NCBI RefSeq assembly: GCF_002753895.1 | Contig: NZ_NJER01000001.1 | Coordinates: forward strand, 124,001-188,000 | Length of the DNA stretch: 64,000 bases | DNA from: Halobacteriovorax sp. JY17 | GTDB taxonomy: Bacteria > Bdellovibrionota > Bacteriovoracia > Bacteriovoracales > Bacteriovoracaceae | Reading direction: 5' to 3' | Shown here: in pieces, positions 1 to 64,000 of the stretch | Layout: each line of letters begins with the position of its first letter | How positions within the stretch are numbered: position 1 is the stretch's first letter | The notes under the pieces: generated by a model | Seen by the model: only the letters and a program-made list of their open reading frames with translations | Database searches by the model: none | Told to the model about the DNA's origin: nothing | Made by a program: the position numbers and the translations under genes

Positions 1-222
1 AACAAATCTAGATGTCATGCATTTTCCAATTCAAGTGTGTTTATCTAATTCAATTTGAGACCATTTTTTCTAGCCCCATGTGAGGTGCTAGTCAATGATT
101 TCTTGATGCAGTGAAAGATCTATATATCAATAAAACTAGACAAGATCTAAGCTAATTACTTGAAATCATAAAAAATAGGTTAAATTCTTGCTTTTAACGG
201 TAGAAAACATTACTTAAAGGTA
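1..222. other. Leader region without a recognisable gene
   Basis: I see no convincing gene in these 222 bases. One plus-strand frame is open from the window edge to a stop at about position 48 and could be the last codons of an upstream gene, but nothing supports that. The region is AT-rich and presumably holds the promoter of the gene starting at 223; I could not pick a clear -35/-10 pair. Confidence 0.4.
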
Positions 223-1206
223 ATGAAAAATAAATTGCTTCTTCTTCTTTCTATTCTACTCGTCGTCTCTGGGGTATTTGGCCTATACTGGGTGAAGAAA
301 TCTGTTGAGATACAGAATAAGAGTACTCAAAGATCCTTTGATCCCCTCCTTCAAAGTGAGAGTGAAATTTTTAAAAATATTGAAAGTGAAAATAGTGAAA
401 GAGTTTCATCTCTTCTAAGAGAGTCTAAAAAGAAAAAGCCATCAATAAAAGAATGGATCTTTAAAGAATTTGAAAATGAGCACGCAGTTGTTCAAGAGGC
501 GATGCTTCTGGCCCTTGGTAATTATACAGATAAAGAATCAATAAACTTTCTAATTAGAAAAGTTTCTGAAAGAGAGAATGAGTCTCATTCTCTCTACGCT
601 TTAAAAGGATTAAGCGCTCATGAAGATGTTCTAAGAGTTTTATCTCTTCAAAAAATATTACTTAAAAATAGAAGTCTTAAGTTTCTCATTCACTACCACT
701 TCGCTCTCTTTAAAACGAAGAGTTACTTCGCCGATAAGAAGAAAGATCTCTACTGGCTTGTTGAAAAAGGGGAGAGTATTAGTGATTCAGAGGAGCTTCG
801 TCTCATGGTTATGGGGCTTTCTGAATATGTTCCAAATTTTGAAAAGTTTCATGATCTCTTAAAAACACTACTCTATAAATCTAGAGATGAAGTGGTTTTA
901 AATAGAGCGGTCATCCACTTATCTGTCTACGATTCTGGTTGGATGAAGGTTCAGACTAAGAAGATTATAGCTTCAGAAAATAGAGCTCTTTTAAAGGAGT
1001 TCTTGGCGCGTTCAGGGGCTTTTTGTCCATTAAATATTTGGGATGCGTATAAATTTTACGCGGAGACCTACAGTGCGCAAGAGGCCATCAAAATAGCGGC
1101 AACAGTAAATATGAAGAAGGCGGAGTCGATTGGTATTGAAGTTGGTTATGATGCTTTAAAACTTGCAGAGATTTTAAAAGTTAAGCGCTCTACTCTTTGT
1201 TATTAA
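223..1206 (+). CDS. Membrane-anchored HEAT-like repeat protein, function unknown
   Basis: A 327-residue protein with one N-terminal hydrophobic segment (about residues 4-24), which is either a signal anchor or an uncleaved signal peptide. The rest is almost all amphipathic helix. Around residues 75-130 the pattern of paired helices (AVVQEAMLLALGNY, then a second block with SLYALKGLSAHEDV) resembles HEAT-like repeats, so I expect an extracytoplasmic helical scaffold. No catalytic motif is visible. The ATG at 223 follows AAAGG with short spacing. It converges with and overlaps the PilZ gene by 4 bases. A sigma28-like promoter motif lies inside the gene (711-737). The HEAT call is pattern recognition only. 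Confidence 0.6.
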   Translation: MKNKLLLLLSILLVVSGVFGLYWVKKSVEIQNKSTQRSFDPLLQSESEIFKNIESENSERVSSLLRESKKKKPSIKEWIFKEFENEHAVVQEAMLLALGNYTDKESINFLIRKVSERENESHSLYALKGLSAHEDVLRVLSLQKILLKNRSLKFLIHYHFALFKTKSYFADKKKDLYWLVEKGESISDSEELRLMVMGLSEYVPNFEKFHDLLKTLLYKSRDEVVLNRAVIHLSVYDSGWMKVQTKKIIASENRALLKEFLARSGAFCPLNIWDAYKFYAETYSAQEAIKIAATVNMKKAESIGIEVGYDALKLAEILKVKRSTLCY

Positions 1207-1952
1207 GAGTTAAGCTTTTTCTCTTTCATTTTCTTTCTAATTTCTTCCGCTCTGGCTTCACCATTTATAGATTTAAATAGCTCTTCTTCAGTGGCCTTGG
1301 GAACATCAATAAAAGCAATTCCCACTTTGAAAACACCTGTAGGATTTTCTTCGGTATCTTTTACTGGCCATGTTTTAGCAATTTTTGCTTGTGGAATTTC
1401 AAACTTGTAAGTATTGAGCCTTAGCATACAATCTCGAAAGATTTCGCCTTCAGGATACTTTTCGAGATCAGATTCATCTATTGAAAATGATGTACCTCCC
1501 GCCGAAATGTCGTGAGCATCATAGACGGTTTCATTAATTTTAAATTGAATCTTAACAAAGTTATTGGCAGCGAGCCTGTAGTTTGTTCTTTGTTGAGATC
1601 TATAAACGTCTTTTGTGATGTGTATGAAGTAGTCTTTCTCTTCTTGGTCATACCTAAGGATACCGTAAGTGAAGTATTGGAATCGGTTGTAGTTAACTTT
1701 TAGAAAAATTTCTTGATTGGTGAGTTTTGACTTTGAAAGCTTCGCTAGAAAACCACCTGTAGAAGCTAGTTTTAGTTTTCTTGCTTCGCTGAAGTTTATG
1801 AGCTCATACTCTTCTACATCACTTCCTTTTTGGCCTTGTGACCAGAGATAACCGGTCAGGTTCTCACTTGCAGCAGCTGAAAATGCTTCCATGACCTCGT
1901 CTAATTCAACGATGGAAAAGTAATGTTTTTTATTAGCGTCTTTAATTGTCAT
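1203..1952 (-). CDS. PilZ domain protein (c-di-GMP receptor candidate)
   Basis: A cytoplasmic protein of about 249 residues with a YcgR-like layout: an N-terminal beta-rich domain followed by a PilZ domain from about residue 118. Both c-di-GMP-binding signatures are intact: RxxxR (RTNYR, about residues 122-126) and DxSxxG (DISAGG, about 148-153). A charged helical tail (EEIRKKMKEKK) ends the protein. PilZ proteins bind cyclic di-GMP and change motility, secretion or polysaccharide output through a partner, but the partner cannot be read here. I chose the ATG at 1952; an in-frame TTG lies two codons upstream and neither has a strong ribosome-binding site. It stands alone, convergent with the HEAT-like gene and divergent from pepN. 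Confidence 0.85.
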   Translation of the reverse strand: MTIKDANKKHYFSIVELDEVMEAFSAAASENLTGYLWSQGQKGSDVEEYELINFSEARKLKLASTGGFLAKLSKSKLTNQEIFLKVNYNRFQYFTYGILRYDQEEKDYFIHITKDVYRSQQRTNYRLAANNFVKIQFKINETVYDAHDISAGGTSFSIDESDLEKYPEGEIFRDCMLRLNTYKFEIPQAKIAKTWPVKDTEENPTGVFKVGIAFIDVPKATEEELFKSINGEARAEEIRKKMKEKKLNS

Positions 1953-2084
1953 ACCCAAATAGCTGTAAATAATAATCTTTCTTCTATTTTAAACAAATTT
2001 TAAGTTTTTACAAAGCTAAGAGATATCAGGGAATAATTTTCAGCTAGTTAGGGCCTGATTTCGTATTTTTTAGCCTTCTCAAGC

Positions 2085-2112
2085 ATGACAAACGGCAAAA
2101 TTTAGGTATATT
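2085..2112 (+). promoter_or_regulatory. Candidate sigma70-type promoter of pepN
   Basis: ATGACA (2085-2090) and TATATT (2107-2112) are separated by 16 bases and lie about 35 bases before the pepN start. This is a reasonable -35/-10 pair, but such pairs are common by chance in AT-rich DNA. Confidence 0.3.
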
Positions 2113-2145
2113 GGCTCTTTCAATAAATTAAAAAGGACTATATAG

Positions 2146-4803
2146 ATGAAAGACGCCACTCCAAAAACAATTTTTTTAAAGGATTACGCCCCTTCTGACT
2201 ATTTAATTTCTACAATTCATTTAACATTCAATTTAGACGATACAAAGACTCAAGTAATTTCCAGAATGGAAGTTAAAGCAAATTATGACTTATCTGGTGG
2301 AAAGAGAGATATGTTCTTAAATGGTGAAGAGCTGTCACTTAATAAAATTCTAGTAGATGAAGTCGAGTTATCATCTGAGCAATATGAATTTGTTGATGAA
2401 GGATTAATTCTTAAAGAGGTTAAAGAGTCTTTCATCTTAGAGATTCACAATACAATTAACCCAGAGGCCAATAAGGCCCTTGATGGACTTTATAAGTCGG
2501 GTTCAATTTTCTGTACTCAAAATGAGCCAGAAGGATTTAGAAGAATTACATACTTTATTGATCGTCCTGATATTATGGCCGTTTATACAACTAAGGTGAT
2601 TGCAGATAAGTCTAAGTATCCAGTGCTCCTTTCAAATGGAAACCCAATTAGCTATGGAGATTTAGAAGATGGGAAACACTTTGTAGAATGGTTAGACCCA
2701 TTTGTTAAACCTTCTTATCTCTATGCTCTTGTGGCCGGAGACCTAGGGCTTGTTCAAGATGAATTTATCACAATGACTGGAAGAAAAATTGATCTTCGCA
2801 TTTATGTTGATAAAGGAAATGAGTCTAAGTGTGGTCATGCTATGGAGAGTTTGAAGAACTCGATGAAGTGGGATGAAGAAGTCTATGGTCGTGAATATGA
2901 TTTAGATATTTATATGATTGTTGCAGTTGACGCTTTCAATATGGGAGCTATGGAAAATAAGGGATTAAATATTTTTAACTCCGCATATGTTCTAGCGGAC
3001 CCAAAAACGGCGACTGATGCTAACTTCTTTGGTATAGAAGGAGTTATCGGACACGAGTACTTTCATAACTGGACTGGAAATAGAATCACTTGTAGAGATT
3101 GGTTTCAACTGACTCTAAAAGAAGGACTAACTGTTTTTAGAGACCAAGAATTTTCTTCTGACATGAATTCAAGAGTTGTTAATAGAATTTCAAATATTCA
3201 AACATTGAAATCTAGACAATTCGTAGAAGATGCAGGACCGACGGCCCATCCTATTAAGCCGAGTAGCTATATTGAAATTAATAACTTCTACACCATGACT
3301 ATCTATGAAAAAGGTTCGGAAGTGATAAGAATGATTCACACACTCTTAGGGCCAAAGGGGTTTAGAAAGGGGACAGATAAGTACTTCGAACTCTTTGATG
3401 GACAAGCAGTAACAACAGAAGACTTTATCCATGCAATGAGCATCGCAAATGATAACTATGACTTCTCACAGTTTAAAAATTGGTATCATCAAGCGGGGAC
3501 TCCTGAAGTTGAAATTAAAACTTCTTATAATGAAGCGGCTAATGAATATAGTATTACACTTACTCAAAGTTGTAAGGCAACTCCTGGGCAAACGGATAAG
3601 AAACCTTACCTTATGCCATTTGCAATGGGGCTTGTTGATAAGAGTGGAAATGATTTCCCTTTAAAACTAAAAGAAGTTTTTACTGCTCAACCTCAAATTG
3701 AAAAGAATATTCTTCACTTAACTCAAGAGAGTGAGACTTTTACTTTTACTGGAATTGATCATGAGCCAATTCCTTCATTTAATAGAGGTTTTAGTGCTCC
3801 TATTAACTTAAAAACGGATAGATCATTAAGTGACTACGTCTACCTAATGGCAAATGATAATGACGAATTTAATCGTTACGAGTCGGCTCAAAATTTAGCG
3901 AAATCTCTAATGCTCTGTCTTGTTCAAGACGCTGCTAACGGAGTTGAACTAAAACTTGATGAGCCTTACGTTGAAGCTTATGGAAAACTTATTGCTGACT
4001 CAAGTCTAGATCATTCATTCAAGGCCCTTGCTCTAGGAATTCCTTCGGAAGGAGTTCTTCACCAATCGCAAGAGGTTGTAGACTTTGAAAATACACACAA
4101 GGTAAGAGAGTTTGTAATAAGTACTTTGTCAGCCAGATATGAAAATGAATTTGCAGAAATTTATAAGTCTCTTGCTGTCGAAAAAGAATACACTCTTTCA
4201 CCAGAAGACATGGGAGAGAGAGAACTTAAGAATATGGTTCTAAATTTCTTACTTTCAACTAAGAATCCTGAATATGAGACTTGGTGTTATGACCAATTTA
4301 ATAGCGCTACAAATATGACGGATGAATACGCTTCTCTTGTGATGCTTATTCACAGTGAATCAAAGTATAGCGAAGAAGTTATCTCGAAATTCTTTACGAA
4401 ATGGAAACATGAAACTCTTGTTATGCAAAAGTGGTTAACTGCTCAGGCAAGTGCTTCTGGAGAGAAGACTCTGGGGCGTATTAAAGAACTTTTAAGTAGT
4501 GAAGTTTATGATAAGTCAGTACCAAATCTTGTAAGATCATTAGTAGGAACTTTTACTAGTAACGCTATTGAGTTTCATGCGAAATCTGGTGATGGATATA
4601 AGTTTATTACAGATCAAATTATCGATATCGACAAATTAAACCCTCAAATGGCGTCTCGACTCGCCGGAAGTTTTAAGGACTACAAGAGATTGCCAGTAGA
4701 GTTGAAGGGGTTAGTGAAGGATTCTCTAGAAAGAATTCTCGCAGTAAAAGATATATCTAGAAATGTTTATGAAATCATTTCTAAAACACATGCTGATGCG
4801 TAA
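2146..4803 (+). CDS. pepN: Aminopeptidase N (M1 family zinc metallopeptidase)
   Basis: An 885-residue protein, the usual length of the proteobacterial PepN branch of the M1 family. It removes N-terminal residues from peptides, mostly in the cytoplasm, and recycles amino acids. The substrate-recognition motif GAMEN is at 267-271. The zinc site is HEYFH (303-307) with the third ligand Glu326, giving HExxH-x18-E. The N-terminal beta domain, thermolysin-like catalytic domain and long helical C-terminal domain are all represented, and no signal peptide is present. The ATG at 2146 has AAAGGA upstream. The next gene starts 22 bases later and may be cotranscribed. In a predator such an enzyme could help process prey peptides, which is inference. 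Confidence 0.95.
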   Translation: MKDATPKTIFLKDYAPSDYLISTIHLTFNLDDTKTQVISRMEVKANYDLSGGKRDMFLNGEELSLNKILVDEVELSSEQYEFVDEGLILKEVKESFILEIHNTINPEANKALDGLYKSGSIFCTQNEPEGFRRITYFIDRPDIMAVYTTKVIADKSKYPVLLSNGNPISYGDLEDGKHFVEWLDPFVKPSYLYALVAGDLGLVQDEFITMTGRKIDLRIYVDKGNESKCGHAMESLKNSMKWDEEVYGREYDLDIYMIVAVDAFNMGAMENKGLNIFNSAYVLADPKTATDANFFGIEGVIGHEYFHNWTGNRITCRDWFQLTLKEGLTVFRDQEFSSDMNSRVVNRISNIQTLKSRQFVEDAGPTAHPIKPSSYIEINNFYTMTIYEKGSEVIRMIHTLLGPKGFRKGTDKYFELFDGQAVTTEDFIHAMSIANDNYDFSQFKNWYHQAGTPEVEIKTSYNEAANEYSITLTQSCKATPGQTDKKPYLMPFAMGLVDKSGNDFPLKLKEVFTAQPQIEKNILHLTQESETFTFTGIDHEPIPSFNRGFSAPINLKTDRSLSDYVYLMANDNDEFNRYESAQNLAKSLMLCLVQDAANGVELKLDEPYVEAYGKLIADSSLDHSFKALALGIPSEGVLHQSQEVVDFENTHKVREFVISTLSARYENEFAEIYKSLAVEKEYTLSPEDMGERELKNMVLNFLLSTKNPEYETWCYDQFNSATNMTDEYASLVMLIHSESKYSEEVISKFFTKWKHETLVMQKWLTAQASASGEKTLGRIKELLSSEVYDKSVPNLVRSLVGTFTSNAIEFHAKSGDGYKFITDQIIDIDKLNPQMASRLAGSFKDYKRLPVELKGLVKDSLERILAVKDISRNVYEIISKTHADA

Positions 4804-4825
4804 TTGGCTTTAAGGATATTGTAGA

Positions 4826-5527
4826 ATGAAGAAATTAATTTACTTACTATTAGTTTTTTCTCTTTCATCTCAAATCGTAGCAAAGGAAAAAGTATCCATT
4901 GCTACTTTTTTAATTCCTAGATATGTACAGTCTGAGACTAACGGAGAGTTTATAACACTTGTGAAGAAGCTCGCAGAAATAGCGGGTTACGAAATTTCAC
5001 TAACAGTTCTTCCTCCCAAGAGAGCTATTCAGAAGTTTACTGATGGAGAATTTGATGGTTACTTTCCAGGTGTTGATAGTATAAGTCCGAAGAATATTTA
5101 TAAGACTTCTGATTTCTACATTAAAGAAGATTTTATTTTTCAAATGAAAGGTTCCGATTATAAAAAAATCGCGATGCCAAAGGTTTGTCTGACTGGAGGT
5201 TATCCCTACGCAAAAGAAGTACTCGAAAATAAGAAGTGGGAAATTCTTTATGGGAAGTCGGACGAGAATTGTTTGGAGCTATTAAAGATTAATAGAGTTC
5301 AGCTTTTCATCGGGGAGGAGTTTACAATAATGGCGGCCTTAAAATCCCTAAAATTGTCAGATAAGGTTTTCTATGACCGCTTTACTCCTGTCTCTACTCA
5401 AGGGGTGTACTTCGCATTCTCCGAAACTAAGAGAGGCAAGATAATTAGTCAAAAATTCGATAAGGCCCTAAAGAAAATGGTTATGGATGGAAGCTTCGAT
5501 TCTCTATTTCCAGAGAAAAAGAGGTGA
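4826..5527 (+). CDS. Periplasmic solute-binding protein, SBP3 family (orphan)
   Basis: A 233-residue exported protein with a signal peptide of about 19 residues (cleavage likely after QIVA). The mature part resembles the family 3 extracellular solute-binding fold: an early ATFLIPRY strand, a VLPPKRA segment around residue 70, and a C-terminal QKFDKALKKMVMDGSFDSLF helix typical of the family's end. No permease or ATPase gene is nearby, so it may act as a periplasmic ligand sensor or an unlinked transporter subunit. Its closest relative in the window is the next gene, with the same landmarks in the same order. The start has AAGGA about 10 bases upstream. The ligand is unknown. Confidence 0.75.
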   Translation: MKKLIYLLLVFSLSSQIVAKEKVSIATFLIPRYVQSETNGEFITLVKKLAEIAGYEISLTVLPPKRAIQKFTDGEFDGYFPGVDSISPKNIYKTSDFYIKEDFIFQMKGSDYKKIAMPKVCLTGGYPYAKEVLENKKWEILYGKSDENCLELLKINRVQLFIGEEFTIMAALKSLKLSDKVFYDRFTPVSTQGVYFAFSETKRGKIISQKFDKALKKMVMDGSFDSLFPEKKR

Positions 5528-5668
5528 ATTTTTCAATTTTACTTTCCTGTAATTTGAGTTGTTTGTTCCTAAAATCTAAAGTACTGTGATGATAAATAGT
5601 GTATTTTAGGTAACTTAATCAAGGAATCTTTAGTTTACCCACCATTTATTCCAGCTTAAAATCATCAC

Positions 5669-6382
5669 ATGTATAAAACTATTCTAATCCTACTATTCAC
5701 TCTCACATCTACCTGGGGACAAACTCCTCGTAAGGTTAAGATTGGGACTTTCCTAATTCCAAAGTATGTTAGATCGAAGACAGAAGGTGAATTTGTCCAG
5801 CTCATTTCAGCACTTGCTAAGAAGAGTGATGTGGATATCGAGATAGTATTAATTCCTCCTAAGAGGGCCTACTATGAACTTGAGCTTGGAACTATCGAGG
5901 GGCTATTTCCCGCTATGGAGTCTAAAGGTCTAAGCTCATTTGAAACGATCTCCGATTTTTACACTAAAGAAATGTTCGTCTTTGAAAGGGCGGGACATGA
6001 TTATAGGAAAATTAAAAATGCCAAAGTTTGCACTACAGAAGGCTATACTTATCCTAGTGACTTTATAAAAGAAAAGGGATGGAAAAAAATTGTGGCAAGC
6101 TCCGATGAGACCTGCTTAGCACTTCTTGAAAAGAAGAGAGTCGATCTATTTATTGGAGAAATTGTAACGGTAAAGGAGTCCATTAATGTTCTTGGTCTAA
6201 GTGAAGTTATAAAATTCAATCAATATAGCCCTATTTCTTCTGATAAAGTGACCCTTGCATTTAGAAAGGGAAGTGATGGAAAGAAATTAAGTGAAAAGTT
6301 TGATAAAGCTTTAAAAGAGATTATGATAGATAGAAGCTTTGATAAAATTTTTCCTACAGGGACAGCCAAAATTGAAAGATAA
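5669..6382 (+). CDS. Periplasmic solute-binding protein, SBP3 family (paralogue)
   Basis: A 237-residue paralogue of the preceding gene. Shared landmarks are an N-terminal signal peptide, GTFLIPKYVRSKTEGEF, LIPPKRAYYELE, a Cys-containing segment after KNAKVC, CLALLEKKRVDLFIGE, and the C-terminal KFDKALKEIMIDRSFDKIF. It probably arose by tandem duplication. The 141-base gap upstream has no strong ribosome-binding site at the ATG, so it may have its own weakly initiated transcript. As with its neighbour, no ABC transporter membrane gene is present. The stop region overlaps the start of the next gene. Confidence 0.75.
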   Translation: MYKTILILLFTLTSTWGQTPRKVKIGTFLIPKYVRSKTEGEFVQLISALAKKSDVDIEIVLIPPKRAYYELELGTIEGLFPAMESKGLSSFETISDFYTKEMFVFERAGHDYRKIKNAKVCTTEGYTYPSDFIKEKGWKKIVASSDETCLALLEKKRVDLFIGEIVTVKESINVLGLSEVIKFNQYSPISSDKVTLAFRKGSDGKKLSEKFDKALKEIMIDRSFDKIFPTGTAKIER

Positions 6383-6890
6383 TAAAGACTTTGAAACGCT
6401 AAAGAAAGAACAAGAAGAAAAAGCGAGAATGGAGTTAGAGGAGAGTGGATTAGACCATCTCATTACGTTCACTCTTGAAAACTTCGCCTATAGGTATCTA
6501 GAGACAGCTCATTCAAAGAATATAGTCTCTGAATTCAATGGTGCCAATCAGTACACTGTTACAAGTTTTGAGACAGACCCAATGCTTGCCCTTAAGGTGA
6601 GTGATCTTAATGCTAAGAAGGGCGCTATTTCTCTGGCCAAGAGGTTTTCTGCAACCAAGGGCGTAGGTCTTAAGATCAGGTATCAACTTCTCTGCGATAC
6701 TTCAGGAGTCTCTGGAAGCGGGCCAGGGCTTATGAAATGTAGAGCTTCAATAAACTGGAATATGGACAGAGGATTTGCCTCTGAAGCCGAGTTTGAAAGT
6801 TATAAAGAAGAGTCGATAGAATTTAGTGATCCCCTTGTCCTACGAAATAAGTTATCGTTATTATTAGAGAATGTCTGTCAGATCTTTTAG
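6372..6890 (+). CDS. Hypothetical protein, possibly cytoplasmic
   Basis: A protein of about 172 residues that I do not recognise. No signal peptide is evident. The N-terminal 30 residues are a charged helix (KKEQEEKARMELEE) followed by a mixed alpha/beta region with a Gly/Ser-rich loop (SGVSGSGPG) flanked by cysteines (LLCDT, LMKCRAS). The start is uncertain. TTG at 6372 has AGGG ten bases upstream and overlaps the previous stop. A TTG at 6339 and an ATG at 6429 are also in frame. The overlap with the upstream binding-protein gene suggests translational coupling, so the two may act together. It is not a frameshifted part of that gene, because both paralogues end at the same natural point. Confidence 0.55.
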   Translation: MKDNKDFETLKKEQEEKARMELEESGLDHLITFTLENFAYRYLETAHSKNIVSEFNGANQYTVTSFETDPMLALKVSDLNAKKGAISLAKRFSATKGVGLKIRYQLLCDTSGVSGSGPGLMKCRASINWNMDRGFASEAEFESYKEESIEFSDPLVLRNKLSLLLENVCQIF

Positions 6891-6941
6891 GTTTGACTAC
6901 TGAAACTAATGTTTGTATAAGTCTTCTTATTGGAGATTTAT

Positions 6942-7262
6942 ATGAAGAAAACCACCCTAATTATAGTTTCAGCTTTTGCTATATCTGCAGCGGCCTTCGC
7001 AGCTTCACCACTTGTTGAAGAATATAAGAGAAGAAGATCAGTTGTTCATACCGAGCAAATGAAAGAAGCGTACGAGTTTATGAAGAAATTCGATAGGCTT
7101 CCAGAGAATATTACAGAATTAGAAGTTTTTGGAAGAACAGGGAAATTTATTGCTAAGAGCAAAAATGACGAAGTTTGTTTCGGAGATATTTTAACGGTAT
7201 CGCTTGAGTGTTATAACTCTATTGGTTATAGAACATTCTTTGAAGCAGGTGACAGCGATTAA
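6942..7262 (+). CDS. Small exported protein of unknown function
   Basis: A 106-residue protein with a clear Sec signal peptide (MKKTTLIIVSAFAISAAAFA, cleavage after AFA) and a small mature domain with two cysteines (EVCFGD, LECYNS) that could form a disulfide. The start is ATG 6942, with TTGGAG seven bases upstream; an upstream in-frame TTG would only add four residues before the signal peptide and is unlikely. No known domain is visible. Its 3' end overlaps the next gene by 14 bases. Confidence 0.65.
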   Translation: MKKTTLIIVSAFAISAAAFAASPLVEEYKRRRSVVHTEQMKEAYEFMKKFDRLPENITELEVFGRTGKFIAKSKNDEVCFGDILTVSLECYNSIGYRTFFEAGDSD

Positions 7263-8139
7263 AATTTTAGAATGGGCCTCTAGCTCATTCTTTCTTTTTA
7301 GTAATCCGGCCAATAGGCTCTATTACTTATATCTTTTATCCTTCTTTGTTCTGGCCCTAATTTTCTCCAAGGGAAGTAGAGAAGTACTTACAAAGAAGTA
7401 CTGGTTTAATCCTTCGGCCATTTTTGATTATAAAGTTTATGCTTTTAATTCTCTTATTAAAGCTATTCTTATTGTTCCTGTTTTGTTTTCCGTTTTCACG
7501 GTTTCAAAAGTCGTCTTAAGTTTTCTCTATTTCTTCTTTAGCGATTTTAAAGCATTTTCTTTGGGAGACGAAAAACTTATTTGGATTTTCTCTCTCTACT
7601 CTTTTGTGATTAATGATTTCTTTAGATTCTTTCTTCACTACTTAATGCATGAAATTCCTTTTCTTTGGAAGTTTCACCGCACTCATCACACGGCGACGAG
7701 TTTAACCCCATTTACTTTGCATCGTAATCATCCAGTGGAAGTCTTACTTGCACAGATGAGGAATGTGATAAGTTTAGGATTTATATCTGGAACATTTATG
7801 TTCTTATTTAATAAACAGATTGGTGGAATTGATATCTTAGGGGTTAACTTCTTAGGCTTTCTATTTAATTTTCTTGGAAGCAACTTAAGACACTCTCATA
7901 TCTTTCTAGGCTATGGACCACTTGAATATATTTTTATTAGTCCAGCTCAACATCAAATTCATCATGCTAAGGATGAAGTTCTCTACAATAGAAATTATGG
8001 AATAGCTCTTTCTCTATGGGATATTCTCTTTAAAAGTTTTAAGAGATCTAGGGGAGTTTCCATCTCTGGCTACGGAACAGGAGGGGAAGAGGGGGACCAC
8101 TCCTTTAAAACTCAAGTTTTAGACGCTTTTAGGACGTAA
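7249..8139 (+). CDS. Membrane fatty acid hydroxylase / sterol desaturase family protein
   Basis: A protein of about 296 residues with several membrane spans and the di-iron histidine clusters of the fatty acid hydroxylase superfamily: HYLMHE, then FHRTHHT about ten residues on, then LHRNHP, and a C-terminal QHQIHHA. These enzymes hydroxylate or desaturate lipids at the membrane using oxygen. The substrate is not readable. The start is uncertain: GTG at 7249, overlapping the previous gene by 14 bases, is the best candidate because the hydrophobic N-terminus begins soon after, while a TTG at 7204 is possible. A second, more distant member of the family lies at 48583. Confidence 0.8.
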   Translation: MTAIKILEWASSSFFLFSNPANRLYYLYLLSFFVLALIFSKGSREVLTKKYWFNPSAIFDYKVYAFNSLIKAILIVPVLFSVFTVSKVVLSFLYFFFSDFKAFSLGDEKLIWIFSLYSFVINDFFRFFLHYLMHEIPFLWKFHRTHHTATSLTPFTLHRNHPVEVLLAQMRNVISLGFISGTFMFLFNKQIGGIDILGVNFLGFLFNFLGSNLRHSHIFLGYGPLEYIFISPAQHQIHHAKDEVLYNRNYGIALSLWDILFKSFKRSRGVSISGYGTGGEEGDHSFKTQVLDAFRT

Positions 8140-8165
8140 TTTCAGTAGGATAAAGAAATAATAAA

Positions 8166-8181
8166 TCGAAGTATCCTTCGA
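8166..8181. repeat. Short hairpin upstream of the 1017-residue protein gene
   Basis: TCGAAG and CTTCGA form a perfect 6-bp stem with the tetraloop TATC, between the hydroxylase stop (8139) and the next start (8211). There is no T-run after it, so it is at most a weak terminator or an RNA-processing signal. Confidence 0.3.
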
Positions 8182-8210
8182 GATTTATAGGATTTAGCCG
8201 ATAAGGAATA

Positions 8211-11200
8211 ATGCGCGCTAAAGTTTTTCTTCTATTCTTATTTTCCTTTTTGCTAATAACTAATAGCTTTGCTGCTAACGGTAGAATGCAAAGGGCGAAG
8301 AAGGCCGCAGATAAGAGAAAGTTTCAAGTAGAGGCCTTTGATCAATATGACTTTTCTCTTTGTCAGAAGTTTGCAAAAGACAATGAGAACTATTATCTAT
8401 TCTCATGTGATGATTCTAAACTAATCACAAGTCCGATAACAAACCTTGAAAGATCACAGTACCGAATTAGTAAGAAAATCTATAGTGACAATTTTTTAAA
8501 AGATTTAAGAGACTACACACTATCTTCTCTGAAAAAGAATAAAGAAGAAATCAATTCAACAATAAATTGTTTAAACTCTAGTTCTACTGACTGTAAATTA
8601 AGAATTGAAAAGATTCTAGATTACATTAAAGGAAGTCTTCCAAGCTATAGAAAGACCATGGCACTATCTGAACTCTACACTGTTGGAGGAAGAGGATATA
8701 CTTTTCACAATATCAAGCAAGACCTTGAGCATGACAGTCTTGATTATGATATTCCAAAACTTTCAGATCTTGAGTATGAAGAAGCAGTTAAATTAAAGAA
8801 AGAAATTGTTTTTAATATAAAACAAGATGCTCTTGCCTCTATTGAGGATGAGTGCATTTCATTTGATTATGAATATAAGATGAGTAATTGCTCTCGTGCT
8901 ATTAAAGGAAAACTTCGAAGTGAAACTTCTAAAGGGGTAGCGAAAGTAAGAGATCTTTATAAAGAAGAATATAATAAGAGAACAAATCTAGATCCTCTGC
9001 TGGCACGCTTAAATATTAGAGGGGATGAGCCTAGAGACACAATTATAAAAGAGTTAAGAAAGCAATTGATAGAATCTTCAAAGGCCAATCAAGAATCATT
9101 CGAGAAAATTGCAAGTCTTGAAGATGATGATGACTTAATTGATCTAATTAAGAATAAGAATTCAGTACAAGGATATTTAAGTACGCAAGGAGTCTCTAAG
9201 GCGAGTTGCGATATTGCTCAGTCCCTCTATGATGAGGTTGAAACTGATAAGCTTATGGCCTCTCTCTATATCGGAGGAGCGGCGATTGTTGGCGGAGGGA
9301 TTTGTCTTGGGACTTTGGGAATTGGGTGTGCCATTGGTGTTGGAGTTGTAGCTGAGGGAGTTGATCTCTACATGCAGCAAAATCAGTTGAATAACTCAAG
9401 ACTATCATTTGAATCAGGTCTTGGAACTGTGGATGCTATAGAAAGTGCTGAAAGTGATCGAAACCTTGCTCTCGCTTTTGTTGCCGTTGGAAGTGCGGGT
9501 AATTTATTAAGACCAGCAGCAAGAATTGCTAAGAATAGTTATGTTGGATCTAAGAAAAGTATCGAAAATACTTTTGAAGCAAGAAAATCAAAAATTGAAT
9601 TAAGCGAAATAAGAAACTTTACTCCTAAATTGAAAGAGAATTTTTCAAGTGTGAGTGAATTAAAAAGAGCTTACAGTGATTACGCTTTAACAACTCCTCG
9701 TTTAAATAGGAGATGGATTGATAATGCGAAGAAATCAAATGCTAGTTTCTATCTCGATGTTGAAAATAGTGCACTGAAGAGGCTTAATGATAGTTTAGGG
9801 GATAAGGAGCTTGTGACTTCTTTGACGAATCTTCATAAAGAAGTCATGTTTAAGAAGATAAATGAGCTGTCTAAGAAATTTAATGGAATTAATTTTGAAG
9901 TTTACTCTGACTTTAAATCTCTTCGCTTTGCTTTTACTCCAAAAAATATTCCTAAAAGTGTAGAGGAGAAATTTCTAAAAGAACTAAATACAGTTTATAA
10001 AGAAGCTAATGGTGAGTACGCAAAAATGGTTCAGAGTTTAGATGGCCTTGGCGCTGAGACTCCCGCTCTCTGGTTTGAAGGTGGAATTGCCGCCACTGCA
10101 GATGGAGCTGGACAAGCGGCTAAGAGGTCTCGAGTGATCAATAGGGTCGCACCAAGGCTTGTTTCTTTTAATGACATTAGAAGATTAGTTGATCTAGATT
10201 TAGAAAGTATAAAGTCATACTCATCAAAATTAAGTAATTCGTCTTTAGAGAAAGCTGGACTTACTGAAGTCGTCGCTGGAACAGGAGTAAAGACGGTTAG
10301 GCTTGAGGTTATTGAAACAATACGAAAGTCTACTGGTAATGCAAGAATCGATGAAGTTGAGAGAATTTTCTCTGGACGTCTAAATCATCTCTCTCATCTT
10401 GATATTAAAAAAAATCTTGATGCAGACTACTCTCGTCAGGCCTTGTCTGATAAGTTTGGGGTCGTTCTATCTAATGAAGAGGCCCACGATCTAGTCGAGT
10501 ATGTAAGTAAGTTAGATGGACTTACCCCTGGCTTATGGCAAGAGGTTAGAGTAAGTGCTAGTTTGGATAAGGCAAACTTTGGAGGTTTTTCAGGAGATGT
10601 CACTGGAATGGGGGCTCGAAATATTCAACAAGTAGCAAGAGATATTGCTACCGCTAAGTCTGTTAACGCTGAAGAAGTTCTAACTGTGACAAGACTTGGA
10701 GAACAACAAGTTACAAAAACATTCAATAAAATAAAAGACAATTTCACTACAACAGTTAAAGACGTCTTTGATAAGAGAAAAGTTCTCTACGAGTCAAAGT
10801 GCTCGGGTGATGATTGTGTCGTTATTCCAAGTTCTAAGTTAGAACGTGGAGATGAAGTGGCCATTATCAATGCTTTTAGAGTTCAAGATAATCCATCTCA
10901 ATATAGACTTAGTTTTATTCCTCCAGGTGTAAGTAGTGAGAAGAGAACAATCTTGGCCACTCAAGGGGAATTGGTGGAAAAAGAGCTTCGAAAACAAATT
11001 GTAGGGATATCTAGTGAGAAAATTCCTTACAAGAAGCTTTCTCAGATTACACTAGGTACAAGAATGCCATCTACTTTAAATAAAGGAAGCATTGAACTCT
11101 ATCTTGGCGTTGGGAAGGGGATCTCTCTAACAAAATATGAGAGAGAGCTTATTGAAAAAGCCTATGAGAGAGCGGTCAAAAAAACTAATCAAAATTTAAG

Positions 11201-11264
11201 TGAAGAGGCCAGTGGCGCCAGTAAAATCTTATATGATAGCGGCACCGTTAACTTTATTGAATAA
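8211..11264 (+). CDS. Large exported protein of unknown function with an internal membrane segment
   Basis: A 1017-residue protein that I cannot assign. It has a signal peptide (MRAKVFLLFLFSFLLITNSFA) and a helical, Cys-containing N-terminal region. A glycine-rich hydrophobic segment around residues 347-385 (YIGGAAIVGGGICLGTLGIG) could span or insert in a membrane. A long alpha/beta C-terminal region follows. Two stretches look alike in the later part: ALWFEGGIAATADGAGQ near residue 622 and GLWQEVRVSASLDKANFGG near residue 780. This may reflect an internal duplication. The start has AAGGAATA upstream. It converges with, and overlaps by 11 bases, the cytochrome c peroxidase gene. A surface or secreted role is inferred only from the signal peptide and size. 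Confidence 0.6.
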   Translation: MRAKVFLLFLFSFLLITNSFAANGRMQRAKKAADKRKFQVEAFDQYDFSLCQKFAKDNENYYLFSCDDSKLITSPITNLERSQYRISKKIYSDNFLKDLRDYTLSSLKKNKEEINSTINCLNSSSTDCKLRIEKILDYIKGSLPSYRKTMALSELYTVGGRGYTFHNIKQDLEHDSLDYDIPKLSDLEYEEAVKLKKEIVFNIKQDALASIEDECISFDYEYKMSNCSRAIKGKLRSETSKGVAKVRDLYKEEYNKRTNLDPLLARLNIRGDEPRDTIIKELRKQLIESSKANQESFEKIASLEDDDDLIDLIKNKNSVQGYLSTQGVSKASCDIAQSLYDEVETDKLMASLYIGGAAIVGGGICLGTLGIGCAIGVGVVAEGVDLYMQQNQLNNSRLSFESGLGTVDAIESAESDRNLALAFVAVGSAGNLLRPAARIAKNSYVGSKKSIENTFEARKSKIELSEIRNFTPKLKENFSSVSELKRAYSDYALTTPRLNRRWIDNAKKSNASFYLDVENSALKRLNDSLGDKELVTSLTNLHKEVMFKKINELSKKFNGINFEVYSDFKSLRFAFTPKNIPKSVEEKFLKELNTVYKEANGEYAKMVQSLDGLGAETPALWFEGGIAATADGAGQAAKRSRVINRVAPRLVSFNDIRRLVDLDLESIKSYSSKLSNSSLEKAGLTEVVAGTGVKTVRLEVIETIRKSTGNARIDEVERIFSGRLNHLSHLDIKKNLDADYSRQALSDKFGVVLSNEEAHDLVEYVSKLDGLTPGLWQEVRVSASLDKANFGGFSGDVTGMGARNIQQVARDIATAKSVNAEEVLTVTRLGEQQVTKTFNKIKDNFTTTVKDVFDKRKVLYESKCSGDDCVVIPSSKLERGDEVAIINAFRVQDNPSQYRLSFIPPGVSSEKRTILATQGELVEKELRKQIVGISSEKIPYKKLSQITLGTRMPSTLNKGSIELYLGVGKGISLTKYERELIEKAYERAVKKTNQNLSEEASGASKILYDSGTVNFIE

Positions 11265-12627
11265 CGAAGTTCTCTGGTCGCGTTGGCCAGATCGTTTCAT
11301 CTTCTAGAAATTCCTTACTACTAAATCTCTTATCTGTAAGAGCATTTTGTATAAAATCTAGAAGATTTTCTTTTTCCGTTACTGTTAGTTTTAAACCTTT
11401 TCTAAGTTCTCCAATACTCATTAATTGAAACCTGAACTTATTTCGAAGCTTGTCTTTGTCAACAATTAGAATGTCTTCATAGAACTTTTGAATTTCAGAA
11501 GTCATCTCAAAATTACCAAGTGTATCTTTTACGTTATCGTAGTGATCAATAACTTGTTTGAGAGTTTGAAAAACACCTGAGTGCATGTACGGAGGATTGA
11601 GTGCAGTATTTCTTAGAGGAGGCGTTTTGAACTTATAAAGATCTCTCTTTTCTCCTGTGACTTCAAACCTTCCTCTGTCGTCAATTTGGTTTGAACCTTC
11701 AATTCCAATTTGCGGAGTTCCAGTTGTTTTAAATTCAAAGTTAGTCAGATGCTTTCCAGCGTGACAATTAATGCACTTTCCTCTTCCTGCAAAAACTTTT
11801 AGTCCTTTCTTCTGACTAAGTGTCATTGCATTTAAATTTCCTTTTAAATAATGATCATAAGGAGTTTCAACAAAGCTAAAAGCATCTTTCATAAAAGCAC
11901 TTAATGCAGTTCCAACATTTCCAATATTAAATTCTTTTTGATCTGGAAAAGAAGATTTAAATAAATTTGTGTAGAGCTCACTCTTCTTTCCATTTAAAAG
12001 TCTGTCCATTACTCCTTTCCAAACTTTTAAGTTAGAGTCCATCCCTATAAACTCATTATCTACTTCTGCAGTCTCTGCTCTTCCCATCATCTCTTCTGGG
12101 CTTGTAATAGGAAATAAAGCTTGCGCGGAAAGAGCGCCACTTAAACTCTTTGTTATATATGCAGCTTTTGGACTCTTTCCGTTAAGTGCAACTTCAGGTG
12201 TTCTGTAAGCTTTTGTTTTGGGATCATATTCTACGCGGCCATCTTGAAACATCACCGTCACTTCATCTTTATAACCTAAGTTGATAAGGGCGGGAGAGTT
12301 TCTTCTAATAACCAAGCCTCTACCGCGGCCATTTTGTTCTCGGTTTGGACCAATTCCAACACCTCCTTCGCCAATAGAGAAAGGAAGTCCATCACTAGAG
12401 CCTAGTCTTGGGTGATGACAGTGCATACAGGTCATATTTTTGTTTCCACTTAAGAGTGGTTCCATAAACAGACGAGACCCTAAATTAACTAGAACTTTTG
12501 GGGAGGGGGTAGGGCTTTCAAGGGGCTGTAAATTATTGTCTTTAATAATCTTAGCGAGCTCAAGGTCGATGTCCGCCATAGTTGTTTGGAGAAATAGAAG
12601 TGTGAAAAATAATATAAGCTTTCTCAT
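11254..12627 (-). CDS. Di-haem cytochrome c peroxidase (CcpA/MauG family)
   Basis: A 457-residue periplasmic protein with a signal peptide (MRKLILFFTLLFLQTTMA). Two c-type haem sites are visible: CMHCH at 67-71 and CINCH at 285-289. Other family landmarks include DRGRFEVTG, KFKTPPLRN and YMHSGVF. Members reduce hydrogen peroxide with electrons from small cytochromes, and MauG-like members instead carry out oxidative protein modification. The ATG at 12627 is the right start because the signal peptide begins there; an upstream in-frame start at 12690 would add a non-signal extension. The gene is divergent from imelysin and a second di-haem protein, suggesting a shared iron, haem or redox function. 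Confidence 0.9.
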   Translation of the reverse strand: MRKLILFFTLLFLQTTMADIDLELAKIIKDNNLQPLESPTPSPKVLVNLGSRLFMEPLLSGNKNMTCMHCHHPRLGSSDGLPFSIGEGGVGIGPNREQNGRGRGLVIRRNSPALINLGYKDEVTVMFQDGRVEYDPKTKAYRTPEVALNGKSPKAAYITKSLSGALSAQALFPITSPEEMMGRAETAEVDNEFIGMDSNLKVWKGVMDRLLNGKKSELYTNLFKSSFPDQKEFNIGNVGTALSAFMKDAFSFVETPYDHYLKGNLNAMTLSQKKGLKVFAGRGKCINCHAGKHLTNFEFKTTGTPQIGIEGSNQIDDRGRFEVTGEKRDLYKFKTPPLRNTALNPPYMHSGVFQTLKQVIDHYDNVKDTLGNFEMTSEIQKFYEDILIVDKDKLRNKFRFQLMSIGELRKGLKLTVTEKENLLDFIQNALTDKRFSSKEFLEDETIWPTRPENFVIQ

Positions 12628-12719
12628 ATAAATTCTTTGATGGTTTGTTGCTTTCTTGGTTAAGTTTATATATATGTATTTTAGTTTCAATAGTCAAACA
12701 AAAGTACGCTGGAGGATAC

Positions 12720-13973
12720 ATGCGAAATCTTATACTTACGTCGGCCCTACTTGTAGCATCTTTTTCTGCAAGCGCTGTAAAAGCACCATTTAAAAATAAT
12801 GAGGTCTTAAATAGAGAAGTTATCTCAAATTACAGTGAACTTGCTCTTTTAAACTATAACGATTCACTTGCAGGAGCAAGAGAGCTTAAGAGTGAAATTG
12901 CAAAATTTATAAAACTAGCTGAAGAGAATGCAGTTTCTGCAAAAGAGCAATTTGAAATGGTTAAAAAAACATGGTCAATTGATGCTCGTCTTCCTTACGG
13001 ACAATCTGAAATTTTTAGATTCTACAATGGTCCAGTTGACTTTGAAGCAATTGATGACGGAGTAGTGACATACTTAGAATCAATTAACTTTGAAGGTGTA
13101 GAAGGCCTAATGAATGCGTGGCCTCTTGATGAAATCTACATCGACTATGTAAAGGAAGATTCAAGCGCAGGACTTGTAAATAATAGAGGGATTGAGCTAA
13201 CTAAAGAAGTTATCGTTTCAATGAACGAGAGAGAAGGTGAGAAGAATATTTCAACTGGATATCACGCAATTGAATTTCTTCTATGGGGACAAGATAGATC
13301 TTTAGAAACGGCAGGAACTAGACCATATACTGACTATGTCACTGGTGGAACTGCTAAAAACCAAGATAGAAGAAGAACATACCTCTCTCTTCTTATTGAT
13401 CTCCTAGATGATCACCTAAGCTCAGTGACTAATCAATGGGTAAAGGGAGAAACTAACTACAGAACTGAATTCCTAAAGAGAGACACGAATTCTGTTTTAA
13501 CTGATATCTTTATTTCTATGACTTCCATGGCCGGTGATGAGCTTAAGAGTGAGAGAATTGAAAATGCCTTTCTTTTAGAAGATCAAGAGGAAGAGCATTC
13601 GTGTTTTTCTGATCAGACAATTAATGACATTTATACAAATGCTCTTGGTGTGAAGAATATCTATTTTGGAGAATACTCAGCACAAAACTTAGATAAGAAA
13701 ATTAATGGAAAAGGAATTAGCGATCTCGTTGCTTTTGTAAATCCAGCTCTTGATAAGAAGATTGCGACAAAATTTAAGTCACTCTTTAATAATATTAATT
13801 TCTTTTACAAAAAGTCTAGAAGTGGAGAAGTTCAAATTGGAAATATCAACACTCCATTTGATAGAGCGCTAACGACTAATAAAGTTGAGATTCAAAATAT
13901 CATTGACGACTTGGGTGCAATTGATGAGCTTCTAAGAGAAGCAGCTCTTGAGTTAGGTCTAGAGATTGAATAA
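12720..13973 (+). CDS. Imelysin family protein (peptidase M75-like, iron-regulated)
   Basis: A 417-residue exported protein with a signal peptide (MRNLILTSALLVASFSASA). It contains the imelysin hallmark GxHxxE (GYHAIE, with His182 and Glu185) and two helical-bundle halves. Imelysins (PF09375, relatives of EfeO and IrpA) are periplasmic or outer-membrane proteins linked to iron uptake; despite the name, protease activity is doubtful. The start is ATG 12720, preceded by GGAGG, and the upstream in-frame alternative at 12645 lacks a signal. The di-haem oxidoreductase gene begins inside its stop codon region, so the two are cotranslated. Such imelysin plus di-haem oxidoreductase pairs recur in proteobacterial iron-regulated loci. 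I could not find a convincing Fur box in the 92-base divergent spacer. Confidence 0.9.
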   Translation: MRNLILTSALLVASFSASAVKAPFKNNEVLNREVISNYSELALLNYNDSLAGARELKSEIAKFIKLAEENAVSAKEQFEMVKKTWSIDARLPYGQSEIFRFYNGPVDFEAIDDGVVTYLESINFEGVEGLMNAWPLDEIYIDYVKEDSSAGLVNNRGIELTKEVIVSMNEREGEKNISTGYHAIEFLLWGQDRSLETAGTRPYTDYVTGGTAKNQDRRRTYLSLLIDLLDDHLSSVTNQWVKGETNYRTEFLKRDTNSVLTDIFISMTSMAGDELKSERIENAFLLEDQEEEHSCFSDQTINDIYTNALGVKNIYFGEYSAQNLDKKINGKGISDLVAFVNPALDKKIATKFKSLFNNINFFYKKSRSGEVQIGNINTPFDRALTTNKVEIQNIIDDLGAIDELLREAALELGLEIE

Positions 13974-15285
13974 GAGTCTTAGACTTAAAAATATACTACC
14001 ACTACTTATAATAATTCTTATAAGTAGTGGTGCTAAAGCAAGGACTTTAAGTTTCACTGGTCCTAAAGATTTCGCTCGCCTTATTGAAGGTTTGAGTTCA
14101 AGTGAGTTGGCCAAAGTTAAGGCCGGTTTTTCTCTCTTTGCTAAACCTTGGGTTGCAGCACCTTCTTCAACTCGAGTTCGTGACGGGCTAGGACCACACT
14201 TCAATGCTACAAGCTGTATGAGTTGCCACTCTCGCATGGGAAGGGGAAACCCTCTTCGCAGTGACGGTAGTCTTGATCACTCAATTCTTTTTAGGGTTTC
14301 AACCGGTAATACTAGTGAGAGAGGTCCTGTTCCTGACGCCATTTATGGATTGCAACTTCAGGGGAAGTCACTCATTCAGATTGAAAGAGAGGCAGAAGTC
14401 TCTGTTCATTATACTAGCATTTCTGGAACTTATCCTGATGGCACTACATACTCGCTTAGAAAACCTTCTTTCAACTTTTCTAAATTAAATTATGGACCTT
14501 TTGATTCTTTAATTCATATCTCTCCGCGAACGAGTCCTATACTTGCAGGTCTTGGCTTTATTGATGCAATTTCCAAAGAGGATATTCTCTCTCAAGTCGA
14601 TGAGTTCGACCTTGATAGAGATGGTATTAGTGGAAGAGCTAATTATTCTTGGAGCGCATCTAAGAATAAGCTAATGGTCGGGCGTTTTGGACATAAAGCG
14701 AATGTTCCAACTCTTCTAGATCAAATAGCAGGGGCCCTTCAAGGTGATATGGGGATTACTAGCTCTCTTGCACCTTTGGAAAATTGTGGAGAGCTTCAAC
14801 TTGAATGCCACTCTATTTTAAATGGAGGAGAGCCTGAAATTAGTGATGATCACATAGGCTTTATTCATCTTCTCTTGAAGTCTATTGCTCCACCGAAAGT
14901 TGAGGTCGTTAAGTCAGAAGATTTTGGACGAAAGATATTTTCAAAAATTGGTTGCGTAAAATGCCATACAGCGAATTATGCAGTGAGAGGGAGAGAAGTT
15001 TCCCCTTATTCCGATTTTCTACTTCATGACATGGGTGAAGAGCTCGCCGACAATAGAGAAGACTTTAAGGCCACAGGAAGAGAGTGGAAGACTGCTCCTC
15101 TCTGGGGACTTGGAAGTCTTAAGAAAGTGAATGGTCACACGAATCTACTACATGACGGACGAGCGAGAAATGTCGAGGAGGCGATTCTTTGGCACGGAGG
15201 AGAGGCTTCTAAGACTCGAGAAAAATTCAAGGCACTCTCTAAAAAAGAGCGTTCTTCACTACTTAAATTTCTAAATCAAATTTAA
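13966..15285 (+). CDS. Di-haem oxidoreductase family protein (DUF1111)
   Basis: A 439-residue exported protein with an N-terminal hydrophobic signal (ILPLLIIILISSGAKA). Two c-type haem sites are visible: CMSCH at 84-88 and CVKCH at 330-334. The pattern FNATSCMSCHSRMGRG followed by GLGFIDAI, FGHKAN and the C-terminal TAPLWGLG...LLHDGRA is typical of the DUF1111 'thiol oxidoreductase' family. The start is a TTG overlapping the imelysin stop by 8 bases, implying translational coupling. The likely role is periplasmic electron transfer in the iron-related locus formed with imelysin and the divergent cytochrome c peroxidase. The substrate is unknown. Confidence 0.88.
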   Translation: MNKSLRLKNILPLLIIILISSGAKARTLSFTGPKDFARLIEGLSSSELAKVKAGFSLFAKPWVAAPSSTRVRDGLGPHFNATSCMSCHSRMGRGNPLRSDGSLDHSILFRVSTGNTSERGPVPDAIYGLQLQGKSLIQIEREAEVSVHYTSISGTYPDGTTYSLRKPSFNFSKLNYGPFDSLIHISPRTSPILAGLGFIDAISKEDILSQVDEFDLDRDGISGRANYSWSASKNKLMVGRFGHKANVPTLLDQIAGALQGDMGITSSLAPLENCGELQLECHSILNGGEPEISDDHIGFIHLLLKSIAPPKVEVVKSEDFGRKIFSKIGCVKCHTANYAVRGREVSPYSDFLLHDMGEELADNREDFKATGREWKTAPLWGLGSLKKVNGHTNLLHDGRARNVEEAILWHGGEASKTREKFKALSKKERSSLLKFLNQI

Positions 15286-15292
15286 ACCCAAA

Positions 15293-15307
15293 AGGTACCA
15301 CGTACCT
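15293..15307. terminator. Small palindromic hairpin, possible terminator of fbaA
   Basis: AGGTAC-CAC-GTACCT. Read on the minus strand it is followed by TTTTGGG, so it could end fbaA transcripts. On the plus strand no T-run follows. Confidence 0.35.
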
Positions 15308-15310
15308 GGT

Positions 15311-15376
15311 GTTATGAGTTGCGCGTTAAGTAGTTAAATAGCACCTTACTGACGCAAGTCTCATAACGTAAGGTGC
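15311..15376. repeat. Two interleaved inverted repeats (potential H-type pseudoknot)
   Basis: Arm A, GTTATGAGTTGCG (15311-15323), pairs with CGCAAGTCTCATAAC (15353-15367) with a 2-base bulge. Arm B, GCACCTTAC (15341-15349), pairs perfectly with GTAAGGTGC (15368-15376). The order A5', B5', A3', B3' makes the stems interleaved, and A3' abuts B3' directly. It lies between convergent genes, so either strand's transcript could fold. T-rich sequence follows on the plus strand (TACTTTTTAG), which also fits stem B acting as a terminator with a large loop. Confidence 0.6.
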
Positions 15377-15380
15377 GTAG

Positions 15381-15404
15381 TACTTTTTAGAGTACTTTTT
15401 AGAG
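15381..15404. repeat. Tandem 12-bp duplication at the end of fbaA
   Basis: TACTTTTTAGAG occurs twice back to back (15381-15392 and 15393-15404). The second copy contains the fbaA stop codon and the first repeats it, so the last codons of the gene have been duplicated downstream. It is probably a replication-slippage product. Confidence 0.7.
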
Positions 15405-16424
15405 AAGGATGGATTTTCCGCCTGACTTGAGGTCCTTGCAAGCTTTTGCAATTCTCTTCGTCATATTCAGCTCGCCGGCCTTCATCCATGCTCTTGGATC
15501 GTAGTACTTCTTATTTCCTACTTCACCTTCGATCTTTAACATCGCATCGTAGTTCTTAAACATATGATCAACAACAGCTCTAGAGTATTCGTACTGAGTA
15601 TCTGTATCGATATTCATTTTAATAACACCGTACCCGAGTGTTTCGTGAATTTCGCTTAAATCTGAACCAGACCCTCCGTGGAAGACAAGCCAGTTAGTAG
15701 CATCTTTTCCAAGTTCTTTTTCTACAGCTTCTTGTCCTTCTTTTAGAACAGCTGGTCTCAGCTTAACGTTACCCGGCTTATAAACGCCGTGAACATTTCC
15801 AAAAGTTGCCGCGTACATAAATCTTCCTATAGGACGAAGAGCTTTTGTTACTTCAACCATTTCTTCTGGTGTTGTATAGAGCTTATCAGCAGGGGCGTCT
15901 TCGTTATTAACACCGTCTTCTTCACCACCAACAACACCAGTTTCTATTTCAAGAATAATTTCTGATTTTGCGCATCTCTCGTGAAGCATTTTACTCATTT
16001 CAATATTTTCACTTGTTGGTAGAACTGATCCATCAAACATGTGAGAGTTGAAGAGGTTAGGAAGCCCTTGCGCTCTTCTCTTTTCAGTTTCTTCAATTAG
16101 AGGAATGAGGAAAGAGTCTACTTTTTCAGGGTGACAGTGATCCGTGTGAAGAGCAATGCAGACATCATACTTTGTGGCCATTAAATGAACGTGTTGAGCG
16201 ATTGAAATTGCTCCCATTACTTCGTCACCAACAGCAACTCCTGAAGCAAATTTTCCACCGCCAGTTGAGACTTGAATAATTCCGTCTGACTTCATTTCCG
16301 CAAAAGCAGCAAGGGCTGCATTGGCCGTAGAAGTAGAAGTTACGTTGATTGCAGGAAAAGCAAAACCTTCATTCTTAGCTTTATCTAGCATTGCGCAATA
16401 TTGTTCGTGAGTAGCGATTGGCAT
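15399..16424 (-). CDS. fbaA: Fructose-bisphosphate aldolase, class II
   Basis: A 341-residue cytoplasmic zinc enzyme. It interconverts fructose 1,6-bisphosphate with dihydroxyacetone phosphate and glyceraldehyde 3-phosphate in glycolysis and gluconeogenesis. The class II signature HTDHCH is at 93-98, with Asp95 as the expected catalytic acid and His96 as a zinc ligand. Further metal and phosphate-binding segments are NVHGVYKPGNVKL and FHGGSGSD. The ATG is preceded by AGGAGA. The gene is divergent from the E1 dehydrogenase gene across a 204-base spacer and convergent with the di-haem oxidoreductase gene. It closely matches the FbaA type, and no feature suggests altered function. Confidence 0.93.
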   Translation of the reverse strand: MPIATHEQYCAMLDKAKNEGFAFPAINVTSTSTANAALAAFAEMKSDGIIQVSTGGGKFASGVAVGDEVMGAISIAQHVHLMATKYDVCIALHTDHCHPEKVDSFLIPLIEETEKRRAQGLPNLFNSHMFDGSVLPTSENIEMSKMLHERCAKSEIILEIETGVVGGEEDGVNNEDAPADKLYTTPEEMVEVTKALRPIGRFMYAATFGNVHGVYKPGNVKLRPAVLKEGQEAVEKELGKDATNWLVFHGGSGSDLSEIHETLGYGVIKMNIDTDTQYEYSRAVVDHMFKNYDAMLKIEGEVGNKKYYDPRAWMKAGELNMTKRIAKACKDLKSGGKSILL

Positions 16425-16533
16425 ATATTCTCCTGTAAAATTTACTAATTTTCGATTGTGCCCACATTTAACCTTATAAAATCTGATCTTTCACCATGCA
16501 ATGTGTATAAAAACGACCTCTTTGTGCGACGCG

Positions 16534-16550
16534 AACTCTCGACAAGAGTT
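16534..16550. repeat. Short inverted repeat in the fbaA / E1 divergent promoter region
   Basis: AACTCT-CGACA-AGAGTT is a 6-bp dyad in the 204-base spacer between the two divergent starts. It could be an operator or a leader hairpin. No other structure stands out in this spacer. Confidence 0.3.
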
Positions 16551-16628
16551 TTCAAATCACTAGAAATATGATTAAGTAGCCACTCTCAAACACATATATA
16601 ATTTTAGAAATCCCTAGAGGAAATAATT

Positions 16629-18677
16629 ATGCTTAAAAAAACTGAACAAACTTATTCTTTGAAAAAGACTGACAAGGCAACACTTAAGCAGTGGTACACG
16701 CTGATGACTGTGGGAAGACTCATTGATCTTCGAGCTCCTAATTATTTAAAGCAGGCCATTGGTTGGTCATACCACGCACCATATGCTGGTCACGACGCCA
16801 TTCAATTAGCTATTGGACAAGTATTTACACTTAATGAAGATCATCTCTTTCCATACTACAGGGATATGCTAACAGCGCTTTCAGCTGGATGTACTCCGGA
16901 AGAGTTAATTCTAAATGGTATTTCAAAAGCAACTGATCTTGCTTCTGGCGGGCGCCACATGTCTAACCACTTTGCTAAGCCTGAGTGGAATATTCATAAT
17001 GTTTCATCTTGTACTGGTAACCACACTCTACACGCTGTTGGTGTTGCCAGAGCGATGAAGAGATATAAGCACACTGGTGTTGCTATTTCTTCTCAGGGTG
17101 AGTCTTCAGTATCTGAAGGTTATTGCTATGAGGCAATTAACGGTGCTTCTAATGAAAAACTTCCAGTTGTTTTTGTTTTTCAAGATAATGGTTACGGGAT
17201 TTCAGTTCCAAAAAGAGATCAGTGCGCCAACGAATTTGTCGCTGATAACTTCACAGGGCTTAAGAACTTAAGAATTATTCACTGTGATGGTAAAGATGTA
17301 TTTGATTCTATGAATGCTATGACTTCAGCCAGAGCACATGCAATCGAAAATAATGAGCCAGTCATTGTACACGCTCAATGTGTGAGAATGGGATCACATT
17401 CCAACTCAGACAAGCACGAACTATATAGAGATGAAAAAGAAATTGCAGATGCAGTTGCTCAAGACCCATACGTTGCTTTTAGAAAACTTTTACTTAGTGA
17501 AAAAATCTTTAGTGAGAAAGATCTTACAGCGATTGATGATGAGTCTAAGAAGTCAGTTCTTGAGGCCCACTCTCTAGCGATGAAAGCACCAAATCCTGAC
17601 CCTGCATCTATCTTTGATTTCGTAAGCCCTGAGCCGCATAAGCCTACGAAGTACGTTGATGGGACTCACAACGAAAGTGGTGAGCCAGTTAAGTTCATTG
17701 ATGCACTTAATGGACAACTTAAAAAAGAATTTAGAAATAACCCAGATACATTTATTTGGGGTCAAGATATGGCCAACAAAGATAAGGGTGGGATTTTTAA
17801 TGTTTCTAAAGGAATGCAACAAGAGTTTGGAAAAGAGAGAGTTTTCAACGGCCCAATTGCTGAAGATTATATCTTAGGAACAGCAAACGGTTTCTCACGT
17901 TTTAACAAAGATATTAGAGTTGTTGTTGAAGGTGCAGAATTCGCAGATTACTTTTGGCCAGCAATGGAGCAATATGTAGAATGCTCTCACGACTATTGGA
18001 GATCGAATGGAGCGTTTGCACCAAATATCCTAATAAGACTTGCTTCTGGTGGATATATTGGTGGAGGTCTTTATCACTCGCAAAACCTTGAAGGTAACCT
18101 CGCTGGTATTCCTGGTGTCAGAATTGTGTGTCCTGCATTTGCAGACGATGCTGCTGGACTTCTAAGAACTGCAATGAGATCTGAAGGGCCTACGTTATAC
18201 TTAGAGCCAAAGACTCTTTATAATGCGAAGGAAGCGATGACAGTAGTTCCTGAAGACTTTGAAGTTCCATTTGGTAAAGCAAGGATTAGAAGAGAGGGAA
18301 CTGACTTAACAATTGTTACTTACGGAAACACTGTTCACTTCTGTCTTGATGCTGCTGAGAAGATTAAAGCAGAGACTGGTGCAAGCATAGAAGTTATTGA
18401 CCTAAGATCGATCATACCTTTAGATGAAGAAACAGTTCTTAAATCAATTGCTAAAACTAATAAGTGTTTAGTTGTTCATGAAGATAAAGTATTTGGTGGA
18501 TTCGGTGGTGAGATTGTTGCCATGATCAACGAAAAAGGTTTTGAAGATTTAGACGCTCCAGTGAAGCGTGTTGGTTCAACATTTACACCAGTTGGATTTA
18601 ATAGAATTCTTGAAAAGGCTGTTCTTCCAAATGCTGATAAGGTTACTACAGCTATTAGAGAAGTGCTCGCTTACTAA
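16629..18677 (+). CDS. 2-oxoacid dehydrogenase E1 component, fused alpha and beta subunits
   Basis: A 682-residue fusion. The N-terminal part (about 1-330) matches the thiamine-diphosphate-binding E1 alpha subunit; it has a QGESSVSEG...QDN segment in place of the usual GDG...NN motif. The C-terminal part (about 345-682) matches E1 beta (FNGPIAEDYILGTANG, EFADYFWPAMEQ, LRSIIPLDEE). Such single-chain alpha-beta E1 proteins are typical of branched-chain 2-oxoacid dehydrogenases in several phyla. They oxidatively decarboxylate 2-oxoacids and pass the acyl group to the lipoyl E2. No E2 or E3 gene is adjacent. AGAGGAAA precedes the ATG. Substrate choice between branched-chain acids and pyruvate is not readable here. 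Confidence 0.85.
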   Translation: MLKKTEQTYSLKKTDKATLKQWYTLMTVGRLIDLRAPNYLKQAIGWSYHAPYAGHDAIQLAIGQVFTLNEDHLFPYYRDMLTALSAGCTPEELILNGISKATDLASGGRHMSNHFAKPEWNIHNVSSCTGNHTLHAVGVARAMKRYKHTGVAISSQGESSVSEGYCYEAINGASNEKLPVVFVFQDNGYGISVPKRDQCANEFVADNFTGLKNLRIIHCDGKDVFDSMNAMTSARAHAIENNEPVIVHAQCVRMGSHSNSDKHELYRDEKEIADAVAQDPYVAFRKLLLSEKIFSEKDLTAIDDESKKSVLEAHSLAMKAPNPDPASIFDFVSPEPHKPTKYVDGTHNESGEPVKFIDALNGQLKKEFRNNPDTFIWGQDMANKDKGGIFNVSKGMQQEFGKERVFNGPIAEDYILGTANGFSRFNKDIRVVVEGAEFADYFWPAMEQYVECSHDYWRSNGAFAPNILIRLASGGYIGGGLYHSQNLEGNLAGIPGVRIVCPAFADDAAGLLRTAMRSEGPTLYLEPKTLYNAKEAMTVVPEDFEVPFGKARIRREGTDLTIVTYGNTVHFCLDAAEKIKAETGASIEVIDLRSIIPLDEETVLKSIAKTNKCLVVHEDKVFGGFGGEIVAMINEKGFEDLDAPVKRVGSTFTPVGFNRILEKAVLPNADKVTTAIREVLAY

Positions 18678-18688
18678 ATTAAAAAAAA

Positions 18689-18710
18689 GGCAGAAGGAAT
18701 TCCTTCTGCC
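18689..18710. terminator. Rho-independent terminator, bidirectional
   Basis: A perfect 22-base palindrome (GGCAGAAGGAA and its complement). On the minus strand it is followed by eight T residues, so it is a strong terminator for the cyclase/MCP-remnant transcript. On the plus strand it follows the E1 stop with a weaker TATAATTT tail. Confidence 0.85.
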
Positions 18711-18719
18711 TATAATTTC

Positions 18720-19087
18720 TTATGCGCTTCTCTTTCCATTTACTAATTCTCTAACTTTTTCAACGACTAGAGTCAGATCATCTGCTTCTTTTTGCAGCTC
18801 TTTTGAAGAAGCTTCTGTACTAATAACAACATCATTATTTTGATGAGAAACTTGATCGAGAAGTTCCATCGCTCTTGAAATTTCATCAACACCTTGTGAT
18901 TGCTCTTTAGAGGCATTGGCAATTTCTGCGACTTTTCTATTTACGTTATCAACATTATTGATAATTTCATCGAGAACAACTTTACACTCTTGCGCTCTGT
19001 CTTTACCTTTTGTGACAGCGTTCTTTCCATCTTCAATAATTTTCTCCATTACTGAAGTTGTACTTGAAACGATTGTTTCGACGATAA
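18720..19087 (-). pseudogene. C-terminal remnant of a methyl-accepting chemotaxis protein
   Basis: The frame encodes about 121 residues of the C-terminal half of an MCP signalling coiled coil: an IVETIVSSTTSVMEK helix, then NVDNVNRKVAEIANASKEQSQGVDEISRAME and a descending helix ending NGKRSA. Everything before this is missing: no ligand domain, membrane spans or signalling tip. The MCP frame begins exactly at the adenylate cyclase stop codon and is closed upstream by a stop. The first ATG (19049) sits inside the coiled coil without a ribosome-binding site. The simplest reading is a deletion that fused the cyclase gene end to an MCP tail, keeping the MCP's terminator. A coupled 109-residue peptide cannot be excluded. 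Confidence 0.8.
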
Positions 19088-21319
19088 TTACTTAGAAGTA
19101 AGAGTATAAACACCATCCCAATCAGGTGGTGGAGGTATCTCTTTAAAGTTCTCGCATCTTTCAATGTAGATCTTTGATGGATTGGTTTTCTCTCTTAAGA
19201 GAGGGAAGCGCTCCAGTTCTAGCTCAAGTGAAATTTTAAAACAATCGAGGGCCTTATCCCATTCTTGATTCTTGTAGAAAGAGAGTCCTTCTGAGAAATT
19301 CTTTTGAAGATTGATTAATAAATCAGAGGCATCTTCTCTTGTCTCTAGAACTTCATAAGTCGTCACAGGTTCAGACTTTCCAACTACGAGAATAGTATCT
19401 AATTCTCTAAAGAGAAATTTTTCTTTTTCACAATCGTTAAGAGTAAAGTGAGAGGTCTGATTGAAAATACCATATTGTTTTGCGGCTTCTTCAAGTCTTG
19501 CTGCAAGATTTACTGAGTCGCCCATCATTGTATAATTCATTCTAGAAGCTGAACCCATATTTCCTGTTACAATCTCACCTGTATTGATACCGATACGCAT
19601 TCTCATTTCATGAACAATTTGCGGCCACTTGTCACCCTCTGATACCCATTTCTCTCTCAGCTTCAATAGAGCTCGCTGCATTCTTACTGCAACCGTAAGA
19701 GCTCTCGTAGAATGGTCTTCAAGAGGCATAGGAGCGCCAAAGAAGGCGATGATGGCATCACCTTCATACTTATCTAATGTTCCTTTTTCTTCGAGAAGAA
19801 TATCAGTCATTGCCGTTAGGTACTCATTTAGAAGTTCTACCAGTTGAGTTGCAGATAGTTTTTCCGAGAATGTTGAGAAACTTTGAATGTCAGTAAAGAA
19901 CGCAGTTCTCGTTCCACATTCTCCTCCAAGGGAAGGATGCTGTCCCGTAGAGTACATCTCATCAATAAGTTCAGGCGAAATATAAGAGCCGAAAGCATTC
20001 TTTAAGAAGGCCTTGTCTTTGTTGGCCAAGTAGAAGTGCAGGAAAGTATTCCACGAGTAACTACAAATAATGGAGAAGAAGCAGAAGAAGAGTTTTACTT
20101 CATAGCCTGCAGGGATTAGATGGTAAGTATCGTAGTAGTAAATTCCCCCAATAAGCAGAACAGTTGAGAGTAAATCTAAGATCGCATTCCCAAAGAATTG
20201 AATAAGAAGAATGATTAACGATCCAGCGAGTAAAATTGCCCAAGAAAGGAACGTTGAATTTTGCTGAGGTTTGTAGAAGTCACCATTTAAAAGCATATGA
20301 GTCATATTCATATGAAAGTAAACTCCCGGTAACATAGAATCAACTGGAGTATGCCTAAGGTCATAAGCACCGTAAGCACTCGCTCCAACGAAGACAATCG
20401 TGTTATTGAACACGGACTTCATTTTTTCATCTTCTGGAAAGGCTTTAACAATGTCAGCGATACTTACTCTTGGAAATTGTTCCTCATTTCCAAACCATTT
20501 AACATTTGCTTCACCTTTATAGTTAAGTTCAATATTTCCATTTGCCAGTTTGAATTTGTAATCACCAATATTAAGCATTTCAAGAACGGGGCTATCGCCT
20601 GTGTAATCAGTGTAGGCCTGGAGCCCGTAGGAAGGAAGATATAGCGTATCGATATTACCAACAAGTTGATAATGTCTCATTATACCATCACTGTCGGCTT
20701 CAACTTGAATGTGACCTAGACTTACATCAGTATTTAAAAGAGTTTGGATTGGCCAGACAGCCTTTGAGACTTTCTTAGGCTTAAGCTCTATTCCCTCACT
20801 ATTCTTTGTATCAATAACAAAGTTGTAGAGTTGATCGGGAAGTTCTTCAAAGTGGTCAGCTCCCTGTGTGTCGAGAGAATAGGGGAGAATGACTTTATTT
20901 CCTGGAATAGATTGGAAGTTCACAATCGATTGCGCCATGATATCGTCAACCGAGGTTTCACCACAGCTCATACTATTTTCAGCAAAGAAGACGTCAAAGG
21001 CAATAACTCTTGCGCCAAAAATTCTTAGCTTATCAATTACATCGGCCCACGTTTGTCTACTTACTGGCCACTGCCCTAATTCTTTTAGAGAGTAGTCATC
21101 AATATCTGCCATAACTAATTTCTTATCAAACTTCTTCTTATCAAGAGTTTGTCTCATTCGAAAATCGAAGAATCTATTTTCAAAGAATGTAGTATAGGAA
21201 ATTTTCTCTTTGATACTAGGGTCTTCTATATCTCTCTCTGTCAGTGAGAAAAATACACTGAGAGCAGAGAAAGAGATGATAATGATAAACCCTAGGTATT
21301 TTATGATCTTAGACCACAT
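19088..21319 (-). CDS. CHASE2-domain class III adenylate/guanylate cyclase
   Basis: A 743-residue membrane protein. An N-terminal anchor is followed by an extracytoplasmic CHASE2 sensor domain (about 35-345). Three predicted membrane helices follow at about 353-432, and then a class III cyclase catalytic domain (about 468-650). Visible catalytic features are FTDIQSF (metal Asp), DKYEGDAIIAFFG (purine-binding Lys and second metal Asp) and NYTMMGDSVNLAARLE (transition-state Asn and Arg). A TPR-like helical tail follows. It should make cAMP, or less likely cGMP, in response to a periplasmic signal. It sits last in a minus-strand run with a FecR protein and a TPR/barrel protein, and AGGAGAAAGG precedes the ATG. 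An MCP remnant abuts its 3' end. Confidence 0.9.
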   Translation of the reverse strand: MWSKIIKYLGFIIIISFSALSVFFSLTERDIEDPSIKEKISYTTFFENRFFDFRMRQTLDKKKFDKKLVMADIDDYSLKELGQWPVSRQTWADVIDKLRIFGARVIAFDVFFAENSMSCGETSVDDIMAQSIVNFQSIPGNKVILPYSLDTQGADHFEELPDQLYNFVIDTKNSEGIELKPKKVSKAVWPIQTLLNTDVSLGHIQVEADSDGIMRHYQLVGNIDTLYLPSYGLQAYTDYTGDSPVLEMLNIGDYKFKLANGNIELNYKGEANVKWFGNEEQFPRVSIADIVKAFPEDEKMKSVFNNTIVFVGASAYGAYDLRHTPVDSMLPGVYFHMNMTHMLLNGDFYKPQQNSTFLSWAILLAGSLIILLIQFFGNAILDLLSTVLLIGGIYYYDTYHLIPAGYEVKLFFCFFSIICSYSWNTFLHFYLANKDKAFLKNAFGSYISPELIDEMYSTGQHPSLGGECGTRTAFFTDIQSFSTFSEKLSATQLVELLNEYLTAMTDILLEEKGTLDKYEGDAIIAFFGAPMPLEDHSTRALTVAVRMQRALLKLREKWVSEGDKWPQIVHEMRMRIGINTGEIVTGNMGSASRMNYTMMGDSVNLAARLEEAAKQYGIFNQTSHFTLNDCEKEKFLFRELDTILVVGKSEPVTTYEVLETREDASDLLINLQKNFSEGLSFYKNQEWDKALDCFKISLELELERFPLLREKTNPSKIYIERCENFKEIPPPPDWDGVYTLTSK

Positions 21320-21339
21320 AAAAAACCTTTCTCCTTACT

Positions 21340-22923
21340 TTAGAAGGAGTATTTAATTGAAGATGATGTTACGTGTTTTGTGTAATTGTAATCCGCTTTA
21401 AGGGAAGAGTTCTTAGTATAGTTATATCCAACAGAGAATTTTAAGTGATTAGAAATTTTCTTGGTTAACTTGATACTAGGGGTAAATGTCTTCTCTGTAC
21501 CTCTAATAGAACTTTCATTGGCATCTGTATAGCTTACAAATGTCATTGAAGCTCCAATATGAAGAGTGATTTTTGGAAGGATATTTGGATTGATATAATC
21601 AACTCTCATAAGAGTTGAGTCCGTTGAATTCTTTTGGTTATTATAGGTATCTAATGAATCGTAAGAGAGAAGAAACATAAAGATTGTCGAATTGGAAGTT
21701 AAGTAGAGCTGATCGACTGAGAATGAAGTAGTTTTATTAAAAAGTGTCGTCGTATGAGAGCTTAAATCCTTGTATTTAAACTTTAAGCTCGTGTCTCCCT
21801 TCGTGAAGAATTTAAATTTCTCTCCAAAAGTATAAGTGGTCGATCTTGAGTAGAATGCCTTTCTAGCAAGAGCGGTCTTATATTTACCATTGTAATTATA
21901 ATCAATATTAAAAAAAAGTGAGGCAGGGTTACTAAAGGCCTTATGCTCATAAGACATATTTAGAGTAGGAGAGATGTCGTAAGCGTCTTCAGACTTTACA
22001 GTATCAGAATCTCTATTTGTATGATTCTTAACACTCATTCCTAATTCTGGATTGACTATAAACCTCTTCTTTAAAATAAAATCATAACCTGTATTCATTC
22101 TAGACTTTAAAACAAATGACTCCTCTCTAGAAGCTGCCGAAGACGGTAGATCATTTGTTAGAGAAATATTACTATCGTAAGTAAAGTCTTGATTAAAAGA
22201 TAAGCTCCATCTCTTAGAAGAAATTCTCTTTCCATTGTAAAGAATATTTGGATCGAGTCCAAATTCTCTTTCAATTTCTTTCTTTCTAGAACCAATTTCC
22301 TTAGCAAGTGAGGACTTACTATCTTCTTCAACTGCTTTATCCATTTGAGGAAGAACAAATTGTTTTACTAGTCTCTGAGCATCTTCATTTTCACGGGCCA
22401 TAGAGAGGAGAACCTCTCCCGTTTGAAAGCGTGCAATTTGTTTCAAGTTCTTTTCAGCAGTCTCAGAATTTAAAATTTGCGTGTAGTAAGTCTTTGCAAC
22501 TTTATTTTCTTCGAGGATTTGAGATATATGAGCGACATAGTAGATTGATGAATCTTTCTTATAGTCCATAGACGCAGATTTCTTGAATGCAATTCTGGCT
22601 TTTATTAAATCGTTATTAGCGTAGAGAGCCTGTCCGTACTCATAGTAAATATCTTTAGCTCCACTCTTTGCCTTAATTGCTTTTATAAAGAGAGGGATCG
22701 CCTTGTCGTACTCTTGAAGCCTATTGTAGGAAAGAGCAGTGAGGTAGAACTTAGTACTTCTTATAGATTTTGTTTCACGAAGAGAAGAGAGGCCCTCTAT
22801 CACTTTCGTGTAGGAGCCCTTTTCAAATAATTCGAGTGATTTCTTTATCGTACTTGCTTCATTAGCTGAAACATTTGAAGTGAGAATAAAACCTGTTAAT
22901 ACAAGTGCACAGTAGTTTTTCAT
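21340..22923 (-). CDS. TPR-repeat outer-membrane beta-barrel protein
   Basis: A 527-residue exported protein. A signal peptide (cleavage after NVSA) is followed by about 200 residues of TPR-like helix pairs (for example YYEYGQALYANNDLIKARIAF). The second half is strongly alternating and rich in Tyr, Ser and Thr, with repeated beta-strand patterns, and ends in IKYSF; a C-terminal aromatic is typical of outer-membrane barrels. This TPR-then-barrel plan recalls surface-assembly barrels but I cannot name the family. It lies between FecR and the CHASE2 cyclase on the same strand with short gaps (63 and 20 bases), so the three are probably one operon and one envelope-sensing pathway. Confidence 0.75.
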   Translation of the reverse strand: MKNYCALVLTGFILTSNVSANEASTIKKSLELFEKGSYTKVIEGLSSLRETKSIRSTKFYLTALSYNRLQEYDKAIPLFIKAIKAKSGAKDIYYEYGQALYANNDLIKARIAFKKSASMDYKKDSSIYYVAHISQILEENKVAKTYYTQILNSETAEKNLKQIARFQTGEVLLSMARENEDAQRLVKQFVLPQMDKAVEEDSKSSLAKEIGSRKKEIEREFGLDPNILYNGKRISSKRWSLSFNQDFTYDSNISLTNDLPSSAASREESFVLKSRMNTGYDFILKKRFIVNPELGMSVKNHTNRDSDTVKSEDAYDISPTLNMSYEHKAFSNPASLFFNIDYNYNGKYKTALARKAFYSRSTTYTFGEKFKFFTKGDTSLKFKYKDLSSHTTTLFNKTTSFSVDQLYLTSNSTIFMFLLSYDSLDTYNNQKNSTDSTLMRVDYINPNILPKITLHIGASMTFVSYTDANESSIRGTEKTFTPSIKLTKKISNHLKFSVGYNYTKNSSLKADYNYTKHVTSSSIKYSF

Positions 22924-22986
22924 TGGGCCAAATCCATTTAACCTAAAGTATTAATATTAGTGACTTATATTATAACTAAAATTCCT

Positions 22987-24456
22987 CTAATTAGAATTGT
23001 TAATATTAAATTTTACCCGAGTACTATTGTTAAGTACTTCGTTTCTCTCGTCTTGTGCATCTTCAATTGTCTCATCAATTGTATCTTGAGCATCTTCAAC
23101 AAGTTCGTCTAACTCTGCCTGATCTATTCCTGCAAAGTCTCCTGAACTGCCGTCTGAACCGTCTATGCTTGAGTCTCCTGCATCTGAAGAGAAATCCTCT
23201 GATATTGCTGCTTCCATTGGTTTATCCATTGGAGCAAGTTGTGGAGGAGCGTCTCCTCCGGCAGAAGCTGTGCCTTTTCCAGTAGAACTACCATCAGAAT
23301 TAACACTCGCTGGTGCTCTTTTTCCATCTACTGTAGGAACAAATTTCCCGTCGTTAGTTAGAGTGAAATTCTTATTCTCATAGTGACCAGTTGTAGGATT
23401 AAATCCTCCGAAGTTTGCTGGTGGAATATAAGTTCCTGTTGCCGAATCAAAAACTGATCCTGGAGGTGGAGCGATGTACTGTGCTGTTGCAAGGTCAATA
23501 TAGCCACCTGCTGGCGGAGCAATCTCTCCTGTCGCAGAGTTTACAGAGCCTTCTGGTGGAGGATTGTTAGCAGCACCTAGAGCTTTCTCTTTATCAACTT
23601 TGTCAACAACTGCGCTCGTTGCAGATTTTCCAATAACTTTTTCAACTTGGTCTGCAACTTTTGCTTTATTTGAAAATCCTTTTGCATCTACGCCCGGAGG
23701 TATTACACTTCTAAATTTCTTCTTAGGTCCTTTCGTATCCGTTGCTGCCTGGTCTGGTGCTTCTTTAGAACCGTCGTTTGACTGCATTGATTCAAGTTGA
23801 CCTGGGTTAATTTTTACAGGAGTAGTCGCTCTTGAAGTTGTTCCTGGTGAAACACCTGAGAACTGACCCTTCGTTACAATAACGGCTTTATCACTAGAGA
23901 CAACTTTCTCTAATGCGCTCTGAGAGACTTGTACGTTTCTTATTGCATCACTTAGCTGGGCCATCGCAACAGCACCAGAGAATGTTACAAGAGCAGTATT
24001 TTCGTTCACTGGATTATAAGTAACCATGAAGTCGGTTCCTCTTACACCCATAGCTGCAGTTTTTGTTTTAATGAATAATTTAGATTTGTCTTTATCTTTA
24101 TTATCTAGGTAATTCTTTGTAACTTTAGATCTTAGTGAACCTTTCATTAGCGTAATAATACCAGCTTCTTTTTTAGGAAACTTACTAATTGCCATTTCTG
24201 ACTTTGGACCAAGGTTCATTTGTGATTTATCAATGAAGAGAAATTTAACAAAGGACTTACTTTCTGTTTTTACAATGAATCCCTCATTGACCCACGAACC
24301 TTTCTTTAAAGAAATTTGTTCTTTGGTTGTTGGATTTTCTGCGACAACATTTCCTTTAAGGATAATTGCTTTTGCAACACCGTTATTGGCCAAAGCAGAG
24401 TGCTCGACGCAAAGTAGGAGAGTAGTCATTAATAAGATTTTTTGTAAAAAGTTCAT
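22987..24456 (-). CDS. FecR domain protein with Pro/Gly repeat region
   Basis: A 489-residue exported protein with a signal peptide (cleavage after SALA). The FecR domain spans about residues 25-165, with conserved segments KKGSWVNEGFIVKTESKS, LGPKSEM and MGVRGTDF. The middle holds a low-complexity repeat region (about 296-361) and the C-terminus is acidic and Ser/Asp-rich (SSDAGDSSIDGSDGSSG), ending in a charged helix. FecR domains of this exported type are often encoded beside CHASE2 cyclases and TPR proteins, as here, and are thought to belong to periplasmic sensing modules. GGGAAG precedes the ATG. The domain call is firm and the pathway role is inferred. Confidence 0.85.
   Translation of the reverse strand: MNFLQKILLMTTLLLCVEHSALANNGVAKAIILKGNVVAENPTTKEQISLKKGSWVNEGFIVKTESKSFVKFLFIDKSQMNLGPKSEMAISKFPKKEAGIITLMKGSLRSKVTKNYLDNKDKDKSKLFIKTKTAAMGVRGTDFMVTYNPVNENTALVTFSGAVAMAQLSDAIRNVQVSQSALEKVVSSDKAVIVTKGQFSGVSPGTTSRATTPVKINPGQLESMQSNDGSKEAPDQAATDTKGPKKKFRSVIPPGVDAKGFSNKAKVADQVEKVIGKSATSAVVDKVDKEKALGAANNPPPEGSVNSATGEIAPPAGGYIDLATAQYIAPPPGSVFDSATGTYIPPANFGGFNPTTGHYENKNFTLTNDGKFVPTVDGKRAPASVNSDGSSTGKGTASAGGDAPPQLAPMDKPMEAAISEDFSSDAGDSSIDGSDGSSGDFAGIDQAELDELVEDAQDTIDETIEDAQDERNEVLNNSTRVKFNINNSN
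23370..23570 (-). repeat. Coding repeat: about 17-residue PP-G-TG-Y units in the FecR protein
   Basis: The translated segment (residues about 296-361) contains four imperfect units of the form PP-x-G-[SYF]-x-x-[AT]-[TA]-x-x-Y/I: EGSVNSATGEIAPP, GGYIDLATAQYIAPP, GSVFDSATGTYIPP and GGFNPTTGHYE. It is a flexible Pro/Gly spacer, probably extracytoplasmic. Confidence 0.7.
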
Positions 24457-24580
24457 TTTTCTTCCCTAAGTCCTAGTTAAGTTAGGCAGATAGCCCTTTT
24501 ACTATTCGTCTATTATATCTCTAAACTTGAGAGAGTTTATTTAGGTAGGAAATGAAGATTTAACTTGTTGAAAATTCTAC

Positions 24581-24613
24581 GGCACAAAAAAAGTGGCGAT
24601 AATTTTTTGTGCC
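24581..24613. repeat. Inverted repeat between arsC and fecR
   Basis: GGCACAAAAAA (24581-24591) and TTTTTTGTGCC (24603-24613) form an 11-bp perfect stem with an 11-base loop. It lies after the arsC stop on the minus strand and ahead of the fecR start. The T-run is within the stem rather than after it, so it may be a terminator with its U-tract paired, or a regulatory site for the FecR operon. Confidence 0.55.
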
Positions 24614-24626
24614 AGTAGTATGAGAA

Positions 24627-24974
24627 CTAGATGATTTTACTAAGGTTTTCTACAGGCCTTCCAATCTGCGCCTTCTTTCCATTGACGAGAATTGGTCTCT
24701 CTAGGAGAGCAGGGTTCTTTGAAATAATAGAGGCCCATTTATCATTAGTTAAATCATCACTCTTAGTGTGACCTAATTCCTTAAAAAGACTATCCTTTAC
24801 TCTAATGAGTCCTTCGAGAGGAGAAATATTTAATTTTTCCATAAGTTCTAGAACTTCGCTCTTTGTGAGCCCTTCTTTTAAGTACTCTTTAATCTTTGGT
24901 TCAACACCAGCGTTAGACAAGAGTTCTAGTCCTTGTCTTGATTTACTACATCTTGGATTGTGATAATAAAGCAT
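24627..24974 (-). CDS. arsC: Arsenate reductase (glutaredoxin-type, ArsC family)
   Basis: A 115-residue protein of full ArsC length. The catalytic Cys9 sits in HNPRCSKSR, the family signature, and the later arginine-containing segment LLERPILV with downstream IGRP matches ArsC active-site arginines. ArsC reduces arsenate to arsenite with glutathione and glutaredoxin. No arsenite pump or ArsR is nearby, so it may be a general member of the ArsC/YffB group rather than a dedicated resistance gene. AGGAGAAAG precedes the ATG. It follows the exported barrel gene by 8 bases, apparently as the third gene of that operon. Confidence 0.85.
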   Translation of the reverse strand: MLYYHNPRCSKSRQGLELLSNAGVEPKIKEYLKEGLTKSEVLELMEKLNISPLEGLIRVKDSLFKELGHTKSDDLTNDKWASIISKNPALLERPILVNGKKAQIGRPVENLSKII

Positions 24975-24982
24975 TCTTTCTC

Positions 24983-25690
24983 CTAGAATAAAATAATACC
25001 CATACTAAAGAGAATGGCCTCTGTTCCGATGTCATTCTTAGCTTCTGAGGTACTTAAGATATTTGTTTTCGTGCTGTCGGTTGTATCGACGAGATATGAT
25101 TTAATTGAGTAGAGTCTAACGTAGGCAATTTCAAAGAAGACTGGGTGTAGACTCTTTAATTTTAACTTCTCTTCAATACCAATTCCAACTCCAAAACCAA
25201 TAGAGTCATATGTAAGTTTAAATTTCTTTCCGGCGTAGTCTCCGCTTGAAGTAAATTCTTTCAAACGCACAGTTTGCTGAGACCAAATAGGCCCAAGACC
25301 AAATGAGAACCTCCACTGTTGAAGTGGTGACCAAGGAACAAAGTATCGAACATTTGGGCTAACGATTAAGTTTTGATAATTCCCACTTCCTTCAAAACTA
25401 TTTTCATTAATAACGAAGGCCAAATCTTTAACTTTCCCAAAGAAAATAGTTGAACTTGCTGTCACTTCAAATCGATCCCAGCGGTAACCAAAGTGAGTGT
25501 TAAAGCCAACTCCTCCAAAGAAGTTCTTTCCTTGTATTTCTTTTTCGTCATCGTCGTCATCTTCATCTTTTTCAAAAACACCAATTCTATTGATCGATGC
25601 ATTTAGACCGGCCTTTAAAAAGAAAGCATTTTCAAAAGAAAAAGATTTTGTACTAAGAAGAATAGATAGGATTAGAAATAAGTACTTCAT
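24983..25690 (-). CDS. Outer-membrane beta-barrel-like protein
   Basis: A 235-residue exported protein with a signal peptide (MKYLFLILSILLSTKSFS). The mature protein has regularly alternating beta strands, glycine-rich turns (GVGFNTHFGYRWDRFEVTAS, SIGFGVGIGIEEK) and a hydrophobic end, all consistent with an 8 to 10-stranded outer-membrane barrel. An unusually acidic run (DEDDDDDEKE, about residues 41-50) probably forms an external loop and could bind cations. The start overlaps the stop of the DUF3943 gene by one base, so the two are coupled. Confidence 0.65.
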   Translation of the reverse strand: MKYLFLILSILLSTKSFSFENAFFLKAGLNASINRIGVFEKDEDDDDDEKEIQGKNFFGGVGFNTHFGYRWDRFEVTASSTIFFGKVKDLAFVINENSFEGSGNYQNLIVSPNVRYFVPWSPLQQWRFSFGLGPIWSQQTVRLKEFTSSGDYAGKKFKLTYDSIGFGVGIGIEEKLKLKSLHPVFFEIAYVRLYSIKSYLVDTTDSTKTNILSTSEAKNDIGTEAILFSMGIILF

Positions 25691-26349
25691 TAAAAATCCA
25701 TTGAAAAATAAAGTCCCACTTTATCTTTTCCATTGTAAGTTGGAAGTAATTGAATCTTTCCTTCGTAGTACCAAAAAAGTGTTGAAGGATTCATGAGATG
25801 TCCTAAAAACCTTCCAAACATATTTCCTGTATTTAATAAGTAGAGTGATAAGTTTTCAATACCAACTCCTAGAACCGCTCCTAGAATTGGTGTTTGATAG
25901 AGATCTTGAATACTCGCGGGCTCAGTATAAACTTCAACTGTAAATTCAAAGAGTGTACTTGAAATAAAGGACATTGTTAGAGAATCAATACGACTGTAAC
26001 CATTGGCCCTGTAGAAGAGAAAGAGTTGAGAACCAGAAGCAGGATGAACAATCCAATTCCAAAATGGTTCGTCTTGGTCAAAGACTAACTTTCCAAAGTT
26101 GTCTCCATACTTCTTAAAACTTCCTTCATCGAAGAAAGTCTCCGGCTGAGAGAGGGGGTAAACTAACCAAGATACTCCATAGACACCTGCTATATTGAGC
26201 AAGTTTTCTCTTTGAGTATGATCTCTATCAATATATGTATACTGATATTTCTTTGGTCTTACTTCCGCTTGTTTTATGTTATCTAAATGATCAACTTCAT
26301 TTGCAAAGACAAATTGAATTGATAAAAGTAGAATAAATAGATACTTCAT
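25690..26349 (-). CDS. DUF3943-like exported protein
   Basis: A 219-residue protein with a signal peptide (cleavage after FVFA). The central block, with WNWIVHPASGSQLFLFYRANG, a following helix with SSTLFEFTVEVYTEPASIQDLYQTPILGA and a C-terminal glycine-rich hydrophobic helix, matches my memory of DUF3943 envelope proteins, whose function is unknown. Hydrophobic segments suggest membrane association. It is first in a three-gene run with a barrel protein and arsC, and divergent from hemF across 78 bases. Confidence 0.65.
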   Translation of the reverse strand: MKYLFILLLSIQFVFANEVDHLDNIKQAEVRPKKYQYTYIDRDHTQRENLLNIAGVYGVSWLVYPLSQPETFFDEGSFKKYGDNFGKLVFDQDEPFWNWIVHPASGSQLFLFYRANGYSRIDSLTMSFISSTLFEFTVEVYTEPASIQDLYQTPILGAVLGVGIENLSLYLLNTGNMFGRFLGHLMNPSTLFWYYEGKIQLLPTYNGKDKVGLYFSMDF

Positions 26350-26427
26350 TTAATTAGCTTCTTTTATATGGTTTTATCAATTTGATACCATGCAAAGCTT
26401 AATTTATAAACAACTTACGGTGTAATT

Positions 26428-27321
26428 ATGCTTGATAACCTTAAACAAAACTTCGTGGACCATGTGCGTCAGTTACAGAACCTTATAACTGAAGAACTTA
26501 AGAAGAGAGATCCTTCAATTGAGATCACAGAAGATAATTGGAAGCGCGCTGACTTCAAAGGGAATGATGGTGGAGGGGGAATCACTAGGGCCTTCGCTGG
26601 AGATATTATAGAGAACGCTGGAGTGAATACTTCTGTCGTCTATGGTGCGATTGCGCCAGACTTTGCTAAGAAAATTGGTAGTACGGACGAGACGATGTGG
26701 GCAACGGGAATTTCCCTCATCATTCATCCAAGAAATCCTAAAGTTCCTACAACTCACGCAAACTTTAGAATGATTCAGGCCGGAGAGAAATTCTGGTTTG
26801 GTGGCGGGGCTGACTTAACTCCTTACTTCCCACATACTGAAGATTTTAAATACTTTCATAAGGTTTGGGCGGACGCTTGCGGGCCTTATGGTAATTACGA
26901 AGAATTTAAAGTTAAGTGTGATGACTACTTTGTAAATAAGCACCGTGAAAATGAGATGCGTGGAGTTGGTGGAATCTTCTTTGATCACTTTAACACTGGC
27001 GACACTGAAAGCGATCTTGCCATGGTGAAAGATCTATCTAATCATTTTATAGATTCATTCTTTCCTCTTCTTGATAAGAGAGTCAGTGAAGAATTTACGG
27101 ACGAAGATGAAGACTTTCAACTTCATAGAAGAGGCCGCTACGTAGAGTTTAATCTCTTACATGATAGAGGAACAATGTTTGGACTTCAAAGTAATGGAAG
27201 AACAGACTCTATTCTCATCTCTCTTCCAGGGAGAGTTAAATTTAGTTACAAATACGCACCTAAGGCCAATTCTCCTCATGAAGAAATGCTTAAGTATTAC
27301 TATCCTATGAATTGGGTCTAG
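26428..27321 (+). CDS. hemF: Oxygen-dependent coproporphyrinogen III oxidase
   Basis: A 297-residue protein, the normal HemF length. It decarboxylates two propionates of coproporphyrinogen III to vinyl groups using oxygen, giving protoporphyrinogen IX in haem synthesis. The family signature is clear: FGGGADLTPYFP, preceded by HANFRMI and followed by GVGGIFFDHF and the C-terminal GRYVEFNLLHDRGTMFGL. It stands alone on the plus strand with its own terminator at 27343-27366. Haem demand fits the several c-type cytochromes encoded nearby. Confidence 0.95.
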   Translation: MLDNLKQNFVDHVRQLQNLITEELKKRDPSIEITEDNWKRADFKGNDGGGGITRAFAGDIIENAGVNTSVVYGAIAPDFAKKIGSTDETMWATGISLIIHPRNPKVPTTHANFRMIQAGEKFWFGGGADLTPYFPHTEDFKYFHKVWADACGPYGNYEEFKVKCDDYFVNKHRENEMRGVGGIFFDHFNTGDTESDLAMVKDLSNHFIDSFFPLLDKRVSEEFTDEDEDFQLHRRGRYVEFNLLHDRGTMFGLQSNGRTDSILISLPGRVKFSYKYAPKANSPHEEMLKYYYPMNWV

Positions 27322-27342
27322 CCCTCTCAGATTAGAACAATA

Positions 27343-27366
27343 AAGTGTTCCTAATTTGGAACACTT
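27343..27366 (+). terminator. Terminator hairpin after hemF
   Basis: AAGTGTTCC-TAATTT-GGAACACTT gives a 9-bp perfect stem, 22 bases after the hemF stop. The tail CTACTTATCT is only moderately T-rich. Confidence 0.6.
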
Positions 27367-27413
27367 CTACTTATCTCCCTAATTTTACATTCAATCTCTT
27401 TGGCAAGGTAATT

Positions 27414-27453
27414 GCTCTTAGTGAGTCAGTTTTAAAATATTCAGACTAAGAGC
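27414..27453 (+). promoter_or_regulatory. Leader stem-loop upstream of the 262-residue lipoprotein gene
   Basis: GCTCTTAGT (27414-27422) and ACTAAGAGC (27445-27453) form a perfect 9-bp stem with a 22-base AT-rich loop. The 3' arm ends just before AAAGGGAGC, the ribosome-binding site of the gene at 27469. It could tune translation, or be a DNA operator. Confidence 0.4.
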
Positions 27454-27468
27454 TAAAGGGAGCAAAAG

Positions 27469-28257
27469 ATGAAAAAAATACTAACAATCACTTTGATGAG
27501 TTTGATCTTCGTATCGTGTGGGACTTCAAGTTTAAAGAATCAAGACAAAGATCAGAAAGTCTATAAACTCTTTGAAGGAGTGGCCCTTGATCAAAATGAA
27601 TTAATCGCCATGATCAGTGAATATACTAAAAAGTCTGGAGATGCGAGTAATCCCGAGGCCGCAGAAGTTGCAAGAGAATTTCTAGAAGAAAATAATTATA
27701 CAGAATTACTTTTCAAGAAAGCGCAGGCTTCAAAGGGCTACGCTAAATTTGAAGAGGAGTACTTTAAATTAGTAGATTTACCAATTTCTAGAAAATTCGA
27801 CCTACTTAAAATTAAGAATTTTAATGTAGAAGAATTCACCGATTACATTGCTAAATTCAATACTGTTGAAGATGCGGTAAAGAGGCTCGATCTTATTGAG
27901 AAGATCGTGAGTAATGACTTTCCTCACTTTCATCATGGTGATTTCTCATCGAAGTTAATCCTAATGATTAGTAAATTAGAAAGTGAGAAAAAGAAGAGAA
28001 CTGTCTACAGAGCGATGAAATCAAATTTTAAACATGTGACTTTGCAATTAAATCTCTACGTCTTTCAAAAAGTTCCAGTTGCTGCTCTTGAGGAACTTGT
28101 TCAGATTCAAGAAGAGAAGGAATATAAGAAGGGACGTGTATTTCTTGAGCAATATCAATTAAAAGCAAACACTGAATATCTAAGCTTACTCTCAAAGAAG
28201 TTACAGGACGCAGGGATTGAGAAGGTTGATTTTGAATCTCTTTTAGGGAAGAGGTAA
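27469..28257 (+). CDS. Lipoprotein of unknown function
   Basis: A 262-residue protein with a lipoprotein signal (MKKILTITLMSLIFVSCGTS), lipobox FVSC with Cys17. The mature part is charged, almost all helical, and rich in Lys and Glu, with no recognised domain. A strong GGGAGC ribosome-binding site precedes the ATG and a stem-loop lies just upstream. It could be an outer- or inner-membrane periplasmic lipoprotein; the sorting signal in Bdellovibrionota is not known to me. Confidence 0.65.
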   Translation: MKKILTITLMSLIFVSCGTSSLKNQDKDQKVYKLFEGVALDQNELIAMISEYTKKSGDASNPEAAEVAREFLEENNYTELLFKKAQASKGYAKFEEEYFKLVDLPISRKFDLLKIKNFNVEEFTDYIAKFNTVEDAVKRLDLIEKIVSNDFPHFHHGDFSSKLILMISKLESEKKKRTVYRAMKSNFKHVTLQLNLYVFQKVPVAALEELVQIQEEKEYKKGRVFLEQYQLKANTEYLSLLSKKLQDAGIEKVDFESLLGKR

Positions 28258-28379
28258 TACCTAATACATTGAAATTATAGGTCTTCCTTGAAGGACTACT
28301 GTGTAAATAATGCAAAATACTTGTTATTTATTGGGTAGATGATATTTGTGACTTGGTGCGTAATTATTTTGGAGAAAAA

Positions 28380-30653
28380 ATGAGAAAGATGGCCTTGGCA
28401 GTTATTGCTTTAAACTTACTTCTAGTTTCTTGTAAGAAAGAGACTTTTCCTGCTGCAGCACCTGTAGTGAATGGAACTGAACATGTCGATACTAGTGACT
28501 CAAACGATGGTGTAGCCGATAGTGATAATTCTCCTGTTGAGGTTGATAATAGGCACGAGATTACTAAGCTCATTGAAGAAACAGATTTAGATAGTAACAA
28601 GTTTTCTGTCGTCAGAAAATTATACGAAAAAGAAGTTTCAAAAGTAACTTTGTCTGAAGGGTCAGATACAGCGGAGGTTCTAGGACACATAAGAGATCTT
28701 TCTAATATTGTAAAAATGGTTAAGGGAAAGAATCACTTCGCAGTAATGTGTGAACTCTATTCGATAAGTGGGTGTGATGGTGTCTCAAGTGCAGCTGACT
28801 TAGCTAGTAAGTTAAGAGGAAAGTACTTAGAGACAGATTCTTTGAAAGGAATCATTTATGACCTAGTTGCTTTTGAACTAGTAAGCGAAGAAGAGAAAGA
28901 GAAGTTTTTAAATAGTAGAATGACTCTTAACTTGCTTAGCAATAGATTAAATAGCTTCTCTATAAGGGGAGGTATGAGTTATGAGCTTATTTCAACAGGA
29001 TTAAATCTATATAAGAGTATTTTTGAAAAGTTAAGCGACAACTCACTTTATAAAGTTCTTAATAAATTTGTAAGAAGTTACAAAATTGAATCAATTGTTT
29101 CCGTTCAGGGAGTTGAGAAGCACTTTGAGCGATATATTTCTATTATAATAGAGATGATAGATGAAGATCGATTAGTATTTGAATTAAATAGGAATGAATT
29201 ATCCTTGATAAAGGTTTTTCTTAAGAACGGGCAGGAGATCTCCTTAAAGAATAAAATTTCTAATCTCTTCTTTATTTCGTATGGATTTATTGATTCTGAA
29301 GTAGATACAGAAGAATTTTTGAAGTTTTTAGATCTCTTAATATATGAAGAAATGAAGAGTTCAAAGGATAATTTACTCAGTGATTTTTTGAATATTCCTT
29401 TCTTGAGTAGTCAATTGGAAGTGGATGAAGTCTCAAAAGTGATAGAGGAAAAATTGAAATCAGCTCTCACTGATCGTTCTGTTGAGTACAGACTGCACTT
29501 ACTAGAAGTTCAAAAGCTTAAGTTTAGACTAAGAACTGACTCAAGCACTGAAGCAAATAAGGAAATTAAAAAATCTATAACAAGTGCTCTAAATTCATAT
29601 TATGACAAAAACTACAAATCAGATAATGTGTTTAATCTTGATTCTTCTTCAGATAATTTATTTGGAAATGAAGTAGATGTTGAAGATGAAACAGTAATAG
29701 TAAAGTTTAGAGAGTTAAATATTATCGCTCCAGGAGTTTATGGAATAAAAAATAAACACTTGGATATAACTTTTGAAGAAGGCGTTTTGGGTCACCCCTT
29801 GTCTCTTATTGTTACTAATGGAAAGAATATTAAAGTCGATTCCGTAAATATTATTGGTCTCAATATTTATACAGTCCCAACTCAAAAGAACACAAAGACT
29901 CTTGATGCAGAATCTATTCTAAGAGAGAAATACTTTCCTTCGCTACCAGAGCAATTTGAAGAGGAACTAGTGATGGATAGAAGTTATCAAGATCAAAGTC
30001 ATAGTTTTAATAGAGCATGCTCTACTTTTGGTGCGCAAATAATGGGACAAGTAACAAAGGTCACAGAAGTAGGTATTAGAAACGAAGGCCTTATTGGGTA
30101 CGTTTCTAGCCCTCTTCTCAATCTTAATGGAAGAAATGGTCTAAACGCTGGGAGTGTTACGATCAATGCCCCAAGTATTAAAAAAATCACACTTATAGCA
30201 AATGGTGAAAGAGGTGAGAATGGTCAAAGTAATTCGTCATTATTTTTTGATAATGGAGTGATGAGAAAAACATTTGAAAGAAAGTTTAAACTAGAATGTG
30301 AGACCATTGATATGTTCTGTTATGATAGAAGAGAAGGGAACTGCACTTCTAGAACTAGTACCGTTATTGATAATGGTAGTGTCGTAGTAACTCTTAAGCA
30401 GCCTTCTCCAGGTCTTGCAGGTAGAGGTGGAGATGGTGGAAATATTACGATAAAAGGAAGATTGAAAGACAGTCTTATAAGTAATGTTGGTGGGAAATCT
30501 GGGGTGTCTGGTGCTAACTACACTGAAGATGTATTCTATAATTCATACTTAAGTTCTACCAATCCAAACTTATATTCACCTACTTATAATTCTAATTTAT
30601 TAGAGAGTAAGTTACATGATGGACAAGCAGGTTCATTACTTGTTCATGAATAA
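28380..30653 (+). CDS. Large lipoprotein coupled to the RHS gene
   Basis: A 757-residue protein with a lipoprotein signal (MRKMALAVIALNLLLVSCKK, lipobox LVSC). The first 500 or so residues are mainly helical. The last third becomes beta- and glycine-rich with collagen-like runs (NGRNGLNAGS near residue 585, PGLAGRGGDGGN near 678, VGGKSGVSGAN), which resemble Gly-rich surface-protein tails. The ATG at 28380 has GGAG upstream; an earlier in-frame GTG would precede the lipoprotein signal. Its stop overlaps the RHS start by 8 bases (ATGAATAA), so the two are translationally coupled. I infer it anchors, chaperones or displays the RHS protein. Confidence 0.7.
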   Translation: MRKMALAVIALNLLLVSCKKETFPAAAPVVNGTEHVDTSDSNDGVADSDNSPVEVDNRHEITKLIEETDLDSNKFSVVRKLYEKEVSKVTLSEGSDTAEVLGHIRDLSNIVKMVKGKNHFAVMCELYSISGCDGVSSAADLASKLRGKYLETDSLKGIIYDLVAFELVSEEEKEKFLNSRMTLNLLSNRLNSFSIRGGMSYELISTGLNLYKSIFEKLSDNSLYKVLNKFVRSYKIESIVSVQGVEKHFERYISIIIEMIDEDRLVFELNRNELSLIKVFLKNGQEISLKNKISNLFFISYGFIDSEVDTEEFLKFLDLLIYEEMKSSKDNLLSDFLNIPFLSSQLEVDEVSKVIEEKLKSALTDRSVEYRLHLLEVQKLKFRLRTDSSTEANKEIKKSITSALNSYYDKNYKSDNVFNLDSSSDNLFGNEVDVEDETVIVKFRELNIIAPGVYGIKNKHLDITFEEGVLGHPLSLIVTNGKNIKVDSVNIIGLNIYTVPTQKNTKTLDAESILREKYFPSLPEQFEEELVMDRSYQDQSHSFNRACSTFGAQIMGQVTKVTEVGIRNEGLIGYVSSPLLNLNGRNGLNAGSVTINAPSIKKITLIANGERGENGQSNSSLFFDNGVMRKTFERKFKLECETIDMFCYDRREGNCTSRTSTVIDNGSVVVTLKQPSPGLAGRGGDGGNITIKGRLKDSLISNVGGKSGVSGANYTEDVFYNSYLSSTNPNLYSPTYNSNLLESKLHDGQAGSLLVHE

Positions 30654-33600
30654 ATTTTTATTATTCATATTGATATTTTCTCAGAGCGTATTTTCTCAGG
30701 ACTTAGATCTTGAGGAAATCGCGAAAGATATTTCAAGTTCTACAAATAGTATTAACCATAGCGATATTTATCATAAGAGTATTCCATCTTTTAAAGTACA
30801 AGAAAACCTTGGAAACTTTTCAACTTCATTCTCAATTCAAATTTTTAAGAATCTCGTAAACTTCGATAGGGTTAAGTTTAATTACTCATCATCAAGTTAC
30901 AAAAATTCTGGTTTTGGAGTTGGATGGGAGGTTGATCTCCCAAGAATAATATTCAAAAAATCGACACCGAAGAAGTATGAGTTTGTTGTTTTGGGGTTTC
31001 AGTATGTAGATAAGCTGACTCGAAGTGAATCCGACTACCCAGAATTTGAGCAACGATTACAAGATTTAAATCTTACTCAGAGCTATAGGGTTTATATCCC
31101 TCGTAAAATTGGGAATTTTAATAAGTATCTTCGATTTGACGATGGGTCTTGGTTAATAATAAAGAAAGACGGAAGCTATCTTAAGTTAAATGAAAGAGGT
31201 CTTGTTGTCTCTATCTCAGACTCTTTTAATAATAGAGTTCAAATTGAGTGGGAAGAAGACTTTCCTAAGAGAATATTCTCAACCTCTAGTGAGGCCTTAT
31301 TTGAATACGAAACTATCGATGATCTTCCTTATGTAAATTATAATTACCTTGTTAATAAGAGGGAGCTTCGGCGAGTCGAAGTGAAGAGTAAGGGAAGTTC
31401 TGCGACTTATAAGTTTAATATTAAGTCAGGCTATCTTCAAAGCGTTAAGAAAGTAGGAAGTGAAGTAGCTATTCTAGATGTAGAATATGCTGATCTTGTA
31501 TCTAAAGAAGAGCCAAAGTTTGAATTCGAACACAATACTAGCTATGTGTTTGATAATTCTCTGTCTACCCCTAGTCTCTATAAGAAGAACAAGAATATTC
31601 ATCTCTTTCTTGATCTACAAGGGGATAATTATAGCGATGAGCTATATTATAAATCGAGTGATTACTTAAGAAAAGTAATTGAAGTCTTTTCTAAATCCAT
31701 CTCTAATAGTGAGTTAAATTCTTCAACTAATATAGATGAAGTTCAAAGTGAAATAGATACGATATCTTTAGGTAAGAAAATATTCTTAAGTGAGTCTGGT
31801 CTAAAGAAAGAGTATCAATCCAATTTTAGAGAAAGGCCATTTAGTGTTTTCGTAAAAGAAGTGAATAGTAATGGAAGATCTAGGTATAGGCTTAACTACA
31901 GCACTAATATCATGAAAGTATTGGATGTTGACCAAGATAATGTAGCAGAGTTAGTTGTTTGTTCCGGCGGTGATAAATTGTCTCATTCATTAGAGGATTC
32001 TAAAGAAAGAAAGAATTCTATCTTTGAGTACTCAAGAACTGGGAGAGTTGATCCTTCTGAGAATTCTTCACAAGCTAGAGTATATAGTCTTCAGAAGACT
32101 AATGGATTTTTAAACTTTGAATTACGAAGGGATATTAATTTAAAATGTCATAGTGATTCGATTTTTGCTGATATTAATCTAGATGGAAGTATTGATGTTA
32201 TAAATGGATCGGAAGTTTATTTTGGAGATAATAGTTCTGGATATTTTCAAAAGAAAAGTATCTCTTTAGATAAAGTTGTTAATGTTGATGATTATACTCG
32301 CGTAAAAGATAAGAAGTTTATTTATTCATTTGATAGAGCTACAAAGAAGATTAGATTTGTCGAGGGAGAAGGAGAGTTTAGGTCTCCACTAGAGAATCAA
32401 TCCGTTTATAGTTTTAATGATCATTTTAAATATTTAAGACTTGATACGAATACAAAATTATTATCTAAAATTAAAAATTCTCATGGTGGACTTCATACTG
32501 TTAATTATGATTATAAAGGTAAGTGGGTTGTTTCATCAGTTAAAAGTTCTTCGGATGAGTTAGTAGAGACTAGTTCTTATAACTACATTACGCCTGTTTT
32601 AAATAATCAAAGCGGTCTTTTTGAGGGGTTTTCAATAGTAGATATTGAGAATAAGAAAAATAGTGATTACTTCAAAAATAAATATCAAAGACTTATTTTT
32701 TCTAATATTAGCGATATTTCCTCTTCTTATTCTTGGGGAAAAGACGAACTCTATGGATACTTAAGAAAGAAAGTTAGTGGTTCCTACGATGCTGTTCAGT
32801 ACAATAAAGGTGAGAGACATATTGTTCATAATGATTGGTCTTTTATGAACCTTAGTGATGATCAAGTCTTTATTTATAAGAGTAAGAAAACAGATAGTAT
32901 CGCTTTTGATAACACTATTGTTAGAAATAAATCTTTAATTAATGAGTATAAATTCAATGAGGATAACTTTCTTTATGAGTCTATTGAAACAAGAGTTGAG
33001 GGGGGATTGTTAGGACTATTTTCACACCTTAGTGAGAATAGTCTTAGTACTGTTAAAGAGTTCTCTGAAGATAAGAGTCGCTTAAAGACGTTTGTAAAAA
33101 AAGAAATTATAAGTGATGATTTTATAAATATAAAAAAGATTATTCGAAATATATATGATGTAGAACTTGGTTATATAGTTGAAAAGTATACTAATGAGAA
33201 TCAAAGTGAAAGTCTTTATCGCGACTCATTCGGGCGATTATCAAACGTCTTAAGAAATAATACAGATTACTACTCATTTGAATATACTAAGGACACCAAC
33301 TTGATTTCTTCTTATGAGCGTAATGATAATAGAGTAAAAGTCAAAAGTGATAGTATAACTGGACAAAAACTAGAATTAGTAACGCTAGTAGGTGATACTG
33401 TAGAGTATGAGTACGACTCTAGTGACAGACTTATTAGGGTCATGAAAAATAATACCGAGATTATAAATTCTGATTATCTCGGCGACAATAAAGTTAAGTT
33501 GAGAAGAGCGAATGATATAGAGAATATTGAGTTGGACGCATGGGGAAGAGTTAAAACTAGTCAGAAAATTGAGCCATTTTCTTTGGAAATAATGGAATCT

Positions 33601-35637
33601 AGAAGCGATAAAAGTGGAGATGAGTTTTTAAAAGTTACAGGAGAGCAAATTACATTAGAGAGGTATTACGATGAGTTTTCAAGGCCAGTACAAGAAATTG
33701 ATCATTTAAGAAACTCTAATAAAGAATACACTTATTCTATAGAAGGAAGACTTGAGTATTTAAACGGGAACTTAATAACTACTTCTGATCATAATGAAGG
33801 TTATTCGTTTAACTTTGAAGCTACTTTTGGAAACTCTGTTGAGATGAGCTATTCTTTAGATAATAGAATGAGAAGAGTTAAGGGGAACTTGTTTGATACT
33901 AAATGGGGTTATAATCGAGAAAATGCAGTTAATTTGAGTCAAGTTAAAGGAGAAGGAGTTGAGTTTGATTTTATTAGGACATTTTCCACAAATTTATCGA
34001 GCTTTACTCTTTCAGATATGGCCCTAGGGTTGAACTCAACATTTATTAATAATGAAAGTGGAAAGTTCTTGGAAACAAAATGTTTAGGCGGGGCTTGCCG
34101 AGGATTTTATAAAGTTCAAAATTCTTACGAAGATACACTTTTAAAAGAAGAAGTTATAAAGACAGAAGGGCTCTCTCAAAATATTTATTATGAGTATGAA
34201 AAATCTAATCTTTCAAAAGTGGTGTCAAAGGATTATGAACTCAGTTTTGATTATGACCAGTTTGGTAAGATTTCCAAAACGTCTATTGGAGGCTTGTCTT
34301 ATGAAAGAGAGGAGGATTACTTAGGTAATATTCTCTCGTTTAAGCCTTATGTGAACAATGTTCAGTATAATAATCATGGTCTGGTTAGCAATATTATCTT
34401 TAATGATAAATTAAAGATAAGCTTCTCATACGATGGTCTGAGGCTTATTCAAACTTCTATGATTAAATCTGGCAATAATGAATACAATATTAAGGTCAAA
34501 CAGAATGATCTTAACTTGATAACTTCCGTAAATAGAACCTCTCGAAATGGAGGTTCTAAGAATACATATCACTATGATGCTAATTCTCAGTATATATCAG
34601 CTCTTAGAGAAAGCACTTTTGAAAGGAACAAGAAAGGGCAAGTCGTATCAATAGAAGAGCGTAAGTTTTCTTATTGTTATAATTTACTTTGTCAGGCCGA
34701 CAATCTAAGCTTCTTTTACTCTGAGAACGAAGAGCTTAGAATAGTTACCAATAAGAAAAGAATTGTTTTTGAAAAAATAAATAATAACTCTTTTAAAGTT
34801 GAAAATGATATTATTCACTCATTCAAAATTGGAGGGAAGATTGTAGCAGTCTCTATCACTAATGAAGTCTACCCTGTTTTATCTGATCATCTCGGAAGCG
34901 TTGTTGCAATGTTTGATCAAGATGGAGAGTTACTATGGGAAAGAGAATATAGTGCTTACGGAGTAAAGAGTTTGATCTATACTTCTAATAACAAAGCGAG
35001 AATTCTCGAGAGTAAGACAATTTTTAGTTTTGCTGGTTTGATTGAAGTTCCAGGAGTAAGTCATCTCTATTGGTCTAAGACACGAATTTATTCTCCAAAG
35101 GTAAGAGAGTGGATGACTTTAGACCCTGCTTATATCTGGGAACCGTTATCTCTAGTGAGTAGACGAGGAGATTGGAATCCTCTTGTCTACTGCAATGGTG
35201 ATCCTGTGAATTTTATTGATCCTAGTGGGTATTACAGTGAATCATATTCTCTTAGTGCAGGAGATGGTTCAAATGATTATGATGGAGCAACTTTTAATAC
35301 ACAAAGAGAAGCTGATTGGGCAACAATGGCCATCGATCAAAACCAAATAAATAGTATAATGGAACAGGATAGACTAATAAGTAATATTGGTATGGGGATA
35401 ATTGGAAGTGCTGTACTGGCCACAGGGGCATACGCTTACGGTCCTTCTCTTTATGCTTCAGTAATGACACTTGCAGCTCAAAATCCACAAGCCGTTAAGG
35501 AAGGTGTTGAGCTGGCAAATCAAGTATTGCTTAAAGGAAAAGGGAAGGCACCAAGTTCTAATGTTCCTGATACTTTTGTTAACTGGTTTCAAACAGGAAG
35601 AAGATTTGTTGAAAAGGTAAGAGATGAGCTTAAATAG
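30646..35637 (+). CDS. RHS/YD-repeat protein with variable C-terminal tip (putative polymorphic toxin)
   Basis: A 1663-residue exported protein with a signal peptide (MNKFLLFILIFSQSVFS). The N-terminal part resembles SpvB/Tc-toxin B proteins (GFGVGWEVDLPRI). Asp-rich FG-GAP/VCBS-like turns lie near residues 322, 427 and 508 (DVDQDNVAELV, DINLDGSIDVI). YD-type repeats fill the middle. The RHS core (SDHLGSVVAMFDQDG to FIDPSG, about 1410-1528) is followed by a 135-residue non-conserved tip with a hydrophobic Gly/Ala segment (about 1580-1612). RHS shells enclose and release such tips as toxins. Tip activity is unknown; the hydrophobic segment hints at a membrane target. A small membrane-protein gene overlaps its 3' end, as expected for an immunity gene. 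The ATG 30646 starts the signal peptide. Confidence 0.88.
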   Translation: MNKFLLFILIFSQSVFSQDLDLEEIAKDISSSTNSINHSDIYHKSIPSFKVQENLGNFSTSFSIQIFKNLVNFDRVKFNYSSSSYKNSGFGVGWEVDLPRIIFKKSTPKKYEFVVLGFQYVDKLTRSESDYPEFEQRLQDLNLTQSYRVYIPRKIGNFNKYLRFDDGSWLIIKKDGSYLKLNERGLVVSISDSFNNRVQIEWEEDFPKRIFSTSSEALFEYETIDDLPYVNYNYLVNKRELRRVEVKSKGSSATYKFNIKSGYLQSVKKVGSEVAILDVEYADLVSKEEPKFEFEHNTSYVFDNSLSTPSLYKKNKNIHLFLDLQGDNYSDELYYKSSDYLRKVIEVFSKSISNSELNSSTNIDEVQSEIDTISLGKKIFLSESGLKKEYQSNFRERPFSVFVKEVNSNGRSRYRLNYSTNIMKVLDVDQDNVAELVVCSGGDKLSHSLEDSKERKNSIFEYSRTGRVDPSENSSQARVYSLQKTNGFLNFELRRDINLKCHSDSIFADINLDGSIDVINGSEVYFGDNSSGYFQKKSISLDKVVNVDDYTRVKDKKFIYSFDRATKKIRFVEGEGEFRSPLENQSVYSFNDHFKYLRLDTNTKLLSKIKNSHGGLHTVNYDYKGKWVVSSVKSSSDELVETSSYNYITPVLNNQSGLFEGFSIVDIENKKNSDYFKNKYQRLIFSNISDISSSYSWGKDELYGYLRKKVSGSYDAVQYNKGERHIVHNDWSFMNLSDDQVFIYKSKKTDSIAFDNTIVRNKSLINEYKFNEDNFLYESIETRVEGGLLGLFSHLSENSLSTVKEFSEDKSRLKTFVKKEIISDDFINIKKIIRNIYDVELGYIVEKYTNENQSESLYRDSFGRLSNVLRNNTDYYSFEYTKDTNLISSYERNDNRVKVKSDSITGQKLELVTLVGDTVEYEYDSSDRLIRVMKNNTEIINSDYLGDNKVKLRRANDIENIELDAWGRVKTSQKIEPFSLEIMESRSDKSGDEFLKVTGEQITLERYYDEFSRPVQEIDHLRNSNKEYTYSIEGRLEYLNGNLITTSDHNEGYSFNFEATFGNSVEMSYSLDNRMRRVKGNLFDTKWGYNRENAVNLSQVKGEGVEFDFIRTFSTNLSSFTLSDMALGLNSTFINNESGKFLETKCLGGACRGFYKVQNSYEDTLLKEEVIKTEGLSQNIYYEYEKSNLSKVVSKDYELSFDYDQFGKISKTSIGGLSYEREEDYLGNILSFKPYVNNVQYNNHGLVSNIIFNDKLKISFSYDGLRLIQTSMIKSGNNEYNIKVKQNDLNLITSVNRTSRNGGSKNTYHYDANSQYISALRESTFERNKKGQVVSIEERKFSYCYNLLCQADNLSFFYSENEELRIVTNKKRIVFEKINNNSFKVENDIIHSFKIGGKIVAVSITNEVYPVLSDHLGSVVAMFDQDGELLWEREYSAYGVKSLIYTSNNKARILESKTIFSFAGLIEVPGVSHLYWSKTRIYSPKVREWMTLDPAYIWEPLSLVSRRGDWNPLVYCNGDPVNFIDPSGYYSESYSLSAGDGSNDYDGATFNTQREADWATMAIDQNQINSIMEQDRLISNIGMGIIGSAVLATGAYAYGPSLYASVMTLAAQNPQAVKEGVELANQVLLKGKGKAPSSNVPDTFVNWFQTGRRFVEKVRDELK

Positions 35638-35959
35638 AGTAAAATATACGATTAAAAAACTTTTTTTTTCTGTTATTATCACAGTAGTATTGTCTTATGC
35701 TTCTCATCCAAGTCGAGGGCCACAAGGATATGAGCTTGTTACTTTAGATTATCAAACTTGGCTAGTGAGCATTCCTTTCTGCTTTATTTTTTTTTATTTC
35801 ATATACCCTAAAGTGTTCAAATATGGAGGTGTAACTTATATTTGTCCTTCTTGTGAAACAGTTAAAGACTATCAACTGGCGAGCAAAAACGAAGAAAACT
35901 GCCCTGAATGCGATACTCCAATGGTGCCGATTGAAGGTTTTTACGATAAGAAAAACTAG
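35624..35959 (+). CDS. Putative immunity protein: two membrane spans plus zinc ribbon
   Basis: A 111-residue protein with two hydrophobic segments (about residues 12-27 and 47-63) and a C-terminal zinc ribbon made of two CxxC knuckles (YICPSCE and NCPECD). It overlaps the RHS gene by 14 bases in another frame, the usual arrangement for an immunity gene beside a polymorphic toxin. A membrane-embedded immunity protein would fit a tip toxin that acts on membranes. The family is not one I recognise and the immunity role is inferred from position alone. The ATG follows AAGG and AGAG. Confidence 0.6.
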   Translation: MSLNRVKYTIKKLFFSVIITVVLSYASHPSRGPQGYELVTLDYQTWLVSIPFCFIFFYFIYPKVFKYGGVTYICPSCETVKDYQLASKNEENCPECDTPMVPIEGFYDKKN

Positions 35960-36133
35960 GTATTACTGTGAGTCCTTCTTCTAGTGTTCCTAATACAGCA
36001 ATAGGAGCGATCTAAAAGTCTATTTTCTCAAAACTCTAGATTTATTTAGTTAATTCGCCAATTAATTGTGGGGATATTTTCACACTTCTTTTACGTATAT
36101 TTAATATCTTAGAGATATTCTTAACGAATACCC

Positions 36134-36160
36134 TATAGTTTTGCTTAGAATAGCCGATAT
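36134..36160 (+). promoter_or_regulatory. Sigma28 (FliA)-like promoter
   Basis: TATAGTTT (36134-36141), an 11-base spacer, then GCCGATAT (36153-36160). The reference consensus is TAAAGTTT-N11-GCCGATAA, so each half has one mismatch and the spacing is exact. A start of transcription near 36167 leaves a leader of about 19 bases with AAGGTG before the GTG start at 36186. Confidence 0.7.
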
Positions 36161-36185
36161 ACATTTGTATTAAAAAAGGTGAACA

Positions 36186-37400
36186 GTGAAAATTATTCTA
36201 ACTCTATTTTTAACTCTCTCAGTATTCTCTTCTCTCGCGCAAGAGAATTTTGGTATCAAAGAAAAAGTTGATAGACTTGTTAGTCGAAAAATAACAGATA
36301 TCTATTCAAAAGAGATTGTTAGTAGAATTGAGAACTACAATGCCTTAAGAGCTAATCCTAGAGAGTATTTTGAATCTGTTGGAATCGAAAGTTCTGAAAT
36401 AGAGGCAGCTTTTAAAATTTTTCCTGAACTTACTAAAAATAGTTTACCAGAGTTAATAATTAGAAAGTCAGGTATTTTAGTTTTAAGAGACCGAGGTAAT
36501 GTCGTAAAGTTCACATTTAAAAGTTTAGCAAGTAGAGAAGTATATATAAACGGTGTGAAGATTAAAACTCCGAAAATGACAAAGTATAAATTTGGACAAT
36601 TCTTTAAGGACTTTAGTGATAATATGTATGAGGGCTTTAATAAAAAGACCACATTCATGATGTTTATTAACTCGTTAAGCCTAATTCCTTCTGTCCATGC
36701 TCAAGAATCTGACTATTTAAATCTTCCTGATGGTGAAGAAGTCCCTCACTATCATCGAAAGGGCTATAGCCCTAAAGATAAAATAATTGATAATCTTTAT
36801 AGTGATGAAAAGTTCAGGCATAATGTTAAGCAGACAAGTCAGGTTCTTTTAGCTGGAATTATGGCACTTGCTGGAGACCTTGAATTAGAACAAGTCGCAA
36901 ATTATGAGAATAAGAAAGAGAATCTACCTGCGAATTTAAAGAAGCTTTATAAGCATATTGATAAGCTTGCAAATATGTGTGATGAAGAACTAGCTAAGCC
37001 TGAATCAAAACTATTCACAGAAAATAATGATGCTACAAAAATGATTACGGCACTTGATCGGATTAATGAAAAAATTAATAGATTGGATTCCATGGGGAAA
37101 TCTTGGTGGAATGAGGTTGATAGACTTGTATGGAGAAGAACTTCGTTTCATTTCGATGCAGATGCAAAATCTTATAATATTTGTCATGTTGAAAGAATAA
37201 AGAAAATTTATGAAGATAAGAATCTTTGTGGAAATATGGAGAAAATCTCTAATTGTCTTATCAAATATAGATCAACTGGGAGAGTTAGTGAGAAAACTCT
37301 TACCGACGATCAAATGGATCTACTACTTGATCACCCTCTTGGGCGTGACCATGGGCAAGATGATGTTCTGAAGTGGATTAACACAAGTAAAGAAAAATAG
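36186..37400 (+). CDS. Exported protein of unknown function, tandem paralogue 1
   Basis: A 404-residue protein with a signal peptide (MKIILTLFLTLSVFSSLA) starting at a GTG with AAGGTG upstream. It is not in any family I know. It is a clear paralogue of the next gene: both open with QENFGIKEKV, share LPDGEEVP-YHRKG, YENKKENLPANLKKLYK, VWRRTSFHFDADAKSYNIC and end with LTDDQMDLLLD-PLGRD-GQDD. A second hydrophobic stretch ending in VHAQ (about residues 155-173) looks like an internal signal-peptidase site just before the most conserved half. Three conserved cysteines in the C-terminal half (MCDEE, NICHVE, NLCGNM) may form disulfides. It has a sigma28-like promoter. Confidence 0.7.
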   Translation: MKIILTLFLTLSVFSSLAQENFGIKEKVDRLVSRKITDIYSKEIVSRIENYNALRANPREYFESVGIESSEIEAAFKIFPELTKNSLPELIIRKSGILVLRDRGNVVKFTFKSLASREVYINGVKIKTPKMTKYKFGQFFKDFSDNMYEGFNKKTTFMMFINSLSLIPSVHAQESDYLNLPDGEEVPHYHRKGYSPKDKIIDNLYSDEKFRHNVKQTSQVLLAGIMALAGDLELEQVANYENKKENLPANLKKLYKHIDKLANMCDEELAKPESKLFTENNDATKMITALDRINEKINRLDSMGKSWWNEVDRLVWRRTSFHFDADAKSYNICHVERIKKIYEDKNLCGNMEKISNCLIKYRSTGRVSEKTLTDDQMDLLLDHPLGRDHGQDDVLKWINTSKEK

Positions 37401-37402
37401 CT

Positions 37403-37429
37403 TAATATTCTCTTATTATATCCCGATAA
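37403..37429 (+). promoter_or_regulatory. Sigma28 (FliA)-like promoter, weaker -35
   Basis: TAATATTC (37403-37410), 11 bases, then CCCGATAA (37422-37429), which differs from GCCGATAA at one base. The -35 half matches only 5 of 8. The predicted transcript start near 37436 precedes the GGGAGA ribosome-binding site of the second paralogue. Confidence 0.5.
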
Positions 37430-37455
37430 GTAGTTAAACTTATTGGGAGATTTTG

Positions 37456-38691
37456 ATGCGATTTATACTAATTTCTTTCTTATTGATGACTAGTAGCTTA
37501 GGGCAAGAAAACTTTGGAATTAAAGAGAAAGTTAATACATTCACAGAAAGGCAAGTCAGAAGAATTCTCGCTGCAGAGTTTGTAACAAGACTTGAAAAAT
37601 TTAAAACACTTCAAGATAAACCTAAGGAGTACTATGATTCTTTAGGACTAAGTAAATCTGAAAAGAAATTCTTTTTTAAAATCTTTCCTAATATTTCAAA
37701 GGAAGAACTCCCAAAGATGACGATGAGTAAAGCAGGTGAGATTAGACTTACTTATCAAGGTGAAGTTGCGCGCTTTTCCCTAAGTGATTTAGAAAAGAGA
37801 CAAGTATATATTAAAAATAAACTCGTGATGCTTCCAAACAGAGATTTTAAAAACTTTATAGAGTATTACAGAGAGTTTAATAAAAATATCTACATTGCCT
37901 TTAAAGAGAAAACCTCTGCTTTTAATATTATGAGAAGTATATTTTTAATTGAGGGCGTTCATGCCGAGGAGGTTGATTATCTTGATCTTCCTGACGGAGA
38001 AGAAGTTCCACAGTATCACAGAAAGGGGTGGGATCGTAATGATGATGTAGATAATCTATATAAAGTTATGGAAGATGAGATGAGAGATCGGTTTGGTTAT
38101 GATTCCTACCGAGAGGTTAAGCATAATATAAAACAAACAAAGCAAGTATTACTCGCTTCACTTATGGCCATCGCTGGAGATCTTGAATTACATCAAGTAG
38201 CAAATTATGAAAATAAAAAAGAAAATCTGCCAGCTAACTTAAAAAAACTTTATAAACGTATCGATAAGATGGCAAATATGTGTGACAAAGAAAGAGTTGA
38301 AACTAACGGGAAGTTTAAAAGTGGAAGCGAGGCCACAAAAATGCTTACAGCTCTTGACTTAACTAATGAAAAGATAAATAGACTGAATTCTATGGGGAAA
38401 ATATGGTGGAAAGAAGTTGATAGACTCGTGTGGAGAAGAACTTCATTTCACTTCGATGCTGATGCAAAGTCTTATAATATATGCCTCGTCGAGCGAATTA
38501 AAAAAATGTATTACGACAAAAACTTGTGTAGTAATATGGAGAAACTAACAAAGTGTTTAGTCGACTTTAGAACATCAGGTAGAGTAAGTGAGAAATATTT
38601 AACTGACGATCAAATGGATTTACTGCTTGATAATCCTCTTGGGCGTGACTATGGTCAAGATGATATTTTAAACTGGATACAAGAAAAGTAG
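37456..38691 (+). CDS. Exported protein of unknown function, tandem paralogue 2
   Basis: A protein of about 411 residues starting at ATG 37456 (a TTG one codon earlier is less likely), with GGGAGA upstream and a signal peptide cleaved near SLGQ. It aligns along its whole length with the preceding gene, including the internal hydrophobic segment ending in GVHAEE and the C-terminal conserved block, so it is a tandem duplicate. The second half is better conserved than the first, which marks it as the functional part. It has its own sigma28-like promoter and is followed by a hairpin terminator, so the copies are probably transcribed separately but under the same control. Confidence 0.7.
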   Translation: MRFILISFLLMTSSLGQENFGIKEKVNTFTERQVRRILAAEFVTRLEKFKTLQDKPKEYYDSLGLSKSEKKFFFKIFPNISKEELPKMTMSKAGEIRLTYQGEVARFSLSDLEKRQVYIKNKLVMLPNRDFKNFIEYYREFNKNIYIAFKEKTSAFNIMRSIFLIEGVHAEEVDYLDLPDGEEVPQYHRKGWDRNDDVDNLYKVMEDEMRDRFGYDSYREVKHNIKQTKQVLLASLMAIAGDLELHQVANYENKKENLPANLKKLYKRIDKMANMCDKERVETNGKFKSGSEATKMLTALDLTNEKINRLNSMGKIWWKEVDRLVWRRTSFHFDADAKSYNICLVERIKKMYYDKNLCSNMEKLTKCLVDFRTSGRVSEKYLTDDQMDLLLDNPLGRDYGQDDILNWIQEK

Positions 38692-38706
38692 TATTTCAAA
38701 ATTATT

Positions 38707-38730
38707 GGCCAAGGTTTCTATACCTTGGCC
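38707..38730 (+). terminator. Terminator hairpin after the tandem paralogues
   Basis: GGCCAAGGT-TTCTAT-ACCTTGGCC is a 9-bp perfect stem starting 15 bases after the stop, followed by TTCTATTATT. The rest of the spacer to 38927 holds the next gene's promoter and nothing else I recognise. Confidence 0.65.
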
Positions 38731-38867
38731 TTCTATTATTACAGCACCAATTTAATTCTCTCTTAAGCGCCCCATTTTTGTGGCTTCGATATTTGACAAA
38801 ATATTCTGAGTTTCAGTCACTTTGTAAAAAACCTATAAGTTATTGCTATTTCATTATAATATTAATC

Positions 38868-38895
38868 TAAAGTAAAAAGGTCGGGTTTCCGAGAA
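38868..38895 (+). promoter_or_regulatory. Sigma28 (FliA)-like promoter
   Basis: TAAAGTAA (38868-38875), 12 bases, then TCCGAGAA (38888-38895). The same CTAAAGTAAAA core and a similar TCGG-TT-CCGA block recur upstream of the 1842-residue protein (50753-50782). A perfect TATAAT at 38855-38860 is a possible overlapping sigma70 -10 element. Confidence 0.6.
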
Positions 38896-38926
38896 GATTA
38901 AAAAGAATATTTACTATAGGTAGAAA

Positions 38927-41452
38927 ATGAAAAAGATATTTTATAATTTAGTTTTCTCTTTCCTTGTGGCTTTTCAGTCATATGGATTCCCATATTCATC
39001 TAATAATGAAATTCAAATTTATAGTAAAGAAGCAGAGTCTTTTTTGAGTTCGAAAGCAAAGAAGTGTATTGAAGATAGTGACAAAAAAGGTGTAATGGAC
39101 CAGCTTAATCAAAAGCTTGGCTGCTCTAATTTTAGTTCAGCTGAGAAGGTTTGCAATTGCATTGACAAGAGATTCGATAAAGAAAAGTTAAATGAGTTTT
39201 ATGATGGTTATATGATGACGGAATTAGAAAATCAGATGCAAATGGCATTATCTCTTGATGAGTCTACAGTTGAACCGAAGCAGCTTATGGTTACAAAGTT
39301 GACAGATTTAAACTTAATGTATGATGAAATGGGAATAGGTGGCTGTTCTTTTGGTAACAATGATGCTTATTTTAGAATTATTGGAGCAGATTATAATAGA
39401 GATAAAAATAAGAAAGCTCCAGGAGAGTCTAATAATACTCTTAATAGGCAGCACCAAGTTTTCAATCGTATGCTCAAAGAACTTAAGTCTGCAAAACCTA
39501 CAAATGATGAGCTAATGGCCATTTCTAAAAAAGTGTCAGAACAGACTGGAGAAAAGTTTTTTTTAGAAAGTAGGTTAGAAAATACTACCGAAGCTCGTAG
39601 TGACGATGCTAAAGCCCTGTATGATATTAAAGAAGAAATTATTAACGAGTACGTATCTTTTCATCTCCATGAAATTAAGTCTGGTGTAGACCCTGATGAA
39701 TTTTTTATTAACAAAGTTTCATCAAACTTAACTAAAGAAAAGGGGCGAAGTGGGTGTCGTAAGCTATTGTCTTATGCTGCGGTAAAAAAGGAATCTACTT
39801 TGAATGATAAGATTACTTCTAACTTCGTAACTTTTTTTCCTGAAAGTTACTTAAGTAAATCAAGTGATGAAAGTGATCGTAAGGATAGACTTAGTAAAGT
39901 AAGCTCATCAATATCGTCTATGAATTCTACATTTGCTATGATTGGTCCAGCTGAGCATGAAAAAGATATTTTTTACTGTAGAAAGTATAATCTATTTCGC
40001 GAAAGATCTGCAGCGATCTCTTCAAATAAGCCTTTAAGGTTAGCGCTTGCTAAGTTAGAAACATTAAAAAGTGTAGACCTCTTAGCGGCTCTTTCTAGTT
40101 CCTCATCTTCGAGTGATGATGGAGGAGTTCAGAGTGTTTTAAATCAAATCGAGGAGCTTGAGCTTGCAATTATGAATGGATTTGATATGAATAAAGATGC
40201 TCTTAGTTATGCACTAATGGGATTTAAAATTTGGAAGGTAGATAAAGGTGTTCAAACAACAGTCAATGATAATGGAACTATTGCTTTTAGTCAGATTGAT
40301 TCGTCAAGTCGTGGGAGGCAATCAATATCTGAAATGATGAATGCTAAATCAAGAAATATTGAAAGGGCCAGAAATAGATCTTCCTCAAGAAAATCGTCTT
40401 CTATACCATCATTTGTTGTTGCTAGATCTACAAGTATAAATACTATTGAGAGTAAGAATTCTTCTAGGTCAATAATTCAAGAGAAAGGGAATAATGCCAC
40501 CACTTCTAAATCGATAGCTCCATCTTCTAGAAAGAGCGGAGACAATTACTTCAATCAAGTGAGTAGAGCAAGTAGTTTCAAGCCGACGGCGAAGAGCTCG
40601 CAAAGAGCTAATGAGTTTAGGAATAAGAGGCAAGAGAGTCAAAGAGATAGAGAAGAGTCTTATGATGACTACATTACAAAGAGAATAAATAATTTAAAAC
40701 AAGACAAAATTAATACAGAGAAAGCTTTAAGTGATGAGCTTGCTTCGACAAAAGAAAGTTTAGAGCTAGCAAAGCTTCGTGAAGAGCTTAGAAAGCAGAG
40801 TGAAGAGATCGCCAAGCTTTCTAAGAAGAAGGAAGAGGTTGCTGTTGCAGAAGCTACGCCGTCATCTCGTAATGCTCCTTCTTCGCCTGTAAGCTTTAAG
40901 TCTCCTTTAGCGTCAGCTCTAGATAAGTCTTTCATAGGAAACTCTTCTGATGAGCCTGGGACCAGAGCTGGAGAGGGAACAAATGGAAGAAGTGCTGCCT
41001 CTGGATATTCTGCAAGTGCAGATCAACCATCCTCAGGAAGTTCTAGCTCTGGAAGTAGTGGAGGAACGATTGCTAATACTGGATTCTCAGGAGATGAAAG
41101 CTCATCAATTTCTGGAATTAGTTTATCTTCACTTAGAAATATTGGTGATGATGTTCAGGTAATAGATAACTCCAACTTAGGAGAGATAAGGCCTATCATT
41201 GTAGATGCTTCATTCTCTGACTTGAGTGAAGAGGAGAAGAGAGAGAAAATTGAAGAGCTTTTAGAAAGTAATCCAGAGGAAGAAGTCTATATTGAGTTCC
41301 CTGATGGAAAGGTTCTGAAGTTCTCTAAGAAAGACGAGTTAAAGAAGAAGGCAAAGGCAAAAGAGAGTGTTGCCAAGAAAGAAGAAGATCAGAAAAAACG
41401 AAATATATTCTCTTACGAGACATTGAAAGATATTATAGATAGCAATAAGTAA
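38927..41452 (+). CDS. Exported Ser-rich protein with coiled coil, function unknown
   Basis: An 841-residue protein with a signal peptide (cleavage near YGF). The N-terminal 130 residues contain several cysteines (KKCIED, LGCSNF, VCNCID) and helices. Residues about 450-560 are rich in Ser and Arg (SSSRGRQSISEM and similar), followed by a charged coiled coil (about 580-640), a Ser/Gly-rich linker (about 680-730) and a compact acidic C-terminal domain with VYIEFPDGKVLKFSKK. The long disordered Ser-rich parts suggest a surface or secreted protein. A sigma28-like promoter precedes it and a bidirectional terminator follows. I recognise no family. Confidence 0.65.
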   Translation: MKKIFYNLVFSFLVAFQSYGFPYSSNNEIQIYSKEAESFLSSKAKKCIEDSDKKGVMDQLNQKLGCSNFSSAEKVCNCIDKRFDKEKLNEFYDGYMMTELENQMQMALSLDESTVEPKQLMVTKLTDLNLMYDEMGIGGCSFGNNDAYFRIIGADYNRDKNKKAPGESNNTLNRQHQVFNRMLKELKSAKPTNDELMAISKKVSEQTGEKFFLESRLENTTEARSDDAKALYDIKEEIINEYVSFHLHEIKSGVDPDEFFINKVSSNLTKEKGRSGCRKLLSYAAVKKESTLNDKITSNFVTFFPESYLSKSSDESDRKDRLSKVSSSISSMNSTFAMIGPAEHEKDIFYCRKYNLFRERSAAISSNKPLRLALAKLETLKSVDLLAALSSSSSSSDDGGVQSVLNQIEELELAIMNGFDMNKDALSYALMGFKIWKVDKGVQTTVNDNGTIAFSQIDSSSRGRQSISEMMNAKSRNIERARNRSSSRKSSSIPSFVVARSTSINTIESKNSSRSIIQEKGNNATTSKSIAPSSRKSGDNYFNQVSRASSFKPTAKSSQRANEFRNKRQESQRDREESYDDYITKRINNLKQDKINTEKALSDELASTKESLELAKLREELRKQSEEIAKLSKKKEEVAVAEATPSSRNAPSSPVSFKSPLASALDKSFIGNSSDEPGTRAGEGTNGRSAASGYSASADQPSSGSSSSGSSGGTIANTGFSGDESSSISGISLSSLRNIGDDVQVIDNSNLGEIRPIIVDASFSDLSEEEKREKIEELLESNPEEEVYIEFPDGKVLKFSKKDELKKKAKAKESVAKKEEDQKKRNIFSYETLKDIIDSNK

Positions 41453-41519
41453 TTAAAGACAAGACTATGTCTCCTTGTTCTTAGGAGGCATTACTTCTAG
41501 AGAAGTTTACAAATAAAAA

Positions 41520-41550
41520 GCCCCCAACTTTCGTTGAGGGCAATTTTTTT
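41520..41550. terminator. Bidirectional Rho-independent terminator
   Basis: GCCCCCAAC-TTTC-GTTGAGGGC (one mismatch in the stem) is followed by seven T on the plus strand and by TTTTTATTTG on the minus strand. It separates the convergent Ser-rich protein and lipoprotein genes. Confidence 0.88.
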
Positions 41551-41571
41551 ATTTGTAATATCAATTTTGAA

Positions 41572-42210
41572 TTAATACTTCTTTGCTCTTTTCATTAGTT
41601 TCTTTTTCAACTTTCCTTTCATGTTAAGGAGTAGAAGAATACCACCGTTTTCACCGTCTTGATCATTTCCGACAACTGAAACATTTCCAGCTTTCTTATC
41701 ATTCATGTAGTAACTGAAAGTTGCGATAGCTCCATCAATTCCTAGGTCAGCTGGAACGAAAACTCCAAATACTTCTGGACCAACGTAGAGACTCATATTG
41801 TGAAATTTCTGAATTGAAAAAGCAACTGCTGGAAGTTGTCCACCTGCAACACCTGGAAGAGCTCTTCCTCCTGGAAGTCTTTGTGGATCAAGATTTCCTA
41901 GTCTGTCATCAAATACATCGTCTAGAGATACTGAGACAGATAGTAGTGTTCCTGAACTTTGAAGGTCTGGTGAGATTTCAACATACGAGTTTGGATACTT
42001 TGGAATATTGTATCTAAGTCCACCATCTAGAACCATATTTTCAACAACCATAGAGATAAGTAGATTATCTTCTAGTAGCTGAACATGTGGTCCATCAATA
42101 CCTTCAATTTCGATGTTCGAGCTTTCTGATTTACAAGAAGTAAAAGAGAGTAATCCTAAAAGTGAAAGAAATACTAAAGAGTATTTTCTTGCGTGAATAA
42201 ATGCGTTCAT
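41572..42210 (-). CDS. Lipoprotein of unknown function
   Basis: A 212-residue protein with a lipoprotein signal (lipobox FTSC, Cys about residue 26). The mature part is beta-rich: one segment resembles a lipid-binding sheet (NLLISMVVENMVLDGGLRYNIP), there is a Pro/Gly loop (LPGGRALPGVAGGQLP), and it ends in a basic tail (MKGKLKKKLMKRAKKY). GGAGGAAAA before the ATG is a very strong ribosome-binding site. A sigma28-like promoter lies upstream. The basic end might contact lipopolysaccharide or nucleic acid, but that is a guess. Confidence 0.65.
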   Translation of the reverse strand: MNAFIHARKYSLVFLSLLGLLSFTSCKSESSNIEIEGIDGPHVQLLEDNLLISMVVENMVLDGGLRYNIPKYPNSYVEISPDLQSSGTLLSVSVSLDDVFDDRLGNLDPQRLPGGRALPGVAGGQLPAVAFSIQKFHNMSLYVGPEVFGVFVPADLGIDGAIATFSYYMNDKKAGNVSVVGNDQDGENGGILLLLNMKGKLKKKLMKRAKKY

Positions 42211-42249
42211 TTTTCCTCCAATGAATTTTAATTGCTGTGCTTAAATCAT

Positions 42250-42277
42250 TTTTCGGAAATATTTTCCTACAACTTAA
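42250..42277 (-). promoter_or_regulatory. Sigma28 (FliA)-like promoter on the minus strand
   Basis: Read on the minus strand: TTAAGTTG (42277-42270), 12 bases, then TCCGAAAA (42257-42250). Spacing matches the sites at 38868 and 50754. The predicted start near 42243 gives a leader of about 33 bases to the lipoprotein ATG at 42210. Confidence 0.5.
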
Positions 42278-42340
42278 AAAAAAGAAGGCCTTTTGTGTTT
42301 ATGTCGGGGAGCTACGGTCAAGTAAAGAGAGAGAAAAAGA

Positions 42341-42365
42341 GTGGAGGTATTATTCATACCTCCAC
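42341..42365 (-). terminator. Terminator after the 50-residue ORF
   Basis: GTGGAGGTAT-TATTC-ATACCTCCAC is a perfect 10-bp stem. On the minus strand it is followed by TCTTTTTCTCTC, and lies 37 bases past the small ORF's stop. Confidence 0.7.
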
Positions 42366-42401
42366 CCAAAACTGATTAGAAAGGAAAGAGTGGTTATATG
42401 G

Positions 42402-42554
42402 CTATAACGCTCTTTGTTTGGAAATGAATTGAAGAAGTAATTCTTCACAATCTACTTCAACGCCAAGTTGTTCTAGCAGTTCTTGTTTTTCTTGAACTTT
42501 TCTTTCAAGTTCAGTTAGTTCTGATAGGAGCTCAAAGCAGTTGCGAATTATCAT
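42402..42554 (-). CDS. Small 50-residue coiled-coil protein
   Basis: A complete ORF with ATG at 42554 and TAG at 42402, preceded by GAGGTAATA, a good ribosome-binding site. The protein opens MIIRNCFELL and continues as one amphipathic helix rich in Leu, Glu, Gln and Lys (LERKVQEKQELLEQLG), with leucines in heptad spacing, then a short second helix with VDCEELLLQF. It has its own terminator downstream and sits between the lipoprotein and nfu. A dimerising regulator or adaptor would fit, but no homologue is known to me. The combination of start signal, helix periodicity and terminator makes it likely real. Confidence 0.65.
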   Translation of the reverse strand: MIIRNCFELLSELTELERKVQEKQELLEQLGVEVDCEELLLQFISKQRAL

Positions 42555-42628
42555 TATTACCTCGGATCAATATGTTTGATAGGTAAAACTATTGTATCTC
42601 TATTGAAACTAAAGTCAAGTGTATAAAA

Positions 42629-42650
42629 AAAGCACTTCTGGTAAAGTGCT
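42629..42650. terminator. Bidirectional terminator at the end of the SUF operon
   Basis: AAGCACTT-CTGGTA-AAGTGCTT is flanked by A-runs and T-runs on both sides, giving a T-tract in both directions. On the minus strand it lies about 32 bases after the nfu stop and ends the SUF operon. Confidence 0.85.
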
Positions 42651-42681
42651 TTTTTTTAATATTTTCAATGTGTTAAGTTAT

Positions 42682-43236
42682 TTAATAACTAGGCGCAATG
42701 TAGACATCTATGTCAGGATTATACTCATCTCTAAGAATACCTTTAATGGCCTCTAGTGTCCCCGTAGTAGAAGACGGGCAAGTCCCACAGGCTCCTTGGT
42801 ATTGAACAAGGAGAATATTGTCTTCAAAAGAGATTGTTTGAATATCCCCACCATCACCTTGAAGGCCTGGCCTAATAGTCTTATCAAGAATGGCCTCAAT
42901 CTCTTTTAGCTCTGGAGTAAGGTTCGCTCTTCTCTCGGCCTCTGGGTCAGGGTCAAAGTAATTTGGATCGTGCTTAGGGTACTCAGACTCTATGTATTCC
43001 ATAATGTTAGGCTCCATAGCATCCCATTCTTCGTAACCAAATTTTGTGATTGTAATAACATTGTCGTAGAAGTGAAGTTGATCAACTCCTCTAACAGTAA
43101 AGAGAGTAAGTGCTAAGTTATTATCTCCGCAGTCCATAGGAGATCTATAGCTTGAATTACCTTCAATTTTAACAGGCTTATCTAGGATAAACTTTAGAGC
43201 ATTTGGGTTTGGTGTTGGTTGGATTTGAATGTCCAT
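42682..43236 (-). CDS. nfu: Nfu-type iron-sulfur cluster scaffold/carrier
   Basis: A 184-residue cytoplasmic protein. It has an N-terminal Nfu_N-type domain (about 1-88, beginning IQPTPNPNALKF) and a C-terminal NifU-like domain (about 108-180) with the cluster-binding C150-G-T-C153 motif. This is the layout of mitochondrial NFU1, which carries assembled 4Fe-4S clusters to target enzymes. As the last gene of the SUF operon, 16 bases after sufS, it is probably the carrier for clusters built on SufBCD. GAGG precedes the ATG. Confidence 0.92.
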   Translation of the reverse strand: MDIQIQPTPNPNALKFILDKPVKIEGNSSYRSPMDCGDNNLALTLFTVRGVDQLHFYDNVITITKFGYEEWDAMEPNIMEYIESEYPKHDPNYFDPDPEAERRANLTPELKEIEAILDKTIRPGLQGDGGDIQTISFEDNILLVQYQGACGTCPSSTTGTLEAIKGILRDEYNPDIDVYIAPSY

Positions 43237-43252
43237 ATATACCTCTTTTTCT

Positions 43253-44473
43253 TTATAAGAATTCTTTCGTTTTTATTATTCCAGCAACTAGGGCATCAAC
43301 TTCTTCTTTTGTATTGTATACAGAGAAAGATGCTCTCGTTGTTGCAGGTATGTTAAATCTCTTCATTAATGGCTGTGTGCAATGGTGTCCAGTTCTAACC
43401 GCTATCCCTTGTCTATCTAAGAGCGTCCCGATGTCGTGTGGATGAGCACCATCAATTGTAAATGAAATAACAGATGTCTTTTCTTTAGCCGTGCCGATAA
43501 TAGTAAGGCCTTCAATTTCGGAGAGCTTCTTCGTTGCGTATTCAAGTAATTCATGTTCCCAGGCCTTAATTTTATTTAAACCAATTGATTGGATATAGTC
43601 GACAGCCGCTTTGAGTGCGATGACGCCTGCGATATGTGGAGTTCCTGCTTCAAATTTATGAGGGAGTCCATTATAAGTAGTCTTTTCAAAAGTTACTACA
43701 TCGATCATATCGCCGCCACCTTGGTAAGGAGGCATCTTGTTTAGAAGTTCTTCTTTGCCGTAGAGAACTCCAACTCCTGTTGGCCCAAACATTTTGTGTG
43801 AGCTAAAGGCCAAGAAGTCACAATCTAAGTCCTGAACGTCAATTTTCTCATGAGAGATCGACTGAGCAGCGTCAACAACATAGATGGCTCCAGCTTCGTG
43901 AGCAAGTTTAATCATCTCTTTTATAGGGTTGATTGTTCCAAGAGAGTTCGAAATATGATTGGTAGAAACAATAGCAACACGATCATTTAATAAATTCTTA
44001 TAAGCGTCTTGATCAATTTCTCCGAGATCATTAACTGGGATCTCTACAACTTCTGCGCCAACTTCTTCGGCAACCATTTGCCAAGGAACAATATTAGAAT
44101 GATGCTCTAAAGTAGAGAGAAGAATTTGATCTCCCTTCTTTAGAAACTTTCTCGCGTATGTAGAAGCAATTAAGTTTAGTGACTCAGTTGTTCCCTTCGT
44201 GAAAATAACTTGGTAGTCATTTTCCGAATTAATTAGCTTTTGGATACACTTCCTAGTTTCTTCATACTTAACTGTTCCCATCTCACTTAGATAGTGAACA
44301 CCTCTATGAATATTTGCCGCTTCGTGAGAGTAGTGAAGATTAAGTGCTTCTATAACTGGAGTACATTTAAGAGTACTTGCAGCATTATCAAGATAGATTA
44401 ATGGCTTCTCATGAACTGTTCTTTCAAGTTCTGGGAAGTCCTTTCTAATTTTTGCCACATCAAAGTTATCCAT
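43253..44473 (-). CDS. sufS: Cysteine desulfurase SufS
   Basis: A 406-residue PLP enzyme that takes sulfur from cysteine as a persulfide for Fe-S assembly. The PLP lysine is K227 in SSHKMFGP and the persulfide cysteine is C365 in RTGHHCTQP, one residue from the positions of the E. coli enzyme. The GHHC form marks the SufS (group II) type, which normally needs SufE or SufU to accept the persulfide; neither is encoded in this operon. The start overlaps the sufD stop by one base (TAATG). Confidence 0.95.
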   Translation of the reverse strand: MDNFDVAKIRKDFPELERTVHEKPLIYLDNAASTLKCTPVIEALNLHYSHEAANIHRGVHYLSEMGTVKYEETRKCIQKLINSENDYQVIFTKGTTESLNLIASTYARKFLKKGDQILLSTLEHHSNIVPWQMVAEEVGAEVVEIPVNDLGEIDQDAYKNLLNDRVAIVSTNHISNSLGTINPIKEMIKLAHEAGAIYVVDAAQSISHEKIDVQDLDCDFLAFSSHKMFGPTGVGVLYGKEELLNKMPPYQGGGDMIDVVTFEKTTYNGLPHKFEAGTPHIAGVIALKAAVDYIQSIGLNKIKAWEHELLEYATKKLSEIEGLTIIGTAKEKTSVISFTIDGAHPHDIGTLLDRQGIAVRTGHHCTQPLMKRFNIPATTRASFSVYNTKEEVDALVAGIIKTKEFL

Positions 44474-45729
44474 TATTTTTCGCCTTGATCTAAATTTTCA
44501 AAAATAGACTTTTCAAATGATTCAAATAGAACGTTTGATAGATAGTTTTCAATAATATCATCTTCAATTTTAGAAATAGCATCAGCGCAGTAGGCGTGAA
44601 TAAGAAGCTTCTGTGCTCTCTCTCTACTTAATCCTCTAGATTGTAGGTAGAAAGCTTCTTCGTCGCTCATTTGCCCAACAGTTGCTCCGTGGGCGCATTT
44701 GACGTCGTCTGCATAGACTTCAAGCTGTGGTCTTGTATCGACGTGGGCCTTCTTTGTCAGGAGTAAGTTCTTATTTAATTGTTCCGAGTTTACTTTTTGT
44801 GCATCTCTAGCAACTAAGACTTTTCCAGTGAAAATCCCTCTTGAACTATTATTTAGAACACCTTTGAAAAGCTGAGAGCTGTCAGTATGTTCGGCAACGT
44901 GGTGAATGAGAGAGAAGTTGTCACAGTGTTGATTACCATCGAGTGTATAGAGTCCATCAACAGAGGCAAATGAACCTGCTTCTAAAAGAGCAACACTTAG
45001 GTTATGCCTTGCTTTAAGAGCGCCTGTATTAAATGTGAAACTCTTAAAGTGAGAATCTTTCTTTAATGTTGCATTCACACTTCCTGCATGAAAAGACATA
45101 TTTCCTTCTATTTGGACTTTTACGTGCTTTGCTCTTGAACCAGCTTCTAATTTGAAGTTCGTTACCGCTGCTTGGTTATACTTTACTTCATCCGCGCCTT
45201 TGAATACTTCTACAAAGTTACATTCTGAGAATGCATTCATCTGAATATGAATTCTTGGAGTAGAGAAAGCGCCTTCACAGCTACTGTCATGGATAATTGT
45301 TAAAGGCGTTTTTAGAACAAAGTTCTGGTCCACATTGATAGAGATTACTTTCTCACTTACAGTTGCGTTTAGCATGGCAAAGATGTCTTTATTATCATCA
45401 CCATAGTCTTCTAGCTTTAGCTCTGCAGTAGACGTCTCTTCAATTGTAATTTCTTTTGGAAGCTTTGTTTTAGATGTTAATAAGTGTCCATTTGAAAAAT
45501 AGAGAGCATATTCACCTAAGAGTGCGGCTTCCTCTTGTTGATCGCTAACTGTCGCAACTTCAAAGTTTTCAGGAAGTACATCAGTTAACTTTGTATAAAG
45601 CCAATCTTCCATCTTTGTGTGTGGAAGACCTCTGTCTTTAAAGAAATCTAGCGAAGACTTCTGAGCAGGAGATATTGCCAGCGCCGTTAGATCCTTAATA
45701 TAGTTTTCTGTTAATTCATTAATTTTCAT
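44473..45729 (-). CDS. sufD: Fe-S cluster assembly protein SufD
   Basis: A 418-residue member of the SufB/SufD superfamily: a helical N-terminal region with the typical KMEDWLYT segment, a right-handed beta-helix core, and the conserved C-terminal block with VDTRPQLEVYADDVKCAHGATVGQ and EEAFYLQSRG. SufD pairs with SufB and the ATPase SufC in the scaffold complex. The conserved Cys and His in VKCAHGA are present. AAGG precedes the ATG, 8 bases after sufC. Confidence 0.95.
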   Translation of the reverse strand: MKINELTENYIKDLTALAISPAQKSSLDFFKDRGLPHTKMEDWLYTKLTDVLPENFEVATVSDQQEEAALLGEYALYFSNGHLLTSKTKLPKEITIEETSTAELKLEDYGDDNKDIFAMLNATVSEKVISINVDQNFVLKTPLTIIHDSSCEGAFSTPRIHIQMNAFSECNFVEVFKGADEVKYNQAAVTNFKLEAGSRAKHVKVQIEGNMSFHAGSVNATLKKDSHFKSFTFNTGALKARHNLSVALLEAGSFASVDGLYTLDGNQHCDNFSLIHHVAEHTDSSQLFKGVLNNSSRGIFTGKVLVARDAQKVNSEQLNKNLLLTKKAHVDTRPQLEVYADDVKCAHGATVGQMSDEEAFYLQSRGLSRERAQKLLIHAYCADAISKIEDDIIENYLSNVLFESFEKSIFENLDQGEK

Positions 45730-45737
45730 TTTAAACC

Positions 45738-46490
45738 TTACTTGATTAACCAGTCGTAACCTTTTGCCTCTAGTTCTAGAGCGAGTTCTTTTCCACCAGA
45801 CTTAATAATCTTCCCTTCATAGAGAACATGAACATGGTCTGGAATAATATAATCTAAAAGTCTTTGGTAGTGAGTTACAAGGACAACAGCATTGAATCTA
45901 TTCTTAAGAGCATTCACTCCCTTGGCCACGATTTTTAAAGCATCGATATCTAGACCTGAGTCTGTTTCATCTAAAAGAGCAAGTCTAGGGTTTAGTACTG
46001 CCATTTGGAGGATTTCATTCTTCTTCTTTTCACCACCTGAGAAACCAGTGTTAACAGGTCTATTAAGAAATTCTTCTCTCATTTCTAATAGTTCAAGCTT
46101 TGGCATAAGAAATTCTCTAAATGCAGCCTCGTCCATTTCTGCGGCACCTTGTGACTTTGAAACTTCGTTGAATGACTCGTGAAGAAAATTAAAGTTTGTT
46201 ACTCCTGGGATTTCAATAGGGTATTGAAAGCCAAGGAAAATTCCATTCTTTGCTCTCTCATCAGCTTCTAGTTCAAAGAGGTCAGTATTCTTTCCATTGA
46301 TATTGTACTCAATAGAGCCTTCTGTGACTTCGAATGCTGGATGACCTGCAATAACTTTTGAAAGAGTACTCTTCCCTGAACCATTTGGTCCCATTATCGC
46401 GTGAACTTCACCGGCCTTAATCGTTAGATCAATACCTTTTAATATGTCCTTCTCTTCAACTTTTGCATGTAAGTTTTTTATTTCAATCAT
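45738..46490 (-). CDS. sufC: Fe-S assembly ATPase SufC
   Basis: A 250-residue ABC-type ATPase without membrane domains. Walker A is GPNGSGKST (about 35-43), the signature is FSGGEKKKNEI and Walker B runs into LALLDETDSGLD. The divergent KKKN in the signature and the SGLD sequence after Walker B are typical of SufC. It drives conformational change of SufB-SufD during cluster assembly. AAGGAAAA precedes the ATG, with an 11-base gap to sufB. Confidence 0.96.
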   Translation of the reverse strand: MIEIKNLHAKVEEKDILKGIDLTIKAGEVHAIMGPNGSGKSTLSKVIAGHPAFEVTEGSIEYNINGKNTDLFELEADERAKNGIFLGFQYPIEIPGVTNFNFLHESFNEVSKSQGAAEMDEAAFREFLMPKLELLEMREEFLNRPVNTGFSGGEKKKNEILQMAVLNPRLALLDETDSGLDIDALKIVAKGVNALKNRFNAVVLVTHYQRLLDYIIPDHVHVLYEGKIIKSGGKELALELEAKGYDWLIK

Positions 46491-46501
46491 TGCTATTTTC
46501 C

Positions 46502-47929
46502 TTATCCAATCGAATTTTCTAATTTCATTTCAATTAATTTCACTGCTTCAACTGAGAACTCTAAAGGGAGTTCTTTAAAAACGTCTGAGCAGAAACCATT
46601 TACGATCATAGAGATACATTTCTCCATATCCATTCCTCTTTGTTGCAGATAGAAGAGTTGGTCTTCACTTATCTTTGACGTCGAGGCTTCGTGTTCTACA
46701 GTAGCAGTATTATTTTTTACATCAATATATGGAAATGTGTTCGCCGCGCATTTGTCACCAACAAGCATTGAATCACATTGAGAGTAATTCCTAGCACCTG
46801 TTGCTGAAGGCATGACTTTAACAAGGCCACGGTAATTATTCTCAGACTGTTCTGCTGAAATACCTTTTGAGATAATCGTACTTCTCGTATTCTTACCGAT
46901 GTGAACCATTTTCGTTCCAGTATCGGCCTGCATTTTATTATTTGTTAGGGCTACCGAGTAGAAAGCTCCCTGAGAGTTGTCGCCAATAAGATTACAGCTA
47001 GGATACTTCCAAGTAATTGCAGAACCGGCCTCAACTTGAGTCCATGAGATTTTTGAGTTTCTTCCGAGGCAATTTCCACGCTTAGTTACAAAATTATAAA
47101 TTCCACCAAGACCATCTTTATTACCGGCGTACCAATTTTGAACTGTCGAGTATTTTACTTCAGAATCGTCGAGAGCAACGATCTCTACGATCGCAGCGTG
47201 AAGTTGATTCTCATCTCTTTGAGGAGCGGTACAGCCTTCAAGGTAGTTTACGTAACTTCCTTTTTCGGCAACGATTAAAGTTCTTTCAAATTGTCCTGTC
47301 TCTTTGGCGTTAATTCTAAAGTAAGTTGATAAATCCATTGGGCATGTAACACCTTCTGGAATGTATACGAATGACCCATCCGAGAAAACGGCAGCATTTA
47401 AAGCAGCGTAGAAATTATCAGACGGAGGAACAACCGAGCCTAAGTACTTTTTAACGAGTTCTGGATATTCTTTTACGGCCTCAGAGATCGAACAGAAAAT
47501 AACTCCAACTTCTTCAAGGTCTTTTCTATAAGTCGTTGCAACTGAAACACTGTCAAAGACTGCGTCTACGGCAACACCAGAAATTCTCTTTTGTTCTGTT
47601 AGAGGAATTCCAAGTTTTTCAAAAGTTGCTAGGAGCTCTGGATCAACTTCATCTAGGCTTGCAAGTGTTTCCTTCTTCTTTGGGACCGAGTAGTAGTAGA
47701 GGTCATTAAAGTCTATGGCCGGAACATCGAGCTTGGCCCAATTTGGAGCTTTCATTGTTGTCCAAAGTTTATAGGCCTTGAGTCTATAATTTAAAAGCCA
47801 CTCCGGTTCCTCTTTCTTTTTAGAAATAAGTCTAACGATGTCTTCGTTTAGACCTTTAGGAAACTCTTCCGTTTCTATATCTGTATAGAAGCCGTACTTA
47901 TACTCTTCTGATAGTATTTCTTCGCTCAT
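46502..47929 (-). CDS. sufB: Fe-S cluster assembly protein SufB
   Basis: A 475-residue scaffold protein with the conserved SufB order: [20 protein letters not shown] near the N-terminus, [69 protein letters not shown] and the C-terminal [24 protein letters not shown]. It receives sulfur from SufS and builds the cluster with SufD and SufC. Its ATG overlaps the end of the Rrf2 gene by 4 bases, so regulator and scaffold are cotranslated. Confidence 0.96.
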
Positions 47930-48405
47930 ACCTGTGTTCCATTTGTCGTAAAGTCTTTAACAATATCCTTAATTGGACAAAGTTGATTTGTATCACTGAA
48001 CTCTTCACCAAAGAGTAATTCTTGAATGGAGAGTGAATTTAAAAATTGATTGAGTTTTTCACTGAGCGTACTCATTGGATTAACAATATTACAATCACAG
48101 TGAAGTTCGCAGAGACCTTTATTCGTTTGGCAAATTGACTTAACTTCTTTTGCCTCGATGATTCTTGCTAATTTTAAATAACTAATCTCGGAGAGGTCGG
48201 CACTAATTGTGTATCCGCCCTTGATTCCTTTTACAGAAGATAGAATGTCGTGAGAGTTCATGACTTGCATAACTTTTGCGGTTGTATCAAAGGGAGTTTT
48301 AAAGTGATCGCAAACTTCACGAGCGCTTGTTAAATCGCCACCTTTTTCGACCATGAATTTTAACGCCATTAAAGCGTATTCAACTTTTTTATTAACTTTT
48401 AGCAT
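47926..48405 (-). CDS. Rrf2 family Fe-S-sensing transcription regulator of the SUF operon
   Basis: A 159-residue Rrf2 (IscR/SufR-like) repressor: an N-terminal winged helix-turn-helix ([14 protein letters not shown], then [13 protein letters not shown]) and a C-terminal cysteine cluster C92, C99, C103 and C105 that should bind an Fe-S cluster. When the cluster is lost, DNA binding changes and SUF expression rises, by analogy with IscR and SufR. It is first in the operon and overlaps sufB, so it probably autoregulates. AGGAT precedes the ATG. The AT-rich 177-base spacer to 48583 should hold its operator, but I found no match to the IscR consensus. Confidence 0.9.
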
Positions 48406-48582
48406 TTGCTATCCTAAGTTATTAAAATGTATTAATTTCAAATAATTACACACATATACCTTTATATAAGTTAAAAAGAAACCTATATTGTTCATTATAG
48501 GGCAAAAAGTACGGTAAATTTTGACTTATTTTGTTTGATGGCCCAAATTAATTGGTCTTCTACGTTATTTTAGTAGGTTATA

Positions 48583-49395
48583 ATGGAGCTTCTAGCTTCA
48601 ATTCTAGGGAGAAGTATGAGCTATCGGCTTCTAGCGTTCTTATCGATTCTTTTCATTTTTTCTTTCTTAGAATTATATCTAAAGAGAAGAGACGATCCTA
48701 ATCCTCTAGGTGAGAGGTGGAGTAGGAAATTATCAAACTTTCTTCTGTTGTCTGTTGGTGCTTTATTTTCATTGCTATTTATTCGAGTAGCGCCCATGGC
48801 AAGTAGCGAGTTTGCTTCTGCCCATGAAATAGGAATTTTAAATTGGTTAAAGCTTCCATTCTTTGCCGAAGTCATTGTTGGAGTGATTTTTTTAGATTTA
48901 ATTATTTATTTTCAACATAGGGCCTTTCATCGATTTAACTTTCTTTGGAGATTTCATAAAGTTCATCACGTAGATAATCTTTTAGATTCAACAACAGCTC
49001 TTCGCTTTCATCCGATTGAAATTCTTCTTTCACTCTTTGTGAAATCATTGGCCATCCTAGTATTAGGTGTAAGGGGAGATGTCGTTCTCGTTTTTGAATT
49101 TATCCTGAGTTCGATGGCCATATTTAATCATGCAAATATTCAGCTTCCCATTTTTGTGGAGAAGTATTTAAAGTTTTTTCTAGTCACTCCAAATTTCCAT
49201 GTCATTCATCATCATCCAGAAAAAGAATTTCACAATTCTAATTTTGGTTTTAATTTATCATTTTGGGATTACATATTTAAAACAAGTCAAAGTGGACTGG
49301 GGATAGATTTTTCAAATTATAAGTGTGGGTTAGAGGGAGAAGAAGAAAATAGTTTAAAGGGAATGCTTGAAATTCCCTTCAGGAAGCTAGATTAA
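48583..49395 (+). CDS. Fatty acid hydroxylase / sterol desaturase family membrane protein
   Basis: A 270-residue multi-span membrane protein with the histidine clusters of the superfamily: QHRAFHR, FHKVHHVD about ten residues later, FHPIE, and a C-terminal HVIHHHPE. The sequence ends with a family-typical NFGFNLSFWDYIF. These di-iron enzymes hydroxylate or desaturate lipids or sterol-like substrates. AGTAGG precedes the ATG. It is divergent from the SUF operon and overlaps the convergent 82-residue gene by 4 bases. It is a distant relative of the gene at 7249, so two such enzymes are encoded in this window. Confidence 0.85.
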   Translation: MELLASILGRSMSYRLLAFLSILFIFSFLELYLKRRDDPNPLGERWSRKLSNFLLLSVGALFSLLFIRVAPMASSEFASAHEIGILNWLKLPFFAEVIVGVIFLDLIIYFQHRAFHRFNFLWRFHKVHHVDNLLDSTTALRFHPIEILLSLFVKSLAILVLGVRGDVVLVFEFILSSMAIFNHANIQLPIFVEKYLKFFLVTPNFHVIHHHPEKEFHNSNFGFNLSFWDYIFKTSQSGLGIDFSNYKCGLEGEEENSLKGMLEIPFRKLD

Positions 49396-49640
49396 GCAGC
49401 AGTTCTTTCAGTTCTTCTTGTCGATTGCTGATCCATGTACTCGTAGAGTAGGTAGTCTAGAGTTTTATCTTCATAGAGTTTTACAAAACTTTCTATTACA
49501 CAAACTTCGACTAAATCACTTCTAAGAGTTGGCGCCTGCTCTCTTTGAAGTTCCATTAGGTAATCGAAATCTAATTGAATTGATTTAGAGTGAGTATGTT
49601 TTTCAATTCTTGAAAGTATTTGTGATTTAATTTGTGACAT
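49392..49640 (-). CDS. Small 82-residue protein under a sigma28-like promoter
   Basis: A complete ORF with a strong ribosome-binding site (CAGGAGAC) before ATG 49640. The protein is soluble, mostly helical, with a His-rich N-terminal part (IEKHTHSKSIQ), a central acidic helix with one Cys (VEVCVIESFVKLYEDK) and a basic, Thr/Arg-rich tail (QSTRRTERTAA). I know no family. A sigma28-like promoter 62 bases upstream suggests expression with motility-stage genes, so a small flagellar or attack-phase regulator is possible, but that is inference. Confidence 0.65.
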   Translation of the reverse strand: MSQIKSQILSRIEKHTHSKSIQLDFDYLMELQREQAPTLRSDLVEVCVIESFVKLYEDKTLDYLLYEYMDQQSTRRTERTAA

Positions 49641-49701
49641 TTAGTCTCCTGTGCTTCGTGCAAAATCTATATATATTAAACAGATTGCGTACTTACTGTA
49701 C

Positions 49702-49727
49702 TTATCGGAAAAAAGAGTGGAAGTTTA
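49702..49727 (-). promoter_or_regulatory. Sigma28 (FliA)-like promoter on the minus strand
   Basis: Read on the minus strand: TAAACTTC (49727-49720), 10 bases, then TCCGATAA (49709-49702), which has seven of eight bases of the FliA -10. The predicted start near 49695 gives a leader of about 55 bases to the 82-residue gene. Confidence 0.6.
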
Positions 49728-49836
49728 ACTATCAGAGTTGAAGATTTCCAATTTTCTTTGGTATTATAGATCATTATAGAAAATTTTCACTAATAATTTT
49801 TAAATAGTTTAAATCAGTTAATAAGATAGGTAATAA

Positions 49837-50724
49837 ATGATCCCCTTTGCAAGTCTCGCTGACAAGAATATGGCCGATAAAATTGCTACAGAAATAAAGA
49901 AGCATGGAATATTTATTGAAGTGAGCCGGCTTAGTGATGAGTATGTTCTAAGTGTATTAAAAGAAGAAGATGTAGAACAAGCAACTGATATATACAGAGT
50001 GATGTTAGGGTTACCAAAGCAGTTCAAGCCTTCTAAGGAGTGGACAGAGATACAGGCCATTCCAATGGGGCTTACAACTAAAGTTGTAATTCTCTTCTGT
50101 GTTATTGTCTACGCCCTGGATGCTTTTAAGATTATGCCGGAGCTTTATTCAGTAATGAAGATTTCTGAGAATGCAAACTTTGAATTAGCAGAAATAAGAA
50201 ATGGACAAGTGTGGAGACTCGTCACTCCAATTTTTCTTCACTTTGGCTTCATGCATATTCTCTTTAATTTGATGTGGATGAAAGATCTTGGAAAAATTAT
50301 TGAAAGAGAGAAGTCTTCAAATTTTCTTCTCGTATTTATAGTTATTATTGGAACACTTTCTAACTTTTCTCAGTTTCTTATTTCTGGTCCAAACTTTGGA
50401 GGAATGAGTGGAGTGGTCTACGGACTCTTAGGTTACTTGTGGATGTATAAGCGTATAAATAAAGAAGCAGAATTCTCACTTCCAAAGAGTGATGTTATGT
50501 TAATGATTGGTTGGTTCTTTCTCTGTTTAGTTGGCGTCTTTGTCTTTGCTATTGCAAATATGGCCCACGCCGTTGGTCTAACTCTGGGAATGCTTCTTGG
50601 GATCTTCTATGGAGCCAGAGATTCAAAAGAAAGTACTTCAATAAGAGATATTGGGCTTTTCTCTCTCTTAGCGTTTGCTCTTCCATTAATTACATGGGTA
50701 GTAGAGATCATTAGAATAAAGTAA
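49837..50724 (+). CDS. glpG: Rhomboid family intramembrane serine protease (GlpG type)
   Basis: A 295-residue inner-membrane protein. A cytosolic N-terminal domain (about 1-75, beginning MIPFASLADKNMADKIA) of the GlpG type is followed by six predicted spans. Catalytic residues are Ser191 (GGMSGVVYG) and His244 (NMAHAVGL); oxyanion residues are His140 and Asn144 (HILFN). All four sit ten residues before their E. coli GlpG counterparts (H150, N154, S201, H254). Rhomboids cut single-span membrane proteins within the bilayer. It lies just before the 1842-residue exported protein, which has its own promoter, so a substrate relation is speculative. Confidence 0.92.
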   Translation: MIPFASLADKNMADKIATEIKKHGIFIEVSRLSDEYVLSVLKEEDVEQATDIYRVMLGLPKQFKPSKEWTEIQAIPMGLTTKVVILFCVIVYALDAFKIMPELYSVMKISENANFELAEIRNGQVWRLVTPIFLHFGFMHILFNLMWMKDLGKIIEREKSSNFLLVFIVIIGTLSNFSQFLISGPNFGGMSGVVYGLLGYLWMYKRINKEAEFSLPKSDVMLMIGWFFLCLVGVFVFAIANMAHAVGLTLGMLLGIFYGARDSKESTSIRDIGLFSLLAFALPLITWVVEIIRIK

Positions 50725-50753
50725 TTACAGAGGTTTAGTTCTTTAGAACAAAC

Positions 50754-50781
50754 TAAAGTAAAACACTCGGCTTACCGAAAA
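50754..50781 (+). promoter_or_regulatory. Sigma28 (FliA)-like promoter
   Basis: TAAAGTAA (50754-50761), 12 bases, then ACCGAAAA (50774-50781). The same -35 and spacing as the site at 38868. The predicted start near 50788 gives a leader of about 44 bases to the TTG start at 50832. Confidence 0.6.
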
Positions 50782-50831
50782 GTATTTGAGGTAGAGCTAC
50801 TAATAAAGGTAGCAAAGAGAGTTTTCTTAAG

Positions 50832-53800
50832 TTGAAAGTAAAGAATCTAATTCTTCTTATTTTTCTTAGTGTGCTAAGTGCTCAGTCAGCGCTGGCCCAT
50901 AGACTTGTGTATGAGACTCAAGATAGCTCGAATAATATAGCAACAGGAGTTTACCTAAATGAAGTCACAGGTGATCTCGTTATTCAAAAGTATCAATTCT
51001 CTAAGAGTGAATTAAAAGCGAGAGATTACGAATTTCCAAAAGAAGTAAAATCTTTTGCTAGCTTCTATCATCCTCTTTCAAAGCTTAGGCCTGATATTGC
51101 CCAAGAAAAAATTAATATAAGTCTTCATCAGTCTAGTCCTGATATTCAAGTTGAGCTTGAGAAGGCCATGAGAATTCCTAGAGCAGCAGGTAATGAGTTA
51201 ATTCAAAAAGTAAATTTAGCCATTTTTGAAGGTGGAAGTAATAAAGTTATTCCTGGTGGTGGTGGTGGTGGTAGTGGTTCTCAGAAGAGCTTTGCTATTC
51301 TCTCTGATAAGAGTGGTAAGCTTCTTCTTGCAAAGGGTAGAAATTCTAAGTTGAGCCTTCCTAAGGTCAGTTCATTTCCAAAAGATCTCGTAAACTCACT
51401 ATCATCTAAGAGTTCTAAAGAATTAGATATTAGTACTCCAATGAAGGTTGATAGGGCCCTTTCCTCTATGAACTCAATTGTGAGAACTTATGACTTCAGT
51501 CAAAATCAGAGAAATGAATTAATCAATGAATTAAATAAGAAGAAGAATGCTCTAAGTACAAAGATTTCAAATATGAGCTTAGTTAAGTCTGTTATAAAAA
51601 ATGGAGAGAGAGTTGATCTCTACTTTGATTTCAATGACGGGTCTTTCTACTTAAAAACATCTAAGAATGGTGTTCTTAAAGATGATGAGTTCTTTCCTGT
51701 TTCCGATGACAAGAATTTAGAAGATTTAAAGCATAAACTTGAAAGAGAAGGGCTCTATAGTAAGAATGAATTTGATGAGAGTTTTGATGATTACTATATT
51801 CAAAGTTGTGAGAGTCTAGAGAGTTTGCAAAGTCTACTTCCTGATCTCGATAGTAATATCGCCAATATTTTAAAAGTAAATGATAAGTTATGGGGCAGTT
51901 ACTTAGAGAACGCTATCTCTAGTAAGCCGATTATTCTTCAAGATGGAGGGATGGTCTTTGCTATATCTGCATTAAATGAATCTCATAATGTTAAATTGAA
52001 GGTGAATAACAGCGGAGAAGTAATAGGTGTTGATTTTCTTGATGAAGAAAAGGCCACGAGAGATGGACTTAAAGTTAAGAGAGTTACTGAAAATGGAAAG
52101 GCCTATTTTAAAATAGTTGCAACTGACCCAATTAACAAAGAAGAGATAGATCAATTCTTCTTTGATTCTGAAAAGTCTGCCGATGGAAGAAATAGCGTTG
52201 CTGTCTACGTTCGTGGAAGTGGAGAGGGCAAAGATATTTATGATAAGAATATTTATAAGATTTCTCTTTCTGAGGGAAGAATTACTCAGGCAGATAAGAA
52301 AATACAACTTTCTAGTTCTAGAGATGATGCTTACCCTCAGAACATTTCTAGAGGGAGTGGGCAAGAAGTTAAATCTTTCTTCTTTAAGAACTTTTTTAGC
52401 TTAGATTCTAAGAGAGAGAAACTCGCAGATGAAATTCAAAGTGCGGTGAATGGTCAAATAGGATCAATTAACAAAGATGGGAAAGTCTATTTAAACAAAG
52501 GTGAAATAAATCAGGTCGTTTTAGATATTGTAAACGATGTCGAGAGAGATATTCCAGAGCTTAATGCCGATGTGGGCAAGCTGACAGCGAAGACATATGA
52601 GCACTCATATAAGAATTTTGTTTCTAATATCGTTCCTAAAATGGTTAAAGAACTTCTTCCTGGGGAGAGTGATAAATTCTACTCAGATATAACTAACGCT
52701 TCAATGCTCTCTCTTAATAGGTGTCTTGAGAAAGCATCTGAGAAGTCTAATGAAAAAGCTGCTGCTGATTGTATGGAAGTTTATATGAAAGAAGCTCCTA
52801 TAAAAATAGGAGAGGAAGTCTTAAAGTTCCAATTGAAAGTAAATGATCAGGAAGCTTTGTCGGCGACATCTGTAAGCGAGTATACAAAGTGTATTAAAGA
52901 AAATTATGATGCGACTCTAGATATGGCCTACGTTAAAGGTTGTGTTTTTAAAGCTCTTTTGACAAGTGTAGATAAAGGTTTAGAGAGAGTCGTGTCCGTA
53001 TCCTTAGAAGATATGGAGAATGTCTACAAGAAAAACGGAAAGAATATAACCCTTAATGTTAGCAGTGAAACTCTAGATAGAGCTAGGAAAGACTTAAGAG
53101 AGTGCTATGAGAAGAAAGGTTATATTGCCCCACGCTTATTCAAAGATAATTATAATCAAAGAAAGTTAAATTCTCTTGGGACTGACGAATTTAAGAATGA
53201 CCTACTTAGTTGCTCTTCTCGTATCGAACAAGTCGTAGGAAGGAGTGTTTCTCAAATTCTTGTAAACCATGAGCTTGATGCAATGGATATTAAGGGGAGT
53301 GAGAAAGACCAAATAAGAAATACGACACTAGTTAGTGGTTATGATAATTGTATTGAAATTCAAAAGGGGATGGCCGAGAGATTGGCTGCAAAAGGTGAAT
53401 TCTCTACTGTAAGGGCCGGACTATGTGCAGACCTTGTGACTCTTACAGCTACTAATCTCGTTATAACAAAGACACTTAAAGATAAGTTAGGAAACGATCT
53501 TTGGGCTGACCTTATGATAAGGGATAAGGCTCCGCATATTAAGTGTTTTGAAGATTTAAAGAGTGCTGCACGAAATGAATTAATAGAATCGGAAGGTCGA
53601 ACCAATGGATTTGAAAAAGAGTCCGCAGAGTGTTTAAAAGAGAGTGTAGTTTGGGCCTCATATCACCTCGGACAAAGTGAGCTAGCAAATGTTTTTGCAA
53701 GTGATCCACTTTATCGAAATGTTTCTTTAAGTGATCAAAAGAAAGATTACTACGCTAAGATGATTCAGAGTTGCTTTAAAAAGAAGCTTGCAAGTTATGA

Positions 53801-56360
53801 TTCTGTAACGGAAGTCTCTAGTTCTCTAGATAAAATTCAGTCGGCGTGTACAGTCGAGCTTGTTATGAGTGACTCTGCAAGTTCTGATATCTTAGCTCCT
53901 ATTGTTACCGGAATGCTTGAAGATAGTGGTGTGGATAAAGAAATTATTGATAAGACTCGTGGGGATATTGTAGATAAAATGAGACAGAATGTTTCAAAGG
54001 CCCTAGAGAAAAAGGATCTAAATCTTGATGAAGTGGTGATTGAGTTTAAGAAAATTCAGGGGGAGGCGACTTACCTCGTTGCTGATTCAACAATAGATAA
54101 GTATGTTCACGATATGGTTCCAGGTGAAAATAGTGAGAAGATCTCTAAAGAATTAAGAGAGAAGCTATTTGAAGGGAAGTATAATTTTAGACCTCGTCTT
54201 TTAGAAGCAAAGAGTAAGGAAGACTTAGACTTCATTGTTAATCATATGACTGAGATTGCTGCTGTAGACTTAACTGAGCATGCAAGTCGCGCAGAGGGAA
54301 AGAAGCTTCAAGAAAAGGGTCTTCTAAAAACTAATGAAGATGTTGAAAAGCTTGCAAAGAATGGACGAAATTATATGGAGAAGTGCCTCGAAGAGAGAGC
54401 GCCTTCAGTAGAGTTAAAGACCCATCTAGATAGCTGTGTTTTAAAAGTGAAGTCTTCTGTTACTTATGATGTATTTGATGATCAATTAAAAGAACTTCTC
54501 TTTACAGGTCCTTATTCTGAAGCGTTCACAGATAGTGAAAGAGAAGTAGTCTATAAGAAGTTTATAAATGAAGATCTTAGAGAAGGAATTAATCAGTCTT
54601 ATAAAGACGATAATCTCGAAGCTCTCCAATCGAAGTTCACTCTTGAAGCGACAAGTGTTATAGGAGAGAAAGTTCTAAGAAAATCTATTAACGATCTCTA
54701 TATTGGAAATATCAATAAGTCCTCTCCAGATTATTTAGCTAAATCTACTGAGGCCAATGCTGTGGCAGATATTGCAAATGATGAATTACAAAATTGTTTA
54801 GAATCACTGAAGGGAAAGCCCGATGCTAATACTGAAGAATGTATCAATGCAGCTCGCTTTAAAGCAACTTCACTTGTCTTTGCAGATAAAGTCCGTCCAT
54901 TTCTAAATTTACTAAGTAAAAATAAGAGTGTTCAAGATAGATTTTTAAATACTGAATTAAGCGTTTTTAAAAGATGTACAGAAGTTAAAGGAAATCTGGC
55001 TAAAGAATATACTGATGCCGTTAATGGTTGTTTGGTTGAGTCTATTTTTGATTTAGTCAGTGAGCTGGTTGTAAAGGGAAGTGAAACGACAGACTTCTTA
55101 AAGAATATTGCGGAAAGTGATTTATCAGATTTTAGAGTTTGTATTGAAGATAAGAAGCGCGATCTCGTAAAAAATAGTGCTGATCTTAAATCAAGTGAAG
55201 CAAGTAGAAAGAGTTTATATGCAAAAATAGATAAGAGAGAAGATTTTTGGATGGAGTATTTTAATAATTCTCCAAGTGAAGATTCTCAGAAGAAAATTGA
55301 CTGGGCCATTGAGGTCGTGCAGGTCTGTGGACTGAGCAGAGCAGTTCCTGAAGTTTTAAGCTCTCTTAGACAATCAGGAAAACTAAGTGAAAAGTTATCT
55401 CTATCTAGAGGTGAAGAGCTCTATACAATCAACGCAATAGCTAAAGTTGAGCAATTTGCAAAAGACACTCTTCAAAATGGCCTTTGGCTAAAAATGGAAA
55501 GTAAAGAAACTGAATCTAACTCTACAGTAAGTGAAGAACTAGAGCTAGAGACTCTCTCTACTTATCTAGATCAGTATATGCCTATGATTGGAGAGTATCT
55601 AAAGAAACTTCACGACTATGATGAAAAGGGCTCTAAAGCTGCACTAGATAAATTATTAAACCAGATCCGGGCGGAACTTAAAGTTAAGGGAGAACTCTCT
55701 CTTGATGACTTAAAGAGTATTCTCATGAAGTCCGATTTAATAGATATCGTTATTGAGGCGGAGATTGCAAACTTTGTAAAAAAAGAAGCAAAGGAGCCTC
55801 TAAGTAAAGAAGGTGTAGATGCTGCAACAATTGAAAAGTTAGGATCGAAGAATATTCTTGGCCCAATCTTTAAGACAAGTGAAGGGAAGAAAGCTATAGC
55901 AGAAATAAAGGAGCAATTTATTGCGCCTATGCTTGCAGGTAAGGGGAGTAAAGATATTCCTGAATCAATCGTTACTGATGTTAAGCATCTGTTGGCCAAA
56001 GATACGAGAGTGGGAGGCTTTGTCGAAACATTGGCGGGAGCAATTGTTCAAAAGAAATTAGAAGAGAAGAGACCGAAGAACTTTGCTTCATCGGGAATTG
56101 CTTCAATGCTTGGTTACGATACAAAGGATTTCCTTTGGAGTAATTTACGCACAAGAAGAGAAAGTGGTACAGACACCGCGCAACAGCCTGTGAATAAGGC
56201 CCTGGGGTACTTTGGTGATAAGATTCTACTTCCAATGCTACTTAAAAATGACTTGGGAACACGGACTGAGAAGGGAATATTTAGAGATAGTAAAATTGAT
56301 ATTATGCAAGAGCGGCAGGAAAAATTCTCCACAATGATTGAAGACATTATGGAGCTATAA
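50832..56360 (+). CDS. Giant exported protein with about ten cysteine-pair helical repeats
   Basis: A 1842-residue protein beginning at TTG 50832, directly at a signal peptide (cleavage after QSALA). The N-terminal 600 residues are mixed alpha/beta, with a run of six glycines at about 142-147 encoded by a (GGT)6 tract. From residue 631 to 1499 there are about ten helical modules, each opening with a hydrophobic-x-x-Cys-hydrophobic motif (LNRCLEK, YTKCIKE, YDNCIEI, HIKCFED, IQSCFKK, MEKCLEE, LQNCLES, FKRCTEV) and a second Cys usually 14-28 residues later. They look like disulfide-stapled helical hairpins. The last 340 residues are helical without cysteines. I know no family like it. A sigma28-like promoter precedes it; the stop lies 8 bases from convergent argS. 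Confidence 0.75.
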   Translation: MKVKNLILLIFLSVLSAQSALAHRLVYETQDSSNNIATGVYLNEVTGDLVIQKYQFSKSELKARDYEFPKEVKSFASFYHPLSKLRPDIAQEKINISLHQSSPDIQVELEKAMRIPRAAGNELIQKVNLAIFEGGSNKVIPGGGGGGSGSQKSFAILSDKSGKLLLAKGRNSKLSLPKVSSFPKDLVNSLSSKSSKELDISTPMKVDRALSSMNSIVRTYDFSQNQRNELINELNKKKNALSTKISNMSLVKSVIKNGERVDLYFDFNDGSFYLKTSKNGVLKDDEFFPVSDDKNLEDLKHKLEREGLYSKNEFDESFDDYYIQSCESLESLQSLLPDLDSNIANILKVNDKLWGSYLENAISSKPIILQDGGMVFAISALNESHNVKLKVNNSGEVIGVDFLDEEKATRDGLKVKRVTENGKAYFKIVATDPINKEEIDQFFFDSEKSADGRNSVAVYVRGSGEGKDIYDKNIYKISLSEGRITQADKKIQLSSSRDDAYPQNISRGSGQEVKSFFFKNFFSLDSKREKLADEIQSAVNGQIGSINKDGKVYLNKGEINQVVLDIVNDVERDIPELNADVGKLTAKTYEHSYKNFVSNIVPKMVKELLPGESDKFYSDITNASMLSLNRCLEKASEKSNEKAAADCMEVYMKEAPIKIGEEVLKFQLKVNDQEALSATSVSEYTKCIKENYDATLDMAYVKGCVFKALLTSVDKGLERVVSVSLEDMENVYKKNGKNITLNVSSETLDRARKDLRECYEKKGYIAPRLFKDNYNQRKLNSLGTDEFKNDLLSCSSRIEQVVGRSVSQILVNHELDAMDIKGSEKDQIRNTTLVSGYDNCIEIQKGMAERLAAKGEFSTVRAGLCADLVTLTATNLVITKTLKDKLGNDLWADLMIRDKAPHIKCFEDLKSAARNELIESEGRTNGFEKESAECLKESVVWASYHLGQSELANVFASDPLYRNVSLSDQKKDYYAKMIQSCFKKKLASYDSVTEVSSSLDKIQSACTVELVMSDSASSDILAPIVTGMLEDSGVDKEIIDKTRGDIVDKMRQNVSKALEKKDLNLDEVVIEFKKIQGEATYLVADSTIDKYVHDMVPGENSEKISKELREKLFEGKYNFRPRLLEAKSKEDLDFIVNHMTEIAAVDLTEHASRAEGKKLQEKGLLKTNEDVEKLAKNGRNYMEKCLEERAPSVELKTHLDSCVLKVKSSVTYDVFDDQLKELLFTGPYSEAFTDSEREVVYKKFINEDLREGINQSYKDDNLEALQSKFTLEATSVIGEKVLRKSINDLYIGNINKSSPDYLAKSTEANAVADIANDELQNCLESLKGKPDANTEECINAARFKATSLVFADKVRPFLNLLSKNKSVQDRFLNTELSVFKRCTEVKGNLAKEYTDAVNGCLVESIFDLVSELVVKGSETTDFLKNIAESDLSDFRVCIEDKKRDLVKNSADLKSSEASRKSLYAKIDKREDFWMEYFNNSPSEDSQKKIDWAIEVVQVCGLSRAVPEVLSSLRQSGKLSEKLSLSRGEELYTINAIAKVEQFAKDTLQNGLWLKMESKETESNSTVSEELELETLSTYLDQYMPMIGEYLKKLHDYDEKGSKAALDKLLNQIRAELKVKGELSLDDLKSILMKSDLIDIVIEAEIANFVKKEAKEPLSKEGVDAATIEKLGSKNILGPIFKTSEGKKAIAEIKEQFIAPMLAGKGSKDIPESIVTDVKHLLAKDTRVGGFVETLAGAIVQKKLEEKRPKNFASSGIASMLGYDTKDFLWSNLRTRRESGTDTAQQPVNKALGYFGDKILLPMLLKNDLGTRTEKGIFRDSKIDIMQERQEKFSTMIEDIMEL
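51255..51272 (+). repeat. (GGT)6 microsatellite encoding a glycine run
   Basis: Six GGT codons in frame within the 1842-residue protein gene (Gly142-147), followed by AGT GGT. Length changes by slippage would alter linker length without a frameshift. Confidence 0.85.
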
Positions 56361-56368
56361 TTATTTAC

Positions 56369-58126
56369 TTACATTCTATTTGGAGCATCAATTCCAAGTA
56401 GTGAAAGACCTTGTTTCATAACAAGACTTACGGCCTTTGAAAGAAGGAGTCTCGCATTCTTGAGCTCCTCACTATCTGCTTTAGCTATTGGGCATTCCGC
56501 GTAGAAGCTATTAAATAATTTTCCTAATTCAAATAAGTATGAACAAAGAGCTGTTGCCGAATTCTTTTCGTGGCATAGAACAACAATATCATTAAAAGCA
56601 GATAACTTAATCATCAGAGCAATTTCACTATCTTTCTCTAGCTTTGAAAAATCAGCGCTTAATTCACTTGAGTACCCAAGCTTTTCACATAGAGAATTGA
56701 TTCGGGCAAAGACGTATTGAAGGTAAGGACCTGTTTCACCATCTAGCTTTAGCCATTCCTTCATATCAAAGACAATCTTTCTATTATTATCAAAACGAGT
56801 CATTCCATAATTAATGGCACCCTTTGCAATGATTGAAGCTGTGCTTTTAATTTCTTCTTTTGTCCATTCGTCACTATATCTCTCTAAGTACTCTTTAGAG
56901 ATATGTGCTTCCATTTGATTAACTAGGTCATTAAGTGGAATGATATTTCCCTTTCTAGAGCTCATTGCTCCATCAGGAAGTTCTACAAAGTTATACTGTA
57001 GGTGGTGACAATTCTTTGCTTGTTCAAAGCCAATTTTCTCTAGAACTTTAAAGACTTGGTTAAAGTGAAAAGCTTGTCTGGTATCGACGATGTAAATATT
57101 ATTTTCAACACCAAATTCTTCAAACTTCTTTACAGCAAGGGCCACATCTTTAGTTGCATAGAGACCTGTTCCGTCTGATTTAATAAGAATACAAAAACCT
57201 AATTTATCTTCTTCTAGGTTCATTCCAATTGCGCCGTCGTCTTTAACTAGTTTTCCTTCTTGGTAGAGTTTATTAGCAAGTTCTAGAGAAGGAGAGTCTA
57301 CTTCTGATTCAAAGAACCAGCGGTCAAACTTCACATCGGCCCACTTATAAGCTTCTTCCATCATGTCCAGTGACCACTGACGTGTCTCCTTCCAAAGATC
57401 GAAGTATTCGCCTTTCTCGCTTTCAAGTTCTTTTAAAATTGCCGTTAGCTGCTCACGGTTCTTGGCCTCTTTTTCTGTACCAAGTTGGTCTTCTAACATG
57501 AGGTTTGCTTTAGTATAAATCTTACCAAGCCATGGACCTTTATTTGTTTCAGGTATCGCTTCTTGATTGTGATACTTTAAAAACCAGAGGCACTTGGCAA
57601 CGTGAGTTCCACTATCACCTGGGTATGTTACGGCCACAACTTCTTGGTCAGCGTAACGCTTGATTCTTACGAGAGCATTTCCAAGACACAGGTTTCTCAT
57701 ATGCCCAACGTGGAGTTCTTTATGAGTATTTGGTTGAGAATATTCGATCATTGTTTTTGGGCGATCACTGACGAGCTCTTTTTCAAAGAATTTTCCAGAG
57801 ATGATCTCATCCGTAAGTGATCCTGCAAAAGTATTAGGATTAATGGTAAAGTTTAAGTAAGGTCCAACGCCTTTTGCTGCAGCAATAATACCTTTGGTTT
57901 CAATTGACTGAGCTAATTTTTCCGAAATAATATTTGGAGCTGATTTGGCGGCCTTCGCTAGAGGGAAGCATGGGAAAGCAAAGTGTCCCATCTTCATATT
58001 TGGCGCAATAGAAATAAGGTTGTAAATCTGCTCTTTAGAAAGTGCCACTTCTTCGAAATTTGATTTAATTGATAAATCGATAGCTTCTGCGAGGTTTTCT
58101 AAGATATTATTGTGTAAAATTGTCAT
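56369..58126 (-). CDS. argS: Arginyl-tRNA synthetase
   Basis: A 585-residue class I aminoacyl-tRNA synthetase. Features in order are the N-terminal Add1 tRNA D-loop domain (about 1-100), the HIGH-type motif HVGH in SQPNTHKELHVGHMRN, the ArgRS-specific ATKD and DTRQAFHFNQVF segments, a KMSKS-like MSSRKGN and the helical anticodon-binding C-terminus beginning near GPYLQYVFARI. It charges tRNA-Arg with arginine. The C-terminal end LLGIDAPNRM is typical. No start ambiguity of note. It is divergent from a small exported protein. Confidence 0.96.
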   Translation of the reverse strand: MTILHNNILENLAEAIDLSIKSNFEEVALSKEQIYNLISIAPNMKMGHFAFPCFPLAKAAKSAPNIISEKLAQSIETKGIIAAAKGVGPYLNFTINPNTFAGSLTDEIISGKFFEKELVSDRPKTMIEYSQPNTHKELHVGHMRNLCLGNALVRIKRYADQEVVAVTYPGDSGTHVAKCLWFLKYHNQEAIPETNKGPWLGKIYTKANLMLEDQLGTEKEAKNREQLTAILKELESEKGEYFDLWKETRQWSLDMMEEAYKWADVKFDRWFFESEVDSPSLELANKLYQEGKLVKDDGAIGMNLEEDKLGFCILIKSDGTGLYATKDVALAVKKFEEFGVENNIYIVDTRQAFHFNQVFKVLEKIGFEQAKNCHHLQYNFVELPDGAMSSRKGNIIPLNDLVNQMEAHISKEYLERYSDEWTKEEIKSTASIIAKGAINYGMTRFDNNRKIVFDMKEWLKLDGETGPYLQYVFARINSLCEKLGYSSELSADFSKLEKDSEIALMIKLSAFNDIVVLCHEKNSATALCSYLFELGKLFNSFYAECPIAKADSEELKNARLLLSKAVSLVMKQGLSLLGIDAPNRM

Positions 58127-58198
58127 AAATAGCTCTGGTAAAAAATTGTAGTACTTATGATATACTTAATTGAAATCTTTAGAAATGCAAAGGTTATA

Positions 58199-58582
58199 AT
58201 GCGTAATGTAGTAGGCTTTTTATTATTACTTCTCTTCTCACATTCTGTGTTTTCTCAAACGGCTGAGAAAGCGCAAGAGATGTTAAATAAAGCAGAGAAG
58301 GATGCGGTTCTAAGGCGCAGGCTTGAGCCTAGAATTAGCGAGAAGTACTACCTTGGAAGGTTTCTCATTTATGACTGTGAGGATCGCCACTTTGCCTGTG
58401 TAAATCTACCTAGTTTTTTTAACTGTGAAGAAAAGAGAGAGATTGAAAAAGAAAACAAAAATGTTTTCTTCTCATGCGCGCCACTTAAGCAGTATAAGAC
58501 TTTAAAAGATTGTACGGACGCTTATATGGGTTTTATCTATAGAAGAACTAATAAGGCGTTCTGCGTAAATAAAGTCTTCTAA
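58199..58582 (+). CDS. Small exported cysteine-rich protein
   Basis: A 127-residue protein with a signal peptide (MRNVVGFLLLLLFSHSVFS) and six cysteines in the mature part (DCED, FACVN, NCEEK, SCAPL, DCTD, FCVN), an even number consistent with three disulfides. The start is ATG 58199, with AGG upstream; the upstream in-frame start at 58157 would put 14 non-signal residues before the hydrophobic stretch. It converges with the GNAT gene, overlapping by 4 bases. Function is unknown. Confidence 0.65.
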   Translation: MRNVVGFLLLLLFSHSVFSQTAEKAQEMLNKAEKDAVLRRRLEPRISEKYYLGRFLIYDCEDRHFACVNLPSFFNCEEKREIEKENKNVFFSCAPLKQYKTLKDCTDAYMGFIYRRTNKAFCVNKVF

Positions 58583-59016
58583 GAAATTGTTTTAAACATG
58601 AGAAAGTGTGGACCAATTGTTGGAACTTCAAACTCCTCTCCGATTTTTTCAAAACCAACATTTTGGTAAAAACCTTGAGCTTCCGATCTAGCATTACACC
58701 AAAGCAGCTGGCAGAAGTTTTGCTTAATTATTGGAAAAGCCGTTCTTAGTAGGGAAGAGCTGAGCCCTTGTCCTCTATGCTCTGGCAGAGTGGCCATACC
58801 TCTTAAGCGGTATTGGTACTGGTCTTCTAGGATTTCATTTCTTTCAAAGTAAAAAGAAGCAACACTCACAAGTTGTGAGTCAATGAACGCTCCTAAGTGA
58901 AAAGTTTGTTCATCTTCATCGTGATCGAAGTGGCAATCTTCGACAGGTCTACCTGGTCTTAGAACAAGGTTTCTGATTTGATACGTATCTGATGCATTTA
59001 TTCTTAGTACTTTCAT
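58579..59016 (-). CDS. GNAT family N-acetyltransferase
   Basis: A 145-residue protein of standard GNAT length. The order fits the fold: an N-terminal strand-helix (MKVLRINASDTYQIRNLVLRPG), a VASFYFE strand, the acetyl-CoA-binding loop in LRGMATLPEHRGQGLSSSLL (the (Q/R)xxGxG motif is RGQGLS) and a late WCNARSEAQGFYQNVGF segment, as in small-substrate acetyltransferases. The ATG at 59016 gives a natural domain start; the frame stays open upstream to 59145 and would overlap the next gene. The substrate is unknown. Confidence 0.85.
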   Translation of the reverse strand: MKVLRINASDTYQIRNLVLRPGRPVEDCHFDHDEDEQTFHLGAFIDSQLVSVASFYFERNEILEDQYQYRLRGMATLPEHRGQGLSSSLLRTAFPIIKQNFCQLLWCNARSEAQGFYQNVGFEKIGEEFEVPTIGPHFLMFKTIS

Positions 59017-59104
59017 AGTTATTTTAGTGTGTTTTATGGGTTTTTTAGAGTGTGAGTCTTTATAGGTACTATAGGAAGCATTGTCACGAAAATAATCTTT
59101 CTGG

Positions 59105-59737
59105 CTAGTAAGTGCTTGAAATTCTAAAAAGGTTTTCCATCGCAAGCTGTGACATTGCCTTAGAAAAAAAGGAGAAGATTGTGTTGGGAATTCCCGAATG
59201 AGCGCCTTCCCAGTGGGCAGTTGTATAGAATAAGCAACGATTCTTGTATTTTACTGCTGTAATAGTTCCCTTTAAATTCCTAAGAAAACCTTTATCAAAT
59301 AGAAAGGGATAGCTCCCAACTTTTCTAATTCTTGGAATCTTGAAATTCAAAGTCATATTGTATGGAAGAAGACTCGATGAGAGCAGAAAATCTACTCTTT
59401 CTGATTTATCGTCATAATTGCTGCGTTTAATATAGCCAATATGATCTTTAAATGACTCGTAGTGTGAGAGTTTTTTAAGGGCAAAACGGCAGTTCTTCTT
59501 ATGTAGCCCTGCAATATAAAAATCTAGCTTCTGTTTTTTTTGTTTAAAAATTTCAAAATCTTCGACTTGTGACTTGGTGTATATATCGCCGCTTAATATT
59601 TTTTTCCATACCGATTCTCCTACAGCTTTTTCGATACTTGAGGCATCAATTGGGGCATTCGATGGGAGGATAGGCTTGCCATGAGTGAGTTGAATAAGGG
59701 CTAATATAGTGAAAATATATTGTTTTATGTAACGCAT
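59105..59737 (-). CDS. Exported protein of unknown function, possibly SRPBCC-like
   Basis: A 210-residue protein with a signal peptide (cleavage near LTHG) and a soluble alpha/beta domain. The C-terminal half (RVDFLLSSSLLPYNMTLNFKIPRIRKVG, then KGTITAVKYKNRCLFYTTAHWEG and a final helix SKAMSQLAMENLFRISS) recalls the strand order and long C-terminal helix of START/SRPBCC ligand-binding proteins, but I would not rely on it. AAGGTACG precedes the ATG. It is divergent from the topoisomerase operon over an 84-base spacer. Confidence 0.55.
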   Translation of the reverse strand: MRYIKQYIFTILALIQLTHGKPILPSNAPIDASSIEKAVGESVWKKILSGDIYTKSQVEDFEIFKQKKQKLDFYIAGLHKKNCRFALKKLSHYESFKDHIGYIKRSNYDDKSERVDFLLSSSLLPYNMTLNFKIPRIRKVGSYPFLFDKGFLRNLKGTITAVKYKNRCLFYTTAHWEGAHSGIPNTIFSFFSKAMSQLAMENLFRISSTY

Positions 59738-59821
59738 CGTACCTTTTCTTGAATAATATGGCCTATTACTCTCAATAATATACTAAAAAGACGAAAACCT
59801 AAATGATAGGGAAAATGACGC

Positions 59822-61924
59822 ATGAGTAAGAGCATTGAAGCTGTAAAAAGAAAAGGTAAGGCCAAGGAAGCTGCAATCGAGAGTAAAGACCAGAGGTGGC
59901 ACTGTAGAAACAGAATTACCTTAGTTTTTGGGTCAAACGATGTAGAAGAATTAGAAACTTACACTTACGATGACGGTAAGCTTAATTTTAAAACAGTTGA
60001 TTTTCATCAGGCTAAAAGTAAGGCCATTGAAGAAATATTAGATAATTGTATTGATGAATACTATAGAGGCCATGTCACAGAGATTCACTGTGAGTTATCA
60101 GCTGACGGTAAGAATGTTATGGTTGAGGATAACGGTATCGGCTTTCCAGTAGAGAAAGTTCCTCAGGTTTATAGCGAGTTTAGAACAGGTTCTAAATTCA
60201 AAGATGAAGAGACGGATGAGAAAGGATTCTTACATAGAACTCTTGGGCAGAACGGGCTTGGAGCCGCTGCAACTTGTTTAACAAGTGATGAGTTTAAGGT
60301 TCGTGTCAGGCACTATAATTCTAAGAAAGAGCAGACCTATACTTTTATCGACGGTGCTCTAAAAGTTAAGAAGTCAAAGCCAAAGCCTTTTAAAGGGCAT
60401 TCTGGCGTTAAGATTGAGCTAACTCTTTCAAAAGAAGTTTATAAGAATGCAATTATAGATGAAGAACTTTTAAGAAAGAGAGTTATTGATTTAGCTTATA
60501 ATAACCCAGGTCTAACATTCTACTTTAATAAAGAAAAATACATTTATAAGAAGGGACTTCTAGAGCTAGCACAAAGGATAGATCCTGCTACTGCTCAAGA
60601 GTTTGGTTCTACGGCCTATATTTATGAGTCTAAAAATACAAAGGGCAAGAAAGTAAAAGGTAAAATCGATTTATCTGTTGCTTTAAATATCGAACCTCGC
60701 TCAGAAGAAAGAGAGAGATTTATCTCTTTTGTTAATTCAACTCCTACTTTTGATGGGGGCTTTCATCACGATAGAGTAAGACGTCTCTATGTGAATGCCA
60801 TAAAAGAAAAGCTTGCCAGAAATGCTAAGAAAGAAAAGTTAACTTTAGTTGATAATGATATTTTATCAGGGATAACTTTTACTATTGGTGTAACAATGCC
60901 AAATCCTAGATTTGAGTCACAAACAAAGAGAAAGCTTGTTCGTGATACTCATTTAGAAAAAGGTATTGAAGACTTAATGAGTAAGAACTTTGATAAATTT
61001 CTTAGAAAGAATAAAGACTATTTAGAAGCAGTGATGGAGAGAGCAAAATCTAGAAATAGATATCAAGAACTCAAAGACGCTTCTAAGATTGCTCGTAAGC
61101 AGAAAAAGCAAAGAGTTGAAAAATTACTTGATGCTAACGAAAGAAAGAAACGTGATCTTTGTACACTATTTATCTGCGAAGGGGATTCTGCCATTGGTGG
61201 ACTTCGTTCAGCTAGAGATAAATTATATCAAGGTGGAATTGCCCTAAAAGGTAAGCCAATGAACGTTGCTCAAGCGGCGATTTCTGATATTTTAAATAAT
61301 CAGGAATTTTCAGATATTATGGCGTCAATTGGTTTAGTCATAGGAGTTGAAGCTGAAATTTCAAATCTAAGATATTCAAAAATTGTTTTTCTTGCCGACT
61401 CTGATGTTGATGGTGGGCATATTAATACTCTTCTTACAAATTTCTTCTTCCAGTTTTGGCCAGAGCTATTTGATCAGGAAGTTATTTGTATTGCAAAAGC
61501 TCCACTCTTTGAGGTTATTACTGATAAGGGGACAAAGTACATCGAAACTCCTGATGAGTTAGAGGACTTTAGAGAGGTCACAAAGCTTAAAATTAAAGAG
61601 ATTCAAAGAAATAAGGGATTAGGGGAAATGTCTCCAGAGGCATGGAAGCATGTTCTTTCTAGGGATTCTTTTACGGTAATCTCTGCAGACTCTGTTTCTA
61701 AGGCAAAAGAAATGTTAAATGTTTGCTTTGGCAAAGATACATCACTTAGAAAAGAGCTTCTAATGGACGGAGCATCTGCCTCAAAAGGTGAGAGTGTTTC
61801 TGTTTCTTCTTCGGGCTCTACTAAAAAAGCTCCGGCTAAGAAGAAAGCGAAAGCTGCGAAGAAGGCTACTGCTAAGAAAGCAAAAAAGAAAACGACTACT
61901 TCTTCTGGTAAGAAGAAGAAATAA
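59822..61924 (+). CDS. Divergent type IIA topoisomerase, ATPase/TOPRIM (ParE/GyrB-like) subunit
   Basis: A 700-residue protein. The GHKL ATPase motifs are EILDN (catalytic Glu71 and Asn75), DNGIG (103-107) and GQNGLG (142-147). The TOPRIM domain has EGDSAIGG (from Glu453) and DSDVDGGH (Asp526, 528 and 530 binding metal). EGDSAIGG, RDKLYQGG and FWPELF resemble the phage T4 large subunit more than GyrB, which has EGDSAGGS, while RNKGLGEM is gyrase-like. It lacks the usual GyrB N-terminal arm and carries a tail (about 672-700) of Lys, Ala and Thr in histone H1 style. It passes one DNA duplex through another with ATP, together with the next gene 14 bases downstream. Annotation pipelines would call it topoisomerase IV subunit B. 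Confidence 0.88.
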   Translation: MSKSIEAVKRKGKAKEAAIESKDQRWHCRNRITLVFGSNDVEELETYTYDDGKLNFKTVDFHQAKSKAIEEILDNCIDEYYRGHVTEIHCELSADGKNVMVEDNGIGFPVEKVPQVYSEFRTGSKFKDEETDEKGFLHRTLGQNGLGAAATCLTSDEFKVRVRHYNSKKEQTYTFIDGALKVKKSKPKPFKGHSGVKIELTLSKEVYKNAIIDEELLRKRVIDLAYNNPGLTFYFNKEKYIYKKGLLELAQRIDPATAQEFGSTAYIYESKNTKGKKVKGKIDLSVALNIEPRSEERERFISFVNSTPTFDGGFHHDRVRRLYVNAIKEKLARNAKKEKLTLVDNDILSGITFTIGVTMPNPRFESQTKRKLVRDTHLEKGIEDLMSKNFDKFLRKNKDYLEAVMERAKSRNRYQELKDASKIARKQKKQRVEKLLDANERKKRDLCTLFICEGDSAIGGLRSARDKLYQGGIALKGKPMNVAQAAISDILNNQEFSDIMASIGLVIGVEAEISNLRYSKIVFLADSDVDGGHINTLLTNFFFQFWPELFDQEVICIAKAPLFEVITDKGTKYIETPDELEDFREVTKLKIKEIQRNKGLGEMSPEAWKHVLSRDSFTVISADSVSKAKEMLNVCFGKDTSLRKELLMDGASASKGESVSVSSSGSTKKAPAKKKAKAAKKATAKKAKKKTTTSSGKKKK

Positions 61925-61938
61925 GGAAAATATAGAAT

Positions 61939-63387
61939 ATGGAAGAAACATATCTACATTCAATGGCCAGTATTCCTCTTGAGGACATTGTAAGAGAGGA
62001 ATATAGAACTTATCAGATCTATACGTTAATGGACCGAGCAATTCCATATTTAAAAGATGGATTAAAGCCTGGCCAGAGAAGAATTCTCTTCACTCTTTGG
62101 AAGAATCAATCAAAGGGTTTGATGAAAGTTTCATCGGCAACAGGCTTAGTTCTTACGCTTCACCCTCACGGACCAGCTTCTGTTGAGTCTGCCATTGTAA
62201 ATATGGCGCAGGATTATACATTTTCTAATAATTATCCATTAATCGATAAGAAGGGTTACTTCGGAGAGAGAATGGAAACTTCTCCGGCAGCTTCAAGGTA
62301 TATTGAATGTAAGCTTGGAAGAATTTCTCAAATACTCTTATTCGATGATATGGACCAAGTTGAGATGATTCCTAACTACGATGAAAAAGTTATGGAGCCT
62401 CTTAACCTCTTACCAAAACTTCCTCTTATGCTACTTAATGGTGCAGAAGGGATTGGAACAGGTTTCTCGTCAGTCATTCCAAGTTTTGGACATAAAGAAA
62501 TTATAAGTTCAATGATTAGTTTTCTTGAATCTGGAAAGGCGAAGAAGTTAAAGCCATTTAATAATGGCTACACTCTTCCAATTGAAAGAGATCAAAGAGG
62601 AAGACTTATTTTCAATATGGGCTTTGAAGAAATTGATGGGACAATCTATATCACGGAACTTCCTCGTGGTTATGATGCTCAAAAAATTTACAAGTATCTT
62701 ACAAAGTTTATGGATGCAGACTTCATAAAAGACTTTGTGGACTCTTCTGTTGATAACGACGTTAAAATTGAATTGATGTTTAAAAGAGGTGCCGAAAAGA
62801 CTTTGAAAGAAGTTGAAAAAGAAATGGGCACAGCTTCAACTCAAGTTCCAAACTATACTCTTATCTCTGAGAGAGGGGTTAGAATTTTTGATAAGCCAGA
62901 AGAAATTATTGAAATCTTCTCTGGCCAAAGACTTGCTGTTGTTAAGAGAAGATATGAACTTCGCTGTGAAGGTTTAAGAGATAAAATTCAACAGAATAAT
63001 GAAATCATAAAATTCATTAAGAAGAAAGAGTACGAAGTTGCTACAAAGTCGAAGAATAGAAAGACATTCGTAGACTACCTTGGATCTAAGAAATATGTTT
63101 ATAACGACTACCTTGCTGATATGCCAATTTACAGAATGACGAAAGAGGAAGTCGCTAAGCGCGCGCTTATGATTAAAGAAGATACAAAACTTCTAGCGGA
63201 TTATTCAAAGATTGCTAAGTCGGATAAATTGATCAAGAAGAAGTTAATTGAAGAACTTACGGAGGTGGGTGATCAACTAACAGCTTGGTTAAAAGCAAAA
63301 GACAGAGAACGTCTTGAACTTAGAAAGAAAATAGAGAAGAAATCTGCTAAGAAAGTAACGAAGAAGAAAGCTGTAAAAAGAAAATAA
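61939..63387 (+). CDS. Divergent type IIA topoisomerase, breakage-reunion (ParC/GyrA-like) subunit without C-terminal domain
   Basis: A 482-residue protein, much shorter than ParC (about 750) or GyrA (about 875), because the beta-pinwheel DNA-wrapping domain is absent. The catalytic pair is R120-Y121 in PAASRYIECKLG, at the GyrA position (121-122). Several motifs read like eukaryotic and T4 topoisomerase II instead of gyrase: DGLKPGQRRILF (gyrase has KPVHRRVLY), SNNYPLIDKKGYFGER and EGIGTGFSSVIPSF. The end is lysine-rich (KKSAKKVTKKKAVKRK). AAGG precedes the ATG. It forms an operon with the ATPase subunit and is followed by a strong terminator. Likely activity is relaxation and decatenation, not supercoiling, since the wrapping domain is missing. 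Confidence 0.88.
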   Translation: MEETYLHSMASIPLEDIVREEYRTYQIYTLMDRAIPYLKDGLKPGQRRILFTLWKNQSKGLMKVSSATGLVLTLHPHGPASVESAIVNMAQDYTFSNNYPLIDKKGYFGERMETSPAASRYIECKLGRISQILLFDDMDQVEMIPNYDEKVMEPLNLLPKLPLMLLNGAEGIGTGFSSVIPSFGHKEIISSMISFLESGKAKKLKPFNNGYTLPIERDQRGRLIFNMGFEEIDGTIYITELPRGYDAQKIYKYLTKFMDADFIKDFVDSSVDNDVKIELMFKRGAEKTLKEVEKEMGTASTQVPNYTLISERGVRIFDKPEEIIEIFSGQRLAVVKRRYELRCEGLRDKIQQNNEIIKFIKKKEYEVATKSKNRKTFVDYLGSKKYVYNDYLADMPIYRMTKEEVAKRALMIKEDTKLLADYSKIAKSDKLIKKKLIEELTEVGDQLTAWLKAKDRERLELRKKIEKKSAKKVTKKKAVKRK

Positions 63388-63399
63388 ATTTAAAATGAA

Positions 63400-63422
63400 A
63401 AAAGGAGCCTTGTGCTCCTTTT
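63400..63422 (+). terminator. Rho-independent terminator of the topoisomerase operon
   Basis: AAAAGGAGC-CTTGT-GCTCCTTTT followed by further T residues, 12 bases after the stop. The remaining spacer to 63620 is AT-rich and presumably holds the ihfA promoter; I see no other feature in it. Confidence 0.9.
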
Positions 63423-63619
63423 TTTTGGTCAAATAAAGGTAGTATAAGACCCTGAAATGGCAAAAAATGCCCCATCTATTTTGTCCAGAATAGCTCTACC
63501 ACTAAATAAAATAAAAAATGCGTATCTAGTTAATATTTTTATAGTAATCATTTCAGTTCTTTGTTAACCTATTAATATATATGGATTTTGAGTATTAGAC
63601 TTTAATTCACGGAGGAAGT

Positions 63620-64000
63620 ATGAGTCTTACTAAAGCCGACATTGTTGAGCGTGTTTACAAAGAAGCGGGATTTTCCAAGAAGGAAGCTGCGGACCTAGTT
63701 GATCTTGTTTTCAAGGTCATTAAAGACACTCTAGCGAGAGGCGAAAAAGTTAAGATTTCTGGATTCGGAAATTTTTCAATTAGAGACAAGGCAACGAGAG
63801 TAGGTCGTAACCCTCAGACAGGAAGTGCCATGGAGATCTCTGCAAGACGTGTTCTTACTTTTAAACCTTCACAGGTTTTAAAAGAAGACGTTACAGCAAG
63901 ATTTTCACACAGACTGGATGACAAAGGGAAAGAAGATACATCTCTTCCTGCAAAGGAAGGATCTTCTAGAGCGCTTAGTTCGTTTATGAATAATACTGAG
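63620..64000 (+). CDS. ihfA: Integration host factor alpha-like DNA-bending protein (truncated by window end)
   Basis: The frame from ATG 63620, with GGAGGA upstream, runs open to the window edge (127 codons). The first 95 or so residues are a complete HU/IHF domain: MSLTKADIVERVYKEAGFSKKEA, KISGFGNFSIRDKATRVGRNPQTG (the DNA-binding beta arm) and RRVLTFKPSQVLKED. The RVGRNPQTG arm and KPSQVLK end fit the IHF alpha type. It does not stop at the normal length but continues for at least 32 residues of polar, probably disordered tail (KGKEDTSLPAKEGSSRALSS). IHF bends DNA at specific sites in transcription, recombination and chromosome packing. Confidence 0.88.
   Translation, partial: MSLTKADIVERVYKEAGFSKKEAADLVDLVFKVIKDTLARGEKVKISGFGNFSIRDKATRVGRNPQTGSAMEISARRVLTFKPSQVLKEDVTARFSHRLDDKGKEDTSLPAKEGSSRALSSFMNNTE

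Follow-up and report, generated by a model that had tools for sequence, protein, structure and literature searches.

FecR-domain, TPR-barrel and CHASE2 cyclase genes in Halobacteriovorax sp. JY17, an operon that may relay envelope signals to cAMP

The window, a stretch of 64,000 nucleotides from the marine predatory bacterium Halobacteriovorax sp. JY17 (contig NZ_NJER01000001.1, positions 124,001 to 188,000), carries three genes which follow one another on the minus strand in the order FEC, BAR and CYC, with gaps of 63 bp (FEC/BAR) and 20 bp (BAR/CYC). In an earlier, sequence-only reading these were taken for three minus-strand genes with short gaps, encoding an exported FecR-domain protein, an exported TPR plus beta-barrel protein and a CHASE2 cyclase, and the description holds: the ORFs lie at the positions in Table 1, FecR, CHASE2 and Guanylate_cyc domains are recognized by Pfam, and TPR and barrel by modelling. 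No -35 match was seen for the TATAAT hexamer 5' of FEC, a possible promoter which the scan does not list; the hairpin and T run on the far side of the operon would end the unit. The 5'-truncated MCP (chemoreceptor) remnant, directly 3' of the CYC stop codon, aligns with residues 405-524 of a 524-aa MCP located 3' of the cyclase at another locus (L052), and is best called a neighbour of the operon rather than a proven member. A coproporphyrinogen-oxidase gene flanks the cluster. Neither an ECF sigma factor or TonB-dependent transducer nor a cAMP phosphodiesterase family was found by Pfam in the seven window genes scanned (barrel, cyclase, FecR, ArsC, OMP, DUF3943 and MCP remnant).

Table 1. Features of the operon and its flanks (window coordinates)
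Feature	Position	Strand	Basis
FEC, exported FecR-domain protein, 489 aa	22987..24456	-	ORF, Pfam, model
FecR domain (PF04773), FEC residues 62-163	23968..24273	-	Pfam, E 3.7e-11
FEC C-terminal amphipathic strand-like motif, about residues 478-486	22999..23025	-	putative role
BAR, exported TPR + 14-strand beta-barrel protein, 527 aa	21340..22923	-	ORF, Pfam, AlphaFold2, VIA-align
BAR TPR helical domain, about residues 35-222	22258..22821	-	Pfam, model
BAR 14-strand barrel domain, residues 239-527	21343..22209	-	model strands; CymA/OmpG match
CYC, CHASE2 adenylate cyclase, 743 aa	19088..21319	-	ORF, Pfam, alignment to CyaB (3R5G)
CHASE2 domain, CYC residues 44-366	20222..21190	-	Pfam 1.9e-46, over cut-off
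Class III cyclase catalytic domain (Guanylate_cyc), CYC residues 472-655	19355..19906	-	Pfam 6.1e-23, over cut-off
Possible promoter, TATAAT -10-like hexamer	24512..24517	-	sequence read directly
Terminator-like hairpin + T run	18688..18711	-	10-pair stem, scan
MCP remnant, 5'-truncated	18720..19082	-	120 codons

FEC starts with a signal-peptide-like segment, continues with the FecR domain, Pro/Gly-rich repeats and a low-complexity region, and ends with a strand-like motif. The N-termini of both FEC and BAR, judged by eye, are signal-peptide-like and free of a lipobox. Residues 57-232 of the FEC model match the PupR signalling domain in structure comparison (Z 16.0); an N-terminal cytoplasmic sigma-binding domain and a transmembrane helix are absent from both sequence and model, the signal-peptide-like N-terminus directly preceding the FecR fold. 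The C-terminal strand pattern, home-made and picked by eye once the alignment was seen, occurs in 56 of 87 FEC proteins (mean for shuffled tails, 12.9) and is missing in 31; it occurs in 31/36 FEC proteins of the cyclase context. The model alignments A3 and A4 included 60/75 and 48/79 complete relatives, respectively.

No barrel family is assigned to BAR by Pfam, which returns weak TPR matches only (best TPR_16, 9.8e-6, under Pfam's cut-off). The AlphaFold2 model (61-sequence alignment; mean pLDDT 92.2, pTM 0.75) has TPR helices in the N-terminal and 14 long strands in the C-terminal part; the latter matches in VIA-align the 14-strand porins CymA (Z 22.7, 283 residues, 3.9 A) and OmpG (Z 21.4), and the barrel as modelled is of the outer-membrane type. 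The top Foldseek E-value (4.6e-11, TM 0.30) belongs to BcsC, the TPR-plus-barrel cellulose channel; a role as exopolysaccharide channel was discarded, the strand count being 14 and polysaccharide genes being absent from the seven window genes scanned.

Class III adenylate cyclases are recognized by a metal-binding Asp pair, a substrate-binding Lys/Thr and an Asn-Arg motif. The catalytic domain of CYC aligns with P. aeruginosa CyaB (3R5G, E 4e-33), and the corresponding residues are present at FTDI 475, DKYEGD 516 and NYTMMGDSVNLAARL 595. Neither a further class III nor a class I adenylate cyclase was found in the genome; CYC looks like the only cAMP-making enzyme of the cell, so that one envelope complex may set whole-cell cAMP.

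Of the 79 FecR loci that could be evaluated, 78 have the FecR gene paired with a barrel gene; the two form a near-obligate pair. Distances between FecR proteins and between barrels correlate with r = 0.857 (86 pairs; maximum in 200 permutations, 0.094). Both pair retention and distance correlation exceed chance, the latter denoting linkage, not contact, because co-inherited genes of any kind would correlate. In one set of relatives, 80 of 203 confirmed were kept.

A cyclase adjoins 33 of the 78 pairs, downstream on the same strand in 31, downstream on the opposite strand in one and upstream in one. In 45 of the 78 named loci no cyclase is visible, the contig stopping at the barrel in three of them (L098, L103, L119). 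Pairs of this kind have as neighbours FHA proteins, histidine kinases or large lipoproteins of a single family, and in other lineages such a pair seems connected to different partners (FHA protein, histidine kinase plus regulator, lipoprotein). Predicted lipoproteins make up 16/57 neighbours of at least 250 aa of non-cyclase pairs vs. 14/295 background genes (OR 7.8, p 8e-7), counts obtained with a home-made predictor on loci related to each other, and 0/7 such neighbours of the 33 cyclase-type pairs. Within the first 53 lipoprotein-profile matches listed, 25/28 above 170 bits and 0/25 just below reside near barrels, a result with some circularity, since proteins adjacent to barrels had served to build the profile. 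Two members of the family are found in the JY17 genome (C1:1061434 and C1:1064537); both are far from the operon, the 19 kb opened there contain no match to the barrel, and the family was set aside as partner of the window pair.

Seen from the cyclase, the association is looser. The set comprises 122 matches, 19 under 260 bits (gene fragments, cyclase-domain matches) being omitted; when set against the 150 barrel matches listed, at least 52 have a barrel nearby and at most 70 do not, an upper bound as it refers to listed barrels and some contigs end there. In 20 loci opened among those with no listed barrel, a FecR match lies beside the cyclase in only two. In nine, the cyclase directly adjoins the same coproporphyrinogen-oxidase gene which flanks the window cluster (60.7-66.3% identity); the same locus therefore exists without the pair. 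Cyclase and barrel trees are quick trees with long branches. On the barrel tree cyclase context changed at least seven times, several other cyclase contexts sitting on long, unsure branches, and the canonical order is mostly one inherited block (31/32 rows of one barrel clade). Cyclase and pair are also arranged with the cyclase upstream (L135), convergent (L046) or divergent (L178). The three-gene arrangement is real and recurrent, with the cyclase as a third partner that is facultative. Co-conservation of the three genes, the lack of which the sequence-only reading had named as one refutation, is borne out in part: in the cyclase tree the FecR-barrel-cyclase set is retained over two large portions, and the link recurs in other orders, but many cyclases have no listed barrel.

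By tblastn, no plasmid-borne match was obtained for BAR or FEC; the cyclase did match. In nine plasmid matches opened, annotated FecR genes lie near five of the six cyclases with CHASE2 (Paracoccus, Shinella, Ensifer, Ruegeria, S. meliloti) and near none of the three without. Paracoccus and Shinella plasmids carry a trio similar to that of the window, which argues against a role limited to prey; prey contact, earlier proposed as the signal, is pointed to by no tested feature, and the proposal is dropped.

The locus is best read, with a slight presumption in favour, as a relay working without TonB or sigma factor, from outer-membrane barrel to periplasmic FecR protein, CHASE2 and cAMP. The barrel would meet something at the surface, either a ligand or a lipoprotein whose gene lies elsewhere; the TPR domain of BAR would hold the FecR protein, perhaps via the strand conserved at the C-terminus of the latter; upon a change of state the FecR domain would be free to act on CHASE2, switching the cyclase on or off, and cAMP would act via some of the cNMP-binding places, of which ten were found. 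Along such a chain, what CHASE2 senses may be a partner protein rather than a small ligand; according to PMC5192318, the factors detected by CHASE2 are not known. The near-obligate pairing counts for the relay, as do the presence of cyclases beside pairs, with repeated changes of context and varied gene orders, and the bias of FecR genes towards plasmid cyclases with CHASE2. The modelled likeness of FEC to the cell-surface signalling fold of PupR points the same way, FecR-fold signalling domains being contacted by outer-membrane transducers (FoxR/FoxA; PMC11637429), as do the precedents of NsrA (PMC7529298, PMC13001267) and of the Campylobacterota cluster (PMC9239204). The frequent occurrence of the cyclase without the pair and the inheritance of the canonical order largely as one block count against it, as does the lack of the C-terminal strand pattern in 31 of 87 FEC proteins. 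Three genes targeted by cAMP/Clr in S. meliloti, including those of a FecR-domain and a TPR protein, are dispensable for plant signal perception (PMC5498481), which speaks against every FecR/TPR protein being a sensor; these are targets, not shown upstream partners.

It is rather unlikely, if worth weighing, that the barrel serves as a translocon resembling those of type 11 secretion (Slam), with the FecR protein or a lipoprotein as cargo or plug, the cyclase sensing export status rather than an outside ligand. The architecture fits, since type 11 translocons combine periplasmic TPRs with a 14-strand barrel (PMC8406197, PMC12282271), but the sequence does not, and membership of BAR was rejected: a search admitting E values up to 10 gave no SlipAM hit for the window barrel, and SlipAM/DUF560 is not among the 25 most frequent of the 94 families matched by 61 BAR-family members. 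TPR_Slam touches 41 of these 61 at E up to 10 (best 2.4e-5), amid many generic TPR matches; the VIA-align matches listed for BAR include no Slam chain, which excludes nothing. Slam-cargo-like domains are hinted at in alphaproteobacterial FecR proteins whose neighbours are a CHASE2 cyclase and a TPR-barrel-like protein (TbpB_B_D 2.3e-4 and 0.019, FHBP_C about 2e-3, all under Pfam cut-offs), one such TPR-barrel-like protein touches SlipAM at 0.02, and a Salipiger TbpB-like protein adjoins a related TPR protein; yet outside the TPR, homology of the alphaproteobacterial barrels to that of the window is not clear, and typical Slam cargo with a C-terminal 8-strand barrel was seen neither by Pfam in the seven window genes scanned nor in the FEC model. 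FEC residues 24-116 resemble the cell-surface anchoring domain of an antifreeze protein (5ix9; Z 7.2, 75 residues, 23% identity), but the sequence match is E 0.16 only and Z below 8 may reflect a common arrangement. Lipoproteins abound near non-cyclase pairs, which would suit export, but none is predicted among the large neighbours of cyclase-type pairs. The main texts of PMC8406197 and PMC12282271 contain neither 'cyclase' nor, by word count, 'FecR'.

Slightly less probable still is the coincidence of two separate systems at one locus, the pair being a structural or transport unit of the envelope and the cyclase answering to CHASE2 alone, as the cyclases with no listed barrel, the nine found alone beside the flanking gene and the pairs with no visible cyclase would allow; the repeated context changes in differing gene orders, the plasmid FecR genes, and the FecR genes adjoining CHASE2 proteins in Burkholderia (PMC5192318) and Campylobacterota (PMC9239204) speak against it.

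The relay reading could be extended, tentatively and with more doubt than confidence, to the pair as a platform for surface signalling that is general in Bacteriovoracales, independent of TonB and comparable to FecA-FecR. The inner output would be exchangeable (CHASE2 cyclase, FHA protein, histidine kinase plus regulator), the outer partner a lipoprotein that evolves fast and has a conserved Cys-rich domain for docking, and in the lineage of the window the platform would feed the only cAMP source of the cell.

Of the envelope-to-cAMP sensing module proposed from the sequence, the module itself stands, with the relay as its best reading; the third gene is facultative, and the idea is not new, being preceded by the Campylobacterota clusters and Sinorhizobium NsrA. 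New here are the lineage, the modelled barrel, the FecR-barrel pair and its partner switching. In Campylobacterota, FecR, TPR, CHASE2 cyclase and phosphodiesterase genes form clusters, and one pathway was suggested by the authors (PMC9239204). By description, these resemble the window in having FecR and TPR genes beside a CHASE2 cyclase, and differ by the cAMP phosphodiesterase; the TPR protein is not termed a barrel in the text cited, whereas BAR is modelled as one. In Sinorhizobium meliloti, the outer-membrane barrel NsrA is needed for the rise in cAMP that the CHASE2 cyclases CyaK and CyaD1/CyaD2 bring about in response to an external protein signal (PMC7529298, PMC13001267), a combination of barrel and CHASE2 cyclases likened by description to that of the window; unlike the window, the S. 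meliloti CHASE2 cyclase opened here has a convergent FecR gene nearby, with no TPR-barrel operon seen in that stretch. In the Burkholderia BiofilmReg operon, too, a CHASE2 receptor has an exported FecR protein as its neighbour, but the latter is a LysM-FecR protein, the output is a histidine kinase, and a barrel is not mentioned in the text cited (PMC5192318). The Magnetospirillum MtxA operon similarly encodes an exported TPR-containing protein and then a CHASE2 adenylate cyclase, but MtxA has an Ig-like plus TPR structure, and FecR has 0 occurrences in the text cited from PMC4439547. FecA-FecR, PupB-PupR and FoxA-FoxR share with the window an outer-membrane barrel, a periplasmic FecR-fold domain and an inner-membrane output; in the window, the FecR protein is soluble and exported, TPRs are part of the barrel protein, and a cyclase takes the place of the sigma factor as output.

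The three minus-strand reading frames described in the sequence-only reading were recovered with exactly the same coordinates (gaps of 63 and 20 bp), and the three-gene module is real. FecR, CHASE2 and cyclase domains were all confirmed by Pfam. A terminator-like hairpin lies downstream of the unit, and a weaker match of this type at the barrel/cyclase boundary overlaps the likely ribosome-binding site of the cyclase gene. The intergenic stretch that separates arsC from the FecR gene holds an inverted repeat and a TATAAT hexamer, so that the FecR gene is probably the first of the transcription unit. The MCP (chemoreceptor) remnant, which starts 5 bp past the cyclase stop codon, covers 120 codons that align with residues 405-524 of a complete MCP (524 aa) lying behind the cyclase in another locus (L052), as if a deletion had taken the front of the gene. 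In L042 the arsC/OMP/DUF3943 site holds a truncated barrel gene that neither a FecR nor a cyclase match adjoins; this is probably a copy of the locus in decay.

Coordinates of the module and of related features (L numbers, loci opened in genomes or plasmid records)
Feature	Location	Remark
Cyclase gene	window 19088-21319 (-)	743 aa
Barrel gene	window 21340-22923 (-)	527 aa
FecR gene	window 22987-24456 (-)	489 aa
Terminator-like hairpin	window 18688-18711	downstream of three-gene unit
MCP remnant	window 18720-19082	
Coproporphyrinogen-oxidase gene	window 26428-27321	flanks window cluster
Truncated barrel gene	L042:8075-8731	
Large Cys-rich lipoproteins	L034:3188-7780, L141:5504-7627, L146:4763-7651	examples
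Tandem Cys-rich lipoproteins	L204:7435-14122	window's own genome, contig C1
CHASE2 histidine kinase and response regulator	L051:6720-10127	window's own genome, contig C3
A. oryzae CHASE2 cyclase and transporter gene	L192:2759-6642	
Alphaproteobacterial FecR proteins with Slam-cargo-like C-termini	L196:4403-6370, L197:2939-5488	in operon with TPR-barrel-like protein and CHASE2 cyclase

The middle protein gives weak TPR matches only in Pfam; its model, a confident one (pLDDT 92.2), features TPR helices and 14 barrel strands, and resembles most closely the 14-strand porins CymA and OmpG. The barrel profile matches 126 of the 129 family genomes at E up to 0.001, part of these matches being weak; in the 14 genomes representing other families of the phylum, the single window protein used as query found no match. 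Unlike FecR proper, the window FecR protein is exported and lacks the sigma-binding part. As modelled, its FecR region resembles the PupR periplasmic signalling domain (Z 16.0) and a Parabacteroides anti-sigma factor (two entries); its first part also aligns with 5ix9, an antifreeze-protein "cell surface anchoring domain", over 75 of 76 residues at Z 7.2 and 23% identity, with a sequence E of 0.16. A strand-like pattern marks the C-terminal tail in 56 of 87 FecR proteins (shuffled tails give 12.9 on average), and in 31 of the 36 found in cyclase context. Other FecR places in the same genome likewise reside near signalling genes: L209 adjoins a HAMP histidine-kinase-like gene, L210 SpoIIE/HAMP and histidine kinase genes, and L207 is divergent from an FHA-domain gene. 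A further one, L205, overlaps a 253-aa gene with no Pfam match.

The best alignment of the cyclase is with P. aeruginosa CyaB (3R5G, 4e-33), and the residues characteristic of class III adenylate cyclases (Asp, Lys, Asp, Thr, Asn, Arg) are conserved in it. It is the sole Guanylate_cyc match in a genome which has ten cNMP-binding places, and in which a search for a class I adenylate cyclase found none. The genome encodes a second CHASE2 protein, a 630-aa histidine kinase followed by a 499-aa sigma-54-type response regulator; at least one CHASE2 match occurs in 128 of the 129 family genomes.

A FecR-pattern scan of the named genomes confirmed 203 relatives, and the best 80 of the 203 loci were kept, mostly from Bacteriovorax-like groups, the rest from Oligoflexia, Bdellovibrionales, a Bdellovibrio sp., or organisms named just Proteobacteria or bacterium. 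The barrel gene directly follows the FecR gene on the same strand in 78 cases out of 79 (82 FecR genes, 3 cut by contig ends; L093 is the exception), a figure describing this FecR subfamily, because the query was derived from barrel-adjacent genes. FecR and barrel distances are correlated (r 0.857, 86 pairs).

The CHASE2 cyclase is the third partner in 33 of the 78 pairs. Cyclase matches were detected in 111 of 129 family genomes at E up to 1e-30, and at least 52 of 122 adjoin a barrel among the barrel matches listed; on the same basis, 49 of 51 same-strand neighbours are separated by 11-43 bp between match ends. Twenty cyclase loci with no barrel among the matches listed were opened. A FecR gene is divergent from the cyclase in two, one of which has a distant barrel match (E 5e-5); neither FecR nor barrel was found beside the cyclase in the other 18, one of them at a contig end. 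The cyclase directly adjoins a coproporphyrinogen-oxidase homologue, 60.7-66.3% identical to the window gene, in 9 of the 20, and the same locus therefore occurs with and without the pair. Pair-adjacent state changed at least five times in a tree of 55 cyclases. In a tree of 87 barrels, 31 members of one clade of 32, window included, are cyclase-linked, and five more links fall outside it (L047 and L139 with the cyclase downstream, L135 with it upstream, L046 with it convergent and L178 with it divergent), giving at least seven changes of link, a count approximate because several linked members sit on long branches.

Other partners were observed. FHA-domain proteins neighbour the pair in six members of one clade; elsewhere the pair faces a convergent PAS histidine kinase, itself followed by a response regulator that was scanned in a single locus. 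The pair also meets large lipoproteins sharing a Cys-rich N-terminal region. Behind that region these proteins differ, the members scanned mostly lacking a Pfam match; their profile finds matches in 110 of 129 family genomes. Predicted lipoproteins of any kind are 16 of 57 neighbours of at least 250 aa in non-cyclase pairs vs. 14 of 295 background genes. In the stretch opened around the two tandem members of the window's own genome (983 and 1197 aa), nothing matched the barrel.

Outside the family, nine hand-picked plasmid-record matches of the window cyclase were opened. CHASE2 is present in six (Paracoccus, Shinella, Ruegeria, Ensifer PDNC004, Azospirillum oryzae, S. meliloti). An annotated FecR gene lies near all of these except A. 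oryzae (5/6), and near none of the three without CHASE2 (Leptospira, Legionella, A. brasilense), a contrast amounting to small-number evidence because the matches were hand-picked. Directly behind the A. oryzae cyclase gene lies one whose annotation is a ShlB/FhaC-type outer-membrane transporter, which may be a different sort of barrel adjoining a CHASE2 cyclase. Paracoccus pAMI5 and Shinella p1 each carry a gene for a TPR-barrel-like protein, then one for a FecR protein, then the CHASE2 cyclase gene; weak profile matches and inspection of the sequence suggest that the TPR protein carries a barrel. In the 13 kb opened from Azospirillum thermophilum, a barrel-like gene and FecR occur and no cyclase is annotated. 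FecR domains of the alphaproteobacterial trios are homologous to that of the window (hhalign probability 93.3%); their barrels show no demonstrable homology to the window barrel outside the TPR part.

Relay of an envelope signal to cAMP is the most likely function of the module, and we hold it with somewhat better than even confidence. TPR helices plus a 14-strand barrel are also the make-up of the type 11 (Slam) translocon, and the C-termini of the Paracoccus and Shinella FecR proteins resemble the Slam cargo domains TbpB_B_D and FHBP_C, below Pfam cut-offs; a Slam-like display system with feedback is nevertheless the less likely reading. Mere co-location of pair and cyclase, a reading to which the cyclase loci devoid of the pair may be referred, is slightly less probable still.

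The envelope-to-cAMP idea is already known in outline. Literature on CHASE2, FecR, adenylate cyclase and Halobacteriovorax yielded, among the papers listed, none recognised as dealing with this operon, most subscription journals being outside coverage. FecR, TPR and CHASE2-cyclase genes are reported to cluster with a phosphodiesterase in Campylobacterota (PMC9239204), the S. meliloti outer-membrane barrel protein NsrA is needed for cAMP signalling via CHASE2 cyclases (PMC7529298, PMC13001267), MtxA precedes a CHASE2 cyclase (PMC4439547), and a CHASE2 histidine kinase with FecR is known (PMC5192318). Counted against the relay is a report that in S. meliloti the genes of a FecR-domain and a TPR protein, both cAMP/Clr targets, are dispensable for perceiving the plant signal (PMC5498481). 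To these systems the present analysis adds the lineage, a modelled barrel, a near-obligate FecR-barrel pair and the switching of its partners.

Follow-up and report, generated by a model that had tools for sequence, protein, structure and literature searches.

Disulfide-bridged helical repeats have been called rare, and in 2008 three repeat proteins with intramolecular disulfides were known to the authors who made that remark (PMC2581425). HcpB and HcpC, the cysteine-rich, Sel1-like proteins of Helicobacter, are exported bacterial arrays of disulfide-bridged two-helix repeats, and CagY, of the Cag type IV secretion system of H. pylori, is a large exported protein whose repeat region consists of tandem alpha-helical modules, in which regularly placed cysteines matter for module stability (PMC2581425). 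Halobacteriovorax and other genera of the Bacteriovoracaceae have been placed among the intraperiplasmic predators (PMC11656739).

We analysed a 64,000-nucleotide stretch of DNA of Halobacteriovorax sp. JY17 (hereafter, the window), in which the open reading frame 50832-56360 on the forward strand starts with TTG and encodes 1842 amino acids. The window protein resembles HcpB and HcpC in being an exported array of two-helix repeats with cysteine pairs, although the disulfides of the window protein are a prediction. It resembles CagY in being a large exported protein with helical modules and regularly placed cysteines. However, Hcp repeats have 36 residues and are of the TPR/Sel1 kind, for which 36-44 residues are expected, whereas the unit of the window family has about 58, with 11-69 residues between the cysteines. 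PF08238 (Sel1) gave no match in the window protein, in 7 orthologs or in the superfamily members scanned, and no PDB chain had a significant sequence match to the window protein. CagY has modules of about 38-39 residues that are repetitive at the DNA level and it is a member of a secretion system, whereas the modules of the window family are old and diverged, their pairs are strictly kept, and no secretion genes adjoin them; at E values up to 0.5, the Pfam listings of the scanned members contain no CagY-type family. The alpha-solenoids of TPR, HEAT and armadillo proteins follow the same helical-hairpin building plan but are not disulfide-stapled. CHCH domains and the UCR hinge are likewise helical hairpins closed by disulfide, yet they have two disulfides with fixed spacing of the CX3C/CX9C type, whereas the window family has one pair per hairpin and variable spacing; PF02320 matched weakly at residues 1182-1211 (E 0.08). 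Since the principle is common with Hcp and CagY, but sequence profiles, repeat length and context differ, we regard the window protein as representing a new family that follows a principle already known. Searches of Pfam, NCBIfam and PDB sequences with the window protein returned nothing significant, in agreement with the first-pass annotation, which had matched the repeat to no named family, and no description of the stapled-hairpin family was found in literature searches. As judged from the sequences, the protein belongs to a so far unnamed family in which the cysteines are almost the sole unchanged feature.

A signal peptide at residues 1-22 (MKVKNLILLIFLSVLSAQSALA; 50832-50897, forward strand as for all features of the gene) was read by eye from the TTG start, and the N-termini of the orthologs are equivalent, which favours the earlier claim that the protein would be exported. 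Profile-profile comparison and the strands of the structural model delimit an N-terminal region (residues 23-335; 50898-51836) in which a unit of about 90-110 residues that combines a beta sheet with helices occurs three times in diverged form, as N1 (23-130), N2 (131-244) and N3 (245-335), with profile-profile matches of 90-94% for N1-N2, 82-90% for N2-N3 and 72-78% for N1-N3. These beta-containing repeats are unrelated to the cysteine modules. A second beta-rich region follows at residues 340-500 (51849-52331) according to the secondary structure of the model. The C-terminal domain (residues 1661-1842; 55812-56357), common to the window protein and its orthologs (type A) and to the type B paralogs, is the best-conserved part across the superfamily, in the consensus of which it carries the signatures GGFxE... 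and DFxWxxLR. The lone conserved cysteine outside the array, C326 (51807-51809), is invariant in 16/16 orthologs; its equivalent is C109 in 12/13 type B paralogs and is missing from the paralog L031. As an unpaired cysteine of an exported protein, it is possibly a candidate for an intermolecular bond.

Apart from C326, the cysteines of the window protein form ten pairs. Pairs 1, 6 and 9, namely C631/C647 (52722-52772), C981/C1006 (53772-53849) and C1382/C1400 (54975-55031), are, like the other seven, marked by ortholog invariance and by helix placement in the models. Spacing differs across orthologs for pairs 2, C687/C704 (52890-52943; 17-39), 4, C840/C865 (53349-53426; 16-50), 5, C905/C934 (53544-53633; 28-65), 8, C1322/C1337 (54795-54842; 11-35), and 10, C1437/C1499 (55140-55328; 26-69), the last having extra helices in its loop. 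The remaining pairs are 3, C758/C794 (53103-53213), and 7, C1185/C1202 (54384-54437), which are discussed with the paralogs below. From pair 1 to pair 10 the within-pair spacings are 16, 17, 36, 25, 29, 25, 17, 15, 18 and 62 residues, and the distances from one first cysteine to the next are 56, 71, 82, 65, 76, 204, 137, 60 and 55. The first-pass annotation had described about ten cysteine-pair modules; both the count, 631/647 to 1437/1499, and its coordinates were borne out, with the codon of C631 starting at 52722 and that of C1499 ending at 55328. The motif that it placed at module starts, hydrophobic-x-x-Cys-hydrophobic, is strict at 8/10 first cysteines, but 905 (PHIKCF) and 1382 (FKRCT) deviate. 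The spacings that it gave for the second cysteine are corrected by the values above, and it left the 62-residue pair 1437/1499 unmentioned. Its module length of about 90 residues did not stand, being only the mean of unequal distances; the evolutionary unit is about 55-65 residues.

We then considered conservation in 16 full-length orthologs with 20-57% identity to the window protein. The mature orthologs have exactly 21 cysteines each in the same places (16/16), i.e. the ten pairs and C326, with no further cysteine in the residues past 150 that the count covers. Invariant columns comprise 21/21 for Cys compared to 1/7 for Trp, 6/66 for Phe, 5/94 for Gly and 0/14 for His, and every residue type other than Cys is at most 14% invariant. 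This invariance of the cysteines is far beyond chance. Among the orthologs, the number of residues within a pair differs by up to 43 (11 to 69 overall), whereas most between-pair spacings vary by just 0-10 residues; two long gaps apart, the gaps between neighbouring pairs are 40, 49-54, 45-55, 38-42, 47-48, 45 and 34-37. In the 1476-residue paralog L031, 758/794 and 1185/1202 are lost, each jointly, and in the type B paralog, of 1329 residues, the pairs 631/647 and 1185/1202 are missing, with the remaining cysteines in register; type A and type B profiles match at 99.94% (E 1.2e-36). One exception to pairwise loss was seen in L123, where a deletion took one cysteine of a pair and left the odd one.

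AlphaFold2 models were built on nine-sequence alignments for residues 23-1160 (mean pLDDT 77.5, pTM 0.43) and 880-1842 (80.5 and 0.48). The cysteine array is predicted almost wholly helical. In all ten pairs the first cysteine lies 2-14 residues before a helix end and the second 3-14 residues past the start of a following helix, as would be required for a staple close to the loop of an antiparallel hairpin; random position pairs pass a strict version of this helix test in 17-18% of cases. The two cysteines do not lie equally deep in their helices in 840/865, with 13 and 3 residues, or in 981/1006, with 5 and 14. The proposed pairing is thus supported by the joint loss of partners, the length variation within pairs and the helix placement in the models. 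A shifted pairing, in which each second cysteine would bond the next first cysteine, is disfavoured by the joint losses, the tight between-pair spacing and the helix depth. The outcome that the first-pass annotation had named as refuting, an absence of modules or cysteines not paired as proposed, did not arise. The earlier description of the sequence between pairs as highly diverged and helical also agrees with the models, where the array is nearly all helix, and with the cysteines being mostly alone in their invariance. With Foldseek and VIA-align, no structure matched either model convincingly (best Z 7.6), which is not itself proof of a new fold, and none was found in the viral structure library. 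HcpB and HcpC were not among the listed rows for either model, but a likeness in fold may lie outside those rows. With pTM of 0.43 and 0.48 and no clear fold match, the regular superhelix of the first-pass annotation is a putative arrangement. The top Foldseek rows were nucleoporins, but a coatomer-like reading (beta-propeller and alpha-solenoid) was dropped with TM of about 0.1 and rmsd >30, and rows for serum albumin were low-scoring bundles.

Modules were also compared as profiles. Non-overlapping modules matched at 95-96% (m7-m8), 92-94% (m4-m8), 88-91% (m7-m9) and 65-74% (m1-m7), and m7-m8 still matched at 79-89% with the cysteines masked, compared to at most 2.4% in reversed controls. 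Modules 5 and 10 gave no match to the other module profiles and are too diverged. These two excepted, the matches lie far above the reversed controls, and we take the module profiles to be homologous to one another. Two modules without cysteines occupy the long gaps: one at residues ~1101-1158 (54132-54305), which has a 92-93% profile match to the other, and one at ~1229-1288 (54516-54695), which matches at 90.5% the cysteine-bearing module g7 of another genus; it is the equivalent of g7, with G1252 and L1265 opposite the two cysteines of g7. Homologs of this other genus of the family (g14; L123-L132) come in two forms, one with 12 pairs and one Cys (~1177 residues) and one with 10 pairs and one Cys (~1036 residues). 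The short form holds a recent tandem duplicate of 42-54% identity over 48-50 residues with a period of 58 (z 16-22 against shuffles). This 58-residue duplicate and the cysteine-less modules in the long gaps indicate that the true repeat unit is about 55-65 residues. The duplicate, together with the occurrence of 12-pair and 10-pair forms in one genus, shows that gain and loss proceed by whole modules. Twelve similarly spaced pairs plus one Cys were also found in L143, from another family of the phylum.

As one long open frame, the same gene recurs in each of the four further genomes of the genus and also outside it, in other genera of the same family. The type A profile found 36/369 genomes of the phylum, all in one GTDB family, and the combined profile, at whose depth the search covered Bdellovibrionota, found 64/369 genomes of that phylum, mostly of one family, with five genomes from two other families. 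A signal peptide, an array of cysteine-pair modules and the shared C-terminal domain, by which we define the superfamily, are present in both types, and the pairs are kept over divergence down to 15-20% identity. The type A gene has a rhomboid-protease gene on one side and argS on the other, and this neighbourhood, widely conserved across genera, comprises suf genes, a fatty-acid hydroxylase gene, the rhomboid gene, argS, parE and parC; no secretion genes, including those of a type IV secretion system, are among the neighbours. The window protein diverges far faster than these neighbours, with 22-26% identity compared to ~60% for ArgS and >70% for ParE. The upstream gene (49837-50724, forward strand) encodes a GlpG-like rhomboid intramembrane protease (Pfam Rhomboid, 5.5e-26; TIGR04239, 3.6e-48, below its cut-off) and ends 107 bp before the start of the window gene on the same strand, making it a possible operon partner. 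It adjoins nearly all type A loci examined; G023 has a type A gene without it. Two small conserved reading frames at 58157-58582 and 59105-59737, with no Pfam match, are kept near argS and parE throughout the family. Elsewhere in the window, 30616-35637 encodes a 1673-residue exported protein that is YD-repeat/Rhs-like, judged by translation alone. The type B gene (L023:3033-7022, reverse strand; in the window's own genome G000:C3 39038-43021) has two flanking genes: L023:7138-8139 encodes an exported protein that is itself conserved, and L023:1196-2929 an exported MnuA-like nuclease (E 8e-13 to NCBIfam NF045851, short of its cut-off). This three-gene arrangement is kept in 13/13 loci.

The explanation that we consider best, and probable as a whole, is that antiparallel two-helix hairpins, each of about 55-65 residues, would follow one another in an array along the middle half of the exported protein. 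In most of them, a cysteine towards the end of helix 1 would bond one near the start of helix 2, so that the disulfide closes the hairpin at the base of its loop. Between the staples, helices of near-fixed length would pack into what may be one continuous rod, while the loops beyond the staples would be free to vary, to lengthen or to accept whole domains. Homologs of DsbA, DsbB and VKOR are present in the genome and could make the predicted bonds. The earlier proposal of disulfide-stapled hairpins stands as regards the helices and the one conserved pair per hairpin, and these homologs agree with it, whereas the bonds themselves are predicted. In one homolog (L076:1748-6304) a bacterial SH3 domain (SH3_3, E 2.3e-9) at residues 1113-1169 sits between the paired C1084 and C1206, which are 122 residues apart compared to 26 at that place in its relatives. 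This single case is evidence that a stapled loop may display a whole domain, and it is the reason why we read the protein as an envelope scaffold in which a helical rod would carry the binding loops. The scaffold would be rigid and located within the cell envelope, most likely in the periplasm, its loops binding other envelope components, and the N-terminal beta repeats and the conserved C-terminal domain would place or anchor it. The scaffold role taken alone is tentative, somewhat short of an even chance.

The first-pass annotation had suggested an adhesin, fibre or prey-contact protein, i.e. a stapled rod outside the outer membrane whose variable loops recognise prey. The signal peptide, the predatory lineage (PMC11656739), the very fast divergence relative to neighbours, the varying loop lengths and the disulfide staples, which would suit an exposed protein, are all compatible with such a role. 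However, nothing positive was found for it: no lipobox, translocator domain, C-terminal anchor or sorting motif was seen in the window protein, no match to an adhesin-typical domain was obtained, the gene occupies one conserved locus beside housekeeping genes across genera, and members of the superfamily occur in further families of the phylum. We consider this role unlikely. Release into the prey during growth in the prey periplasm, with the disulfides keeping the protein stable, would also agree with the signal peptide, and the constant presence of the nuclease gene beside type B fits secretion together with digestive enzymes. The type A locus is without such a nuclease neighbour, though, and no secretion signal beyond the signal peptide was seen, leaving release distinctly unlikely.

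Alternatively, the rhomboid protease encoded by the neighbouring gene might have the window protein as its substrate or partner and process or anchor it. Same strand, short gap and adjacency over wide divergence speak for this relation, but adjacency is weak evidence where the whole neighbourhood is conserved, and we do not accept the link as functional for that reason. Moreover, no transmembrane segment to cut was seen in the window protein besides the signal peptide, and type B and other members, like the type A gene of G023, occur without the rhomboid gene, so that we regard the relation as improbable. The strict invariance of the cysteines could also be expected if they bound a metal or other cofactor or did redox chemistry rather than forming structural disulfides; yet there is no CxxC or CxxCH spacing, the distance within pairs ranges from 11 to 69 residues, no His is invariant, and the protein would be exported to a compartment with DsbA/DsbB homologs. 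This last reading is very improbable.

Across the superfamily, cysteine pairs are maintained and are won or lost together with their modules, and one member has an SH3 domain enclosed by a staple. More speculatively, and rather unlikely in this full form, the superfamily, unnamed so far and centred on Bacteriovoracaceae, may consist of giant exported proteins whose rods of disulfide-closed hairpins offer their loops as insertion sites for binding domains and would thus be a natural display scaffold that predatory bacteria use at their envelope or where predator and prey meet. With the stapled-hairpin array, a large unannotated predator protein gains a testable structure and a recognisable signature, and it becomes a candidate scaffold for protein engineering.
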